A DNA stretch of 64,000 bases from Trichocoleus sp. FACHB-46 (GTDB taxonomy: Bacteria; Cyanobacteriota; Cyanobacteriia; FACHB-46): NCBI RefSeq assembly GCF_014695385.1, contig NZ_JACJOD010000006.1:620001-684000 (forward strand). Direction: 5' to 3'. A model generated the notes under the pieces. That model searched no databases. It was not told the origin of the DNA and was given only the letters and a program-made list of their open reading frames with translations. Position 1 is the first letter of the stretch. Every line of letters begins with the position of its first letter. Position numbers and translations under genes: made by a program. Positions 1 through 64,000 of the stretch are shown here, piece by piece.

Positions 1-53
1 CGACGTTGCTCACCACTGCGGGGACGGCGGCCAGAAGTAGACTCAACTGACAT
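1..53 (-). CDS. possible start of a gene downstream of the permease (partial)
   Basis: An ATG at 53 on the minus strand opens a frame that overlaps the last 11 bases of the permease gene and stays open to the window edge, giving 17 residues that begin MSVESTSGRRPRSG. UPF0718 permeases in cyanobacteria are often followed by a TIGR03943-family membrane protein, so this could be its N-terminus. Only a short polar stretch is visible, so the identity is a guess. Confidence 0.3.
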   Translation of the reverse strand, partial: MSVESTSGRRPRSGEQR

Positions 54-1083
54 GCAAGTTAATGAAGAGGGTAAACAAAAAGGTTAACTGCGCGGCTAAA
101 GCAAATAGATAGATGACAGCTCTAGCCTGAAAAATAGACAGCATCAGACCCAAACCTTTCAGGTCAATCATGGGTCCAAAAACCAGAAAGGCTAGCAAAG
201 AGCCACTAGTAAAGGCAGAAGCAAAGGACAGAGCGAAAAACGAATCCACCGTAGAGCAAATGGAGACCAAACCCGCCATCAGCATCATGGCAATAATTGA
301 GGTAACTGGACCTTGGCCTAATCCCAAGACCACCTCTCGCGGCACAAATACTTGGATAAGAGCTGCGATCGCACTGCCTAGAATTAAGACTCCGCCTAAC
401 TCTCGCAGTTCTTGCACCGTATTTTCCAACAACAAATACAAGCGATCTGGTAAAGGCTTACGCATGGTAGCTGCTGCGACCATTGATGCCTGCAACTCGG
501 TGGTATCCATGCGAATCGGTTGACCAATTTGACCCAACAGAAAAGTCCCGGATTGTAACAAAGGCGAAACCCCGCTCTCCGCCTGGCTTTCTTTGGGCTC
601 GCGCGGCATTGGCATAGCCCTGGCTACCGCAGGTTGTAATAAAGGCCGCAGATCGGCTTGAGCGCTAAAGACCCAGCCAATGATGGTCGCGATCGCCAAG
701 GATAGACCTACTCGCAAAAACACAATCTCTGGTTGGTCGCGAAAAGCAATCCAAGTTGACCAAAACACGATGGGGTTAATCGTCGGAGCTGCGAGCAAAA
801 AACCGATCGCCACTGGAGCAGGAGCCCCCTGCATAAGTAAGCGTCGAGCGACTGGGACGTTGCCGCACTCGCAAACTGGAAACAAGAAGCCTACACAACT
901 GCCCGCAAAAGCTCCCAGTAGAGGATTTTTAGGCAAAACTTTGATCAGTTTGCGCTCATCCACAAAGAACAACAGCAAGCCAGAGAATAGTACTCCCAAT
1001 ATCAGGAAGGGAATCGCCTCGACTAACAAGCTTAAGAACAGCGTGAAAGCACTGTTCAATTGGTTTAGATCCATGCGCCTCAT
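43..1083 (-). CDS. UPF0718/YraQ-like permease
   Basis: This is a polytopic inner-membrane protein of 346 residues with about eight hydrophobic segments, in two blocks separated by a polar loop at roughly residues 145-220. The first block carries the family's conserved VCECGNVPVARRLL and APTINPIV motifs; the paired cysteines of PVCECG (about residues 70-72) are the family signature. Members are annotated as permeases, and some are linked to metal, arsenic or thiol traffic, but the substrate is unknown. Two starts are possible, ATG at 1083 and ATG at 1074 (MDLNQLN); AGGAG lies just upstream of both and does not settle the choice. A second gene may begin by overlapping its 3' end. The family call is firm and the function open. 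Confidence 0.85.
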   Translation of the reverse strand: MRRMDLNQLNSAFTLFLSLLVEAIPFLILGVLFSGLLLFFVDERKLIKVLPKNPLLGAFAGSCVGFLFPVCECGNVPVARRLLMQGAPAPVAIGFLLAAPTINPIVFWSTWIAFRDQPEIVFLRVGLSLAIATIIGWVFSAQADLRPLLQPAVARAMPMPREPKESQAESGVSPLLQSGTFLLGQIGQPIRMDTTELQASMVAAATMRKPLPDRLYLLLENTVQELRELGGVLILGSAIAALIQVFVPREVVLGLGQGPVTSIIAMMLMAGLVSICSTVDSFFALSFASAFTSGSLLAFLVFGPMIDLKGLGLMLSIFQARAVIYLFALAAQLTFLFTLFINLHVS

Positions 1084-1715
1084 TCACTCCTCAGATTGAA
1101 GAGCGTGATCCCAGTCATTTTATCGGAATCGTTTGGGAATTGAGTTGAGTATCTCACGATCAGTAAATGCACAGGTGCTAAAAGAGGATCGGGAAGAAAC
1201 GAGCTTTAAAGCAGCCATTTAGACAATCTGTCAATTGTCACACTAGAAAAGGCAGCAGGCTGGGAATAGTAAGAGAAGTAAGCACAAAAATGTCTTGCTT
1301 AGATCCGGTGCCGCTAACGATCGCCAAAAGCTATGTCCTAAGTAAGACTGAAGTAGCTACTTTACCACTTGTGAAAGATTGTCAAAGTTTATGAAAAAAG
1401 AAAAGCTAGTAAGAAGCATGTGGTAGTAATAAGTCAGAGAAATAGCTACTTGAATTTTGATCAGAAATAATACTTATTTTCAGGGTGTATTAGGGTAACG
1501 AATTTAACTTAGTTGAGTTAAATATTTATTGAATCAAGCGATTCCAGTAGCGATCTAACTAATTCCAAAACTACCTTGCTACCGTTGAGCCGTCACGGAA
1601 AGCGTGTCTTTGTCAGACCAATCAAGGAACTGACACAGCTTGCCTAGCCTGCTTACGGAATTCTCCGTAAGTTAACTGTAGAGCCCAGGTAGTGCATCAA
1701 AAATTTAAAATACTT
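1084..1715. other. intergenic region with leader hairpins
   Basis: This AT-rich stretch lies between the divergent permease and beta-sandwich genes. Most of it shows no coding signal. Its right-hand end (about 1580-1690) is structured: TGTCAG/CTGACA can pair across 1613-1636, and a perfect 8-bp stem with a 4-base loop lies at 1652-1671. No tRNA or recognised riboswitch was seen. Confidence 0.5.
1652..1671 (+). promoter_or_regulatory. leader stem-loop upstream of the beta-sandwich gene
   Basis: CTTACGGA pairs with TCCGTAAG around an ATTC loop, 20-45 bases ahead of the candidate start codons at 1692 and 1716. There is no T-run, so it is not a terminator. Its place in the 5' leader suggests a translational or protein-binding role, which is inference. 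Confidence 0.45.
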
Positions 1716-2267
1716 ATGTTCTCCTTCCTGAAGTCACACACCGAGTTGTCTCAGCCCCTTGCACCACCTACAAGTAGACATCATTTAGTTCGGGCTACCG
1801 CTGCTGAAGTTACCCCTTTAAGATTAGGACCAACGCAACTTGATTTTGAAGATTTAGTGGAGTTTGAGCGCGTAGAAAATCAGTATTTTACTTTAGGAGT
1901 TCAGTTTTGGGGTGCGATCGCGATTCGGCCCTCTAATCCGATCTTTGTACCCAGTTCTGGCTGCTTAGTTTTGATGCCTTCCACGTTTCAGGCTGGCATT
2001 CAGGCTCAGTTTTGCCGACCTGTCGCAATCGTGCAAGCTTTGGTCAGCGGCACTCGGCCAGTTACCCTTACGGCTCTAGATAGTAACGGTGTCGTTTTGG
2101 AACGTGTGAGTATTGGCTCTTACCGATACTTGTGGGCTGATGGCCAAGCAGAGCTAGCGCCCCTCCCCCAACAGCCGCTGCAATTACAAACCCCAGGAAT
2201 TGCGAGCATCCTGTTTGAATCTGATGCCCCTTTCACGTTGGACAATTTTTTCTTTAGTCAGCTTTAA
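1716..2267 (+). CDS. hypothetical beta-sandwich protein, PEP-CTERM-passenger-like domain
   Basis: I do not recognise a named family. From about residue 45 the protein has the pattern LDFEDL...NQYFTLGVQFWGA...VTLTALDSNGVVLERV...SILFESDAPFTLDNFFF. That alternation (opening DFE, a central 'G-V-x-F', 'A-x-D-x-x-G' and closing 'LDNF') resembles the extracellular beta-sandwich domain common in PEP-CTERM exosortase substrates. No signal peptide and no PEP-CTERM tail are visible, so this copy is probably not sorted by exosortase. The ATG at 1716 is preferred; a GTG at 1692 would add eight residues, and neither has a clear ribosome binding site. The gene converges on the histidine kinase gene, 17 bases away. 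It is probably a real gene; function unknown. Confidence 0.6.
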   Translation: MFSFLKSHTELSQPLAPPTSRHHLVRATAAEVTPLRLGPTQLDFEDLVEFERVENQYFTLGVQFWGAIAIRPSNPIFVPSSGCLVLMPSTFQAGIQAQFCRPVAIVQALVSGTRPVTLTALDSNGVVLERVSIGSYRYLWADGQAELAPLPQQPLQLQTPGIASILFESDAPFTLDNFFFSQL

Positions 2268-2284
2268 CTCCAAGGTAGTTAAGG

Positions 2285-4342
2285 CTAGTCAGTAGCCGTA
2301 GGCTGGCAAGCAGAAACAGGTAATACTATTCGAAATTCGGCACCCGCTCCAGGTTGACTGCAACATTGCAGACGACCCTTGTGCCCTTTAACCACAATTT
2401 GATAGCAAATTGATAGTCCTAATCCTGTTCCTTTGCCCACTTCTTTAGTCGTGAAGAAGGGGTCAAAGATGCGCTCCTGTAACTCTAGAGGAATTCCTGG
2501 TCCGTCATCTCGAATTGAGACAACTACGCGATCGCCTTCATGCCAAGTCTGAATTGTGATATTTGCTTTTTCCCCAGCGGCATCTAAAGCATTGGCCAAG
2601 AGATTGAGGAAGACTTGATTAATTTGTCCTGCATGGCACTCTACCGAGGGAAGCTCGCCATAGAGCTTGTCAATTTTGACGCCTGTTTTAACCCGATGCT
2701 GCAAGATTAGCAGAGTGCTTTCAATACCTTCATGCAGGTCAACAGACTTGCGCTCTGCTTCATCTAATCTAGAAAAATTGCGCAGAGTTAAAACAATCTC
2801 TCGGATGCGCTTGGTACCTTCCTCCATAGAATTAATTAGCTTGGGAAAGTCCTCCCGCACATAGCTAAGTTCTTGCTCAGCAATCAACTCTGCGATCGCT
2901 TCTGGAGGATTAGGACAACAGTCTTCGTAAAGGGCGATCGCTTGATTTAAGGCAGTGGTATAGCGTTGGGCATAGGGCAGATTGGCATGAATAAAGGTGA
3001 TGGCGTTGTTAATTTCATGAGCAACTCCCGCCACCATTTGTCCTAAGCTAGATAGCTTTTCACTCTGAAGCAACTGCATTTGTGTGGTTTGCAGTTCTTC
3101 TAGCGTCGCTTTGAGCGTTTCGGCCTGAGCTTGAGACTGAACTGCTGCTGTTTGCACCTGGGTATACAGTTGAGCTTGCTGAATTGCAATTGCAGCTTGG
3201 TCGGCCAACTTCTGTAATAATTCGGTTTCCCACGCCTGCCAAACCCGAGGCGCACTACACTCGTGAGCGACTAACAGCCCCCATAACTTTGAGCGGATAA
3301 TGATGGGGACAATCAAATTGGCCTTGACCTGTAATTGCTCTAAGAAGTTGACATGGCAAGGGTCTAAACCAGCTTGAAAAATGTTGTGGATAGCACGAAC
3401 GCGGCCTCCCTGATATTGCTGGGCATACTTGGCCGAGAAGCAGTTGTCCTGGCTCATTTGACCCAGCGCTGACCTCCAAGGGCTAATAACTTCCTCTACA
3501 ACGACTTCACCTTGCCAGTTGGCATCCAAAAACTGGTAGATTACCACCCGATCGGTGTCGAGTAAGTGCCGCACTTCTCGCACTACTGTCTGCAAGATGG
3601 TCTGTAAGTCCAAAGTGCTGCGAATTTGATTCGTGACTAAGCGCAGGAGAGATTCCTGCTCCACCTGTCGCCGGGTTTCACTATATAGCCAAGCTTGATT
3701 GATGGCGATCGCCAACTGACTGCCGACGCCCTCTAGCAGTTCCATTTCCCAAGGGGTCCATTCCCGTTCGCGATCGCACTGATGCAGCCCAATAATGCCG
3801 TTGACCTTGCCTTGGTAACGAGTTGCCAAAGCCATCATGGAGCGAATTTGTAAGCCCTGAGCCACTTCCCTAATTTGCTCGGTTAAGCCCGGAAACTCTA
3901 AAAAGCGAGTGACTGCTAAGGCTCTAGGCTGGGCAATCAAGGCCTGTAAGTGAGGATTATCTCTGAAGGGGATTTTGCTGCCGAGTTGAGAGGGATAGTC
4001 GCCTTGGTTATACTCCCCCATCGTTGTCAGACTATCTTCCTCATCTGGCTCCACGACTAAAATACTAGCTCTGCTACATTTCAGGGCTTGGCCTAGTAAA
4101 CGACAAGCAGAATTTAAGATTTCTTCTAAATCTAAAGTGCTGCGAATTTCATTACTAATTTGATTAATCAGCTTAGAGAGTTGAACTTGCTGCTGTAGTT
4201 GTTGCGTTAAGTTTTGATGGCGCTGACGTTTATATAGTTCTAGCTCCAATAGCTCACCTTCAGCAGGATGTGTCCCATTATTCTCCAGAGAAAATGCTTG
4301 ACAATGTGAATGAAGAGGAGAGCTATTGACTTCAGAGGACAT
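2285..4342 (-). CDS. hybrid-GAF sensor histidine kinase, putative DXCF cyanobacteriochrome
   Basis: The 685-residue soluble kinase has a short coiled N-terminus, GAF1 (about 68-215), GAF2 (about 240-390), a coiled coil (395-430), a HisKA domain with phospho-acceptor His442 in VAHEINN, and an HATPase domain with an N-box (LNLLANALDA, 579-588), DDGPGIP (612-618) and GKGTGLGLS (636-644). GAF2 reads like a bilin-binding domain: DRVVIYQF, DNCF (Asp299-Cys301-Phe302), GRVRAI, PCH (Cys329-His330), ANLIVPI and LWGLLVAHECS. The 28-residue spacing of the two cysteines matches DXCF cyanobacteriochromes such as TePixJ (Cys494/Cys522). It therefore probably binds phycocyanobilin or phycoviolobilin and senses blue/green light; GAF1 lacks these cysteines. 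No receiver gene is adjacent. A GGDEF gene is transcribed divergently 606 bases away, which suggests a shared light or stress output, by inference. Confidence 0.9.
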   Translation of the reverse strand: MSSEVNSSPLHSHCQAFSLENNGTHPAEGELLELELYKRQRHQNLTQQLQQQVQLSKLINQISNEIRSTLDLEEILNSACRLLGQALKCSRASILVVEPDEEDSLTTMGEYNQGDYPSQLGSKIPFRDNPHLQALIAQPRALAVTRFLEFPGLTEQIREVAQGLQIRSMMALATRYQGKVNGIIGLHQCDREREWTPWEMELLEGVGSQLAIAINQAWLYSETRRQVEQESLLRLVTNQIRSTLDLQTILQTVVREVRHLLDTDRVVIYQFLDANWQGEVVVEEVISPWRSALGQMSQDNCFSAKYAQQYQGGRVRAIHNIFQAGLDPCHVNFLEQLQVKANLIVPIIIRSKLWGLLVAHECSAPRVWQAWETELLQKLADQAAIAIQQAQLYTQVQTAAVQSQAQAETLKATLEELQTTQMQLLQSEKLSSLGQMVAGVAHEINNAITFIHANLPYAQRYTTALNQAIALYEDCCPNPPEAIAELIAEQELSYVREDFPKLINSMEEGTKRIREIVLTLRNFSRLDEAERKSVDLHEGIESTLLILQHRVKTGVKIDKLYGELPSVECHAGQINQVFLNLLANALDAAGEKANITIQTWHEGDRVVVSIRDDGPGIPLELQERIFDPFFTTKEVGKGTGLGLSICYQIVVKGHKGRLQCCSQPGAGAEFRIVLPVSACQPTATD

Positions 4343-4948
4343 AAATTCTCAACTGCTTTTGCGGCTTTAGGTCTTGTAAATAACGAATGAATAAATTGAC
4401 TAAAAGCAGGCTTTTAAGGAATTAAATGTTTTACTAGTTCTTCTAAACAAAGCAATAGACGCTGAAATAGCGTATTGGTTGCTCAAATTATTAAAATTAG
4501 ATCAATCTAATCAAAATAAATTTTCGTCCTACATCTGTCTTAGGACAGAAGAGGTCTGTGGTGTTCAAAGTCACAAGAGGCGATCGCTGCTTGTGCTAGA
4601 TCTCTGTATTTTTACTTAAGTAAATTGAAGCGATGTCTAGTGGAGATGCTGGTGGAGATGCATAAAGAACAGATTCACTCTTACAAAGAGCTTGCCTTTA
4701 TCCAGTCTAGCTAGTTCATCGGCAAATTAGACGCACCCGAGATCTAAAACCAATCGCTAAATGGGATAACCGGAAAACTAAAGAGTCTGCCCTATGGAAA
4801 AAATTCTATCGCTTTTGCTTAAGTTTTGGGAATTTATAAGGATCTAAAAGTAATTACTTTTTAGGCTTTAATCAAGAATTTTTTTTTAGATATTCCAATC
4901 CTTAAGCTAGTTCCTAAGAACGGGTTCCAGTTCTTAAGATAGAAGTTT
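4343..4948. other. divergent intergenic region, histidine kinase / GGDEF gene
   Basis: This 606-base AT-rich region holds the promoters of two divergent signalling genes. It has one HIP1-type site near 4580 and A/T runs around 4800-4890. I found no ORF with coding character, no tRNA and no recognisable c-di-GMP riboswitch. Confidence 0.5.
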
Positions 4949-6697
4949 ATGGGTGCTGCAACGGTACAAGTTAGTGATCCTCAAATGCTTCAATCAAGAT
5001 TCAGGCAGCCTAATTGGAAATCCATCTACCCTTTGGTAGAAGCAGCAGTCATTAATCTCGCCTCAGCAAACTCCCTATTACAACAGATTGTAGAAGCGAT
5101 CGCCGCTGAGTATCAAGTTGAGTGCCTACTCTGGACGGGGTTTGACCCTGAAGTGGCTGAGGGCATTCAAGTTTATGGCACGGCTCGAGCTTTGCAAAGC
5201 CTGAAACAGGAGCTGAGTTTAATTCCCACTCTAGCCGAGACTCCCGGATTAATTTTAACTGCTCCGCCAGCCCAGGAGTCGAAAATTCAGATTTGCTATC
5301 TATCCAAGTCACCTCAATGGTTGTTAGACCAACAGCACCTCTCACACGCCGCTAGACTGTTTGGGGAAACCTTGATTGTGCCTGCTTGGAATGGCGATCG
5401 CCTCCGCTTTGTCCTGCAATTGCAGCGCCACCTACCGCAAGCTGCTACACATTTACCCGCTCTAGAGACAAGGCGTAAGCCATTTCTGCGCTCTTACTTT
5501 AACCCTAAAGTACCTACGCCTCAGCCTACAGTTGCAGCCGCTCAAGCTTGGATGGTCGAGGAAGTTGAAACGCTAGAAGTGATTTGTAGCCAGGTAGTAT
5601 TGGCGCTGAATGCGCTGCACTGGCGGGAGCGCCTCGAACAATCGCGGCAACAGGCAGCCCTAGTCGGTCGAATTGTGCGGTTGCTGAACTCCAGCCTCAA
5701 CCCCAATGAGATTGTGGAATGCATTGTGGCGGAGTTGGGCCAAGGGTTGAACAGCGATCGCTGCATTTTAGTAGATCTGCGAGGCGATCCAGTCCATATC
5801 TTGGCTGCTTGGGACCATCCAGAGCGGTGCTTTCAGCCGCTAGAGAATCGCCATATCGCCCGTGATCTCTGGCAGGACACAGTTGAGATGTTTCTCCAGG
5901 GTGCGGCTTCCTATCTGGAGTTAGAACTGAGCCAACAGGAGTCTGACCCGCTGTTAAATTGGTTGCGTGAAATTCAAGCTTTTGCTGCTTTAATTGTGCC
6001 GCTGTTTGTCCAAGATGAGTTTTTTGGCGCAGTCCTGCTGTTGTCTTACGAAAAGGAACGAGTTTACGAGCTAGATGAACTCCAGACGATTCGGCAGGTC
6101 GCAGACCAGGCTGCGGTAGCTTTGACCAATGCCCAGCACTATCAAAGCCTTTGGTTCAAGCAAGAAACTCTACGCTTGCAAAATAATTCCTTACAACTGG
6201 AAGTGATTCATGATGAGTTGACGCAATTGCTAAATCGGCGATCGCTAGAGCGGGAGCTGGCTCAACTCAGTGCTCCTGCCCAGTGGAACTTGCAGCCGCC
6301 CTTCAGTGTGATTGTGTGTGATATCGACTACTTCAAGCTGATCAACGACTCTTATGGTCACTTAGTGGGGGATGAAGTGTTGTACAGCTTGGCCCAACGA
6401 CTGCAAAAACAGCTACGGTTTGGTACATCCGCTTATCGGTATGGTGGTGAAGAGTTTGTCATTCTACTAATGGATGTGACGCTAGACAGAGCCTTTGAAG
6501 TCGCTGAGCGGTTGCGGCTGGCGATTCGCTCCACCGCCTTCGAGACCACGATTGGACCGTTGGAAATTAGTGCTAGTTTTGGCGTGGCACAACAGGATCC
6601 AACTAGCGATCAAGATGCTTGGGATACGGTACAGCGAGCTGACCGAGCTTTGTATGAGGCGAAGCGTCAAGGTCGCGATCGCGCGATCGTGCTTTAG
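4949..6697 (+). CDS. GAF-GGDEF diguanylate cyclase
   Basis: This soluble enzyme of 582 residues should make cyclic di-GMP from two GTP. A degenerate N-terminal GAF-like region (about 35-225) is followed by a clearer GAF domain (about 238-395), a coiled linker and a GGDEF domain (about 418-582). The catalytic core is intact: DELTQLLNRR, CDIDYFKLINDSYGH with metal ligands near Asp458, and GGEEF at 499-503. The product-inhibition site, normally RxxD five residues before the motif, reads R490-F-G-T493, so feedback control by c-di-GMP is probably weakened. Neither GAF domain has the Cys-His pair of a bilin-binding domain. It is divergent from the cyanobacteriochrome kinase. Family and activity are well supported; the input signal is unknown. 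Confidence 0.9.
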   Translation: MGAATVQVSDPQMLQSRFRQPNWKSIYPLVEAAVINLASANSLLQQIVEAIAAEYQVECLLWTGFDPEVAEGIQVYGTARALQSLKQELSLIPTLAETPGLILTAPPAQESKIQICYLSKSPQWLLDQQHLSHAARLFGETLIVPAWNGDRLRFVLQLQRHLPQAATHLPALETRRKPFLRSYFNPKVPTPQPTVAAAQAWMVEEVETLEVICSQVVLALNALHWRERLEQSRQQAALVGRIVRLLNSSLNPNEIVECIVAELGQGLNSDRCILVDLRGDPVHILAAWDHPERCFQPLENRHIARDLWQDTVEMFLQGAASYLELELSQQESDPLLNWLREIQAFAALIVPLFVQDEFFGAVLLLSYEKERVYELDELQTIRQVADQAAVALTNAQHYQSLWFKQETLRLQNNSLQLEVIHDELTQLLNRRSLERELAQLSAPAQWNLQPPFSVIVCDIDYFKLINDSYGHLVGDEVLYSLAQRLQKQLRFGTSAYRYGGEEFVILLMDVTLDRAFEVAERLRLAIRSTAFETTIGPLEISASFGVAQQDPTSDQDAWDTVQRADRALYEAKRQGRDRAIVL

Positions 6698-6777
6698 ACA
6701 TCCGTAAGTGCAAATGCTAGAGTTGAGCAGTTTAAAGAAAAGCGATCGCGAGAGTGTCTTTGGAGGCGAATTTGAGC

Positions 6778-8232
6778 ATGGTTCACCCTTCCTCTGTGCC
6801 AGCAACCGACTCAATTAAATTTGGTACAGATGGTTGGCGAGGTGTAATTGCCGCAGACTTTACATTTGAGCGTTTGGCATTGGTGGCACCGATTGCAGCT
6901 CAAGTTCTGGCTCAAGTGTATGGGGCGACAGGTAGTCGCACGATTATTGTGGGGCACGATCGCCGCTTCTTATCGGAAGAGTTTGCCCGTACGACTGCCG
7001 AAGCAGTGCAAGCCGCAGGCTTCGATGTCTTGCTAACCAGTACCTACGCACCTACGCCTGCTTTTAGTTGGGCTGCCAAGCAAGAAAATGCTTTGGGAGC
7101 CTTGGTAATTACAGCCAGCCATAATCCGGGTAGTTACTCGGGCTTAAAAGTTAAAGGAGCGTTTGGAGGCTCAGTATCTCCAGAAGTCACTAAGCAAATT
7201 GAAGCCTTGCTAGCAACGCCACCCGCTGCAACTACTAATTCGCCTGGCACCATCCAAAGCTTTGATCCTTGGCCGAGCTACTGTGAAGCGATTCGCCAAA
7301 AAGTCGATATTGCTCTGATTCAAAATGCGATCGCCCAAGGCAACCTAACTGTTTTTGCGGACGTGATGCATGGAGCCGCAGCGGGTGGCTTGGCCCAGAT
7401 TTTGGGCATGCCGATTCACGAACTCAACAGCGATCGCGATCCGTTATTTGAAGGCGGCGCACCCGAACCGCTACCGCGCTACCTCGACAAGCTTTTTCAA
7501 CAAATCAAAACTCACCGAGCTGCTAATTCCAATCTGGCGGTTGGATTGGTTTTTGATGGAGATAGCGATCGCATTGCTGCGGTTGATGGCCAAGGCAACT
7601 TCCTCAGCTCTCAAGTGCTGATTCCGATTTTGATTGATCATCTGACTGCTCGTCGGGGCTTCAAAGGCGAAATCGTCAAAACAGTCAGCGGTTCCGACCT
7701 CATCCCCAAAGTGGCGGCTCTGTATAACCTGCCTGTATTTGAAACAGCGGTGGGCTACAAATACATTGCCGACCGCATGATGGAAGCACAAGTGCTGCTA
7801 GGCGGCGAAGAATCCGGCGGCATTGGCTACGGGCATCACATCCCTGAGCGAGATGCCCTCCTATCTGCTCTGTACGTTCTAGAGGCGATCGCTCAGTCTG
7901 GGTTAGATCTGGCAGATTTCTACCGCCAGTTACAGGAAAAAACTAACTTTACCTCTGCCTACGATCGCATTGATCTGCCCTTGGCGAGTATGGCTGTGCG
8001 ATCGCAGTTGCTAGAGCAGCTACAAAAGCATCCCTTGACTGAAATTGCCGGACAAGCCGTGATTGATTGCAATACTGCCGACGGCTACAAATTTCGCTTA
8101 GCTGATCAGCGATGGTTAATGATTCGCTTTAGCGGCACCGAACCTGTCCTCCGCCTCTACTGCGAAGCCGCAACCCTCACCCAAGTTCATGAAACTCTTG
8201 CTTGGGCTAAGAACTGGGCCAACTCCTTTTAA
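6778..8232 (+). CDS. phosphoglucomutase/phosphomannomutase family protein
   Basis: This cytosolic alpha-D-phosphohexomutase moves a phosphate between C1 and C6 of a hexose. All four signature loops are visible: ITASHNPGSYSG with the phosphoserine at about residue 114, DGDSDR for magnesium, GGEESGGIG for sugar choice, and RFSGTEPVLRLY for phosphate binding. FGTDGWRG near the N-terminus is typical of the PGM/PMM/GlmM superfamily. I chose the ATG at 6778 because GGAGG lies at 6762-6766, 11 bases upstream; a GTG at 6754 would put that site inside the gene. Substrate (glucose-1-P, mannose-1-P or glucosamine) cannot be decided from sequence alone. It is separated from the rdgB-like gene by a REP-like hairpin. 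Confidence 0.92.
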   Translation: MVHPSSVPATDSIKFGTDGWRGVIAADFTFERLALVAPIAAQVLAQVYGATGSRTIIVGHDRRFLSEEFARTTAEAVQAAGFDVLLTSTYAPTPAFSWAAKQENALGALVITASHNPGSYSGLKVKGAFGGSVSPEVTKQIEALLATPPAATTNSPGTIQSFDPWPSYCEAIRQKVDIALIQNAIAQGNLTVFADVMHGAAAGGLAQILGMPIHELNSDRDPLFEGGAPEPLPRYLDKLFQQIKTHRAANSNLAVGLVFDGDSDRIAAVDGQGNFLSSQVLIPILIDHLTARRGFKGEIVKTVSGSDLIPKVAALYNLPVFETAVGYKYIADRMMEAQVLLGGEESGGIGYGHHIPERDALLSALYVLEAIAQSGLDLADFYRQLQEKTNFTSAYDRIDLPLASMAVRSQLLEQLQKHPLTEIAGQAVIDCNTADGYKFRLADQRWLMIRFSGTEPVLRLYCEAATLTQVHETLAWAKNWANSF

Positions 8233-8247
8233 TGACCTAACCCCCAA

Positions 8248-8270
8248 CCCCTTCCCTATTAGGGAAGGGG
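8248..8270. repeat. REP-like hairpin, CCCCTTCCC...GGGAAGGGG
   Basis: A perfect 9-bp inverted repeat with a TATTA loop lies between the phosphohexomutase and pyrophosphatase genes, preceded by TAACCCCCAA. Palindromes of this kind are dispersed in many cyanobacterial genomes. There is no T-run, so it is more likely a repeat element or mRNA-stabilising stem than a terminator. Confidence 0.6.
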
Positions 8271-8300
8271 AGAATTGTTGTTTCTGCCTGACTTATTATC

Positions 8301-8879
8301 ATGAGACCCCTGATTGTTGCTACTGGCAATCCTGGCAAGTTGCGGGAAATGCAAGAATATCTGGCTGGTTCTAATTGGGATTTGCAGCTCAAACCAGCCG
8401 AACTCGACGTGGAAGAAACTGGGGACACTTTTCTTGCCAACGCTTCTCTGAAAGCAGCGCAAATTGCTCAAGCTACGGGAGAATGGGCGATCGCGGATGA
8501 CTCCGGTTTAGAAGTAGAAGCCCTAGAAGGTGCACCCGGCGTTTACTCTGCCCGCTATGGCCAGACCGATCCAGAACGTATAGAGCGGTTGCTGATTGAA
8601 CTCGGCAGTGAGCTGAATCGCCAAGCTCAGTTTGTTTGTGTCGTTGTCGTCGCTCGCCCAGATGGTTCGATCGCCCTGCAATCAGAAGGGGTGTGTCGGG
8701 GAGAAATTCTGCATGCTCCTCGCGGTACGGGTGGATTTGGCTATGATCCAGTGTTCTATGTGCCAGAAAAGCACCTCACCTTTGCGGAAATGACCCCAGA
8801 GGTGAAGCGATCACTCAGCCATCGAGGTCAAGCGATCGCGGCTTTAATTCCACAACTGCGATCGCTGAAAGTAGACTGA
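8301..8879 (+). CDS. rdgB: RdgB/HAM1 non-canonical purine NTP pyrophosphatase
   Basis: The enzyme hydrolyses dITP, ITP and XTP to monophosphates and so keeps deaminated purines out of DNA and RNA. The 192-residue length is normal for the family. Diagnostic motifs are ATGNPGKLREM at the N-terminus for phosphate binding, DDSGLEVEAL...GVYSARYG in the centre, GTGGFGYDPVF, and SHRGQA near the C-terminus. The ATG at 8301 begins immediately before the conserved first strand. It follows the phosphohexomutase gene by 68 bases and may be cotranscribed. A strong two-way terminator separates it from convergent glnB. Confidence 0.93.
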   Translation: MRPLIVATGNPGKLREMQEYLAGSNWDLQLKPAELDVEETGDTFLANASLKAAQIAQATGEWAIADDSGLEVEALEGAPGVYSARYGQTDPERIERLLIELGSELNRQAQFVCVVVVARPDGSIALQSEGVCRGEILHAPRGTGGFGYDPVFYVPEKHLTFAEMTPEVKRSLSHRGQAIAALIPQLRSLKVD

Positions 8880-8916
8880 ATTGCCAAGAGCAATAAACTG
8901 TTTCTAAATGTTAGAG

Positions 8917-8956
8917 AAAAAATAAGGTTCACCTCCTGAGGTGAACCTTATTTTTT
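8917..8956. terminator. bidirectional Rho-independent terminator, rdgB / glnB
   Basis: TAAGGTTCACCT pairs with AGGTGAACCTTA around a CCTG loop, flanked by six A on the left and six T on the right. Each strand therefore has a GC-containing stem followed by a U-run, so it should end both the rdgB-like transcript and the convergent glnB transcript. Confidence 0.9.
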
Positions 8957-8988
8957 AATGCCCTGAGGAAACCGATTGCCAGCTGTGC

Positions 8989-9339
<351 letters not shown>

Positions 9340-9404
9340 TCAGACCGTTTTTCTACCAATTGACCAGCATGACACTTTCTATCACCGCTCAAACCCAGAC
9401 TTTT

Positions 9405-9418
9405 GTATCAAAAAATAC
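9405..9418 (-). promoter_or_regulatory. NtcA box 1 (promoter-proximal) of glnB
   Basis: This is a perfect GTA-N8-TAC palindrome. On the coding strand a TAGAAA hexamer follows after 23 bases, close to the class II NtcA promoter layout. It lies 78 bases upstream of the glnB start codon. Confidence 0.7.
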
Positions 9419-9440
9419 ATTTGTTTGGGCATGCATCGCA

Positions 9441-9454
9441 GTACTTAGCTGTAC
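9441..9454 (-). promoter_or_regulatory. NtcA box 2 (distal) of glnB
   Basis: This is a second perfect GTA-N8-TAC palindrome. On the glnB strand the TANNNT hexamer TATTTT begins 23 bases after it, which is the usual NtcA-to--10 spacing. It may drive a second, longer transcript. Confidence 0.7.
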
Positions 9455-9572
9455 TTTATAAGACTTGACGTTGTCAACAAATTTTATCGTCTACCTAGAG
9501 AATTAGTCAGACCTATTTATCACTGAGGCGAATTGAAGCGGCTGCAATACATAGCTACCTACCACCATCTAG

Positions 9573-10157
9573 TTAACGGCTAGGTAAAAAAGGACGCACA
9601 ATCAAGAAGCCTGCCCCAAATGCTGAGACAACAATCAGAAAGATAACTGCTGCTAACCAAAAACCACCTAACTCAGGTGATTGCTCCCCTTGGGGATTAC
9701 GACGAGGCCGTGTTTCTGCTTGCTCAGTAAATAGCTTTTCTGAAACCACCGTAGGTTCGGCTGGCTCTGGCCGAGGATTAAAACTACGGGGCATGGATCG
9801 AGCAGGTTCAGGGGTGAAATAACTCGGCTCAACCACAATATCGGGTCTTGTATACGCTACTTCAGCCATAACACTGCGGCTGAGAGGTTGCTGGGAACCC
9901 GCTACCTTTTGTAACTGCAAAGCGGACTGAACAACTTTGTCAACTTCTGTCCGTAGTTGTTGATTTTGCTTGGCTAAATTTTGATTCTGATTGTTGAGAG
10001 AATCGAGCATGGCGCGGGTGGCTTGCAGCTCGGCAGCCAACTCGCGGTATACCGAAATAGGCACCGAGGGAGCATAACCATTAGCTGTAGCTTGCCCAGT
10101 GTAACTAGAGGCCGTAACGTTGCGCATTGGTGGCTTAGTATTGAGATGGGATGTCAT
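9573..10157 (-). CDS. hypothetical coiled-coil protein with a C-terminal membrane anchor
   Basis: I do not recognise a named family. The 194-residue protein has a disordered N-terminus, a predicted coiled coil at about 35-85 rich in Gln, Asn and Leu (ELAAELQATRAMLDSLNNQNQNL and onward), a proline-rich acidic linker (about 105-160) and one transmembrane helix at about 165-187 followed by a short basic tail. There is no signal peptide, so the bulk is probably cytoplasmic and tail-anchored. It is divergent from queF. The composition and organisation support a real gene; no enzymatic motif is present. Confidence 0.65.
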   Translation of the reverse strand: MTSHLNTKPPMRNVTASSYTGQATANGYAPSVPISVYRELAAELQATRAMLDSLNNQNQNLAKQNQQLRTEVDKVVQSALQLQKVAGSQQPLSRSVMAEVAYTRPDIVVEPSYFTPEPARSMPRSFNPRPEPAEPTVVSEKLFTEQAETRPRRNPQGEQSPELGGFWLAAVIFLIVVSAFGAGFLIVRPFLPSR

Positions 10158-10329
10158 AGGGTTGAGCTGAAATCCTACAGGGCAGCATTGGTCAATTAGT
10201 CGATTGATCTATGCCCCAGAATAGATGAAATTAGAGCAATCTAACAGCGATTCGTCAAGGAATTCGCTACAAATCTGCAAATTCAGCCCGCAAACTCAGA
10301 TCCATCCATTCGTCAACGTTTGTCTTTGC

Positions 10330-10776
10330 ATGACTATGAATCACTCTCCAGCCTCTCCAGATATGGTATCTGAGCCTGATGCGATCGCTGAATCTGCGTC
10401 ACAGGTGAAGTACGGAGAACGGCAAATCGCTGAAGGACAACTGATCACTTTTCCCAATCCTCGGCTGGGACGACGTTACGATGTCAGCATCACCTTGCCA
10501 GAATTTACCTGCAAGTGTCCGTTTTCGGGATATCCTGATTTCGCTACGATTCACATTACCTATGTACCTGATCAGCGCGTGGTAGAGCTAAAAGCGCTGA
10601 AGCTGTATATCAATAGCTATCGCGATCGCTATATTTCCCACGAAGAATCGATCAACCAAATTTTGGATGATTTCGTCGCCGCTGCTGACCCTCTAGAGAT
10701 CAGAGTTAAAGGTGACTTTAATCCTCGCGGTAATGTCCACACCGTAGTGGAAGTGCATCACCAGAAGGATCATTGA
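10330..10776 (+). CDS. queF: NADPH-dependent 7-cyano-7-deazaguanine (preQ0) reductase
   Basis: QueF reduces the nitrile of preQ0 to preQ1 in queuosine tRNA modification. The short, unimodular form is seen here, about 148 residues from the chosen start. The catalytic region [16 protein letters not shown] carries the nucleophilic cysteine and conserved aspartate, and [20 protein letters not shown] is the QueF substrate-binding signature. The ATG at 10330 is chosen because the 35 residues before it show no family similarity; the frame is open back to 10225, and an ATG two codons later is also possible. It converges on ccs1 across a small repeat hairpin. Confidence 0.93.
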
Positions 10777-10790
10777 AGGTTAGACAATGA

Positions 10791-10811
10791 GGGCAACCAC
10801 AAGAGTTGCCC
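10791..10811. repeat. REP-like hairpin, GGGCAAC...GTTGCCC
   Basis: A 7-bp inverted repeat with a 7-base loop is followed by CCTACC, between convergent queF and ccs1. Similar GGGCAACC...GGTTGCCC elements are dispersed in cyanobacterial intergenic regions. Because it lies between two 3' ends it may help stop readthrough, but there is no U-run. Confidence 0.55.
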
Positions 10812-10840
10812 CTACCGCATATCAACTAATGCCCGAATTT

Positions 10841-12256
10841 CTAGCGGGCTGATGGGGTGAGGGCTTCAGCAGCGATCGCAGGCTCAGCAGGGGAAGAGGT
10901 AGGTTGACTCAGGCGATCGAGAATTTCTAGCAACTCCCGCTCGAACGCAACTTGCGCCCGATTAGTTCTGCCACCGATATAGAAGCGTCCCTCTTTCTGC
11001 AAAGCCCAAACTTGCGAGTGAGAGACATAGCTCATCATGACGCTCAACATTAGGAGCCCAAACCCAGCGTAGACCGCCGGTATCCCTGGGTCCGCCTTGA
11101 TTTGCAAACCTGTACTGCCAATTAAATCCACCACAGACAGCGTGACGCCATTCACATCGACCGCCATCCCCGAACGTACAGTGGCAACAAGCTTGCCTTG
11201 AATGTCGTAGATCAGCAGCATGCCTTGTAGATCTTTAGCTACAAGGGACACGCCAGCGCTTAGATCTGGTTTAGTAGGCACCCAGGTTCCCCAAATTCGG
11301 CCTGCCCCGCCTGTTTCTAGCTGTCCCATAGGTAAGCGAAACACGGGACTTTTGTTGAGTCGGACTTGAGCAGCGGCGATCGCCCAATCCGCCTGATACA
11401 AAGTCACGCCTTTGTGCCGCAATGGCTCGTTCACATGAATCGTCTTACGCTTAATTTCCTGTCCTTGACTATCCAGCACCGACAAGTCTGAATAAAACTG
11501 ATCAATCGCGCCCTCAGGCGTATAGTCAATCCAGAAACGATTCACCCGAACTGACCAATCTTTCGGCACCTGTGCCCCCACCCAAGGCCCCGCATCCACA
11601 ATGTTTTGAATCTTAAACGTGGCTCCACTGGGAATCATTTCTTGGGCCATAAAACCAGTCATGGCTCCCCAAATGGCCCCTGCCAGAATGAGCAACATGC
11701 TGGCATGTACCACAATCGGGCCAATCCGCCCTACCAATCCTTTGCGGGCATATAGCTTTTCTCCTTCTTGAAAAACTTTGTAGCGTTGCTTTTCCAAAAG
11801 AGGAACTAAAGCTTCTAGAGAACCTGTTTCCAACTCCGCACTCAGAGCTAGCTTTTGGAACTGGCGAGGCTGCTCATAAAACTTCCATTGTCGCGCTGCT
11901 TTAAGTGCCGGAAATTGGCGAGTAAACGTACAAGCGGTCAGACTGCCCCCAAACAAAATAAGGATCGCCAAAAACCACCAAGTCCGGTAGACATGATCCA
12001 ACCCTACCGTTAACAGCACTTTCCAAGAGAGAAAGCCAAACAAAGCTGGGTCTTCGGGATAGTTCGCTTGATAAAAAGCGCTCGATTGGCCTTGCTCAAT
12101 TACGGTACCGGAAATACTCGCCACCGCGATTGCTAAGAGCAGCATAATGGCCAACCGCAAATCTGCTAGCAGCGGCAGCAATTCTTTTTGAAAAAAGCGT
12201 TGAGGACCAGTCCTTAAATCCAAAATTTGGGATAGAAATGTATTGTCTGTAGTCAT
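10841..12256 (-). CDS. ccs1: System II cytochrome c biogenesis protein Ccs1 (CcsB/ResB)
   Basis: Ccs1 works with CcsA to deliver and attach haem to apocytochromes c (cytochrome f, c6, c550) on the lumenal side of the membrane. The 471-residue protein has the ResB layout: three membrane helices in the first 150 residues (starting [17 protein letters not shown]), a fourth at about 190-215, a large lumenal domain, and a last helix near the C-terminus ([23 protein letters not shown]). The ATG at 12256 is preferred, since it gives the family's normal N-terminus ([18 protein letters not shown]) and leaves only two bases after ccdA; the frame opens further upstream inside ccdA. Coupling with ccdA supports the pathway assignment. 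The ccsA partner is not in this window. Confidence 0.92.
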
Positions 12257-12258
12257 TT

Positions 12259-13002
12259 CTAGAAGGTTGCGGTGGGCAGAAAACGGAATAGCAGCGAAAA
12301 AACTCCAAATCCAACCAGTAAGGCTCCACTGGCAGGGGTAATCCAACTAGACCAGCGGCGGAGTTCCAGTAACTTTTTGATTGAAGCTGTAAAGGTGCCT
12401 GCCAAAATTAGCGGGGCTGAGTAACCTACTGTATAAGCCAAGAGCAGCACGCCCCCCATCACGGGGTTGTGGGTAGTAGATACCCATCCTAGTAAAGTAG
12501 CGAGGACTGGAGTGCTACAAGGAGAAGCTACCAAACCAAAGGTTAAGCCCAAGAGATAGGCGCGGACACCGGGCGGTAGATCTGAAGGAATTAGTGCAAA
12601 TCCATCAAATGAAGGTAGTTGAAGCGGCAGGGCTTCTAGAAGATTCAGCCCCATAACGATGGCGATCGCACTGACAACAATAGGTAAGCCAAGACCAATT
12701 TGGCCATAAACTTGACCGAGAGCGGTTGCGGCAATGCCCAAACCTGCCAACGTGGTAGCTAATCCTAGGGAAAACCAAGTCGATTGCAGAGCTGCCTGCC
12801 AACGGCTTTTGGCTTCGTAACCTCCGATGTACCCAATGGTAATCGGCAACATCGACAGCATGCAGGGAGTCAAACTAGTCAGGAGTCCAGCCAGAAAAAT
12901 GACTACAACACTCGTTAGCGTCAGATGGGTCAACTGCGTCGAAACGAGACAGTTGGCAAATTGTTCTAGTTGGTACAGTTGGGTCCGCAATAATTCAATC
13001 AT
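12259..13002 (-). CDS. ccdA: CcdA thiol:disulfide transmembrane electron carrier
   Basis: CcdA passes reducing equivalents from cytoplasmic thioredoxin across the membrane to keep apocytochrome CXXCH cysteines reduced. The 247-residue protein has six hydrophobic helices and the two conserved cysteine-proline sites, [13 protein letters not shown] at the start of helix 1 and [13 protein letters not shown] in helix 4. The ATG at 13002 gives a short amphipathic leader of about 25 residues before helix 1. It precedes ccs1 by two bases, so the two are probably translated from one message, possibly together with ftsW upstream. Confidence 0.93.
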
Positions 13003-13112
13003 GCTGAAGCTGGCTCAGTTCGCTCAAACGCTATCCTCATGATCTTATTATCGAGGTTTCCTTGAGCTAAAGGCCAGAGATTATGTGAGTGATGGCTCAA
13101 TGCACTGTTCAA

Positions 13113-14285
13113 TTAGCTTCTAGCCGAAAGTCGCTGTTCTGGCAGCGAGACAACTTCCGCCTCACTACTTTCACGCGCTACCCGAATTAATAACCCCGCC
13201 GCTAATAGGCTAGCGATCATAGAACTACCGCCGTAGCTAAACAACGGAAACGGTAATCCTGTCGTGGGTAGAGCGCCCGTTGCCACCCCGATGTTTAAGA
13301 GGGATTGCCCCACCATTAAAATCACCGCTCCGATCGCAACCAGTTGATGGACAATCTTGCGGGCTTTCAGGGCAACAAACAGACCTAACGTGCCGTAGAT
13401 TGCCAGAAGCAACAACAACAGCAAGCTACCCATAAAGCCAAATTCCTCAGCAAACACTGCAAAAATAAAATCTGTGTACTGAATCGGTAAGTAAAAGAGT
13501 TTCTGCTGCGACAGCCCAAAGCCTGTTCCCCAAACTCCCCCAGAACCAACGGCCAGTAAACTTTGAATTAACTGATAACCATCCTGAGCAGGGTCAGCCC
13601 AAGGATTCAAGAAAGAAATGACTCGTCGCCGTTGATACTCTTTAATGCTGATACTCAGTGTGGCTAAAAGCAGTCCTCCTAACGCAGTCCCTCCCAAGTA
13701 AGCGTAGGGAATGCCCGCTGCCATCGCGATTAACCAAAGGGTAATGCCACACAGCGCTGTCGTGCTCAAATTAGGTTGCAACAAAATGCCCGCCAATATA
13801 GCGGCAAAAATAGCTAGCCAGCTCCATCGGTAAGTTGGGCTAAAACGGTTCCATTGCCCAAACAACCGAGCACTTTGCAGAACCAGAAATGGCTTCATTA
13901 ACTCTGATGGTTGTATCGGCACAGGCCCCAAGGCCAGCCATCGCGTTGCACCATTTACGGTTGTGCCTAAACCCGGTACTAAAGTGGCAAAAATGAGGCC
14001 CAATATCAACACGACAAACCAATGTGCCATACCCAAGGCATAGCGCAGTGGAGAATGCACCAGTAGGTTAAATCCTACCAAGCCAACTAAAATCCAAAGA
14101 ATCTGGCGTTTAAAGTAGTAAAGCCCATCGCCAAAATCTGCATCTGCAACCGGGTAAGAAGCAGAAAATAAAGCTGCTAGCCCAACCATCAACCATAGGA
14201 AAGTTAGCCACCGCAGGAGACGAGCCTCTAAGCTCCAACTCTGTGCAGACGTGTCAAAAAATGGGATTAGATAGCGAAGATTCAC
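13113..14285 (-). CDS. ftsW: FtsW/RodA/SpoVE (SEDS) protein, probably FtsW
   Basis: SEDS proteins are peptidoglycan glycosyltransferases, and FtsW is the one that works at the division septum with a class B PBP. The 390 residues hold about ten hydrophobic helices. Family motifs are NGATRWLALGPVPIQPSELMK (near residues 110-130) and, near the C-terminus, TTGLPFPLFSYGGSSMIA. The distinction from RodA rests on overall similarity and on cyanobacterial gene context, so it is less sure than the family. It lies 110 bases upstream of ccdA in the same direction. Confidence 0.88.
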   Translation of the reverse strand: MNLRYLIPFFDTSAQSWSLEARLLRWLTFLWLMVGLAALFSASYPVADADFGDGLYYFKRQILWILVGLVGFNLLVHSPLRYALGMAHWFVVLILGLIFATLVPGLGTTVNGATRWLALGPVPIQPSELMKPFLVLQSARLFGQWNRFSPTYRWSWLAIFAAILAGILLQPNLSTTALCGITLWLIAMAAGIPYAYLGGTALGGLLLATLSISIKEYQRRRVISFLNPWADPAQDGYQLIQSLLAVGSGGVWGTGFGLSQQKLFYLPIQYTDFIFAVFAEEFGFMGSLLLLLLLAIYGTLGLFVALKARKIVHQLVAIGAVILMVGQSLLNIGVATGALPTTGLPFPLFSYGGSSMIASLLAAGLLIRVARESSEAEVVSLPEQRLSARS

Positions 14286-14355
14286 AGCAACCGTGGGTGT
14301 GCAATCAAAGAGTATCTGTCAAGAGTAGCGCAGGCGGTAGAAGAAATATAGACAA

Positions 14356-14378
14356 TAAAAAAGAGGCCATCACGGCCT
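14356..14378 (-). terminator. Rho-independent terminator of apcC
   Basis: On the minus strand GAGGCC pairs with GGCCTC around a five-base loop and is followed by six T. It lies 60 bases past the apcC stop codon. Confidence 0.85.
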
Positions 14379-14437
14379 CAAGGCTTGTATTCCGAGTCGA
14401 TAAAGAGTGAGAGCCTTTGTAGGCGTTGCTGAATGAT

Positions 14438-14641
14438 TTAGAGGAGGCCAGTGTTGGTTCCGGGTCTGCCAGTTGCCAACTCAACTTTAACGATCTTGCC
14501 GCCCATTTTCATGATGCGTTGTTGCTCACGAAACCAGTTCTCGTAGGGAACTAGCTTCGTAAAATAGGTGTTCTGTAGCTCCCGCTGGGTACGAATCCGG
14601 GTTTGGCTAGGAACACAAGCCGTAACCTTGAACATGCGCAT
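14438..14641 (-). CDS. apcC: phycobilisome core linker LC7.8
   Basis: This is the small linker that caps and stabilises allophycocyanin trimers at the ends of core cylinders. At 67 residues it has the expected length and the CpcD-like fold signature MRMFKVTACVPSQ, RELQNTYFTKLVPYENWF and GGKIVKVELATGRPG. It lies 470 bases downstream of apcB, a longer gap than usual, and is followed by its own terminator. The gap suggests processing or partial termination between apcAB and apcC, which would fit the lower stoichiometry of the linker. Confidence 0.97.
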   Translation of the reverse strand: MRMFKVTACVPSQTRIRTQRELQNTYFTKLVPYENWFREQQRIMKMGGKIVKVELATGRPGTNTGLL

Positions 14642-15113
14642 GGGTTATTTCTCCTGACTAGGTGCAGAGTTAAAGTTTGGAGATCAAAGAATTTCAAGTT
14701 CAGAATCTTAGAGATGTAGCACCAACTTCTGAGAAACCAAAGTGTTGCTGTGAAGGTGGCATCTAAGAGTCTGCTGAGGTCCGAAGAATGCTTACTGAGT
14801 CAGTTGCGACGTTGCTAGAGGCGCTATAGCAGCTAAAACGTGATGCGATCGCTTAAATCACGAATGTAATAGCGAATAAAAATCAAAGCTTCTCGATATA
14901 GAGGGGCGATCGCAAGACCCCAAAAATCCTCTAAATATGCTGAAGGCTGGGAGTCGAGAGTCAATACTAGACCGCTAAAACCAATCTACTTATGAGTTAG
15001 ACAAGTCTTTAACAAGCTAGCACTCACTCTAGACTTCCCAGACCTTACAGAAGGGGTTGAGCTTTGAGTTTGAATTAAAGCTAACTCAGCACTCAGAACT
15101 CAGAATCTAGCGA
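14642..15113. other. apcB-apcC intergenic region
   Basis: This 472-base region contains two HIP1-type GCGATCGC sites (near 14845 and 14907) and, close to the apcB stop, tandem heptamer-like copies of ACTCAG at about 15085-15108. No ORF or RNA gene is evident. It probably carries the signals that reduce apcC expression relative to apcAB. Confidence 0.5.
15085..15108. repeat. short tandem repeat of ACTCAGnn type
   Basis: ACTCAG occurs three times at about 7-8 base steps just downstream of apcB on the minus strand. This is the style of short tandemly repeated repetitive sequence that is common in filamentous cyanobacteria. Confidence 0.5.
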
Positions 15114-15599
15114 TTAGCTCAAGCCAGAGGAGATGTAGTCGAGGTAAACACCCATTTCCTTACCAGCATCTGCACCAACCAAGCTAGCAGTCACTTCTTT
15201 GATTGCTTGGATAGCTTGTACAGTAGCAGCGATGGGTACACCCAAGGAGTTGTAGGTTTCCTTCAAACCGTTGAGCACGCGCTCATCGAGGATGGAAGGA
15301 TCGCCAGCTAGCATTGCGTAGGTTGCATAGCGGAGGTAGTAGTCCAAGTCGCGGATGCAAGCAGCATAGCGACGAGTGGTGTACATGTTACCACCGGGAC
15401 GAGTGATGTCAGAGTACAACAAAGACTTAGCAACAGCTTCCTTCACGATCGCAGCTGCGTTAGCGCTGATGGTGGTAGCTGCACGAACGCGCAGTTCACC
15501 AGATTGGAAGTAGCCCTTGAGCTTTTCCAAAGAAGCGGTGTCTAGGTACTTACCTTGAACGTCAGAAGAGTTAATAACAGCAGTAATTGCGTCTTGCAT
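15114..15599 (-). CDS. apcB: allophycocyanin beta subunit
   Basis: The beta chain of allophycocyanin forms the core cylinders of the phycobilisome, which pass excitation energy to the reaction centres. The 161-residue length is exact. Cys81 in [18 protein letters not shown] binds phycocyanobilin, and Asn71 in [10 protein letters not shown] is the residue methylated in this subunit. The C-terminus, [10 protein letters not shown], is typical. It follows apcA by 66 bases on the same message. Confidence 0.98.
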
Positions 15600-15665
15600 G
15601 GTTTTGCTTCCTTAAATCACGTAATCTCGAAAAGTATTTGACTGTGCGTAGGCAAGGTCAAAACC

Positions 15666-16151
15666 TTACTGCATTGCACCGATCACGTAGTCGAAGTAGG
15701 AGCCAGCTTCAGCAGCGTCTTCACCAGACAACAGAGAAGTAGCAACGTTCTTCAGGCCGCGGATACCTTCAGCAACGCCATCCACGGGAGTACCCAGAGA
15801 CTTGTACATCTCACGAACACCAACGATACCGATTTCTTCGATGGGAGTCACATCGCCAGAAACGATTCCGTAGGTTACTAGACGGAGGTAGTAGTCGAGG
15901 TCACGCAGGCAGGTAGCGGTTAGCTCTTCGCCGTAAGCGTTTCCACCAGGAGAAACAACATCAGGGCGCTTTTGGAACAGTTGGTCGCCAGCTTGCTTAA
16001 CGATGCGCTCACGAGAATCGGTCAAAACTTGAGCGATGCGGAGACGACGCTCACCAGAGGTCACAAAGCTCTTGATCCGATCTAGTTCGCCAGGGCTGAG
16101 GTAGCGAGCTTCAGCATCAGCATTCACGATGGATTTCGTGACAATACTCAT
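15666..16151 (-). CDS. apcA: allophycocyanin alpha subunit
   Basis: This alpha chain pairs with ApcB to make the allophycocyanin monomer. The 161 residues start [20 protein letters not shown], and Cys81 in [19 protein letters not shown] carries the bilin. It lies between apcE and apcB. The 420-base gap after apcE, with an inverted repeat at 16347-16383, suggests its own strong promoter, as expected because ApcA and ApcB are made in large excess over ApcE. Confidence 0.98.
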
Positions 16152-16346
16152 TGATGGATTCCTCCAAAAGAAAAAGTAACCAGACGTGTCTAAACTGGCA
16201 TTTGTAATTCAAGACGGCTGAGTGCTTACTTGCAAAGTTGCCCTAGCAGGATTTGGCAATCAGCAAATTTTTGCAACTCAACAATCTGCCTTCCGCAAAT
16301 ATTTTGCGGCATCAGGTTCACATTCTAAGGTTGTTCGTAATAGTTT

Positions 16347-16383
16347 GTAATATTACCCTCAGCTTTCCCCTTAGGAATATTAC
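16347..16383. promoter_or_regulatory. inverted repeat GTAATATT-N21-AATATTAC upstream of apcA
   Basis: Two perfect 8-base arms are separated by 21 bases, about 200 bases ahead of apcA. The arms are AT-rich and face opposite ways, as for a dimeric regulator or a weak stem. No known consensus fits exactly. Confidence 0.35.
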
Positions 16384-16498
16384 GCAGCCTATCAACCATC
16401 TCTCACAGATACACAGCAGAAATAGCGAGCCATTGGGATCGAGAAATCGCCAATGCCCGCTAGGTAGATCTATGAATCGTTATTCAGTAAATGAGAGC

Positions 16499-16534
16499 TT
16501 CTAACCTACCCATTTGTATGTGAGTAGGTTAGAA
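16499..16534 (-). terminator. hairpin downstream of apcE
   Basis: TTCTAACCTAC pairs perfectly with GTAGGTTAGAA across a 14-base loop, 38 bases after the apcE stop. No T-run follows on the apcE strand, so it could slow readthrough or protect the 3' end rather than terminate fully. Confidence 0.5.
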
Positions 16535-16571
16535 AAATTGCCGGAGTGTACCTACCGACTCGCTAGAGCGA

Positions 16572-20608
<4,037 letters not shown>

Positions 20609-21823
20609 ATGTCAGATTCTCAAACGGTTAGCGCTGCGGTTGCCAAACTCTACGATACTTACCCATTTCCCCCAGAACCACTGCTGGATGAACCACCTCC
20701 GGGCTACAACTGGCGCTGGAACTGGGTGGCAGCCTACAACTTTTGTACTGGGCAAAAACCTCAAAAGCAAAATGTACGGATTTTGGACGCAGGCTGTGGC
20801 TCTGGCGTAGGCACCGAATATTTAGTGCATTTGAATCCACAAGCTCAAGTGGTTGGGATTGATCTCAGCGCTGGGACGCTAGCCGTTGCCAAAGAACGCT
20901 GTCAGCGATCTGGAGCCGATCGCGTGGAATTTCATCACCTCAGCATTTATGACGTGGCTCAAGTTCTAGGAGAATTTGACCTGATCAACTGTGTGGGCGT
21001 ACTGCACCATTTGCCTGACCCGATTCGTGGCATTCAAGCATTGGCTCCTAAACTCGCTCCCGGCGGTTTGATGCATATATTCGTCTACGCTGAATTGGGA
21101 CGTTGGGAAATTCAACTAATGCAAAAAGCGATCGCGCTGCTGCAAGGCGATCGCCGAGGCGACTACAAAGATGGCGTGCAAGTAGGACGACAGATTTTTG
21201 CGGCGCTACCCGAAAACAATCGGCTGGTGAAGCGAGAAAAAGAGCGCTGGTCTCTAGAAAACCAAAAAGATGAGTGCTTTGCGGATATGTACGTGCATCC
21301 GCAAGAGGTGGACTACAACATCGAAACTTTGTTTGAGCTGATTGATGCTTCTGGATTGGAATTTTTGGGCTTCTCCAATCCTCGGCAATGGCAGCTAGAG
21401 CGATTACTCGGCAAAGCGCCAGACTTAGTTGAACGAGCTGAAGGACTGAGCGATCGCGAAAAGTATCGCCTGATCGAACTGCTCGATCCTGAATCAGTCA
21501 CCCACTACGAATTTTTCTTGGCGCGACCCCCCCTACCGAAAGCGGATTGGTCACAGGATGCCGCTCTACTAGCTGCCATTCCAGAACGTAGCCCCTGTAT
21601 GGATGGCTGGCCCAGCCAATGCTTGTTTAACTACGACTATCAAATTACGAATTTATCGGCAGCAGAGTTCGAATTTATTCAAGCTTGCGATGCCAATGCA
21701 AGCCAGCAGCGGACCGTTCAAGAGATTTTGGCCGAGCTAACATTAAAAGTGGACCAAGTGCGATCGCTAGTTGACCAGCAATTGATTTTGCTCACTCCAG
21801 GTCAATCGATAGCGCAGTCATAA
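20609..21823 (+). CDS. class I SAM-dependent methyltransferase
   Basis: The N-terminal half (about 40-210) has a Rossmann methyltransferase fold: motif I ILDAGCGSGVGTEYL, acidic GIDLSAGTLAVAKER after strand 2, and LINCVGVLHHLPDP in the methyltransf-11/12 style. A second half of about 190 residues, with no motif I recognise, ends in a helical region (EILAELTLKVDQVRSLVDQQ) resembling a PqqD- or winged-helix-like segment. The ATG at 20609 is preferred to the TTG at 20600. The substrate is unknown. It stands alone ahead of the ATP synthase operon. Confidence 0.85.
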   Translation: MSDSQTVSAAVAKLYDTYPFPPEPLLDEPPPGYNWRWNWVAAYNFCTGQKPQKQNVRILDAGCGSGVGTEYLVHLNPQAQVVGIDLSAGTLAVAKERCQRSGADRVEFHHLSIYDVAQVLGEFDLINCVGVLHHLPDPIRGIQALAPKLAPGGLMHIFVYAELGRWEIQLMQKAIALLQGDRRGDYKDGVQVGRQIFAALPENNRLVKREKERWSLENQKDECFADMYVHPQEVDYNIETLFELIDASGLEFLGFSNPRQWQLERLLGKAPDLVERAEGLSDREKYRLIELLDPESVTHYEFFLARPPLPKADWSQDAALLAAIPERSPCMDGWPSQCLFNYDYQITNLSAAEFEFIQACDANASQQRTVQEILAELTLKVDQVRSLVDQQLILLTPGQSIAQS

Positions 21824-21987
21824 GCATTTGGCCATTTCGGCTCGAATGAGCGTCAGTCAGGCAGATTATCTAGAATTCCTCATCTTAGTGCTCGATTTTC
21901 AGCATTAAGTATTGTTACCACCCCGTGATATGATCTGTCCTGGCTGATCCCAGTCAAGTTAAATATCTGGACTCGTTTCAGAGTTTT

Positions 21988-22431
21988 GTGACCTTGTCAG
22001 ACCCAACGCTGGAACCAACACCTGTAAGCGGAGATTTGCAACCTAGCGATTCTCCAGCGACAGAACCTAACACCTCCATGCAGGAGTATTATCGGCTACA
22101 GCAAGAACTGCTAGTCATAACACTGGTTGCAACGGCAGTGATCTTCGGTTTTGTCTGTTTTTTTTATTCTCTGAACATTGCCCTCAACTATTTGATTGGG
22201 GCGTGCACAGGTGTGGTTTACTTAAGACTGTTGGCTAAAAACGTTGAGCAGCTTGGCAATAGCAAGAAGCGTGTGGGCAACACCCGGCTCGCTCTTTTTA
22301 TTGGGTTGATTGTAATAGCAACTCAGCTAAATCAACTGCAAATTATCCCAATCTTTTTGGGATTTCTGACCTATAAAGTGGCGCTCCTCGTTTACGTGTT
22401 GCGAATTACATTCATCCCTGACCCCAAGTAG
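21988..22431 (+). CDS. atpI: ATP synthase accessory protein Atp1 (AtpI)
   Basis: This is the small hydrophobic protein at the head of the operon, thought to help assemble the c-ring in the membrane. The 147 residues have a polar N-terminus (about 1-30) and four membrane helices ([45 protein letters not shown] and the last near 125-140). The frame starts with GTG at 21988, and no better start is obvious. It precedes atpB by 50 bases, the standard cyanobacterial order. Identification rests on topology and position. Confidence 0.9.
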
Positions 22432-22481
22432 GTTGGGCGATTCTTAGAATTCTCCACTCTAATCTCTGGGGAACCTCCTGA

Positions 22482-23249
22482 ATGGACATGCTGTATTTTG
22501 ATGCCTTTAACTCCTTCCGCCTAGCTGAGTTGGAAGTAGGACGACATCTTTACTGGCACCTCGGCAACCTCAAGTTGCACGGGCAGGTATTTATTACCTC
22601 CTGGTTTGTGATTGGACTTCTCGTTCTGTTTTCCTTAGCAGCAACCCGTAATGTCCAAAGAGTGCCGTCAGGACTGCAAAACCTGATGGAATATGCTTTG
22701 GAATACATTCGCGATATTGCTAAGACTCAAATTGGTGAGAAAGACTATCGCCGCTGGGTGCCGTTTGTTGGCACATTATTTCTCTTTATCTTCCTGTCAA
22801 ACTGGTCGGGTGCACTTGTTCCTTGGAAGCTGATTAAGCTATCAGAGGGTGAGTTGGGCGCACCGACTGCTGACATCAACACGACAGTGGCATTTGCCTT
22901 GCTGACCTCCTTGGCATATTTCTACGCAGGGATTAGCAAGAAGGGCTTGGGTTACTTTGCTCACTATGTTGAGCCTGTACCCATCATGTTGCCTTTCAAG
23001 ATTTTGGAAGATTTCACCAGGCCGCTCTCCCTAAGCTTCCGTCTCTTTGGCAACATTCTGGCTGATGAACTAGTTGTAGGAGTTCTCGTACTCTTAGTTC
23101 CTCTGTTCGTGCCGTTGCCAGTGATGGTGCTGGGTCTGTTTACCAGTGCGATTCAGGCGTTGATTTTTGCAACCCTAGCCGCCGCTTACATTGGTGAAGC
23201 TGTGGAAGAGCATGGGCATGGTGGTGAAGAGCATGGGGGACACGCTTAA
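22482..23249 (+). CDS. atpB: ATP synthase F0 subunit a
   Basis: Subunit a provides the two half-channels for protons against the c-ring. The 255-residue protein has five to six membrane helices. The essential arginine lies in [17 protein letters not shown], and the last helix holds the conserved [19 protein letters not shown]. The C-terminus is histidine-rich ([14 protein letters not shown]), an unusual but plausible tail. A second ATG two codons in is an alternative start. A 7-bp hairpin follows in the gap to atpE. Confidence 0.97.
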
Positions 23250-23261
23250 ATCCCTCAGTTG

Positions 23262-23281
23262 AGGCGTAGCCTATTACGCCT
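23262..23281 (+). promoter_or_regulatory. intercistronic stem-loop upstream of atpE
   Basis: AGGCGTA pairs perfectly with TACGCCT around a GCCTAT loop, 12 bases after the atpB stop and about 135 bases before atpE. There is no T-run. It could protect the atpE portion of the message after cleavage. Confidence 0.5.
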
Positions 23282-23375
23282 ATCTATAGCCCGGTACTAT
23301 CGCAGAAATTGCTTGGTTTAAGTAGTTGCGATCGGTGATTTAGGGCAGCGTGAAAATCACGTATCTGCTAGTTAA

Positions 23376-23663
<288 letters not shown>

Positions 23664-23683
23664 GGCTTTTGGTTACTGATTCC

Positions 23684-23714
23684 GTAGAGATGTGGTCAGC
23701 GATCGCATCTCTAC
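23684..23714 (+). promoter_or_regulatory. intercistronic stem-loop downstream of atpE
   Basis: GTAGAGATG pairs perfectly with CATCTCTAC across a loop of 13 bases that contains a GCGATCGC site. It lies 21 bases after the atpE stop. Lacking a T-run it looks more like a 3' stabiliser or a partial stop than a full terminator. Confidence 0.55.
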
Positions 23715-23782
23715 ACCTAACTATTTTCTAGTTCTAGCCCAATTCAAGCTTGACCCTGCTTGGCAACGGGAAACACGTAATT

Positions 23783-24265
23783 ATGATGCATTCGACAATT
23801 TTACTGGCTGCGGAAACTGCTAAACAGGGTGGGTTATTCGATCTCGATGCCACGCTACCGTTAATGGCGTTGCAGTTTCTGGCTCTAGCCACCGTCTTAA
23901 ACGCGATTTTTTACAAGCCTCTGAGTAACGCGATTGACGGTCGGAACGAGTATATTCGTACCAACCAAGCGGAGGCCAAAGAACGCTTGGCTAAAGCAGA
24001 GCACCTCACCAAGCAGTATGAGCAAGAGCTAGGGGAAGCCCGCCGGAAGGCTCAAGCGATTATTGCTGAGGCTCAAGCTGATGCTCAAAAAATTGCGGCT
24101 CAGATGATCGCGGCAGCACAACAAGAAGCCCAAGCTCAACGAGAACAGGCTCAGCAAGAGCTCGATCAGCAAAAGCAAGTAGCGATGCAATCGTTAGAGC
24201 AGCAGGTTGATGCTCTCAGTCGCCAGATTTTAGAAAAGCTACTCGGCCCTCAGTTGGTTAAGTAG
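23783..24265 (+). CDS. atpG: ATP synthase F0 subunit b'
   Basis: The b' subunit is one of the two different peripheral-stalk b chains found in photosynthetic organisms. An N-terminal membrane helix (about 20-40, [20 protein letters not shown]) is followed by a long, charged coiled coil rich in Ala, Gln and Glu. About 160 residues is normal. ATG codons at 23783 and 23786 are the likely starts, because the preceding 11 codons do not match the family; the frame is open from 23750. Its place between atpE and atpF is diagnostic. Confidence 0.95.
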
Positions 24266-24381
24266 ATCTAGCTCAAGCGTTGGGAGATGGAATCGGGGAA
24301 TCGCGGCAGCTTCAGTCGTGGTTTGTAGCTCTGGTTAGCGACCAGACTTTGGCATGAGCAGCGCAGTTATGGATGAGTATC

Positions 24382-24945
24382 ATGGGGACTTTTTTATTAC
24401 TAGCAACGGCAGGTAGTGCAGCTGCCTCCGAATTGGTAGAGGCAACTGAGGAAGGTGGGTTTGGTTTAAATTTCGATATTTTAGAAACCAACCTAATCAA
24501 CCTCGCCATCATTATTTTTGTGCTGTTCTATTTCGGGCGGAAGTTCTTGGGCGGTATCCTGACAGAGCGTCGCTCGGCAATTGAAACAGCGATTCAGGAT
24601 GCAGAGAAACGCCAGCGAGAAGCTGCGTCCGCTCTGGCAGGACAACAGCAAAAGCTAGCTCAAGCGCAAGCTGAGGCAGAACGCATCCGGGCGACAGCGG
24701 AGCAAAACGCTCAAACCGCCAAGGAAGCAATTCTGGCTCAAGCAGCACAAGACGTGGAGGTGATACAGGTCACTGGGGTTCAAGGAACGAATGCTGACCA
24801 AGAGCGGGCGATCGCAGAACTGCGTCAACGAGCAGCAGCTTTGGCGGTGCAGCGGGTTGAATCTCAGATTGGTAACTACTTAAACGACGGTGCCCAACAA
24901 CAGTTGATTGATCGCAGCATTGCGCTGTTAGGAGGCAACTCATGA
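24382..24945 (+). CDS. atpF: ATP synthase F0 subunit b
   Basis: This is the second peripheral-stalk chain. The ATG at 24382 gives the family N-terminus [11 protein letters not shown]; an ATG three codons earlier (24373) is less likely. A membrane helix ([18 protein letters not shown]) follows a short acidic lumenal leader, then a long coiled coil ([20 protein letters not shown] and on) and the C-terminal IDRSIALLG motif that contacts delta. The final four bases overlap the start of atpD (ATGA), so the two are translationally coupled. Confidence 0.96.
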
Positions 24946-25499
24946 GAGACAGCATTGTAGTGGGTCAAATCGTCGAGCCCTATGCTCAGGCTCTGATGTC
25001 AGTTGCCCAATCCAACAACATTGTTGACCGCGTGGGTGAAGACGTTAGCGCTTTACTAGAGCTGCTGACCAGCTCGGAAGATTTGCGTAATTTTCTGGCG
25101 AATCCTCTAACCAAGGCTGACGTAAAAAAGTCAGTTTTACAGCAGGTGACTGGCGATCAATTGCATCCTTACACTCGCAACTTCCTCAGCCTGTTAGTTG
25201 ATCGAGGCCGCATTCTCTTCATTGAGGGCATTTGTAAGCAGTACCAGGCTTTGTTGCGTAAGCAAAACCAAACTGTTCTGGCTGAAGTGATTTCTACTGT
25301 AGAGCTCAATGAAGAGCAACAGCGATCTGTGCGAGAGAAAGTGACAGCGATGACCAATGCTCGCCAGGTTGAGCTTGCAACCAAGATTGACCCAGACCTA
25401 ATCGGTGGCGTCATCATTAAGGTGGGTTCACAAGTGGTTGATGCAAGTATCCGGGGTCAGCTACGACGTATTTCTCTCCGTTTGAGTAGTGCCGCCTAG
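24942..25499 (+). CDS. atpD: ATP synthase F1 subunit delta
   Basis: Delta (OSCP type) joins the peripheral stalk to the top of the alpha3beta3 head. The 185-residue protein shows the family features AEPYAQAL-like [13 protein letters not shown] at the N-terminus, [15 protein letters not shown], and the C-terminal [30 protein letters not shown]. It begins within the last codons of atpF and is 54 bases ahead of atpA. A pyrimidine-rich simple repeat lies in that gap (25516-25535). Confidence 0.97.
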
Positions 25500-27071
<1,572 letters not shown>

Positions 27072-27079
27072 GAGATGAG

Positions 27080-27153
27080 CCATTAGCGGTTAGCCAGTGG
27101 TGGCTTAGTCTTCAAACACTAGTAGCTCATGGCTAATCGCTGATCGCTAATGG
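27080..27153 (+). promoter_or_regulatory. bulged inverted repeat spanning the atpC leader
   Basis: CCATTAGCG (27080-27088) pairs with CGCTAATGG (27145-27153), and GTTAGCC (27089-27095) pairs, with one wobble, with GGCTAAT (27131-27137). The far arm ends in the first two G of the GGAGGG site that precedes the atpC ATG, so folding could partly mask it. A role in setting gamma-subunit output is inference. Confidence 0.45.
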
Positions 27154-27165
27154 AGGGAAATAACT

Positions 27166-28113
27166 ATGGCAAATCTCAAAGTCATTCGCGATCGCATTCA
27201 GTCGGTCAAAAATACCAAAAAAATCACGGAAGCAATGCGCCTTGTGGCTGCTGCTAAAGTGCGTCGAGCTCAAGAGCAGGTAATCGCAACCCGTCCCTTT
27301 GCTGATCGCTTGGCACAGGTGCTGTACGGTTTGCAAACTCGCCTACGGTTTGAAGATGTAGACCTACCTCTGCTGAGAAAGCGCGAAGTCCGTACTGTGG
27401 GTCTGTTAGTGATTTCGGGCGATCGCGGTCTCTGTGGAGCTTATAACTCCAACGTAATCCGCCGAGCTGAAAATCGGGCCAAAGAGCTGAAAGCAGAAGG
27501 CCTAGATTACAAGTTCATCATGGTTGGCCGCAAATCCTCGCAGTACTTTCAGCGCCGGGACCAACCGATCAGCGCTAGCTACACAGGTTTAGAGCAAGTG
27601 CCCACGGCTCAAGAAGCCTCGGAAATTGCAGATGAAATCTTGTCGCTGTTTCTCTCAGAGACTGTCGATCGTATTGAGTTGGTTTACACCCGCTTTGTGT
27701 CTTTGATTAGCTCTCGGCCTGTGATTCAGACGCTGTTGCCTCTTGATCCTCAGGGTTTAGAGACACCCGATGATGAGATCTTCCGGTTGACCAGTCGCGG
27801 TGGACAGTTCCAAGTAGAACGCTCCAGAGTTAGCGCTGAAGCCAGAGCGCTGCCTCGCGACATGATCTTCGAGCAAGATCCAGTACAAATCTTGGATGCT
27901 CTCTTGCCTCTGTATCTGAACAATCAGTTACTACGGGCTTTGCAAGAGTCGGCGGCTAGTGAACTGGCAGCTCGAATGACGGCCATGAACAATGCTAGTG
28001 AAAACGCTAGTGAGTTGATTAGTGGTTTGACTTTGTCCTACAACAAAGCGCGTCAGGCTGCGATCACTCAGGAAATTCTAGAGGTAGTTGGTGGAGCTGA
28101 AGCTCTTGGCTAA
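27166..28113 (+). CDS. atpC: ATP synthase F1 subunit gamma
   Basis: Gamma is the central rotor shaft. The 315-residue length includes the extra central segment of cyanobacterial and chloroplast gamma (about 195-235, [20 protein letters not shown]), which damps ATP hydrolysis in the dark. No regulatory Cys pair is present, as expected for cyanobacteria. N-terminal [20 protein letters not shown] and C-terminal [22 protein letters not shown] are the family signatures. GGAGGG lies 8-10 bases ahead of the ATG. It is the last gene of the operon. Confidence 0.98.
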
Positions 28114-28142
28114 ACACTAATAGAAACCCTACTTGAAAAGGA

Positions 28143-28182
28143 ATTAAAAATGCGTCTGAGCTAACTCAGGCGCATTTTTAAT
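28143..28182 (+). terminator. Rho-independent terminator of the ATP synthase operon
   Basis: An 18-bp stem (ATTAAAAATGCGTCTGAG with CTCAGGCGCATTTTTAAT, one G-T wobble) around a CTAA loop lies 30 bases past the atpC stop. The right arm supplies the T-run. The stem is nearly symmetrical, so it could also stop the convergent acyltransferase transcript. Confidence 0.9.
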
Positions 28183-28216
28183 GAGGGAATAACCTTCCTA
28201 ATCCGCTGGATCAGTC

Positions 28217-29335
28217 TCAAAGCTTGGTCAAAGGACGTATCAACTTAGTGTTAAATAATGAACTTATCTTAAAATCTCTTAAATTTAGAGATGGCTTTTC
28301 AATCCAGCGATAGCTAGGAATAGCCAGCAAAGTAGTTAACCCCAAGGAAAGAAGAAAATAGACGGAGAATCCGTATTTGTTAACCTTAAAGAAGGCAAGA
28401 ATTTGTTGTATAGGAAACGCATAAATATATAACCCGTAAGAAAAGTCTCCATATCGATCAAAATGACTAAAAGGGAGTTCACAGGCAAGCCAAAAAATCA
28501 CGTAAGAGAGTGATGGACCTAGTAGAAGTGCAAAGATAGGCTGATGAATGCCACAAATTATACTTATTAGTGTTAATACAGCAGAAAAAATAAAGATACG
28601 CGTACTAAAAATTATATCTTTTGAATATAAAAATAAAACAGAGCCGGAAAAGAAATACATCATCATTCTTAAACCTTCTTTGTCCGCTAGTAAATTAGAA
28701 AATTTGGCTCCTGTACCAGGGATTAGACTTTCTAATGTGTATCCTCCCCATAAAAATATAAATATTCCAATCACAAAGACTCTAGCTGACTTTAGAATAT
28801 GCAATCTGCCTAGAATGCCGATTGCTAGGTAGCACTTAAATTCATATATCAATGTCCACAGAGAGCCGTTGAAGGCGGAAGGAAACGGAATATTATTCAA
28901 GAGACCAGCAACGCCATATTGGTTCATTCTGAGAAGGAAATTTACCTTGATGTAGTTAATAGGATTGTCTATTTTAGACTGGAAATAGTTATTCAGATTG
29001 CCATGTGTAGCAAGATAGACAATAGGAGCAAAAAATAGAATGGTTATTAACAAACACACCCAAAAACCTGGAAATATCCTGAGAAATCGATGCCATAAAA
29101 AACGTGAGATCGATACAGATCTAATATAGCTACGTGTGATTAAGAAGCCGCTGATAATGAAGAAGCAATCAACTGCAAGTTCTCCGTAGCTTCCTTGAAA
29201 TACTTTAAATATCCTTTCAGAACCAAAGCCTCCTAAAACAAATGAATGTGAGAACACAACCAGGGCTGCGAACAAAAATCTTAAAAACCCTAAGCTATTC
29301 TTTTTAGATTCAAAAACTTGGCTTAAATTGCGCAT
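28217..29335 (-). CDS. acyltransferase 3 family membrane protein
   Basis: This polytopic membrane protein (372 residues, about ten helices) belongs to the OafA/NolL/WecH acyltransferase-3 family, which O-acetylates or acylates surface polysaccharides, lipids or sugars. Family marks are LRFLFAALVVFSHSF with the conserved histidine (about residue 30), DCFFIISGFLITRS, the basic HRFLRIFPGFW motif and NGSLWTLIYEF. The gene is visibly more AT-rich than its neighbours and has no HIP1 octamer, which suggests recent acquisition. It is transcribed towards the ATP synthase terminator. The acyl acceptor is unknown. Confidence 0.9.
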   Translation of the reverse strand: MRNLSQVFESKKNSLGFLRFLFAALVVFSHSFVLGGFGSERIFKVFQGSYGELAVDCFFIISGFLITRSYIRSVSISRFLWHRFLRIFPGFWVCLLITILFFAPIVYLATHGNLNNYFQSKIDNPINYIKVNFLLRMNQYGVAGLLNNIPFPSAFNGSLWTLIYEFKCYLAIGILGRLHILKSARVFVIGIFIFLWGGYTLESLIPGTGAKFSNLLADKEGLRMMMYFFSGSVLFLYSKDIIFSTRIFIFSAVLTLISIICGIHQPIFALLLGPSLSYVIFWLACELPFSHFDRYGDFSYGLYIYAFPIQQILAFFKVNKYGFSVYFLLSLGLTTLLAIPSYRWIEKPSLNLRDFKISSLFNTKLIRPLTKL

Positions 29336-29580
29336 AGACTTTGATTGTTCATAGTGATTTTAGTGGAGTACAGAAATCCTTGGTATGAGAAGTAATTTAG
29401 CAAATTTTAATGCCTGACGTTAGTCACTCCAAGCTGATAAAGGGCCTAGGATTTTTTTGTGCTCTAGCTCTAAAATGGGAAGTACTTAAGTATGAAAAAT
29501 GCAATACCCGATTCGTCTCGTGAAATAATAGACAAGAGTAGTTGTTTTGTTGAGGTATATTTACCTCGCATTATTGGTTT

Positions 29581-29910
29581 ATGTCCCAAACTTACAAAGT
29601 TCAAATTCAGCATCAGGGCAACAGCCATGCTTTAGAAGTGCCAGCCGATCGCACCGTTCTGGAGGTAGCTACAGAAGCAGGCGTGGAACTGCCCAGTTCT
29701 TGCAATGCTGGAGTCTGCACTACCTGTGCTGCGCAGATTACAGAAGGTAACGTTGAGCAGGGTGATGGCATGGGAATTAGTCAAGAGCTACAGCAACAAG
29801 GTTATGCACTTTTATGCGTAGCTTATCCTCGCTCTGACCTCAAGATTGAAACTGAGAAAGAAGACGTTGTATATCATCTGCAATTTGGGCAATTCCAAGA
29901 GCGCAAGTAA
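29581..29910 (+). CDS. plant-type [2Fe-2S] ferredoxin, Fed2/FdC2-like
   Basis: The 109-residue protein has the chloroplast-type cluster ligands in PSSCNAGVCTTCAAQ and a fourth cysteine in ALLCVAYPRSDLKIET. The C-terminus runs on for about 20 residues (KEDVVYHLQFGQF) past the usual ferredoxin end. That extension and the MGISQELQQQGYALLC segment resemble the low-abundance Fed2 type (Synechocystis slr1828; plant FdC2), which is tied to iron response rather than bulk photosynthetic electron flow. The assignment to that subgroup is from memory of the family. It stands alone on the plus strand. Confidence 0.85.
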   Translation: MSQTYKVQIQHQGNSHALEVPADRTVLEVATEAGVELPSSCNAGVCTTCAAQITEGNVEQGDGMGISQELQQQGYALLCVAYPRSDLKIETEKEDVVYHLQFGQFQERK

Positions 29911-30031
29911 TTTCTTATTCTGAGATAAAAGCTTGCTTCAGGTTAGAAGTAGCCAGTTGCTAACTTCTCCAAAGTTAACCGTACTCAGCGGCAATGTGGC
30001 ATAAACTAATACAGCGTTGGAATCAGCAACT

Positions 30032-30235
30032 ATGACGACCCACTTTATTACGGCTGAAATCGATCTGCAAGAGTGCCCAGTAGCGATGCATCAAGCGATT
30101 GAGGCAGAACTGCAAAAGCGAGGTCAACCCTTGCGTTGGGCAGTTACCGATGTAAATGTAGAGCAACAAAAAGCCTATATTGATGCGATCGTAACCTCTG
30201 ATGCAGCTACGTCTGAGACTGTAATCACGGCTTGA
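30032..30235 (+). CDS. conserved small hypothetical protein, coupled to DUF3326
   Basis: A 67-residue acidic protein starts MTTHFITAEIDLQECP and has alternating polar and hydrophobic residues suggesting a small alpha/beta fold (HQAIEAELQKRGQPLRWAVTDVN, then KAYIDAIVT). The ATG at 30032 is preferred to a longer frame from 30017. Its stop overlaps the TTG start of the DUF3326 gene (TTGA), so the two are translationally coupled and probably act together. There is no known motif and no membrane segment. Confidence 0.7.
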   Translation: MTTHFITAEIDLQECPVAMHQAIEAELQKRGQPLRWAVTDVNVEQQKAYIDAIVTSDAATSETVITA

Positions 30236-31296
30236 TTCAGCGTCCCTACACTGTTTTACTAATTGTTCCAACCGGGATTGGAGCGGCGATCGGGGGTTAT
30301 GCAGGCGATGCTCTGCCTGTAGCCCGAGCGATCGCCCAAGTTGCGGATTGCCTGATCACCCACCCCAACGTGCTCAATGGCGCTCAGCTTTATTGGCCCT
30401 TACCGAATGTACTGTATGTCGAGGGGTACGGGCTTGATCAGTTTGCCTCAGGACAATGGGGCTTGCGATCGGTGCATCAAAACCGAGTCGGGTTGGTTCT
30501 TGATCAAGGCATTGAACCAGAGTTGCGAGTGCGACAGCTACAAGCCGCCGATGCCACTCGCGCTACCTTAGGTTTGAACTTAACTGATTATGTCGTGACT
30601 GATGCTCCTTTAGGGGTGGAGTTACGCACTGCGGATTCGGGAGCTACTTGGGGCACAATTCAGAACCCGGATAGTTTGCTACGAGCGGTTGAACGACTGA
30701 TTACGCAGGCACGAGCTGAGGCGATCGCAGTCGTGGCTCGGTTTCCGGATGATGTCGATAGCGAAGCGCTGCAACAGTACCGTCATGGGCAAGGCGTTGA
30801 TCCCTTGGCAGGTGCAGAAGCGGTGATCAGTCACTTGGTAGTCCGAACCTTTCAAATTCCCTGTGCTCATGCGCCTGCTTTGGCACCGCTACCCCTAGAT
30901 CCAGAAATTTCTCCCCGTTCTGCTGCGGAAGAGTTGGGCTACACCTTTTTACCTTGTGTGTTGGCAGGACTCAGCCGAGCGCCGCAATTTACAACTCAGT
31001 GTTCTCCCCACATCAAGGATGAAAGTGAAATCTGGTGCGATCGCGTGGACGCAGTCGTCATCCCTGAAACAGCCTGTGGTGGTAGCGCTGTGTTAAGTTT
31101 CAGCCACTCTCAAGCTCAAATCATTACGGTGCGTGAGAATCAAACTAAAATGCGGGTGCCGCCATCTCGGTTGGGCATCAAAGCCATCCAAGTGAGCTCT
31201 TATTTAGAGGCTCTTGGCGTGTTGGTAGCGCATCGAGCTGGCATTAGTCCGACTATGCTTCAGCCTCACGTTGCACCCATTCGTCACTTGGCCTGA
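30232..31296 (+). CDS. DUF3326 domain protein
   Basis: I recognise the DUF3326 family (about 340 residues, found in cyanobacteria and plastid-bearing plants), whose function is not known. Features are the N-terminal LIVPTGIGAAIGGYAGDA, THPNVLNGAQLYWPLPNVLYVEGYGLD, a central SRAPQF region and the C-terminal GIKAIQVSSYLEALGVLVAHRAG. The start is a TTG overlapping the stop of the small upstream gene. The glycine-rich first strand and the absence of membrane helices suggest a soluble nucleotide- or cofactor-binding enzyme, but that is inference. Confidence 0.88.
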   Translation: MIQRPYTVLLIVPTGIGAAIGGYAGDALPVARAIAQVADCLITHPNVLNGAQLYWPLPNVLYVEGYGLDQFASGQWGLRSVHQNRVGLVLDQGIEPELRVRQLQAADATRATLGLNLTDYVVTDAPLGVELRTADSGATWGTIQNPDSLLRAVERLITQARAEAIAVVARFPDDVDSEALQQYRHGQGVDPLAGAEAVISHLVVRTFQIPCAHAPALAPLPLDPEISPRSAAEELGYTFLPCVLAGLSRAPQFTTQCSPHIKDESEIWCDRVDAVVIPETACGGSAVLSFSHSQAQIITVRENQTKMRVPPSRLGIKAIQVSSYLEALGVLVAHRAGISPTMLQPHVAPIRHLA

Positions 31297-31414
31297 AATC
31301 TAGTCTGAAACAGGTGTAACTGAATTTAGGTTTTCGTTAAGCTGTAACGGATCGACTATTTCTAGACCCTGTTGGTGTAGTAGTTGAGTTGTAACTTAGC
31401 CTTTCCCTAGTTTT

Positions 31415-32017
31415 GTGGCAAATCAGCTTCCTCAAACTCCCGAAACCGAAACTCTAACCCGCGTCCAAGTTTTAATTGCGATGGGCGTCACAGCTTTATT
31501 TTTGTTGATGGTTGCCAAGATTTGGCAGCGAGTGGGTGGGGTTCCTCTGCTACCACTGGATTGGATGGGAAATGCTCCCTTCTGGGGGATCGGACTTGGC
31601 TTAGGAATTTCTGCAACCAGCGCAATCATTTATCGCCTTTGGCCTGCTTATCGCCAAAGTGCAAATCTTTATCTAGACCTCGTGATTAAGCCTTTGGCTT
31701 GGCCTGATTTGGTTTGGTTGGGCCTTTTGCCTGGACTAAGCGAGGAACTGCTGTTTCGTGGCGTGATGCTACCCGCGTTGGGATTTGATCTGACAGGTTT
31801 AGCTCTTTCCAGCTTATGTTTTGGGGTACTACACCTCAGTAGTCCTAAAAATTGGCCCTATATGCTCTGGGCTATGGCCATTGGGGCGGTATTAGGGCTT
31901 AGTGCTCTCATTACAGGCAATTTGCTTGTGCCTTTAGCGGCTCATATTGTGACTAATTTGATTTCTGGCTGTGTCTGGAAGTGGCACAGTGATCAGAAGC
32001 CTAATCCTTCCGTTTGA
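31415..32017 (+). CDS. CPBP family intramembrane glutamic endopeptidase
   Basis: This 200-residue integral membrane protein has about six helices. It has the CPBP (Abi/CAAX) signature: motif 1 SEELLFRG with Glu110, Glu111 and Arg115, motif 2 FGVLHL with His140, and motif 3 AAHIVTN with His177 and Asn181. Family members cleave prenylated or membrane peptides or are immunity proteins to bacteriocins; the role in cyanobacteria is unknown. It begins with GTG at 31415. No bacteriocin-like gene is adjacent. Confidence 0.88.
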   Translation: MANQLPQTPETETLTRVQVLIAMGVTALFLLMVAKIWQRVGGVPLLPLDWMGNAPFWGIGLGLGISATSAIIYRLWPAYRQSANLYLDLVIKPLAWPDLVWLGLLPGLSEELLFRGVMLPALGFDLTGLALSSLCFGVLHLSSPKNWPYMLWAMAIGAVLGLSALITGNLLVPLAAHIVTNLISGCVWKWHSDQKPNPSV

Positions 32018-32071
32018 GCTTAGCTATTACTTAAAGGGAAAACCTAGAACAGCGGCAGCAAATGGCTGCGC

Positions 32072-32314
32072 CTAAAATCTGAGTCCTGCTAAACCACTAG
32101 CGTTTTCTCGATGAATGCAACCATCAGCGATCGCATCGCGCAGAATGGCTACCAAAGACCGATCGCGATCGCTCAGGCTGCCTCGCTCTAACAAACGATG
32201 AATTTGAGTTTCAGCAGCAGGTGAGAGAACTCCGGAGGAGAGCGCGTTGCGAACAAAAAATTCAACGCTATCGGTCCTCAAACTGTTATCAGTGGCACTG
32301 CTTAAATTCAACAT
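32072..32314 (-). CDS. small conserved protein, paralogue of the 61999-62205 gene
   Basis: An 80-residue protein from the ATG at 32314 is read as MLNLSSATDNSLRTDSVEFF; the open frame runs 19 codons further, but those residues do not look conserved. It has a helical core: VEFFVRNALSSGVLSPAAETQIHRLL then LSDRDRSLVAILRDAIADGCI. The same layout (a short helix, 'G-x-L-[ST]', a helix, 'D-[RK]-x-L-[IV]-x-[IR]', 'A/G-I-x-x-G') is in the 68-residue product at 61999. The function is unknown, probably a small regulator or scaffold. Confidence 0.65.
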   Translation of the reverse strand: MLNLSSATDNSLRTDSVEFFVRNALSSGVLSPAAETQIHRLLERGSLSDRDRSLVAILRDAIADGCIHRENASGLAGLRF

Positions 32315-32487
32315 AATTTGATTAAACGAGAACCGAGGGAATGGCGGACAAAAACTTAGCTTCACTTCCACTTCCCTATATTCCTGAATGATTCTCTAAG
32401 CTTGCACCCTGCGAATGGGCGATTTCGTGAAGATTGTATGAAAAACAATAGTTGTAAGAATAAAGATTAGGAAGCAAGACAAGCATG

Positions 32488-32515
32488 AAAAAACCTCTCC
32501 TTTATGGGGAGAGGT
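32488..32515 (-). terminator. Rho-independent terminator of the repeat-protein gene
   Basis: On the minus strand ACCTCTCC pairs with GGAGAGGT around a 7-base loop and is followed by six T. It lies about 35 bases past the stop of the 1057-residue protein gene. Confidence 0.85.
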
Positions 32516-32550
32516 GTAGTCTGGAGTGAAATTTAAATCAGAGAAATCAA

Positions 32551-35500
32551 TTAACCGACAGCGATCGCCCCAGCAGCAGCAGAAGCCAATGCGGAGACAG
32601 CAGCGGTACCGAATAACCACCAGGCAGCAGTAGCAGCGGCTTTACGGGTTTCTTCAGCTTGATGCTGCGCTTGTCGCTTCAGGTCATCCAGGCGGCGTTG
32701 AGCTTCGTGTTGGATGCGTTCAGCCCGCTGGAGGACACTGTTTCTGGCCCCTTCAATTTGGTCGATGATGCGATTGGCATCTGCTTCCGAGATGTCTTCG
32801 CGGGAACTGAGCAGCGCCACCAAAGTACCGCGATCGAACTGACCGAGACGTGACCGCAGCGCATCAAATCCAGCTTGTGGATCATCGAACACGGTGCGTA
32901 GATCGCGCTTGATGCCTTCGTAGTTCAGTTCTGGACGGTCCAAGGCATTCAAGTAGTTGCGGATGCGACCAAAGATGCCGTCGATCACCGATTGAATCTG
33001 GTTCTGGATGTTCTGGATTTGCGCTTGCACTTGCTCCCGAACGGAGAGGACTTGATCAACGATGCGGCTGGCTTCTGCCTCAGTCATGTCAGAGCGCTGA
33101 GACAACAGAGCCACGATGGTCGAGCGATCTACATGGGAGAGGCGATCGCCTAGGCTACCCAACCCAGCGCGGGGGTCGCTGAGCAGCAATTGTAAGTCAC
33201 GCTTAATCCCTTCTGGATTGAGTTCTTCTTTGTCGGTATTACGCAGGTAGTTTTCCAGGGTGGCTTGGAAGTCACGCACACGCTCTTGAGTCCGAGCAGC
33301 CAAACGACGCGGCGCTCTGACAATGCTGCGGATCGCTTCTTGGGTTTGATCTACCAGGCGATTGGCTTGCTCTTCGCTGATGTCTGGGCGTTGGCTCAGC
33401 AATCGCACCAACGTTTCGCGATCGACTTGAGACAAGCGTCTTCTCAGCGCCAGAGTACCTTCTTTGGGATCGTGCAACAGAGTTTGCAGATCGCGCTGGA
33501 TGCCTACTGGATCGAGTTCTTGCAGGTTAGTGTTCCGCAGGTAGTCGGCGATCGCAGTGGTGGTTTTGTCGTATTGCTCTTTGGTCTTGCCTACAACAAT
33601 CTGGGGCGCATGGGTAATGTTGTTCCAGTTGCTTTCGACTTGATCAAAGATACGATTGGCTTCTTCCTCACTAATGTCGGGACGTTGAGCCAACAGTTTG
33701 ACAAAGGTATCGCGATCAACGGCGGAGAAACGCCAACGTAAGGCTCTGAAGCCAGCTTGGGGATCATCCAGTAAAGTTTGCAGATCGCGCTTGATGCCTT
33801 CAGGGTTGAGTTCGGAGCGACCTGTGTTTTGCAGGTATGACTCCAGACGTTGCCGCAACTCAGTCGCTTTTGATTCCGCTTGGTCTTGCACAGACTGAGC
33901 GTTGCCCAAAACGCGATCGCGAGTGCTTTCGAGTTGGCTAACAATGTGATCAGCTTCTTCCTGACTCAGGTCTTGGCGCTGAGCCAGCAACTGGACCAAG
34001 GTATCGTGGTCAAAGTGGTTCAGGCGATCGCGCAATTCTTCATAACCCGCTTCAGGATCTTCTAGCAGAGTTTGGAAGTCTCGCTCAATGCCTTCGGGGC
34101 TGAGTTCAGCTTTGCCAGTAGAGCTCAGATAATTCTCGACTCGACTGCGAAGATCCTGCGATTCCTCTTGATCCGCAGCAATCGTGGCAGTGGTGAGAAC
34201 TTCTTGGCGAATGCTTTCCAGTTCGTCGGCAATATCTCCCACTCGAGCAGGAGAGAGATCGCCCCGCTGAGTCAACAGATCCACAAAGTAGCTGCGGTTC
34301 AACTGTTCTAGTTGCCGCTTCACCACACCAGGATCGGCTTGCGGATCGTAGATAACGTTGCGGAATTCGTACTTAATTGTTTCTCGATTCAAATGCCAAG
34401 CATAGGAATTGAGGATGTAGTTTTCGATATCCGCTCGGATAGGGTTGAAAGGGAGGGCAGGCGCTTTTTCAGCGACTTGGCTACCTACTTTATTAGCTTG
34501 CTCGCCCAGCTTATCTTTGAAGCCTTGTAACTGACCCATCACCTTCTCAACATCAAGGTCAGAAAGGTCAGTGCGGCTCAGGACAGTGCCAGAGAGGGCA
34601 GTCATACCAAACTGAGCAGCTCGCCCAATCAAGCCAGGAGGTTGCTGCTGTTGGCTGCCACCTTGATTAGAACGGCGGATCTCCGCAATCAGTTGATCAA
34701 GTTTGTTGCTGAACTCGTTGGAACGTAGGTTTTCTGGCTGAGCCGAAGAGAGATAATCTCGCAATTGGCCCATCAGATCTTGCTGACCTTGCTGGCTCAG
34801 CACTTGCTGCCATACGCCTTCTAACTGATCCACGATGCGGTTGATATCGCGCTTGGAAAGATCGGTGCGGCTGCTAACTAAGTTGACAAAGGTTTGGCGG
34901 TCGATGTGACTGAGGCGATCGCGTAGAGATTCCCCCACACCACCAGCACTCTGAGCCAAAGACTTTAGCTCTGGGGTGTTCACTAAGTTTTCAAACTCGC
35001 CCCGAATCCGCGAAATATCCAATTCAGACGGCTTCAAGCGATCGAGATAGTCTTCAATGGTTTCGCGAATGCTGACTGGGTCCATACCGACGGTAAGTTC
35101 CCGGCGCACGGCTGCGGCTGCGGCTTCTGCGGTTGCTACCACTTGGTCACTCGCAGATTTACCCGCGATCGCGGCAGTTGCAGTGCCCAGCACCGCTTGG
35201 AACCCTGAGGTGGCCGTGTTAACCACCGAACCAATTAAGGAACCGACCGTTGAGGAGCTCACCCACACTAGCAGCGTGAAGTAAGCAGCCCAAATGACCA
35301 GACCAACAATTGCGCCTAAAACAGCATTTTCAATCAAGCTCAGCTTAACGGCGAGTAAGCAAGCAATGAATAAGGTAATGGTGACCGTGATCAGAGTCCA
35401 TAGGCCCACAGCAGTACCGATTTTGCGGATCGTGCCGCCCAAACTGCCTGAATCTTTGTGGCTGGAATGGCTAGAGTGGCTGGATTGATTGTCGTCAGAT

Positions 35501-35724
35501 TGGTGGCCTAAATAAGAAATTCCTGCGGCTACAGAAAGGTTGGTTAAAACTAATTGAATGGCAAAGGCTAAGACTAGCCCTGCGATCAAAGCTACAAAAA
35601 ATTGGGGACCTGAAAAGACAAGTGCGGCTTCTTCAGGAGTGGTGACTGATCCATCCACTGGCACTTGCGCAATCCAGAATTGCCCCTGGAATAATTCCCG
35701 TGCAATTCCTATATTGTGAAACAT
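32551..35724 (-). CDS. large membrane-anchored protein with ~95-residue tandem helical repeats
   Basis: No named family is recognised. The 1057 residues hold three or four membrane helices at about 40-62, 103-127, 133-157 and possibly 160-188, a His/Ser/Asp loop at 74-92, a central repeat region (about 219-1000), a coiled charged segment (1000-1030) and a final membrane helix (1033-1055). The repeat starts near residues 219, 429, 525, 623, 723, 819 and 917, with a degenerate copy at about 318-405. Each unit reads: L-x-x-Y-L, then L-[NS]-P-E-G-I-x-R-D-[FL]-Q-T-L-L-x-D-P, then R-L-x-x-[FV]-D-R-x-T-[FIL]-V-x-L-L-[AS]-x-R-x-D-[IL]-[ST]-E-x-x-A-x-R-I-x-D-Q-[ILV]-E. GAGGG lies eight bases ahead of the ATG. 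The repeats are helical by pattern, and a scaffold or membrane-organising role is a guess. Confidence 0.85.
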   Translation of the reverse strand: MFHNIGIARELFQGQFWIAQVPVDGSVTTPEEAALVFSGPQFFVALIAGLVLAFAIQLVLTNLSVAAGISYLGHQSDDNQSSHSSHSSHKDSGSLGGTIRKIGTAVGLWTLITVTITLFIACLLAVKLSLIENAVLGAIVGLVIWAAYFTLLVWVSSSTVGSLIGSVVNTATSGFQAVLGTATAAIAGKSASDQVVATAEAAAAAVRRELTVGMDPVSIRETIEDYLDRLKPSELDISRIRGEFENLVNTPELKSLAQSAGGVGESLRDRLSHIDRQTFVNLVSSRTDLSKRDINRIVDQLEGVWQQVLSQQGQQDLMGQLRDYLSSAQPENLRSNEFSNKLDQLIAEIRRSNQGGSQQQQPPGLIGRAAQFGMTALSGTVLSRTDLSDLDVEKVMGQLQGFKDKLGEQANKVGSQVAEKAPALPFNPIRADIENYILNSYAWHLNRETIKYEFRNVIYDPQADPGVVKRQLEQLNRSYFVDLLTQRGDLSPARVGDIADELESIRQEVLTTATIAADQEESQDLRSRVENYLSSTGKAELSPEGIERDFQTLLEDPEAGYEELRDRLNHFDHDTLVQLLAQRQDLSQEEADHIVSQLESTRDRVLGNAQSVQDQAESKATELRQRLESYLQNTGRSELNPEGIKRDLQTLLDDPQAGFRALRWRFSAVDRDTFVKLLAQRPDISEEEANRIFDQVESNWNNITHAPQIVVGKTKEQYDKTTTAIADYLRNTNLQELDPVGIQRDLQTLLHDPKEGTLALRRRLSQVDRETLVRLLSQRPDISEEQANRLVDQTQEAIRSIVRAPRRLAARTQERVRDFQATLENYLRNTDKEELNPEGIKRDLQLLLSDPRAGLGSLGDRLSHVDRSTIVALLSQRSDMTEAEASRIVDQVLSVREQVQAQIQNIQNQIQSVIDGIFGRIRNYLNALDRPELNYEGIKRDLRTVFDDPQAGFDALRSRLGQFDRGTLVALLSSREDISEADANRIIDQIEGARNSVLQRAERIQHEAQRRLDDLKRQAQHQAEETRKAAATAAWWLFGTAAVSALASAAAGAIAVG

Positions 35725-35988
35725 GATTTTCCCTCGTTAAGGCTAAGATCCACGCAAATCTGAGCTTGCCTGCATCCCAGCGCTATATTTCTGCAAAACT
35801 AATAACCCTCACGCTCAGAATCTCCGACTCAGAGGGTACAAAGCATCTCTCCGAAGTCTGAAATGAACTCTATAGGCGGATAAAGTTATGCAGCGAGGAT
35901 TTCTAAGGACGTATTTCTTACGGAAGGCGAACCAGGGGATCAGAATTTGCTGCTAGTTCAAGACTTTTTTACTAACCAAACTATGTCG

Positions 35989-36714
35989 TCACGAAACCTT
36001 GTGATTCGCTAGAGGCGAGAAAAATGTGGTGGGGTCTACACCTGCTTTCTGTGCTGCTGCTAGAGCGATCGCGGGAGGAAAAATCCGATGTTCTTGCACT
36101 TGAATCCGAGCTTGCAGCGTCGCTGGAGTATCTTCCGCCAAAATTGGCACTGCTGCCTGCATCACAATCGGACCGCTATCCACTTCTAGATGTACATAGT
36201 GCACGGTACAGCCTGAAATCTTTACCCCCGACTGCAACGCTTGCTCTACCGCGCGAATGCCGGGAAAACTGGGCAATAAGCTGGGATGAATATTTAGCAT
36301 TTGGTCGGGAAATGCATCAATCAGCACCTGCGTCACCCGCCGCATCCAACCTGCCATGATCACCCATTCCACCCCGTGCTGCTTCAGGGTCTCTGCAATT
36401 TGGCGATCGAGATCTTCACGCGACGCAAAAGTGCGGTGATCTAATAAAACAGAAGGAATGCCCCAGCGCTCTGCGCGTTCCAAAGCTTTTGCATTGCGAT
36501 TGTTGCAGATCAAAACTGGGATTTTGGCATGCAGCTGGCCATCAGCAATAGCTTGAGCGATCGCCTCAAAGTTGCTGCCCGAACCAGAAGCCATCACGCC
36601 TAACCTTAAAGGAGTTGCCGCAGGTGTGGCGAATGTAGAAGCAACCAAAATCGGTGAAACGAGACTAGGGATAGAATCCGGGCTGGAAGTAGGCACCGCA
36701 GAGTGAGAAGTCAT
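35989..36714 (-). CDS. purN: phosphoribosylglycinamide formyltransferase
   Basis: PurN transfers the formyl group of 10-formyl-THF to GAR in purine synthesis. The 241-residue protein has an N-terminal extension of about 35 low-complexity residues before LRLGVMASGSGSNFEAIA, which holds the phosphate loop. The catalytic triad is visible as Asn and His in LNIHPSLLPSFPG and Asp in HYVHLEVDSGPIVMQ. The extension suggests that the start may lie further in, but the ATG at 36714 is the only one ahead of that strand. It is divergent from the sugar permease. Confidence 0.95.
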   Translation of the reverse strand: MTSHSAVPTSSPDSIPSLVSPILVASTFATPAATPLRLGVMASGSGSNFEAIAQAIADGQLHAKIPVLICNNRNAKALERAERWGIPSVLLDHRTFASREDLDRQIAETLKQHGVEWVIMAGWMRRVTQVLIDAFPDQMLNIHPSLLPSFPGIRAVEQALQSGVKISGCTVHYVHLEVDSGPIVMQAAVPILAEDTPATLQARIQVQEHRIFPPAIALAAAQKAGVDPTTFFSPLANHKVS

Positions 36715-36829
36715 GAAATCAGGAAAAGATCGCTCGAAAATTGCGCTAGCGTAGTCGCTGACTAAGCGCTAGTCTCAGAATTGTAACAGCAGGGTTCTTG
36801 CATCCCACGCTTGTCAGTAGAAACTTGCT

Positions 36830-37768
36830 ATGTCTTTGTGGTCGTCTCGTCGCCAAGTGTCTCATCAGGACAGCCCAACTGCGCCTCAGGCAGATTCCCA
36901 AACCTGGGTAGATAAAAATGAAGAAGGCGCGATCGCGGCTTGGTTATTCTTAGCGCCTGCTCTATTACTCCTGAGCATTTTTGTCTTGGGGCCGATCGCT
37001 TATTTGGTCTACCTCAGCTTCACGGCGGGGAGCTTTACTCGCACTGGTACTCATTGGATTGGCTTCAGCAACTACTGGCGCTTGTTGCTCAATCCCGATT
37101 TTTGGCAGGTGTTGGGAAATACGCTTTATTTCACAGTGGCGACGGTGATTCCGAGTTTAGTTCTGGCTTTGGGGTTGGCGGTACTACTAAACCGAACCTT
37201 TGCTTTACAAGGATTGCTCCGAGCTGCCTATTTTATTCCGTCTATTACTTCGCTGGTAGCGGTGGGGTTAGGTTTCCGGTGGCTGTTTCAAACCGAAGGA
37301 CCGATCAACACTTTACTCGGCGCGATCGGGTTAGAACCGATTGCTTGGCTGGGTAGCACGACTTGGGCGATGCCTGTGCTGATTCTGCTGAGTATCTGGA
37401 AGCAACTCGGCTTCAATATGGTGGTGTTTTTGGCGGGGTTACAAACCATTCCAGTCAATCGCTACGAAGCGGCGGAACTGGATGGAGCTGATGCTTGGCA
37501 GCAGTTTTGGCACATTACGCTACCAGGATTGAGACCCACCTTAATTTTTGCGGCGATTACGACAGTGATTTTCACGCTGCGGAGCTTTGAGCAGGTGTAT
37601 GTGATCACTGAAGGAGGACCACTCAACTCCACCAACTTGTTGGTCTACTACATCTATGAGCAAGCGTTTGCTCAATTTGATTTTGGCTATGCCGCCGCTG
37701 CTGCCACCGTGCTGCTAGGTGCTACGTCAGTACTGGTTTATTTGCAGTTGCAGACTTGGGGCGAATAG
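36830..37768 (+). CDS. sugar ABC transporter permease (MalF/UgpA type)
   Basis: This 312-residue protein is one membrane subunit of a carbohydrate importer. It has six membrane helices after a polar N-terminus, and the EAA loop EAAELDGADAWQQFWHITLPG that contacts the ATPase. The opening LFLAPALLLLSIFVLGPIAYLVYLSF is typical of the MalF side. Its partner permease, ATPase and binding protein are absent from the neighbourhood, so it is an orphan in this window; the partners would have to be elsewhere. The substrate is not predictable (glucosylglycerol, sucrose and maltose importers are related). Confidence 0.9.
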   Translation: MSLWSSRRQVSHQDSPTAPQADSQTWVDKNEEGAIAAWLFLAPALLLLSIFVLGPIAYLVYLSFTAGSFTRTGTHWIGFSNYWRLLLNPDFWQVLGNTLYFTVATVIPSLVLALGLAVLLNRTFALQGLLRAAYFIPSITSLVAVGLGFRWLFQTEGPINTLLGAIGLEPIAWLGSTTWAMPVLILLSIWKQLGFNMVVFLAGLQTIPVNRYEAAELDGADAWQQFWHITLPGLRPTLIFAAITTVIFTLRSFEQVYVITEGGPLNSTNLLVYYIYEQAFAQFDFGYAAAAATVLLGATSVLVYLQLQTWGE

Positions 37769-37855
37769 CCCGCTGGCCTTGAACCCGTTAACAATACTTG
37801 GCCGCTGCATTGAGATTCTCTACAATCAACCCATCCCTACAGGAGGAACTGCATC

Positions 37856-38425
37856 TTGATTAACTACATCACATTGATGCTGATTAACCTGACGGCAGGG
37901 CTAGTTTTATTGGCTAGCTTTGTTTATGAAGGTTTTGAGCATCCTAACCCGAAACGTTGGGTTCCTGGTTTCGGTATGGTGGGAGCGATCGCCCTTTCTA
38001 CCGGATTCCATATGATTTGGCATTGGCCGATTCGAGGCAGCTACAACATTGCCTTTGGTGAGACGACGGTTTTATTCGGCATTTTGTTTGTGGGTGCGTC
38101 TCTGGCCTTAGCCCTAGGCTGGGATCTGCTGACTGTCGCGATTTACGCCTTCTTTGCTGGTGTAACCGCGATCGTGATTGGTGTCCGGATCATCGACTTA
38201 GAAATGACTCGTCGCCCATTAATTTCTGGTCTAGGCTTTATCTTGACTGGCTTGGGTGGGGTGTGTGCTGCCCCTGCGCTGTATTGGCGGGCCAACCGAG
38301 CGTTTCGCTTAGCGGGGGTCGGAGTACTGGCGATCGCCGCGGCAATTTGGGCGTTTACAGGTTATATGGCTTATTGGGGCCACTTGGAGGGTTCTAGTAA
38401 CTGGGTGCCTCCTGGAATGCAGTAA
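37856..38425 (+). CDS. DUF981 family membrane protein
   Basis: The 189-residue protein has six hydrophobic helices and matches DUF981: YEGFEHPNPKRWVPGFGMVG near the N-terminus, THMIW-like FHMIWHWPI, and FGETTVLFG. The start is a TTG at 37856, chosen because AGGAGG lies nine bases upstream. The function is unknown; family members have been noted in archaea and cyanobacteria. It follows the permease by 87 bases and may share a transcript, though no functional link is known. Confidence 0.85.
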   Translation: MINYITLMLINLTAGLVLLASFVYEGFEHPNPKRWVPGFGMVGAIALSTGFHMIWHWPIRGSYNIAFGETTVLFGILFVGASLALALGWDLLTVAIYAFFAGVTAIVIGVRIIDLEMTRRPLISGLGFILTGLGGVCAAPALYWRANRAFRLAGVGVLAIAAAIWAFTGYMAYWGHLEGSSNWVPPGMQ

Positions 38426-38470
38426 GTCTTGCATGGGATAGCGCTCTTCGGCTCCGCTTCAATCAGACTG

Positions 38471-39163
38471 TTAGTTGGGACATAAGCCGTTCTGACACTC
38501 TGGCCCCCGGGCGATATGGGCATTATAAAAAGCTGTGACGGCTAATGGGTCGTAGCGATCGAGCTTCTGCAAATAGCCCCAGGCAGTCAGCGCGATCGCT
38601 GTATCCAGATTTGGGCGAGGGGTCAAAATAATTCGGGGATTGTTTTTGCTGAGGTCTCGGACCTGAGCTTTGATTTGCTTTAGCACTTGGCCTTGGATCT
38701 GGTCGGGTTTGTAGCTAATAATGACGCCACCATGCTCTAAATTGTGAACCAACCTTTCGTCCAATGGCGCTTTAGTATGGATGCCCCACTGCGCCCAAAT
38801 GGCATAGTGGGGACCAGAAGTGGGAGGGTTAGAGTTGTACTTAACTTTCTTAGTTTCAGGAACGTGATCTTGGCCTAACTTTGGTAAGGCAGTACCAGGC
38901 AATTTAGTAGCGGCGGATAGGGGTGGCAAAGGTGAGCCAGGGGTTTCTATCTTAAAGAATTCATCTCCAGTAGATGCCTGAGCCTTTTGCTGACTCATGG
39001 GCTTGGTCTCTATCTGCTTAGAACCTGTATCTGATGATTGTTGCGTGCAACCTACTGCCACTAATGCCCCAACTATCCCAACAGAGAGGAGGACTTGGCG
39101 GCTGGCTAGAAACTTATTCTGCCATGTGCGGCTACGTCGCCGTGATTCTGGGTATTTGCTCAC
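38471..39163 (-). CDS. DUF3105 exported protein, putative lipoprotein
   Basis: The 230-residue protein has a basic N-terminus, one hydrophobic segment (about 23-38) and a cysteine at about 39 in the lipobox-like LVAVGCT, then a disordered linker and a DUF3105 domain with YNSNPPTSGPHYAIWAQWGIH and VHNLEHGGVIISYKP. The conserved His residues (in SGPHY, HNLEHGG) could bind metal, and homologues are often predicted extracytoplasmic proteins. It converges on the DUF981 gene 45 bases away. The function is unknown. Confidence 0.83.
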   Translation of the reverse strand: MSKYPESRRRSRTWQNKFLASRQVLLSVGIVGALVAVGCTQQSSDTGSKQIETKPMSQQKAQASTGDEFFKIETPGSPLPPLSAATKLPGTALPKLGQDHVPETKKVKYNSNPPTSGPHYAIWAQWGIHTKAPLDERLVHNLEHGGVIISYKPDQIQGQVLKQIKAQVRDLSKNNPRIILTPRPNLDTAIALTAWGYLQKLDRYDPLAVTAFYNAHIARGPECQNGLCPN

Positions 39164-39244
39164 CTTGTTTCACCTAGTCTTGGCCCGTCTTGTCGCTGTT
39201 TTGCCTGAAGCAAGGCGCAGCTACTCTCATGCTAGATGAAATCA

Positions 39245-39643
39245 CTAATTTCCTAGAGCGGCAGCAAAGCAGCGACTAGAATTTTGGCGACTAGGTGACA
39301 CCTTACTTTTTTCTTGTAGAAATAAGAAGCCAGCAATTTGCCGATATTCAAAAACCACTTGTTCACAGGCGATTGCACATTTTTGCAGGCGATCGTCTAG
39401 GTATTTTTCGCATTCTCTAGCGCAGACATCCGCCAAATCAGCACAGGCTTGAGCAATTAAAGCCACAAAGCGCGGTCCCCGATTCATCAAAGTGGCGGCA
39501 CAGATCCAACAAAGATCGGCACAGTCTCGACAAAGGCTAGCGTACTCTATTAAGTCAGTTGACTGAGTTTCAGCAGAAGCTTGGCATTCTAAAGCGCAAT
39601 GATTAATGGCATCTAAAAAAGATTGATATTGATGATAAGTCAT
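39245..39643 (-). CDS. cysteine-rich four-helix protein (DUF326 / copper-storage-like)
   Basis: The 132-residue protein has 12 cysteines, at 16, 20, 38, 41, 45, 48, 67, 74, 78, 89, 93 and 125, mostly three, four or seven apart along predicted helices (CALEC, CRDCADLCWIC, CADLADVCAREC, CAIACE). This is the pattern of DUF326 and of the cytosolic copper storage protein Csp3, which fills a four-helix bundle with Cu(I). No signal peptide is present, so it would be cytoplasmic. Function in copper buffering is inference. It stands alone, with a short gap to the DUF3105 gene. Confidence 0.8.
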   Translation of the reverse strand: MTYHQYQSFLDAINHCALECQASAETQSTDLIEYASLCRDCADLCWICAATLMNRGPRFVALIAQACADLADVCARECEKYLDDRLQKCAIACEQVVFEYRQIAGFLFLQEKSKVSPSRQNSSRCFAAALGN

Positions 39644-40032
39644 TTAAAGAACAATTAAATTCTTCTAGTTTGCTTATCGGCTGAAATAGAAAAACTTTCA
39701 TCGCTCCTAAGCAAGACTTCTGAAGTTAGAGATTAGCAAACTGCATCTGTATTGCATTTATGCAAATAGAGGTATGGAGTGCGAAACCCCTATCAATACG
39801 CTATCTGCGACATGCCCTATTGATTAAAATCAGAAAATTCCTAAGCATGTATGGGAATAATTTAGCTTTATTAGATAAAAAAAGGTGCTCGTTTGCACCT
39901 GTAAGTTGTTCAAATTGTCAGCTAAAAATCCTTAAGCCACATCCCTATGCTTTAGAAATGAAGTTCATAAAAAATTAGAGCGTGGAGAAAATTAGGTCGA
40001 AAACATCTAACTTCTACGAACTATTGAGTCTC
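39644..40032. other. intergenic region
   Basis: This 389-base AT-rich stretch lies between accB and the DUF326 gene. A frame from 39760 to 39978 is open on the plus strand but has no ribosome binding site or recognisable composition, so I do not call it. No RNA gene or repeat is seen. Confidence 0.4.
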
Positions 40033-40575
40033 TTAGCCAGGATTAACTCGCATTAATACTTGGCCGTACTCGACTGGTTCGCCATTCTGAACCAAGACTT
40101 CCATCACCTCTCCGCTCACCTCAGCCTCTAACTCATTCATCAGCTTCATGGCCTCAATAATGCAGACAGTCTGGCCATTCCGAATGCGATCGCCAACATC
40201 CACAAAAGGCGGCTCATCGGGTGCTGGGGCTCTGTAGAATGTGCCAACCATCGGTGAAGTGACATCCAACCACTTGCTTTTATCTACCGAGGCAACCGTA
40301 GGACTTGCCGCAGGAGTAGTGGCTCCCATGCTGGGACGAGACTCAGGAGCCACTGAGGATGGTGTAGGGTTTATTACAATGGGTGGGGCCAACTCAACAC
40401 TAGGAACACCACCACTACCAGCAGCCGTGGACTCGATCGCTGTTGTTTGACTACTGACTTGCACACCCTTGCGCACCGTAAGCTCAAAGTCAGCACTTTT
40501 GATGGTCAACTCGCCAATATCAGTCTGGCCCAGAGTGACTAGTAGGTTGCGGAGTTCTTCAAAATTCAATTGCAC
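40033..40575 (-). CDS. accB: acetyl-CoA carboxylase biotin carboxyl carrier protein
   Basis: AccB carries biotin between the carboxylase and transferase parts of acetyl-CoA carboxylase in fatty acid synthesis. The biotinyl domain is at the C-terminus with EAMKLMNELEAE, where the lysine is biotinylated, after a Pro/Ala/Ser-rich linker. The GTG at 40575 is preferred, because it gives the family N-terminus (VQLNFEELRNLL); the frame is open to 40611. Synteny with efp 112 bases upstream on the same strand is the standard cyanobacterial arrangement. Confidence 0.95.
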   Translation of the reverse strand: MQLNFEELRNLLVTLGQTDIGELTIKSADFELTVRKGVQVSSQTTAIESTAAGSGGVPSVELAPPIVINPTPSSVAPESRPSMGATTPAASPTVASVDKSKWLDVTSPMVGTFYRAPAPDEPPFVDVGDRIRNGQTVCIIEAMKLMNELEAEVSGEVMEVLVQNGEPVEYGQVLMRVNPG

Positions 40576-40687
40576 AGTGTTTATGACCCCAATCCAATGA
40601 GCTGTCTTCAATCAGCTCGTCTTTACTTAATTACACATTGTCAACAGTGCAATTTAGCACAGTGCCAACAAAGTACTGATCCCAGCT

Positions 40688-41251
40688 CTAGTCTTTTTCC
40701 CGACCTAGGTAGGTATCGCTGCGAGTATCAACCTTAATGCGCTCTCCAATCGTAATAAAGAGAGGCACCATGACTTGAGCACCTGTTTCTACGATCGCAG
40801 GCTTAGTGCCACCTGTAGCGGTATCACCCTTGAGACCTGGATCGGTTTGAGTAACTTCTAAAACCACTGAGTTAGGCAGTTCAACTTCCAGAACTTGGGC
40901 ACCCCAACGAACGACGTTGACTTCCATCCCTTCTTTGAGGTACTTCACGCGATCGCCAATCTGAGAAGCGCTTAAGCGTCCTTCTTCGTAAGTCTCCATG
41001 TCCATAAAGACAAAGTCTTCGCCGTCTTTATAGGTATGTTGCATCGTGCTCTTTTCCAAATTGGCCTGAGGCACAACCTCTCCAGCCCGGAAGGTTCTTT
41101 CTACAACGTTGCCATTTTGGGCGTTCTTTAGTTTGGTGCGAACGAAGGCAGATCCTTTACCGGGTTTAACGTGGAGAAATTCCACAACTCGCCACACGTT
41201 GCCATCCAATTCAATAGTGACGCCGGGTCGAAAGTCATTACTGGAGATCAT
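40688..41251 (-). CDS. efp: elongation factor P
   Basis: EF-P rescues ribosomes stalled at polyproline. The ATG at 41251 gives 187 residues starting [17 protein letters not shown]; the open frame continues 29 codons upstream, with no family similarity. The three beta domains are complete, and the tip of domain I is KPGKGSAF, with the lysine that other bacteria modify. The C-terminus ([18 protein letters not shown]) is typical. It is followed by accB. Confidence 0.96.
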
Positions 41252-41522
41252 GAATCTTGTGTCTGGGCAGAACAATTGGCATCCTATTGTACCGCTGAGC
41301 GGGTACTTCCCAGTACCCCCCTTCCAGAAGTTGTGCAAACTGTTGATCTATTCAAAAATCAGAATCAAAAATCAATACCAGCTTGGCAGCGCTCCAGATT
41401 GTGATCTACCTCTGAATCTCTCTGGAGCTTCTAGGCGAAACACTGTGGCAAGATTAAAAATGGAATTTCCATGACTAGATTAATCGCACCGGAACCAGTA
41501 CAAGGCACACGGGGATGAGTTT

Positions 41523-42653
41523 ATGCTTCATTTAAATCGTTCGCGGCTCACTTCACACCAGAGCTGGCTAAAGCTAGGCCTCTTAGCGTTCCTGCTGATG
41601 ACGCTTGCTGTCAGCTTTAGTCCAGCAGCATGGGCCGCCGATCGCGTGAGCCGATTGCCTGCTGGGAACGCAATTACAGATGGTAAGGCGTTATTGCGCT
41701 ATGCCTTGCCCATCAATAACAAAGATATTAGAAACGTCCAAACCAGCCTGGAAGACATTACTACCCAACTGCGAGCCAATCGCCGTTGGGGAGCTATTTC
41801 TAGGGATGCGAATAAAGCAGCTTCCATTCTCCAGAAAAATCAAGCCGCTTTACTCGCCAGTATTCCTCCCGACCGCCAGCAGCAAGCCGAGGCTCTGATC
41901 GCGGAAATGCAGCAAGAAGCTGTTGATTTACAAGCAGCGGCTGAGTCTAAAGATAAAGAGCAAATTCGCCAGAAACAAGCCGAACTACTCAATCATGTGA
42001 GCGAGTTAGAGGAGGCGATGGTACAGGAATTCCCCTTTGAAGTGCCAGCAGAGTACAGTAACTTGCCTCAACTAAAAGGGCGAGCCACAGTAGTTGTGGA
42101 AACGAGCAAAGGCCCCCTAACGGTAGTTGTGGACGGCTATAGCGCTCCTGTGACCGCTGGAAATTTTGTTGATCTAGTACAACGGGGCTTCTACGATGGC
42201 TTAGAGTTCACCCGTGCTGAAGATTCTTATGTGCTGCAAATTGGAGATCCACCCGGACCAGCGGAAGGTTTTATTGATCCCGCGACTGGCAAGTACCGCG
42301 CGGTGCCTCTCGAAGTCTTGGTTCAAGGAGATGATGCCCCCACTTACGGCATTACCTTAGAAGATGCAGGCCGCTATAAAGATTTGCCAGTACTACCCTT
42401 CTCAGCTTTTGGGGCTTTAGCTTTAGCTCGCCCCGGTGATGATCCCAATGGCGGATCGTCCCAGTTCTTCTTCTTCCTGTTTGAGCCAGAACTCACACCC
42501 GCTGGCTTGAATTTGTTGGATGGTCGGTACTCAATTTTTGGTTACGTGACCGAAGGCAAGGATGTTTTAGACGAACTGAAAGCTGGAGACAAAATCACCT
42601 CGGCCAAAGTGATGAAGGGAGCAGAGAATCTGGTCCAGCCTAAGTCTGCTTGA
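41523..42653 (+). CDS. lumenal cyclophilin, TLP40/CYP38-like
   Basis: The 376-residue protein has a signal peptide (about 1-38, cleavage after AWA), an N-terminal helical region (about 45-165, with EDITTQLRANRRW and the acidic Q/E-rich helices) and a C-terminal cyclophilin domain (about 185-370) with VVDGYSAPVTAGNFVDLVQRG and SSQFFFFLF. This architecture matches TLP40 of plants (CYP38), which aids photosystem II assembly, rather than a stand-alone isomerase. The isomerase site is partly altered: YDGLEFTRAED keeps one Arg but not the typical FHR. It starts at the ATG 41523. Confidence 0.88.
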   Translation: MLHLNRSRLTSHQSWLKLGLLAFLLMTLAVSFSPAAWAADRVSRLPAGNAITDGKALLRYALPINNKDIRNVQTSLEDITTQLRANRRWGAISRDANKAASILQKNQAALLASIPPDRQQQAEALIAEMQQEAVDLQAAAESKDKEQIRQKQAELLNHVSELEEAMVQEFPFEVPAEYSNLPQLKGRATVVVETSKGPLTVVVDGYSAPVTAGNFVDLVQRGFYDGLEFTRAEDSYVLQIGDPPGPAEGFIDPATGKYRAVPLEVLVQGDDAPTYGITLEDAGRYKDLPVLPFSAFGALALARPGDDPNGGSSQFFFFLFEPELTPAGLNLLDGRYSIFGYVTEGKDVLDELKAGDKITSAKVMKGAENLVQPKSA

Positions 42654-42735
42654 GGACTAGTTATGCTGTGGGTAGAAGAGTTGAGTGAAACAACTTTTCT
42701 ACCTGTTGCTTGTGTAGCCCTTAGGAACTGCATTT

Positions 42736-43041
42736 ATGGTTCTCATCGAGTTGGTGTTTGCGATCGCTCTGGGTGTTTTTGTGGTGCTCCTGCTGGTCAA
42801 CTCAATGCAGCGTGAGCAGCAACAGCAACGGCTGAGAAATGCTTTCTACCAACAACTGGGAGCAGGAAACGGCTATATTTCACTGATTCAACTGGTGGCA
42901 GCGGCCAAAGTAGATCCAGAATTGGCTCGACAATTTCTAGAGCACCAAGCGCAGGTATTGACCGCTACCCCAGAAGTAGATGCTGACGGTGATACTTTCT
43001 ATCGCTTTCCCAAACTTCGTCCGAGTGATGCAGCACGCTAA
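42736..43041 (+). CDS. hypothetical protein, one membrane helix plus small soluble domain
   Basis: A 101-residue protein has a helix at about 3-22 (LIELVFAIALGVFVVLLLV), a basic, glutamine-rich strip, and a region YISLIQLVAAAKVDPELARQFLEHQAQ that could be a small helix-turn-helix-like fold. It follows the cyclophilin gene by 82 bases and precedes thiL by 62, in the same direction. No named family is recognised. The conserved-looking structure supports a real gene. Confidence 0.65.
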   Translation: MVLIELVFAIALGVFVVLLLVNSMQREQQQQRLRNAFYQQLGAGNGYISLIQLVAAAKVDPELARQFLEHQAQVLTATPEVDADGDTFYRFPKLRPSDAAR

Positions 43042-43103
43042 TTACTTGCGTCCTTCGTGAAACATCAATTGCTAAACCAGACCCTAGTGCTAGACAACGA
43101 CCT

Positions 43104-44162
43104 GTGAGCAACGATTTATCCAGGTTAAAAGTCCAAGATTTAGGAGAACAAGCATTACTGCAACGTTTGCAGCGCTTTTGTCCTGAAGGAATTGTCGGTG
43201 ATGATGCTGCTGTGCTCCAGACGCACCCACAACTCGATCTGGTGATTACAACGGATGTATTAGTAGACGCGGTACATTTTAGCGTTGGTCTTGCATCTCC
43301 AGGTGTTTATACAACTTCTCCAACAGATGTCGGTTGGCGAGCCGCCGCCGCAAATCTCTCAGATTTAGCCGCAATGGGAGCAGCACCGCTGGGCATTACA
43401 GTGGGTTTGAGTGCTCCGGGAGAGACGCCTGTCGTCTGGATTGAACAAATTTACCAAGGCTTAACCGCTTGTCTACAGCAATTTAATACTCCAATTGTGG
43501 GTGGAGACGTTACGCGATCGCCTATCCTCACCTTAGCTATTACTGCTTTCGGTCAAGTAGCACCGCATCAAGTGATCCGCCGCTCTACCGCACAACCTGG
43601 AGATGCGATCGTCGCGACAGGTTGGCATGGTGCTTCTAGAGCAGGTCTAGAACTGCTACTACATCCTGAGGTAGGTCAGGAGCTTAGTGAGAGCGATCGC
43701 ACCTATCTCATTCAAGCTCACCAACGCCCCAACCCTCGCCTCGACATTCTGCCTTACCTTCTTCCTTCCTCCCCCATTTCTCATCCCTCATCTTTGCTTT
43801 CTCCTCCTTCCAGAATCGCTGGCATGGATAGCAGTGATGGTCTTGCCGACGCGATCGTGCAAATTTGTCGGATGAGTAGGGTGGGTGCCAGGGTTGAGCG
43901 GAGCCAAATTCCCATTCCGCCCGCTTTAACTCGTTGGGTTAGCTCTGAACAAGCGATGCAATGGGCGTTATATGGGGGAGAAGATTTTGAATTGGTTTTG
44001 TGTCTAGAGCAAGCAGTAGCCCAAGCTTTGGTTGAGCAGTTAGAGCTAGGAGCCGCGATTGTGGGGACGATAACTAAGGAGCCTGAAGTTTTACTGATTG
44101 ACGCTGCGGGGCATGAGCCTGATGAGACACTGGCTCTACAAAAGGGCTTCCAACATTTCTAG
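43104..44162 (+). CDS. thiL: thiamine-monophosphate kinase
   Basis: ThiL phosphorylates thiamine monophosphate to the diphosphate cofactor. The 352-residue protein has the AIR-synthase-like fold, with GDDAAVL (about 32-38), TTDVLVDAVHF (49-59), NLSDLAAMGA (84-93), IVGGDVTRSP (131-140) and MDSSDGLADAI (241-251). The start is a GTG at 43104. Residues 219-236 are an unusual Ser/Pro/Leu stretch encoded by a pyrimidine-rich simple repeat (43758-43811) that keeps the frame. The stop overlaps the stop of the convergent cupin gene in CTAG. Confidence 0.94.
   Translation: MSNDLSRLKVQDLGEQALLQRLQRFCPEGIVGDDAAVLQTHPQLDLVITTDVLVDAVHFSVGLASPGVYTTSPTDVGWRAAAANLSDLAAMGAAPLGITVGLSAPGETPVVWIEQIYQGLTACLQQFNTPIVGGDVTRSPILTLAITAFGQVAPHQVIRRSTAQPGDAIVATGWHGASRAGLELLLHPEVGQELSESDRTYLIQAHQRPNPRLDILPYLLPSSPISHPSSLLSPPSRIAGMDSSDGLADAIVQICRMSRVGARVERSQIPIPPALTRWVSSEQAMQWALYGGEDFELVLCLEQAVAQALVEQLELGAAIVGTITKEPEVLLIDAAGHEPDETLALQKGFQHF
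43758..43811. repeat. in-frame pyrimidine-rich simple repeat inside thiL
   Basis: CTTCCTTCCTCCC, TCATCCCTCATC and CTCCTCC motifs follow one another. The block encodes a Leu/Ser/Pro-rich run between PRLDILPY and RIAGMDSSDG, which normally lie close together. The motif style matches intergenic repeats such as the one before atpA. Confidence 0.6.
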
Positions 44163-44494
44163 GCGCCTAAGCCGAAGTAAGTCAAGACTAAGTTGATAGA
44201 GCCGTTGTTTACAATTTCGTGCACTTCCCCAGGTTCCACGGCAATACAAGTGCCTGGTTGCAGCAGATGTTCCTGCCCATCAATTTGAATCACACCTGAG
44301 CCAGCTTCGACAAAAAAAACTTCACACATATCCTCATGGGAATGCGCTGTAGCAACTTGCCCCGGAGCAAAGTAGGCCTGAGCAAAGTTGATCAAGTGCG
44401 GCAGGTCGTTCAACCGCAGCATTACTTTCTTCTTAATGGCCGGGTTATGAGAAACCTGTTCTTCAGGCAGGTGGTCGAGAGTGGTCAGTTTCAT
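44159..44494 (-). CDS. cupin-domain protein
   Basis: The 111-residue single cupin barrel has the two motifs: HSHEDMCEVFFVEAGSG (metal-binding His, Glu) and PGEVHEIVNNG. LNDLPHLINFAQAYFAPGQ precedes the first. Cupins of this size include dioxygenases and sugar-binding proteins; the substrate is unknown. It is convergent with thiL, with a four-base overlap of stop codons. Confidence 0.85.
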   Translation of the reverse strand: MKLTTLDHLPEEQVSHNPAIKKKVMLRLNDLPHLINFAQAYFAPGQVATAHSHEDMCEVFFVEAGSGVIQIDGQEHLLQPGTCIAVEPGEVHEIVNNGSINLVLTYFGLGA

Positions 44495-44518
44495 ACAGGT
44501 TTAATTACTAGTTGCTAC

Positions 44519-44545
44519 AAAAAAGGACGCTCTTGTCGAACGTCC
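44519..44545 (-). terminator. Rho-independent terminator downstream of gap2
   Basis: On the minus strand GGACG pairs with CGTCC around an 11-base loop and is followed by six T. It lies 135 bases past the gap2 stop and just upstream of the cupin gene. Confidence 0.7.
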
Positions 44546-44679
44546 CAGATTTGAATGTAGATAACAGTTGCTTCAGCAGATGGAGTTGCAATCGCTTGGC
44601 GAATCGCTGCACCTCTAAACTCTAATTTTAGGTGAGAGCGATCGCGCCAAGTACTGGGCTAGAACGCATCAGCGTCTGT

Positions 44680-45693
44680 CTAGCCTTGCCATTTTTCACC
44701 TACAGTTTCAGCTAGGTCAACCACACGTTGGCTGTAACCCCACTCGTTGTCGTACCAAGCAACAACCTTCACCATGTTGCCGCCCATCACCATCGTCAGC
44801 TCAGCATCCACGATGGAAGAAGCATCGGTACCACGGTAGTCAGTGGAAACCAAAGGCAGATCGCTATAAGCCAAAATACCTTTTAGCGCACCCTCAGAGG
44901 CAGCCTTCATCACTTCATTGACTTGCTCAGCGATCGTGTTCTTCTCAACTTCTACGACCAAGTCCACAATGGAAACGTTGGGGGTAGGGACACGCAGAGC
45001 AATACCGTTGAGTTTACCTTTGAGTTCGGGTAGAACCAGCGCTACCGCTTTAGCCGCACCAGTGGTGGTTGGCACAATGTTCATTGCAGCAGCCCGTGCG
45101 CGACGTAGATCCCGGTGGCTAGCATCCAACAACCGCTGGTCCCCAGTGTAGCTGTGGGTGGTGGTCATGGTGCCTTTGACAATGCCGAAGTTCTCATGCA
45201 AAACCTTGGCAACAGGGGCTAAACAGTTAGTGGTGCAGCTCGCGTTACTGATAATGACATGCTTGACAGGGTCGTAGTCTTTGTCGTTTACACCCACGAC
45301 GAAGGTGCCATCATCTCCTTTGCCAGGAGCTGTAATCAATACTTTCTTTGCACCAGCTTTCAAGTGCTTAGAAGCTCCGTCACGGCTAGTAAAGACGCCA
45401 GTGGATTCAATAACCAAATCAATATCCCAGGCTGCCCAAGGCAGGTTTTCTGGGTTACGGTCAGATACACACTTGACAATTTTGCCATTAACAGTGATGG
45501 AGTTGTCATCCGCGCTGATATCAGCGTCGAATTTGCCCAACATGGTGTCATATCTGAGCAGGTGGGCATTGGTTTTTGGGTCAGAGGTATCGTTAATAGC
45601 GACTACTTCAATGTGGCTATTTTCTCTGCCGATCCAGCATCGCATGAAGTTACGTCCGATGCGTCCAAAGCCGTTGATCGCTACTCTAATCAC
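44680..45693 (-). CDS. gap2: glyceraldehyde-3-phosphate dehydrogenase, Calvin cycle type
   Basis: The enzyme reduces 1,3-bisphosphoglycerate with NAD(P)H. At 337 residues with the starting [38 protein letters not shown] around the catalytic cysteine, and a full-length, cyanobacterial Gap2-like sequence ([30 protein letters not shown]), it is the dual-cofactor anabolic form rather than Gap1. The start is GTG at 45693. It has its own terminator. No CP12-like or regulatory tail is present, as in other cyanobacterial Gap2. Confidence 0.96.
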
Positions 45694-46092
45694 TGCGTCT
45701 TGCCCTCTGTATTACTAAAGTCGGATAGCGAGTAATGACCCAGATCATATCGCAAAGGATGCCTATTTCGAACTCCCAATCCGTTCCCCAGCACCCGCTA
45801 AAAATTTTAATAAATGAGTGAATTCAAGAAATTTTCCGGATTTAACTGAGAATTTACCAATTTCCATTCCCAGTCGTTTCTTTGCCAAGCTTTCTTGAAT
45901 TTCAGACAACGTTGATTCAGGATCTCAACCTATTTTGTGCTTGTAGAGATCTCAGGGACAAAAGCGGCAAAATTGGCTTGATCACTGAGACTGCTAGAAA
46001 CAAGTGGCGAAGCCATGACCTAAAAAACCGTTGTCTTGCACAACAAAACCCGACCAAGCAATAAGCTTTGAATTTTGATTCGGCGATCGCCC
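45694..46092. other. gap2 upstream region
   Basis: This 399-base region between gap2 and nadD carries the gap2 promoter. An open frame at 45882-46064 on the plus strand has no coding signal. No RNA gene is seen. Confidence 0.4.
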
Positions 46093-46788
46093 TTAGTCAT
46101 GGTTCTGATAAAGCTGATAGCCAGTGATGTAAGCTCTAACTGCTTCTGGCACTAGATAGCGAATAGAGCGTTGCTCTCGGCAGTATTGGCGAATCAAGCT
46201 CGAAGAGATACCCATAACAGGCATAGGGAGACGCTGCCAGCGGATGGCAATAGATTGCTGAGCCATGACCGCAATAACTTGCTCACAGCTAGCGATCATT
46301 TCCGTAGTCCAACCCAATTCAGTCGTTGGAGTCGTTAAATCATTGGCTGAACCACAGGAATCTGGACTACAGGAATTAGAAGGTTGAGAGCGAGGGGCAA
46401 CTAACCACTCACAGGTCGCAGCTAATTTGGCGTGGTCATACCAGCGTGGCAAAGTTCGGAAGGCATCTAAACCAATAATCCAGTACCACTGAACTTGCAG
46501 ATGAAGTTCTTGTAAAGCTTGCAGAGTTGTGATGGCAAAAGAAGGCCCCACCCGATTAGCCTCAATCTGGGTGACAGTAAAAGTGGGGTGATCGGCGATC
46601 GCTTGTTGCACCATTTGCAGTCGATGCTCAAAACTCAATCCGAGTTGCTGAGCTTTGTGCGGTGCTAAGCGGGTTGGCACCCAAATCACTTGGTCAAGAG
46701 CGGCTTGCTGCAATGCTGCCTCAGCCATGACCAAATGCCCCCAATGAATTGGGTCAAACGTTCCACCCAAAATTGCCACTTTCTGCAT
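46093..46788 (-). CDS. nadD: nicotinate-nucleotide adenylyltransferase
   Basis: NadD makes nicotinic acid adenine dinucleotide in NAD synthesis. The nucleotidyltransferase motifs GGTFDPIHWGH at the N-terminus and ISSSLIRQYCRE near the C-terminus are intact. The ATG at 46788 is preferred, giving MQKVAILGGTFDP; upstream codons are open to 46833 but not conserved. A polar segment of about 25 residues (SQPSNSCSPDSCGSANDL) is inserted in the central region, so the protein is about 30 residues longer than usual. Confidence 0.9.
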   Translation of the reverse strand: MQKVAILGGTFDPIHWGHLVMAEAALQQAALDQVIWVPTRLAPHKAQQLGLSFEHRLQMVQQAIADHPTFTVTQIEANRVGPSFAITTLQALQELHLQVQWYWIIGLDAFRTLPRWYDHAKLAATCEWLVAPRSQPSNSCSPDSCGSANDLTTPTTELGWTTEMIASCEQVIAVMAQQSIAIRWQRLPMPVMGISSSLIRQYCREQRSIRYLVPEAVRAYITGYQLYQNHD

Positions 46789-47296
46789 GCTAAACTGGCT
46801 GCTTTTCTCAGCATCAATTCGCTTGGATCTCAAACTCAGTCACCGTTCTGTAACACTACGTTGCCGGAATTGTGATGCCAGCTCAATGCAGTGACTGATC
46901 TCCGTACAAACCCTAGTTGCAACTATAAAGGCTAGATGTAGGATGCAGAAGATTTGATGAAAAATTGTGGAATTCCTAGAAATTACTGAAGAATTCTTAT
47001 GGCGAATCATCTTGATCGAGATCAACTCGCTATCAACCTGGAAAGTTGATTCTCACGATGTTTTTTCAGGAGATTTCCGGATCTATAACGCCCTAGGCGA
47101 GTAAAGATAAAAACAGTCCCAGGACAAAAAAATCCCTTAAATGGGAGCAATCGGAACAACTAATTTAGAGTGATAAAGTTTCGAAAAGACGTTCTTTCTC
47201 TAAAGAAGTAAATGCTTGGCGGACTGTATCGCTAAAAAGCAATTCTTGATATGATATCGCGTGTTATTGGTGTGGTGTGGTGTGTAAGGAGCTAAA
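46789..47296. other. intergenic region upstream of murC
   Basis: This 508-base region between divergent nadD and murC is AT-rich and ends in tandem GTGTG copies (47269-47283) just before the ribosome binding site of murC, AAGGAG. No ORF or RNA gene is recognised. Confidence 0.45.
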
Positions 47297-48868
47297 ATGC
47301 TGAATTCTGTTGATTTCAGCGGGAGGCCATTTCATTTCATTGGAATCGGTGGAATTGGAATGTCGGCCCTCGCTTACGTTCTGGCAAAGCGTAGGCTACC
47401 TGTTTCTGGCTCGGATATTCGGTTAAATCACATTACTCAGCGCTTACAAGATTTAGGAGCGCACATTTTCTGGAGCCAAGATGCCACGAATTTAGAGTTT
47501 TTTCGACAAGCTGAATCATCTAAAAGTGACGCATTGCCAGCAGCAGCTGTAGCGATCGCAGCGAATGGGAAAAATGGGGGGGGAGCGAAAGAAACCCTGT
47601 CCACCACTAGCAAAGTATCTAGTAATGCCGATACTGCCCTGTTGCCTCAGGTAATTTGTTCTACAGCAATTAACCCAGCGAATGCAGAGTACCGTGCTGC
47701 TCTAGAGTTAGGTTGTCCAATTTTTCATCGCTCTGATCTCCTAGCGGCCTTAATCCAGGATTACCAAAGTATTTCCGTTGCTGGAACTCATGGTAAAACC
47801 ACGACCAGCAGTATGATTGGTCATTTGTTGCTGGAAACAGGCTTGGACCCCACGATTGTAGTGGGAGGAGAGGTGAAAGCTTGGGAGGGTAATGCCCGTT
47901 TAGGAGAAGGACCCTACTTAGTCGCTGAGGCGGATGAGTCGGATGGCTCTCTCGTGAAATTCTCGTCTCAGATTGGCATTGTCACTAATATTGAACTGGA
48001 TCACCCGGATCACTACAGCACGTTAGACGAGGTGATTTCAACATTCAAAACCTTTGCTAGCCACTGCAAAACTTTAATCGGTTGCATCGATTGTGCCACC
48101 GTTCGAGATGCGCTCCAACCAGCCATTACCTACAGCTTGCATCGAGAATCGGGTGCTGACTACACGGTAGACTGCGTCACCTATCAGGCAAATGGGACCA
48201 AGGCTCAAGTCTGGGAACGGGGTGAATTACTGGGAGAACTCAGCCTCAAACTGTTGGGCCAGCACAACCTGAGTAATGCGTTGGCAGCGGTTGCTGTGGG
48301 CCGACTTCTAAACCTAGACTTTGCCCAGATAGCTCCAGCGATCGCGACTTTTGAAGGGGCACGTCGTCGCTTTGAATATCGCGGTGAATACAACGAGGTT
48401 TTATTTGTCGATGACTACGCCCATCATCCGAGCGAAATTCGAGCCACTCTAGCAGCCGCTCATTTACAGGCGACCGAATTGCCCACTGCCCATCAGAGGC
48501 GAGTCGTTGCTGTATTTCAACCGCACCGTTACAGCCGCACTCAAACTTTTTTGGCAGAGTTTGCTGAATCTTTTCAGGATGCGGATGTAGTTGTAGTGAC
48601 AGACATCTACGCTGCCGGAGAAGCCCAACCAGATAATCTGACGGGCCAACAGGTCGTAGATGCGATCGCGGCCCACCATGCTCACGTGGTTTTTCAACCT
48701 TCGTTGGCAGCAGTCCAAAGCTTTTTGGAACAAACGCTGCAACCAAGAGACTTAGCTTTATTTCTGGGGGCTGGTAACTTAAACCAAATTATCCCGGAAT
48801 TAATGGCCTTTCAGGAGCGTGCCGCAAAAAGCATATCTCAAGAAAGGTGCGACCAAACCTCTTTCTGA
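47297..48868 (+). CDS. murC: UDP-N-acetylmuramate--L-alanine ligase
   Basis: MurC adds the first residue of the peptidoglycan stem peptide. The 523-residue protein has FHFIGIGGIGMSALA (UDP-binding strand), ATP loop GTHGKTTTSSM, EADESDGSLVKF, the central Mg-binding region NIELDHPDHY, and the C-terminal FQPHRYSRTQ. Residues about 71-116, between SQDATNLEFF and PQVICSTAIN, are an extra low-complexity segment with an eight-G run at 47576-47583. AAGGAG lies six bases before the ATG. Confidence 0.95.
   Translation: MLNSVDFSGRPFHFIGIGGIGMSALAYVLAKRRLPVSGSDIRLNHITQRLQDLGAHIFWSQDATNLEFFRQAESSKSDALPAAAVAIAANGKNGGGAKETLSTTSKVSSNADTALLPQVICSTAINPANAEYRAALELGCPIFHRSDLLAALIQDYQSISVAGTHGKTTTSSMIGHLLLETGLDPTIVVGGEVKAWEGNARLGEGPYLVAEADESDGSLVKFSSQIGIVTNIELDHPDHYSTLDEVISTFKTFASHCKTLIGCIDCATVRDALQPAITYSLHRESGADYTVDCVTYQANGTKAQVWERGELLGELSLKLLGQHNLSNALAAVAVGRLLNLDFAQIAPAIATFEGARRRFEYRGEYNEVLFVDDYAHHPSEIRATLAAAHLQATELPTAHQRRVVAVFQPHRYSRTQTFLAEFAESFQDADVVVVTDIYAAGEAQPDNLTGQQVVDAIAAHHAHVVFQPSLAAVQSFLEQTLQPRDLALFLGAGNLNQIIPELMAFQERAAKSISQERCDQTSF
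47576..47583. repeat. G8 homopolymer in murC
   Basis: Eight consecutive G residues encode part of NGKNGGGAK in the low-complexity insertion. Homopolymer tracts of this length are prone to slippage, but no frameshift is present. Confidence 0.7.
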
Positions 48869-49003
48869 TGTTCACTATGAACCATCACCGCATAGCAGTT
48901 TCACGATGAATGAAAGATTGCTGTACCAGGGTTGGCCACAACCTGGAGAAGCGGAAACCAGTCTTTCATCTTAGGCCCGTAGGCATGGAGCAGTTGGACC
49001 ATC

Positions 49004-50023
49004 ATGACTCTTTCCCAAGATCCGCCTAGCATTCTGAAGCCTTCCACCTTTATCACACCAAACATCCCACCCAAAACTGAGGCTGCTCCCCCCAAGCCTG
49101 ATCCCTTGAAATACTCACCGATTCGCTTGCCCGCTACCGAGTGTCTGATTAAACCTCAAGTCTCCTTAGCACCCTTCACTTCTTTTCGAGTGGGAGGACC
49201 CGCAGAATGGTTTGTTTCCCCGAGGCGAGCAGAGGAAATGCAAGCCAGCATCGATTGGGCTAACCAAGAGGGGTTGCCTGTTACCTTGCTGGGAGCAGGG
49301 TCCAACTTGTTGGTCAGCGATCGCGGTTTACCCGGTTTGGTCATTTGCACCAGGCATTTTCGCCACGCTCACTTTGATGCCGAAACAGGTCAAATCACGG
49401 CTGGGGCCGGAGAACCACTAGTCCGTCTAGCTTGGCAAGCTGCAGAGCGGGGTTGGGAAGGTCTGGAATGGGCGGTGGGAATTCCAGGCACTCTAGGCGG
49501 TGCAGTGGTGATGAACGCAGGAGCACACGGAGATTGCACGGCTGATGTTTTAGTCAATGCTCATGTGCTTTTACCCAATGGCACGACAGAAATCCTTTTA
49601 CCTGGCGATTTGGGTTTCAACTACCGCACCTCAGCGCTGCAAGGCGATCGCCGCTTAGTCACCCAAGCAACGCTGCAATTAAAACCAGGAGCTGATCCCG
49701 CTCAGGTAATGGCAGCTACAACCACTCACTTAAAGCAGCGCCAGACTAGTCAGCCTTATCACCTGCCTAGTTGTGGAAGTGTATTTCGCAATCCTGGACC
49801 CCAAACTGCTGGTTGGCTAATTGAACAAGCAGGGTTGAAGGGACATCGGATTGGGGGAGCGCAAGTTGCTCAGCGCCATGCCAACTTCATTCTCAACTGT
49901 GGTGGCGCGACTGCCTACGACATTTTTCAGCTGATTCGCTATGTGCAGCAACAAGTAGAACAGCATTGGTCATTGCGTTTAGAGCCAGAAGTGAAAATGC
50001 TGGGAGAGTTTCAACTCGCCTAA
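49004..50023 (+). CDS. murB: UDP-N-acetylenolpyruvoylglucosamine reductase
   Basis: MurB reduces the enolpyruvyl group with NADPH and FAD. After a disordered N-terminus of about 45 residues (Pro/Lys-rich) it has [47 protein letters not shown] (FAD binding), SCGSVFRNP (catalytic serine) and the C-terminal EPEVKMLG. It lies 135 bases after murC in the same direction, the normal murC-murB pairing of cyanobacteria. The ATG at 49004 begins the open frame. Confidence 0.96.
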
Positions 50024-50404
50024 ACTGGCTGATGGCTGGATATGGCTACAAGGCTACTGTTCAGATTGATGCTTCTGCTTAGTCGTCTGCTGAAGACTTC
50101 AGAAAATTGCAGCTCTAACAAAGTTGCTTCTAAGGAGTCATGAAAATCCAGCGGCTGTAATGTTAACTTAGGTGAAGGCTTTAAGAGGTACAGTCACCAG
50201 CACTCGCCATGCAATCCTGAGGTGGCTAAGCTGATTCACAGCCTTACCCTAGGTTGGCTTCTGTGGCTTGAAAGTTTTCTAGAAAGAATCAAGCTTCAGG
50301 CTGGGTTAGGCAAAAGTCTGCCAAAGAGACAGTGAGAGTGGCAGAATAGCAGAGACTAGGAACAACCTAATTTAGACAAACAACTCGTACCCAATCTAAA
50401 CGTT
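50024..50404. other. murB-ybaB intergenic region
   Basis: This 381-base region between murB and ybaB has no ORF with coding character and no RNA gene that I recognise. It has an AT-rich stretch and probably carries the ybaB promoter. Confidence 0.4.
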
Positions 50405-50749
50405 ATGAGCAAAGGACAGGGATTTGGCTTCGGTCTGGGCAAAATGAAAGAGCTGACCGAAGCATTCAAGAAGGCACAACAAGTACAAGAGGGTGCCAAA
50501 CAACTCCAAGAAGATTTGGAGAAAATGGAAATTGAAGGACAAGCGGGTGGGGGCATGGTGAAGGTGGTCCTCAGTGGCAACCAAGAGCCCCGGCGAGTAG
50601 AAATTTCAGCCGATGTGCTAGGGGAAGGCGCTGAGGTGGTTTCTGACTTGGTGACTGCTGCCATGAAGGATGCTTACAACAAGTCCACAGCCACCATGCG
50701 CGAGAAAATGGAAGAGTTGACAGGTGGTTTGAACCTACCTGGCCTCTAA
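50405..50749 (+). CDS. YbaB/EbfC family nucleoid-associated protein
   Basis: The 114-residue homodimer binds DNA and is near recR/dnaX in other bacteria. The sequence starts [20 protein letters not shown], then has a helix of [20 protein letters not shown] and the beta core [19 protein letters not shown], ending in a helical tail. It is a core cyanobacterial gene, often near murB. A hairpin terminator follows. Confidence 0.92.
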
Positions 50750-50779
50750 ATCAACAGCATTTAAGAGTCCAACTCAATC

Positions 50780-50816
50780 CGGGCAAGCAGTTTATGTCTG
50801 CTCTTTGCCCGGTTTT
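50780..50816 (+). terminator. Rho-independent terminator of ybaB
   Basis: CCGGGCAA pairs with TTGCCCGG, with GCAG/CTGC continuing the stem beyond a three-base bulge; the stem is followed by TTTTG. It lies 30 bases past the ybaB stop. Confidence 0.85.
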
Positions 50817-50916
50817 GTTGTTTTGACTTTATAAATGTGCGATCGCCCTTATCGATGCTCTTGTCAACGCTAAGTCTGTGACTGCTCAGTCTCTCTTGAA
50901 TGACAAGCCTGCAAAT

Positions 50917-52287
50917 TTAGTAAGGAGAAGGGTTGGGTTGAACGGGGACGTTGAGTAACTTAGCGATCGTGCCATAGAGCCGTTTGGCGAGAACGGTGTT
51001 GGCTTCATCGGTAAGATGAACTGTATCTACGAAAGCTTGACTGGGGAAGTTGTTATAAAGGTTGTACAGGTTCAGCGTGGTGACAGTTTTGGGAAATTCT
51101 TTCTGAACTTGTAGTGCTGCTTGCTCGATCTCGGTGTAACCTGCTTTGACCCGTTGGCTGTAGGTAGCTCCTAGAGCCTGCTGAATTTTGGCTTCTTCTG
51201 AAGAGCGGTTTTTGCCAGTCCGACTGGTGACTTCTGGTTGAACTGCCACAATTAAAGGGATTTTGGCAGCGGTTGCGAGTCGGGCCATTTGCTGGAGATG
51301 GCTGCGGTAACGCTCAGCTCGCCGCTCCACCTCTGTTGGCTCACTGGGGAGTTGTTCAACTAAGGGAGCATTATTGTTAGCAGCTACCAAGCTGAGTTCA
51401 TCTACTGAAGGCTGAGGCTTAATCAACCAGTACTGAATTCCTTTAACTAAATAAGACTGAGTAAACAAATTACTCAACTGCTGAGTGAGGTGCGTATAAA
51501 AGTGACGTGGCGCATCTTCTAGTAGTGCTTCGGCTCCAGGGATGGTCACTCCTTCTTCAGTGCTGGGCAGCAGCAAGTCTCGGTATCCGTCCACAACCAC
51601 AATGATGTCGGGTTGATACGTTAGAACTTGCATTGCTAGCTGAGCTACTTCGTTACCGGAAGCATAACCAGGGACAGCGGCATTAATCACGCGATATTGC
51701 CCGTCGCGAATCCGGGGCGGCAACGTTAGAGCTTTGTCAACTTCTTCTTTGTAGTACGGTAAAACGTCTGGGCGGAATTTTTCTGGGTTGCGTTTTTGCT
51801 GCGCGACTTGCTGATTGAGGCTGGCTTCTAACTTGTGGGCAAATGTAGTTTGGTTAGTCGAGCTCATTTGTCCAAAGGCAGTAGAGCCACCTAACAGAAA
51901 AATTCGTGTCTCACCTTTGGGCTTGGCAACAGGTACAGGGCGATCGCTGCGAAACCCTTGCTCGTTAATCCGCCAAAACTGACTTTGCTGTTTACCGACA
52001 AGTTTGTAGCCCGTCGCTAAACTAGGCTTTGCTGCTAGCTGTCCTGCGATGGGCAAACCATCATAAGGCTGCTGACTCGCATCCAGAAACCTAAGGCCGT
52101 AGGCTGTGGCTTTGGTTGGTTTACCCTGATAAGCTGCCAATTCATTACTTTGTCCTGTCACACCGACAAAGGTGCGGACCAAAAACTCTAGGACAATGAG
52201 CACAAGAGGCAGTGTGAGTAAGGTGATCAGGGGCCAAGAGAGCCGACGTTGTTTCCGGTAAGCAGATCTACGGCTAGGCCTAAACAT
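50917..52287 (-). CDS. membrane-anchored SGNH/GDSL-hydrolase-like protein
   Basis: The 456-residue protein has one N-terminal membrane helix (LITLLTLPLVLIVLEFLV) after a basic tail and an extracytoplasmic SGNH-like domain. Block I is LLGGSTAFGQ with the nucleophile Ser, block II has NAAVPGYASGNE with Gly, and block V is VDTVHLTDEANTVLA, with Asp and His. Block III is IIVVVDGYRDLLLP, where the usual Asn is not found, so catalytic oxyanion stabilisation may differ. The ATG at 52287 is preferred, with GAGGAAAG upstream; a start at 52311 is possible. Such proteins often acetylate or deacylate cell-wall or exopolysaccharides. Confidence 0.8.
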   Translation of the reverse strand: MFRPSRRSAYRKQRRLSWPLITLLTLPLVLIVLEFLVRTFVGVTGQSNELAAYQGKPTKATAYGLRFLDASQQPYDGLPIAGQLAAKPSLATGYKLVGKQQSQFWRINEQGFRSDRPVPVAKPKGETRIFLLGGSTAFGQMSSTNQTTFAHKLEASLNQQVAQQKRNPEKFRPDVLPYYKEEVDKALTLPPRIRDGQYRVINAAVPGYASGNEVAQLAMQVLTYQPDIIVVVDGYRDLLLPSTEEGVTIPGAEALLEDAPRHFYTHLTQQLSNLFTQSYLVKGIQYWLIKPQPSVDELSLVAANNNAPLVEQLPSEPTEVERRAERYRSHLQQMARLATAAKIPLIVAVQPEVTSRTGKNRSSEEAKIQQALGATYSQRVKAGYTEIEQAALQVQKEFPKTVTTLNLYNLYNNFPSQAFVDTVHLTDEANTVLAKRLYGTIAKLLNVPVQPNPSPY

Positions 52288-52670
52288 CAAGTACTTTCCT
52301 CGTAATACCAATAGTAGTGACCCGTGCTTGCCTGGTGGAGCGAATTGCTATCAGCAAACACTGTAGTCCGAAATTGCACATTCAAGAAGAGTTACACCCC
52401 TAGGGCCAGAAGGTCAAGGTTTGATCTAAGTTCCCGGCAGTTATCCATACCTCTGCAAGGGTTGCTGCTCTGAAACCGGAAAGACCCAGTAGGAATCACA
52501 GGCGCAAGCATGAATTGGAGTCTTGATCGCCAAGGCAATGAGGAACGACCGATAGTAGCACCCCGAATCAACTTTTTCGAACAGGCGCTACGGTTCTGAT
52601 AAGCTATTGAGGCTGATGGCGGCTATCGATTACGCTGACAGCGATCGCCCAACCAACCTCGACTACAGAC
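52288..52670. other. divergent intergenic region
   Basis: This 383-base region lies between the SGNH gene and the phosphatase gene, transcribed divergently. No ORF, repeat or RNA gene is recognised in it. Confidence 0.4.
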
Positions 52671-53177
52671 ATGCCTTACAAACTGCTCTTCGTTTGTCTG
52701 GGTAACATCTGCCGCTCGCCCTCGGCAGAAAAAATCATGAACCACCTAATTGAGCAAGCAGGGTTGGGACATGAAATTATTTGTGACTCTGCTGGAACTT
52801 CGAGTTATCACATTGGCAGTGTCCCCGATCGCCGCATGACCGCGGCCGCTAAGCAGCGAGGGATTGCCCTTGCAGGTCAAGCTCGACAATTTCAAAAATC
52901 AGATTTCGAAGCGTTTGACTTGATCTTGGCGATGGATCAAGAAAACTATCAGGATATTCTGGCGCTTGATTCAACTGGAATGTATCGCGATCGCGTGCGC
53001 TTGATGTGTGACTTTTGCACGCAGTATCCAGAGCGGGAAGTTCCCGATCCCTACTACGGGGGCACGGAAGGTTTTAATCACGTGATCGATCTGCTATTGG
53101 ATGCTTGTGGCGGCTTGTTGCAGCATCTGGTGACAACCCAAAAATTGGCTGCTCCCACCTCTAAACTCCAACCCTAG
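52671..53177 (+). CDS. low-molecular-weight protein-tyrosine phosphatase
   Basis: A 168-residue phosphatase of the Wzb/Etp/YwlE type. The loop CLGNICRS at the N-terminus holds the nucleophilic Cys and Arg, and VPDPYYGG near 120-127 has the catalytic acid Asp. Substrates may be tyrosine or arginine kinases (for example in polysaccharide export), but none is nearby. It converges on the response-regulator gene 20 bases away. Confidence 0.92.
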   Translation: MPYKLLFVCLGNICRSPSAEKIMNHLIEQAGLGHEIICDSAGTSSYHIGSVPDRRMTAAAKQRGIALAGQARQFQKSDFEAFDLILAMDQENYQDILALDSTGMYRDRVRLMCDFCTQYPEREVPDPYYGGTEGFNHVIDLLLDACGGLLQHLVTTQKLAAPTSKLQP

Positions 53178-53197
53178 GAGAAAAAGTTTAGAGAGTT

Positions 53198-53881
53198 TCA
53201 GTGCATCAACCCGTGTTCCATCACAAACCGAACTAACTCCGCCCGGTTATTAGTTTCAGTTTTGCGTAATAAGCTGCTGACATGTTTTTCCACCGTACGA
53301 GGGCTGAGGTGGAGGCGATGACCAATTTGAATATTCGACAGACCATCCGCCAAGAGTTGCAGCACTTCTTGCTCTCGCTCCGTCAAGCTCACCGTTGAGA
53401 GCGCTGGCGTGGGGGTAAACTTAGCAGTTGCATTGGTCTTTTCGGCTGAAAGCTCTGCTTCTTGATGTCGCGATCGCCACTCAGCATGAATCATTTCCGC
53501 TTGAATCATCTGCGATCGTTCTAGCAAGTTGCGAACGACGGCTCCCAATTCATCCAAGTCGAAGGGTTTGGGTAAGTACAGATCGCACCCTAGCTGATAG
53601 CCCCGAATGCGTTCTTGAATATCAGTGCGAGCAGTGAGAAAAATAACGGGCAACAGTCGAAACTCTACCTTTTGTCGAACTCGTCTGACTAGCTCGTAGC
53701 CATCCATCCGAGGCATGGTAATATCGGTCACAATCAGATGAGGCTGGTACTCATCAACCAGCGCTAGCGCCTCCTGACCATTCTCAGCCGCAACGACTGA
53801 ATAACCAGAGAGTTCGAGATAATCGCTGATGGACAGGCGAGTACCGATATCATCATCAGCAACAAGAATCATCAAAGGCAT
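53198..53881 (-). CDS. NarL-type response regulator, Rre1/Ycf29-like
   Basis: The 227-residue regulator has a receiver domain (about 1-120) with phospho-acceptor Asp53 (IVTDITMP), acidic Asp9-11 and Lys of LPKPFDLDE, a 40-residue linker, and a LuxR/NarL helix-turn-helix (LTEREQEVLQLLADGLSNIQIGHRLHLSPRTVEKHVSSLL). The linker and N-terminal receiver resemble Rre1/Ycf29 (Synechocystis slr1783), the partner of Hik34/Hik2-type kinases in heat, salt and light response. That subgroup call is from memory. No kinase is adjacent. Confidence 0.88.
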   Translation of the reverse strand: MPLMILVADDDIGTRLSISDYLELSGYSVVAAENGQEALALVDEYQPHLIVTDITMPRMDGYELVRRVRQKVEFRLLPVIFLTARTDIQERIRGYQLGCDLYLPKPFDLDELGAVVRNLLERSQMIQAEMIHAEWRSRHQEAELSAEKTNATAKFTPTPALSTVSLTEREQEVLQLLADGLSNIQIGHRLHLSPRTVEKHVSSLLRKTETNNRAELVRFVMEHGLMH

Positions 53882-54871
53882 GGGTAGCTAGCACATGAAC
53901 GCTTAGGTTTAGGACAAATACAGCTCTTTAAAGATGGGCCTACGATACTAAAAAATAATCACAGAGGGTGAGTTTAAAGCAATCAAAGTGGTTTTCCTAC
54001 TATTAAGGATACTGAGTGGAAGCTGATTATGCCGAAATGAGACTGAGCCCTTAGATGCAGTTTCCTGAACTCCAGCGATCGCTCTCCCAGAGAGCACTTA
54101 ACCAATCCGTATCTCAAATTACAAACCACAACTACCTGAATTGTATCTCTTTGTCTTGAATGATTTGGGTCGTCTTTGCAGAGATTGTATCAAGCTTGCC
54201 CTTTATCGCTTTCAGCCTTAGGCATTCCGAGTTCTGTTTGCCTGTGGAGGGCCGTTGTGATCAGTCAAGAGCAACGGAACAACATGAGACTCAAGGCGAT
54301 TCGTTACTTTATCTTAGCCTTTGATCCCAGAAATCTTAGCTGAGCTTTAGCCTTTGCATCGGGTTTGGCTCTGGCTGTCCAGTGAGCACAGGTCAAAGTA
54401 AATTTTGACGCAAACGCCACATTCTGGCTTCATCTTTAAGGGTGACTACCTGCAACTCCAACACTTTTCGCTGCTGTTCTGGGCCAATCTTGTACAAAAG
54501 AGATTTTAGTCAAAAATTCTTAGGATGTATCCTTGCTTAGCACTGAATAAAACTTAGTGCCGTGGGATATAGAGCAGTTTTGTGATGGGTCAGAGAATGG
54601 TCTTTGGTCCTAAATTAAGTAGAGGTGGGCGCTGGCTGAAACCCAGACTAGTTAAACTATGTTGCACTACGTTAAAAGTTTAATCGGTTCAATAAATACC
54701 AAAAAATACTAACAAACTGGAGTATTGATTACTCCAGGAAAAGAGATGCACTTTTGCAGTTTAGATAGATATAAACTGGATTTTGAACTATCAGCGTGGA
54801 AAATAACCACTCAAAGATAGAATGGTGAAGCTTGCTTCTAGCAAGTATTGATTTTCAACCTGATTCTGCTC
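53882..54871. other. long intergenic region upstream of purC
   Basis: This 990-base region between rre1-like and purC has no ORF over 60 codons with coding character. It contains one HIP1 site near 54076 and a possible short decayed frame on the minus strand (54393-54497). I found no tRNA or known sRNA. Confidence 0.45.
54393..54497 (-). pseudogene. possible short relic of a coding region
   Basis: On the minus strand a frame from the TTG at 54497 to TGA at 54393 encodes about 34 residues that look like real helical protein (IGPEQQRKVLELQVVTL, then KDEARMWRLRQNLL). The frame is closed upstream by a TGA six codons before that TTG, and the start has no ribosome binding site. It may be the C-terminal relic of a gene, or an uncharacterised short gene. 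Confidence 0.25.
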
Positions 54872-55630
54872 ATGTTTGCGCGCCAAAAGCTCTACGAAGG
54901 CAAAGCTAAAATTGTCTACGCCACCGATGATCCCGATGTTTTTCTCACCCACTTTAAGAACGACGCGACGGCATTTAATGCCCAAAAGCGGGGACAAATT
55001 GCTGGTAAAGGTGAAATTAACGCTGCTATCTCTGGTCATCTGTTTCAGCTGCTAGAAGCCAACAGTATCCCTACCCACTTTATCGATCGCCCCACCGCTG
55101 AAGATATGCGAGTCAAGGCGGTAAAAATTATTCCTCTGGAAGTGGTAGTCAGGAACATTGCAGCCGGGAGCCTCTGTCAACAAACTGGGTTGGAATTGGG
55201 TGCGGTTTTGAAGCAGCCCCTTGTGGAGTTCTACTACAAGAACGATGCTCTAGGGGATCCACTGCTGACTCGCGATCGCCTTTTGTTGCTAGAACTGGCT
55301 ACGCCGGAACAGCTAGACCAGCTCCAACAAATGGCGCTGCGGATTAACGAGCTACTATCAGCTTTTTTTCAGCAGTGTGGCATTACTCTGGTGGACTTCA
55401 AGTTGGAGTTTGGCTTAGACCGCAATCAGCAAATTCTCTTGGCTGACGAAATTAGCCCAGATACTTGTCGGCTTTGGGACCAAGGGGAAACTGATCCAGA
55501 CCGTCGGGTGATGGATAAAGACCGCTTCCGGCGTGACTTAGGCGATGTGGAAGGTGCTTACCAAAGGGTGCTAGAACGGGTGCTTAACCAGCCAGTTCAG
55601 CCACTAGTTCAAGAACCAGTGCAAGAGTGA
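54872..55630 (+). CDS. purC: phosphoribosylaminoimidazole-succinocarboxamide synthase
   Basis: PurC (SAICAR synthetase) catalyses the ATP-dependent addition of aspartate in purine synthesis. The 252-residue protein has KLYEGKAKIVYATDDP, the ATP-binding VVVRNIAAGSL, DFKLEFGL, and LADEISPDTCRLWD. The ATG at 54872 gives MFARQKLYEGKAK; eight extra codons from a TTG at 54848 are not needed. Its C-terminus has a short proline-rich tail. It precedes the Omp85 gene by 120 bases, the common order in cyanobacteria. Confidence 0.96.
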   Translation: MFARQKLYEGKAKIVYATDDPDVFLTHFKNDATAFNAQKRGQIAGKGEINAAISGHLFQLLEANSIPTHFIDRPTAEDMRVKAVKIIPLEVVVRNIAAGSLCQQTGLELGAVLKQPLVEFYYKNDALGDPLLTRDRLLLLELATPEQLDQLQQMALRINELLSAFFQQCGITLVDFKLEFGLDRNQQILLADEISPDTCRLWDQGETDPDRRVMDKDRFRRDLGDVEGAYQRVLERVLNQPVQPLVQEPVQE

Positions 55631-55750
55631 GAGTCACGAATGGGGTAAAATTTCCCCATTTGCTTGGTTTAGCGGGATTCCCTTCTCAACCCAATTCCCT
55701 AATGTCTTTAACAACTTAGGCCAGCCTAAGTTAGAGCCTGGTGTGTGGAA

Positions 55751-58159
55751 ATGCCAAATCACGTGAACACAATGCGCTTATCTCCGGTCTTAGTAGCAAT
55801 TATTGCCGCTTCAGCAACCTTGAACCTGTCTACTCCTGCCAGAGGGCAAACCTCTGCACCTACGAAAGCAGGGGTCGAGTCCTCTAAGGATGTCAAGGTT
55901 GTTGCTACCAGCCCAACTGCGGCAGCAGACGTCTTGAAGCCAGCTTCGTTACCCGCGATCGCGATTAGTTTGGAGACGGCAAAGCCAGGGGCTGTATTGG
56001 CTAGTAATAGCGTTGTAGTGCCAACCGTTAGTGAACCGGAAGTTTTTCCAGCCGAGTTTCGGGCTCAAGCTCCTACCTCGTCGCCGACTTCACCTACTGA
56101 AACGCCTACCGAGACCACACCAACTGAGATTGCGCCCACCGAAATTACGCCAACTAACATAGAGTTGGACTCCACTCAAGAAACGCCCCCTGCACCAGGT
56201 GGGCCACCCCCAGGAACGGCGACTCCAGAGCAAGAAACGCCCAACGAAATTCAACTGGATGGAACACCAGCGCCTGGTCCAAGTATTGATTTCAACCTTC
56301 CTCCCCAAACTCCGACAACTCCGACCACCCCAGCCAATGGAGCTGAGGATGGCACCAACGGAGAAACTCAAGCTGCCCCTGAGCAAGCAGAACCCCGCGT
56401 TTTAGTCGCCGAAGTGGTGGTTCAAGGTGTCACCGGAGAACTAGAGGACGAAGTTTACAACGCGATTCGGACTCGCCCGGGACGGACAACCACGCGATCG
56501 CAATTGCAAGAAGACATTAATGCTGTGTTCGCTACCGGATTCTTCTCTAGCGTGCGAGCCAATCCCTCAGATACACCGCTAGGGGTTCGTGTCACCTTTG
56601 ATGTCCAAGCGAATCCAGTTCTGAATTCTGTACGGGTAGAGGGCAATCAAGTTCTGCCCCAAAGCGTCGTCGATGACATTTTTAAGGAGCAGTACGGTAG
56701 TATTCTCAACTTGCGTCGCTTCCAAGAAGGCGTCAAAGAAGTCAATAAGTGGTACCAAGACAAAGGTTATGTCCTGGCCCAAGTGATTGATACGCCCCAG
56801 GTGGCGGAAAACGGCACGGTGACTCTAGCCGTGGCTGAAGGCGTGGTTGAAGATGTTCAGGTTAAGTTCCTGAACAAAGACGGTGAGGAAACCAACGATG
56901 AGGGTGAGCCCGTTCGAGGCCGTACTCGCGACTTTATCATCACCCGTGAGTTTGCCCTCAAGCCAGGAGATGTGTTTAACCGGACTCAGGCTGAGAAGGA
57001 CTTACAGCGCGTCTATGGCCTAGGGATTTTTGAAGATGTGCGGCTGTCTCTCAATCCGGGGCAAGACCCCCGCAAAGTAGTCGTGGTTGCCAATGTCACT
57101 GAGCGCAGCACGGGCTCTGCTGGAGCGGCCCTAGGTATTAGTTCTGCCAGTGGCTTATTTGGTAGTGTGAGCTACCAACAGCAAAACTTGGGTGGCAATA
57201 ACCAAAAATTCAATGCTGAAGTGCAGGTAGGCCAGCGGGAGTTGCTGTTTGATGTCAGCTTTACGGACCCTTGGATTGCGGGTGATCCTTACCGAACTTC
57301 CTACACGCTCAATGTTTTCAACCGCCGATCGCTCTCTTTAATCTTTGACGGGGGCGAACCGGAAGTGGAATTGCCTAACGGCGATCGCCCCCGGATTGAC
57401 CGTTTGGGCGGTGGTATTACCTTTACCCGTCCACTCAGCCGTGATGTTTTTGCCGATTCTGAATGGACCGCTTCAGCTGGTTTGCAATACCAGCGCGTCT
57501 CAGTTCGTGACTCGGATCGAGAGATCACCCCATTCGATGAACTAGGGAATCAACTCAGCTTTAGTGATGACGGATCAGATAATTTGCTCACGGCTCAACT
57601 GGGCTTAGTCCGCGATCGCCGGAACAATCGACTGCGGCCTACCAGCGGTTCTCTTTTACGGTTTGGCACTGAGCAATCGATCCCGATTGGTGGCATTTTC
57701 TTCAATCGCCTCCGGGGTAGCTACAGCTACTACATTCCAGTCGATTACACCAAGTTTGCGGCAGGTCCAGAAGCGCTGGCTTTTAACGTCCAAGCAGGTA
57801 CAGTCATTGGCGATTTACCTCCTTATGAGGCGTTCGCTTTAGGCGGTAGTAACTCGGTGCGAGGCTTTGATGAAGGCGATGTCGGGAGTGGTCGTAGCTT
57901 TATTCAAGCCACCGCTGAGTATCGCTTCCCGCTTTTCTCCATTCTAGGTGGGGCACTATTTCTAGACTACGCTACTGATCTAGGTTCTGGCTCCAGCGTT
58001 CCTGGAGATCCGGCGGGCGTTCGGGGTAAACCTGGTAGTGGTTTAGGATATGGTGTAGGCGTCAGAATTCAATCACCTTTAGGCCCAATCCGAATTGATT
58101 ACGGCTTTAATGATGACGGCAACAGTCGTCTGCACTTCGGTATTGGAGAACGGTTCTAA
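55751..58159 (+). CDS. bamA: Omp85/BamA outer-membrane protein assembly factor
   Basis: The protein inserts beta-barrel proteins into the outer membrane and is the ancestor of plastid Toc75. The 802 residues include an N-terminal signal segment (about 10-35), a long Pro/Thr-rich linker (100-218) with imperfect repeats, three POTRA domains at about 219-289, 291-366 and 367-453, and a beta barrel (about 458-804) with the VRGF-type loop SNSVRGFDEGD and C-terminal F. Positions are numbered from the upstream GTG at 55745; the ATG at 55751 is the likely start. It precedes lpxC by 25 bases, so outer-membrane protein and lipid-A-type synthesis are linked. Confidence 0.95.
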   Translation: MPNHVNTMRLSPVLVAIIAASATLNLSTPARGQTSAPTKAGVESSKDVKVVATSPTAAADVLKPASLPAIAISLETAKPGAVLASNSVVVPTVSEPEVFPAEFRAQAPTSSPTSPTETPTETTPTEIAPTEITPTNIELDSTQETPPAPGGPPPGTATPEQETPNEIQLDGTPAPGPSIDFNLPPQTPTTPTTPANGAEDGTNGETQAAPEQAEPRVLVAEVVVQGVTGELEDEVYNAIRTRPGRTTTRSQLQEDINAVFATGFFSSVRANPSDTPLGVRVTFDVQANPVLNSVRVEGNQVLPQSVVDDIFKEQYGSILNLRRFQEGVKEVNKWYQDKGYVLAQVIDTPQVAENGTVTLAVAEGVVEDVQVKFLNKDGEETNDEGEPVRGRTRDFIITREFALKPGDVFNRTQAEKDLQRVYGLGIFEDVRLSLNPGQDPRKVVVVANVTERSTGSAGAALGISSASGLFGSVSYQQQNLGGNNQKFNAEVQVGQRELLFDVSFTDPWIAGDPYRTSYTLNVFNRRSLSLIFDGGEPEVELPNGDRPRIDRLGGGITFTRPLSRDVFADSEWTASAGLQYQRVSVRDSDREITPFDELGNQLSFSDDGSDNLLTAQLGLVRDRRNNRLRPTSGSLLRFGTEQSIPIGGIFFNRLRGSYSYYIPVDYTKFAAGPEALAFNVQAGTVIGDLPPYEAFALGGSNSVRGFDEGDVGSGRSFIQATAEYRFPLFSILGGALFLDYATDLGSGSSVPGDPAGVRGKPGSGLGYGVGVRIQSPLGPIRIDYGFNDDGNSRLHFGIGERF

Positions 58160-58183
58160 AGTTACCATCCATTCAAGGTCACG

Positions 58184-59095
58184 ATGCTTTCAGAGCCTAA
58201 AAACGTCCCGCTATCAGCATCACCGAGTCCGCTATCGGCCCCTGTAGCGCTAACTTCTGGACAACAGCAGACCTTGAAAAATGAGTTTGTTTGTTCTGGA
58301 GTAGGTTTGCACCTGGGGCTAAAAACTCAGGTGCGAGTGTTGCCTGCTGCTGAAAATCAAGGTCGCGTCTTTGTCCGGGTCGATTTAGCAAACGCCCCTG
58401 AGGTTGCTGCATCTGTGACATCGGTGCATGAAACAACGCTGTCTACAGAACTGGCCCAGGGAGAAGCTAAAGTCAGAACGGTAGAGCATCTGCTAGCAGC
58501 TTTGGCGGGTCTGGGAGTTGATAATGTCCGGATTGAAATTGATGGTCCTGAAGTTCCCCTACTCGATGGCTCCGCTCAGAGCTGGGTAGAAGCGATCGCC
58601 CAAGCAGGCATTGTTGCTCAAACAGCAGCTAGGCAAACCTACACTTTGAGCGAACCCATTTGGGTTTACCAGGGCGATGCGTTTGTGGCAGCATTGCCAG
58701 CCCCAGCGTTGCGATTTACTTATGGCATTGACTTTGATTTACCTGCCATTGGCAATCAATGGCACAGCTGGTCTCCGGACCAGGAAAATTTCGCTGAGGC
58801 GATCGCAGCGGCTCGTACCTTTGGCTTGGCGCACCAAATTGAACACTTACAAGCCAATGGTTTAATTAAAGGTGGCACCCTAGAAAATGCCTTAGTTTGT
58901 GGAACTGAAGGATGGCTTAACCCTCCCTTAAGATTTTCAAATGAGCCAGCGCGTCATAAACTTTTAGATTTAGTAGGGGATTTAAGTTTGTTAAATTTAT
59001 TTCCCCAGGCTCACATTTTGGCTTACAAAGCTAGCCATCACTTACACACCCAACTGGCACAGTTGATAGCTCAAAGGATGAGAGATGAAGGATGA
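58184..59095 (+). CDS. lpxC: UDP-3-O-acyl-N-acetylglucosamine deacetylase
   Basis: LpxC is the committed, zinc-dependent step of lipid A synthesis. The 303-residue protein has [37 protein letters not shown] with a zinc His, [18 protein letters not shown], and [15 protein letters not shown] with the second zinc-ligand region. The last codons (RMRDEG) are encoded by an imperfect GGATGAGAGATGAAGGATGA repeat. It follows bamA by 25 bases and precedes fabZ by 93. Confidence 0.96.
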
Positions 59096-59098
59096 ATC
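59078..59098. repeat. ATGAGG-type simple repeat at the 3' end of lpxC
   Basis: GGATGAGAGATGAAGGATGA is the reverse complement of a TCATCCTTCATCTCTCATCC motif, like the repeats before atpA and within thiL. It encodes the lpxC C-terminus and includes the stop codon. Confidence 0.5.
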
Positions 59099-59188
59099 TG
59101 GTGATTTTGTCTGGAATCTTGTATCTCGATCCAAATAGCTGCCTGACTGGAAAGCGCATCACATCCTTCACTACTGGCAAAACTACCC

Positions 59189-59713
59189 ATGTCCACCTTG
59201 ACTGATCTCAACACCACTGATGCCCCTAGCCATGTGGAGGCACAGGCCAATGGGAGCACCAAATCCTCTGACTCAACCAAGCCCATTTTGGCAATTGAGG
59301 ACATTCACAAGCTCCTGCCTCATCGTTATCCCTTCTCCCTGGTCGATCGCATTATCGAGTATGTACCAGGTGAGCGAGCTGTTGGGATCAAAAATGTCAC
59401 CTTTAACGAACCCCACTTTCAGGGGCACTTTCCTGGAAGACCGATCATGCCTGGTGTCTTGATCGTAGAAGCAATGGCCCAGGTAGGCGGTGTGGTCCTG
59501 ACTCAAATGTCGGACGTACAGGGCGGATTGTTCCTGTTTGCAGGCATCGATAAAGTTCGTTTCCGTCGTCCTGTAACTCCAGGAGACCAGTTGATCTTGA
59601 CAGTGGAACTGCTGTGCGTGAAGCGACGTCGTTTTGGTAAGATGCAGGGCCGAGCTGAAGTAGATGGTCAGCTAGTAGCCGAAGGCGAACTCATGTTTTC
59701 CTTGGTGGACTAA
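59189..59713 (+). CDS. fabZ: (3R)-hydroxymyristoyl-ACP dehydratase
   Basis: FabZ dehydrates 3-hydroxyacyl-ACP in fatty acid synthesis. The 174-residue protein has a disordered N-terminal tail of about 30 residues, then [15 protein letters not shown] with the active His, [20 protein letters not shown] with catalytic Glu, and [10 protein letters not shown]. It sits between lpxC and lpxA, as in many Gram-negatives, which balances acyl chains for lipid A with those for membrane phospholipids. Confidence 0.96.
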
Positions 59714-59759
59714 TGCTCTGTACTCTTAAACTTTTGGGATGGTGCCTGGAGGCGCGCCC

Positions 59760-60590
59760 TTGACTACAACACTGATTCATCCAACAGCAGTTATTCATCC
59801 AGATGCTCAATTGCACTCGACTGTGCAAGTAGGGCCTTATGCCGTGATTGGGCCACAAGTCAAAGTCGGCCCTGATACCGTCATTGGTCCGCATGTGGTC
59901 CTAGATGGTCGGACGGAGATTGGGGCTCGCAATCACATTTTTCCGGGAGCCGCGATCGGTCTAGAGCCCCAAGACCTGAAATATGACGGCTCCGTGAGCT
60001 TAGTGCAAATTGGTGATGACAACCGCATTCGTGAGTTCGTCACCATTAATCGAGCGACACGGGCCGACGAAGTCACAGTGATTGGAAGTGGCAATCTGCT
60101 GATGGCCTATGTTCACGTTGGGCACAACTGCATGGTTGAAGACAACGTGATTATTTCCAATGCTGTCTCTCTGGGGGGACATGTCCACATTGAGTCACGG
60201 GCAGTGATTGGCGGTGTGGGTGGTATTCACCAGTTTGTGCATGTAGGGCGGCTAGCCATGGTCGGTGGCATGAGCCGAGTCACTAGAGATATCCCTCCCT
60301 ATATGCTGGTGGAGGGCAACCCCATCCGTGTCAGAACCCTCAACCAAGTGGGCTTAAAACGGGCTGGCATCGTAGATTTAGCCGATGGGCAAGTGTTTCA
60401 GTCTTTAAAAAAGGCGTTTCGCTTACTCTATCGTTCTGGCTTAACTCTAGAGCAGGCATTAGAAAAATTAGAGCTGTTGCCTGAGAATGAGCACCTACAG
60501 CATCTCTGTCGATTTCTGCAACTCTCGCAGTTAGAAGGGCGGCGTGGTCCCACTCCGGGGCGGCGCAAAGGTACGAGGAGCGAAGACTGA
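59760..60590 (+). CDS. lpxA: UDP-N-acetylglucosamine acyltransferase
   Basis: LpxA adds the first acyl chain to UDP-GlcNAc. It is a left-handed beta-helix of hexapeptide repeats (IHPTAVIHPDAQLHSTVQVG, then VIGPHVVLDG and others) with the catalytic His region AYVHVGHNCMVEDN, and a helical C-terminus. The TTG at 59760 is the better start, giving TTTLIHPTAVIHP, because GGAGG lies seven bases upstream at 59748-59752; an ATG at 59739 is in frame. It lies 46 bases after fabZ and three bases before lpxB. Confidence 0.95.
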   Translation: MTTTLIHPTAVIHPDAQLHSTVQVGPYAVIGPQVKVGPDTVIGPHVVLDGRTEIGARNHIFPGAAIGLEPQDLKYDGSVSLVQIGDDNRIREFVTINRATRADEVTVIGSGNLLMAYVHVGHNCMVEDNVIISNAVSLGGHVHIESRAVIGGVGGIHQFVHVGRLAMVGGMSRVTRDIPPYMLVEGNPIRVRTLNQVGLKRAGIVDLADGQVFQSLKKAFRLLYRSGLTLEQALEKLELLPENEHLQHLCRFLQLSQLEGRRGPTPGRRKGTRSED

Positions 60591-60593
60591 CGC

Positions 60594-61859
60594 ATGGGTG
60601 AACCAACCAATCAGGGGAGCGCGATCGCAGAGACTCCTGCTGCTTCCCGGAATATTCGCCTGTTTATTAGCACAGGTGAAGTTTCTGGCGATCTTCAGGG
60701 GGCGCTGCTGGTCACGGCCTTGAAGCGGCAAGCGCAAGCTTTGGGGATTGAGTTAGAAATTTTGGCCCTTGGCGGCGATCGCATGGCGCAAGCGGGGGCG
60801 ACGCTTTTAGGCAACACCACAGCCATTGGGTCTGTGGGCCTCTTAGAATCATTGCCCTATATTTGGCCGACGCTACAAATTCAGCGACGAGCTAAACAGT
60901 ACTTGCGCCAATATCCCCCTGATTTAGTGGTCTTGATTGACTACCTCGGCCCCAACGTGGCGATTGGTAGCTATGTACGGCAGCATTTGCCCCAAGTGCC
61001 GATCGCTTACTTCATTGCGCCTCAAGAGTGGGTTTGGTCGCTCAGCCCGCGCAATACGGCGCGAATTGTCAATATCACCGATCGCCTCTTAGCAATCTTT
61101 CCAGAAGAAGCCCGCTATTTTGCCGAGCATGGAGCCAACGTGAGCTGGGTGGGGCATCCCTTGGTGGATCGGATGCAAGCTGCGCCCGATCGCGCCAGTG
61201 CTAGGCAAGCCTTAGGAATTCCAGATGAGCAAATTGCGATCGCCCTGCTCCCTGCCTCCCGTCGTCAAGAACTGAAGTATTTGATGCCCGTGATTTTCCA
61301 GGCAGCTCAACAAATTCAAGCGCAACTGCCTCAAGCTCATTTTTGGATTCCCGTTTCTTTGGAAGCTTACCGTTCGCCCATCGAACAGGCAATTCAACAG
61401 TATGGACTGCGGGCTACTGTATTGGCAGGACAAACCAGTAATTCTAAATTTGAGGAATCCATCACATTGCGAGCGATCGCGGCAGCCGATCTAGCTATTG
61501 GAAAATCGGGTACGGTTAACCTGGAAATTGCCCTCCTGAATGTCCCCCAGGTTGTCCTCTATCGAGTCGGTGCTGTCACCGCTTGGATTGCTCGCCATAT
61601 TCTCAAGTTTTCCATCCCGTTCATGTCACCGCCTAACTTGGTAGAAATGCGGTCTGTAGTCCCAGAGTTTCTGCAAGACCAGGCCACACCAGACAATATT
61701 GCTCAAGCAGGTTTGGAGTTATTGCTCAATCCGGTGCGGCGGCAACAGACTTTGGATAACTACCAAGCCATGCGCCAAGCGGTTGGGGAAGTCGGAGTCT
61801 GCGATCGCGCTGCCCAAGAGATTCTGCAACTCTTGCCCGCCAATTCATTACTCTCCTGA
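60594..61859 (+). CDS. lpxB: lipid-A-disaccharide synthase
   Basis: LpxB (GT19) joins two acylated glucosamine units. The 421-residue protein has an extended N-terminus and then RLFISTGEVSGDLQGALLV, LALGGDRMAQAGA, VVLIDYLGPNVAIG, FIAPQEWVWSLSPR, NVSWVGHPLVDRM, ALLPASRRQELKYL, and the C-terminal AIGKSGTVNLEIAL. It follows lpxA by three bases, so they are probably translated together. The lpxD gene is not in the window. Confidence 0.96.
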   Translation: MGEPTNQGSAIAETPAASRNIRLFISTGEVSGDLQGALLVTALKRQAQALGIELEILALGGDRMAQAGATLLGNTTAIGSVGLLESLPYIWPTLQIQRRAKQYLRQYPPDLVVLIDYLGPNVAIGSYVRQHLPQVPIAYFIAPQEWVWSLSPRNTARIVNITDRLLAIFPEEARYFAEHGANVSWVGHPLVDRMQAAPDRASARQALGIPDEQIAIALLPASRRQELKYLMPVIFQAAQQIQAQLPQAHFWIPVSLEAYRSPIEQAIQQYGLRATVLAGQTSNSKFEESITLRAIAAADLAIGKSGTVNLEIALLNVPQVVLYRVGAVTAWIARHILKFSIPFMSPPNLVEMRSVVPEFLQDQATPDNIAQAGLELLLNPVRRQQTLDNYQAMRQAVGEVGVCDRAAQEILQLLPANSLLS

Positions 61860-61998
61860 CTGCTAGCAGCGGAATCTATGGAGCGGACTAAATTGCTAGT
61901 GGGAAAATATCCGTGATCGCTCGGTGCCAAATGTAACCACCACGAGGCACTCTGGAATCGTCATCTAATGTTGGCAATTCAACGTTTGCCTAGCCGCT

Positions 61999-62205
61999 AT
62001 GCAGTCTTTAGTGCTTTCCCAAGCGTCTGATTTAGAAGAATTGATTGGCAGTATTTTCTTGTGTGGTAGCTTGACTGCAACAGAGTATCGATGGCTGATT
62101 ACTCTGTCTACGGCCAGAGCGGCTCAAGAATCGGACAAAGTCTTAATTGATCGCGTCTTGTATGGGATTCGCCACGGCCTCTTGCAAATCGCAGAGGTGG
62201 CTTAA
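61999..62205 (+). CDS. small conserved protein, paralogue of the 32072-32314 gene
   Basis: The 68-residue protein starts MQSLVLSQASDLEELIGSIF and continues with LTATEYRWLITLSTARAAQ and KVLIDRVLYGIRHGLLQI. It is predicted to be all helical and shares its layout with the 80-residue product at 32072-32314. No known motif. It stands alone between lpxB and der. Confidence 0.7.
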   Translation: MQSLVLSQASDLEELIGSIFLCGSLTATEYRWLITLSTARAAQESDKVLIDRVLYGIRHGLLQIAEVA

Positions 62206-62378
62206 AAATTTGACTTTCTAAAAACTTGGCTTCAGAGGGTTCAGCTAATACATTCAACCTGCTCAGCTAAGTGAGCCCGTTACCGCGTAGGGCAACATAT
62301 CACAGATAGAGCAACAATGGGTCGCAGCCCTTAGAATAGAAGTTTAGACTCCACAAATTATTTGAGTGCGATCGCCTT

Positions 62379-63740
62379 ATGTCCTTGCCTATTGTTGCTA
62401 TTCTTGGTCGTCCGAACGTGGGCAAGTCAACGATTGTGAACCGTTTGGCCGAAACGAAGGGCGCGATTGTTTTTGACGAGCCCGGTGTCACACGCGATCG
62501 CACCTACCAACCCGCTTACTGGCGCGATCGCGAATTTTTGGTGGTCGATACAGGTGGCTTAATCTTTGATGACGACACTGAATTTTTGCCGCTAATTCGG
62601 CAACAAGCGATGGCGGCTTTAGCCGAAGCCAGTGTGGCGATTTTTGTGGTAGATGGTCAAGAAGGCCCTACTACAGCTGATGAGGAAATTGCTACCTGGT
62701 TGCGGCAACAGTCTGTACCTGTGTTGCTGACTGTCAATAAGTGTGAGTCTCCAGAGCAAGGAATGGCGCAAGCCGCTCAGTTTTGGAGTTTAGGTTTGGG
62801 TGAGCCTTATCCTGTTTCTGGGATTCACGGCAACGGTACTGGCGACCTCTTAGATGAAGCGCTGAAGCATTTGCCCCCGCAGGAGGAATTGCCAGAAACC
62901 TCAGAGATCAAAGTGGCGATCGTGGGACGGCCTAATGTGGGTAAGTCAAGCTTACTCAATGCCTTCGTCGGTGAAAATCGCGCCATCGTCAGCCCGATCT
63001 CCGGTACCACCCGCGACAGCATTGACACAGTCGTGGAACGAGAAGGCCAAACCTATCGCTTAATTGATACGGCTGGCATTCGCAAGAAAAAGCATATTGA
63101 GTACGGCCCAGAATTTTTCAGCATTAACCGCGCTTTCAAAGCCATTCGTCGAGCTGATGTCGTCTTGATGGTGCTTGATGCCCTAGATGGCGTGACTGAG
63201 CAAGACCAGAAACTAGCAGGTCGAATTGCAGATGAAGGGCGAGCTTGCATTATTGTGGTTAACAAATGGGATGCAGTCGAAAAAGACGCTTACACCATTT
63301 ATGACTACGGGGAGCAAGTTAAAAGCCGCTTGCAGTTTACCGAATGGGCACCGTTGATCTTTGTCAGTGCTGAGACAGGGCAGCGAGTTGAGAAGATTCT
63401 AGAACTGGTGAATACAGCCGCTGAGCAGCATAAACGGCGGGTGACGACCTCAGTGATTAATGAGGTTTTGGAGGAGGCTGGGAATTGGCATTCGCCCCCA
63501 ACCACGCGCCAAGGCCGTCAGGGCAGAATTTATTACGGCACTCAAGTTAGTACGCAGCCACCTACGATCGCGCTGTTTGTGAATGAAGCTAAGTTGTTCA
63601 ATGACAACTATCGCCGTTATATTGAGCGACAATTTCGTGAGAGTTTGGGATTCACCGGTACGCCAATCCGCATGATTTGGCGAAGCAAGAAGGTGCGAGA
63701 AATGGAGCGGGGTAGCGCTAACCGGGCCACTCGTGTTTAA
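62379..63740 (+). CDS. der: ribosome-associated GTPase Der (EngA)
   Basis: Der is an essential double GTPase of 50S ribosome assembly. The 453-residue protein has GTPase domain 1 ([32 protein letters not shown]), GTPase domain 2 ([30 protein letters not shown]) and a C-terminal KH-like domain (about 350-445). All G1-G4 motifs are intact in both. It is 173 bases after the small gene and 36 bases ahead of the next one. Confidence 0.97.
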
Positions 63741-63776
63741 CAATGAAGTGATTGAGAGTTTCATCCCCTAAATCGA

Positions 63777-64000
63777 ATGGATCTGCTGCGATCGCTGCCA
63801 TTAGGACTGTACCTAGAACAACCGCAAACTTGGCTTCATAAGCTTGATCCCCGCGTCAAGCTAGCTTGGTTGATGAGTTTTTTGCTGGCCCCTCTCCTAG
63901 CAAATCCCCTCTGGCGCTTGTTCTTGGTCGTGGTATTAGTCCTGCTCACCTTGATAGCGATGATTCCGTTTCGGGTTTGGCGGCAGCAAATGGCTTGGTT
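63777..64000 (+). CDS. EcfT/CbiQ-type transporter transmembrane protein (partial)
   Basis: The first 74 codons are visible: MDLLRSLPLGLYLEQPQTW, then HKLDPRVKLAWLMSFLLAPLL, a helix of FLVVVLVLLTLIAMIPF, and the basic loop VWRQQ. The LDPRVKL motif before the first helix is the hallmark of energy-coupling factor T components (CbiQ family). It runs off the right end. It follows der by 36 bases. Confidence 0.8.
   Translation, partial: MDLLRSLPLGLYLEQPQTWLHKLDPRVKLAWLMSFLLAPLLANPLWRLFLVVVLVLLTLIAMIPFRVWRQQMAW

Follow-up and report, generated by a model that had tools for sequence, protein, structure and literature searches.

A GAF-GAF-histidine kinase of Trichocoleus sp. FACHB-46 with a predicted DXCF-type cyanobacteriochrome domain

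In the cyanobacteriochrome (CBCR) TePixJ, D492, C494, C522, H523, Q526 and N535 act in the photocycle, Q526 moves with the bilin, and H498 and W499 are propionate contacts (PMC6955287). In red/green and teal-DXCF CBCRs, blue-shifted photoproducts have been linked to two Phe positions, associated with the trapped twist (PMC5240096), and one further pocket position carries Ile in phycoviolobilin (PVB)-forming and Ala in phycocyanobilin (PCB)-keeping red/green CBCRs (PMC11284453). DXCIP CBCRs provide a precedent for loss of the canonical cysteine, which is absent from them, attachment being by the DXCIP cysteine (PMC5578081, PMC6628166). Here we describe a histidine kinase gene from Trichocoleus sp. 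FACHB-46 whose second GAF domain (GAF2) had been read, in a preliminary description, as a DXCF-type CBCR.

Gene and domain layout

The window, meaning the whole stretch of 64,000 nucleotides that was analysed, covers positions 620001-684000 of contig C6 within the 6.56 Mb genome. The gene lies on the minus strand at 2285..4342 and encodes a GAF-GAF-histidine kinase of 685 aa, as read from the ORF, from Pfam matches to two GAF domains and HATPase_c, and from an alignment with seven full-length relatives. ATG is the start codon, and the N-terminus MSSEVNSSP is common to the congeners (ORF list and alignment). Pfam returned two generic GAF domains and HATPase_c (2.3e-27) and nothing else, which bears out the earlier warning that a generic GAF label would hide a photoreceptor candidate here. 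As this output contained no PAS or PHY domain, a phytochrome (PAS-GAF-PHY) assignment was rejected.

All domains are on the minus strand. GAF1 spans residues about 71-224 (3671..4132; Pfam GAF_3 at 71-215, alignment), and GAF2 spans residues 230-395 (3158..3655), its assignment as a DXCF-type CBCR GAF being drawn from PDB sequence matches, predicted structure and pocket alignment. A predicted signalling helix of residues 371-475 (2918..3232), which includes the H-box His442, leads from GAF2 to the dimerisation domain, and the HATPase_c catalytic domain with its N, G1, F and G2 boxes occupies residues 573-677 (2312..2626; Pfam, invariant alignment columns). His442 and the four boxes were invariant in the alignment of eight full-length proteins. 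Together, the H-box His and the HATPase_c boxes mark the protein as a predicted sensor histidine kinase; Pfam detected no HisKA domain in it. In the full-length model (pLDDT 75, pTM 0.38; relative domain placement unreliable), helices 197-242 and 370-475 connect GAF1, GAF2 and the kinase.

GAF1 was well conserved among the eight proteins, including C80, C89 and HQC at 187-189. The alignment of full-length proteins showed neither a DXCF nor a Cys-His bilin motif in GAF1, and its similarity to CBCR GAFs was weak, so we rejected it as a second CBCR. It may instead supply a second input unrelated to bilin, or serve as a spacer or for dimerisation.

Sequence, fold and pocket of GAF2

Solved CBCRs matched GAF2 at E values of 1e-40 to 1e-28, with both cysteines on bilin-linking positions. 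The best PDB sequence matches were PPHK (6oap, 1.8e-40) and TePixJ (3vv4, 1.3e-36), followed by other CBCRs, and bacteriophytochromes scored far behind. The motifs lay exactly where they had been reported: Cys301 in DNCF (299-302) and Cys329 in PCH (328-330), 28 residues apart, with GRVRAI, ANLIVPI and LWGLLVAHECS all found in GAF2. An alignment of residues 230-392 to known CBCR GAFs, which the preliminary description had proposed as a check, put Cys301 and Cys329 at TePixJ Cys494 and Cys522. Between GAF2 and TePixJ this alignment was gap-free from DXCF to CH. It matched DNCF (3437..3448, minus strand) to TePixJ D492-F495, with Cys301 at the position of the second, C10-linking cysteine, and Cys329-His330 (3353..3358, minus strand), the canonical bilin-linking cysteine and the next His, to Cys522-His523.

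The AlphaFold2 model of GAF2, built with 55 homologues, had a pLDDT of 87.4. Using Foldseek, we superposed it on TePixJ (4glq) at 1.3 Å over 143 residues, with a TM score of 0.91 by target length, and obtained a TM score of 0.90 by query length against PPHK (6oap); the top matches were CBCRs and CBCR-derived fluorescent proteins. A VIA structural comparison gave Z scores of 22.8-25.2 against CBCRs and similar values for bacteriophytochrome GAFs. It is sequence, and not fold alone, that separates the two kinds of GAF.

Pocket residues identical between GAF2 and TePixJ in the alignment were D299 (D492), C301 (C494), F302 (F495), Y310 (Y503), R314 (R507), C329 (C522), H330 (H523) and N342 (N535), whereas K305 (H498), Y306 (W499), F333 (Q526) and W354 (F547) differed. 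The trapped-twist positions are V280 and L337 in GAF2, V473 and L530 in TePixJ, and F and F in NpR6012g4. At the Ile/Ala isomerisation position GAF2 has V358, corresponding to TePixJ I551, and the full-length relatives have Ile or Val. Membership of the teal-DXCF subgroup, which needs Phe on beta2 and on helix alpha4, was rejected in view of V280 and L337. Likewise, S297 and D299-C301-F302 do not fit the extended red/green type (XRG; WXDXXL, no DXCF cysteine), nor do DNCF and C329 fit a DXCIP CBCR, where the canonical cysteine is absent. As aligned, the GAF2 pocket is nearer to that of TePixJ than to the teal-DXCF or red/green types. Because of this resemblance in pocket residues, we predict that the chromophore is PVB and the cycle blue/green. 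The transfer of colour from TePixJ is uncertain, since the tree clade containing GAF2 (below) holds none of the characterised references placed.

We infer bilin binding, PVB formation, the colours and the control of the kinase alike, and propose the following cycle. GAF2 would bind PCB via Cys329 and probably isomerise it to PVB. In the dark state, Cys301 would be added to bilin C10, giving a blue-absorbing form. Blue light would flip the 15,16 double bond, upon which the Cys301-C10 bond would break to leave a green-absorbing state, and green light would return GAF2 to the blue-absorbing state. Through the unbroken helix (about 370-475) this change would reach the dimerisation domain, altering His442 autophosphorylation.

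Spread of the kinase and the GAF tree

When 388 cyanobacterial genomes were searched with a profile, near full-length relatives scoring above 880 bits turned up in 12, and three more full-length relatives came from genome contigs of Oscillatoria PCC 10802 and two Microcoleus MAGs. Congeners were 88% identical over the whole kinase. The relatives belong to the same class, and the named ones are all cyanobacteria; among plasmids, no match exceeded 60% identity, and most were partial ones to the kinase domain. DxCF and CH, that is, both cysteines, the Asp and the His, were kept in 15/15 full-length proteins, our kinase included. Since homology spans the whole domain and the cysteine pair is kept throughout this set, a chance motif match was ruled out.

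The genome search found one heme oxygenase gene in the host (L142, 9.4e-89) and one ferredoxin-bilin reductase gene of the PcyA family (L031, Fe_bilin_red 1.5e-76), a gene content from which the host is predicted to make PCB. D-x-C-F together with C-H/Y occurs in 12 GAFs of the genome, GAF2 counted, and at least one other GAF is of the WXDXXL red/green type (L016, best PDB match NpR6012g4); the kinase is therefore likely one of many photoreceptors in the cell. We also noted a lone GAF with DDCF and CH in a 210-aa frame (L015, G000:C8:142323-142772), possibly a stand-alone dual-Cys CBCR.

We then placed GAF2 in a tree of 123 GAFs, with rows gathered by similarity to GAF2, an arbitrary root and bootstrap values not fully settled. 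Five PDB references were included (TePixJ, PPHK, NpR6012g4, AnPixJg2 and Slr1393g3); published CBCRs without a solved structure are absent from it. Some divergent or redundant rows were removed by hand beforehand, and all counts describe the rows kept; those left out include L040 and the motif-less L012, L013, L014 and L022, which fell on the other side. GAF2 belonged to a clade of 50 rows that was split (99/98) from 73 rows holding all five PDB references. Within this clade the second cysteine was present in 50/50 rows, the canonical cysteine in 42/50 and the DXCF Asp in 29/50; among the other 73 the counts were 56/73, 73/73 and 73/73, respectively. The usual rule, by which the canonical cysteine and the Asp are fixed and the second cysteine is optional, is thus reversed in the GAF2 clade, a branch without a solved structure. 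L040 (DDSF, no canonical cysteine) fell within the clade in a preliminary tree and would break the invariance of the second cysteine. GAF2 itself keeps both cysteines and the Asp and so shows none of its clade's losses.

Eight CBCR-like GAFs (L043, L045, L061, L071, L080, L096, L066:6529-7023 and L042) keep the DXCF cysteine, but their canonical cysteine before the His is replaced by E, S, D, A or Q; six of them form one supported subclade, and two look like separate losses. A further subclade of about 20 GAFs lacks the DXCF Asp, which is invariant outside the GAF2 clade, and mostly keeps Cys-Phe and Cys-His (L041, L048, L072-L075, L077-L079, L081, L092, L095, L099, L105, L107, L108, L115, L116, L119 and L129). 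Where the locus shows it, several of these are preceded in their protein by a phytochrome-like FPADDIP GAF.

GAF2 might represent a DXCF lineage of its own that depends on the second cysteine, instead of the canonical one, to anchor the bilin. Photocycles unlike that of TePixJ might then be expected, because members repeatedly lose the canonical cysteine (to E, S, D, A or Q) or the DXCF Asp. We offer this proposal tentatively and would rather expect it not to hold. Clade members with and without each cysteine are natural variants on which the contribution of either bond could be tested. In the open literature searched, no characterised member of the clade came up, key lineage papers lying beyond that search, and it is not established that the clade is uncharacterised.

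Neighbourhood, alternative readings and named systems

A divergent gene on the plus strand (4949..6697) encodes a GAF-GGDEF diguanylate cyclase (DGC) with a GGEEF active site, as judged from the ORF list, Pfam and neighbourhood comparison. Two congeners and a member of another genus also have this gene adjoining the kinase, with a phosphoglucomutase-like gene behind. No response regulator gene is adjacent to the kinase; there is one in the window, at 53198-53881. The window also contains allophycocyanin-type and large ApcE-like genes, read from their translations. Convergent with the kinase is a 191-aa ORF (1692-2267) that is kept in congeners and, at the same place, in genome G020 (33% identity), and to which Pfam and NCBIfam gave no match. 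At 32551-35724, a 1057-aa protein has probable membrane helices followed by repeats of ~100 residues (DLQTLLDDPQAG...LRRRLS...); NCBIfam gave no match to it.

A functional link between the kinase and the GAF-GGDEF gene, and hence to c-di-GMP, is a guess. DXCF CBCRs control c-di-GMP by light in Thermosynechococcus, and the pair is retained in the genomes named above. Pfam found no receiver domain in the DGC, however, and the DGC is missing from the locus in G020 (L146), where the kinase is retained along with most of its flanking genes, so the pair is separable. We therefore consider it unlikely that this gene, and with it c-di-GMP, takes the place of a classical response regulator as the physiological output.

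For the chromophore, GAF2 could use both cysteines and yet keep PCB, isomerising it to PVB only in part or not at all; the photocycle would then be blue/orange or mixed. The photoproducts of known DXCF members include teal, green, yellow and orange ones (PMC5578081, PMC5240096), no placed tree reference lies inside the GAF2 clade, and the propionate-contact and Q526 positions are unlike those of TePixJ. On the other hand, isomerisation is typical of DXCF CBCRs, and V358 together with the non-Trp S297 fits it under the residue rules of PMC11284453; PCB retention is thus possible but does not seem the probable outcome. It is very improbable that GAF2, although of CBCR origin, no longer binds bilin and senses something else. 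Some GAFs of its clade have lost the canonical cysteine or the Asp, and CBCR-like GAFs without the motifs occur in the same genome (e.g. L012, L013, L014 and L022). A relic should lose motifs, but every motif is kept across the kinase and the whole set of 15 full-length relatives, and GAF2 is 88-89% identical to its congeners' domains with both cysteines retained. Sequence, predicted fold and conservation all support the reading as a DXCF-type CBCR kinase first put forward, and a soluble DXCF-type CBCR histidine kinase is, with high confidence, the best overall explanation. The evidence argues strongly that the kinase is a photoreceptor, with bilin binding and photoconversion predicted. What carried only a generic GAF histidine kinase label thereby becomes a predicted photoreceptor, and its blue/green colour is a prediction that can be tested.

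The kinase is a further member of the known CBCR family, from a branch without a solved structure. The TePixJ GAF of Thermosynechococcus elongatus (PDB 3vv4/4glq/4fof) shares with GAF2 the DXCF and CH motifs at an identical 28-residue spacing, 40-43% identity, the same fold and the lack of a trapped-twist Phe. TePixJ is a methyl-accepting chemotaxis protein on the 73-row side of the tree, whereas the GAF2 protein is a kinase on the 50-row side. PPHK, a dual sensor histidine kinase (PDB 6oap/6oaq/6ob8), is the closest PDB sequence and likewise has a CBCR GAF in a histidine kinase; its GAF domain, which alone was compared, shows 42-46% identity to GAF2 in structural alignments but has DQYF for DXCF, and so no second cysteine, and a helix Phe at C+8. 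Teal-DXCF CBCRs such as NpR1597g1 share DXCF and the canonical cysteine with GAF2, which has no Phe at the beta2 and helix positions linked to their blue-shifted photoproduct. Finally, DXCIP CBCRs have lost the canonical cysteine and kept the second, as have some relatives in the GAF2 clade, whereas GAF2 has the canonical cysteine and a DNCF motif.
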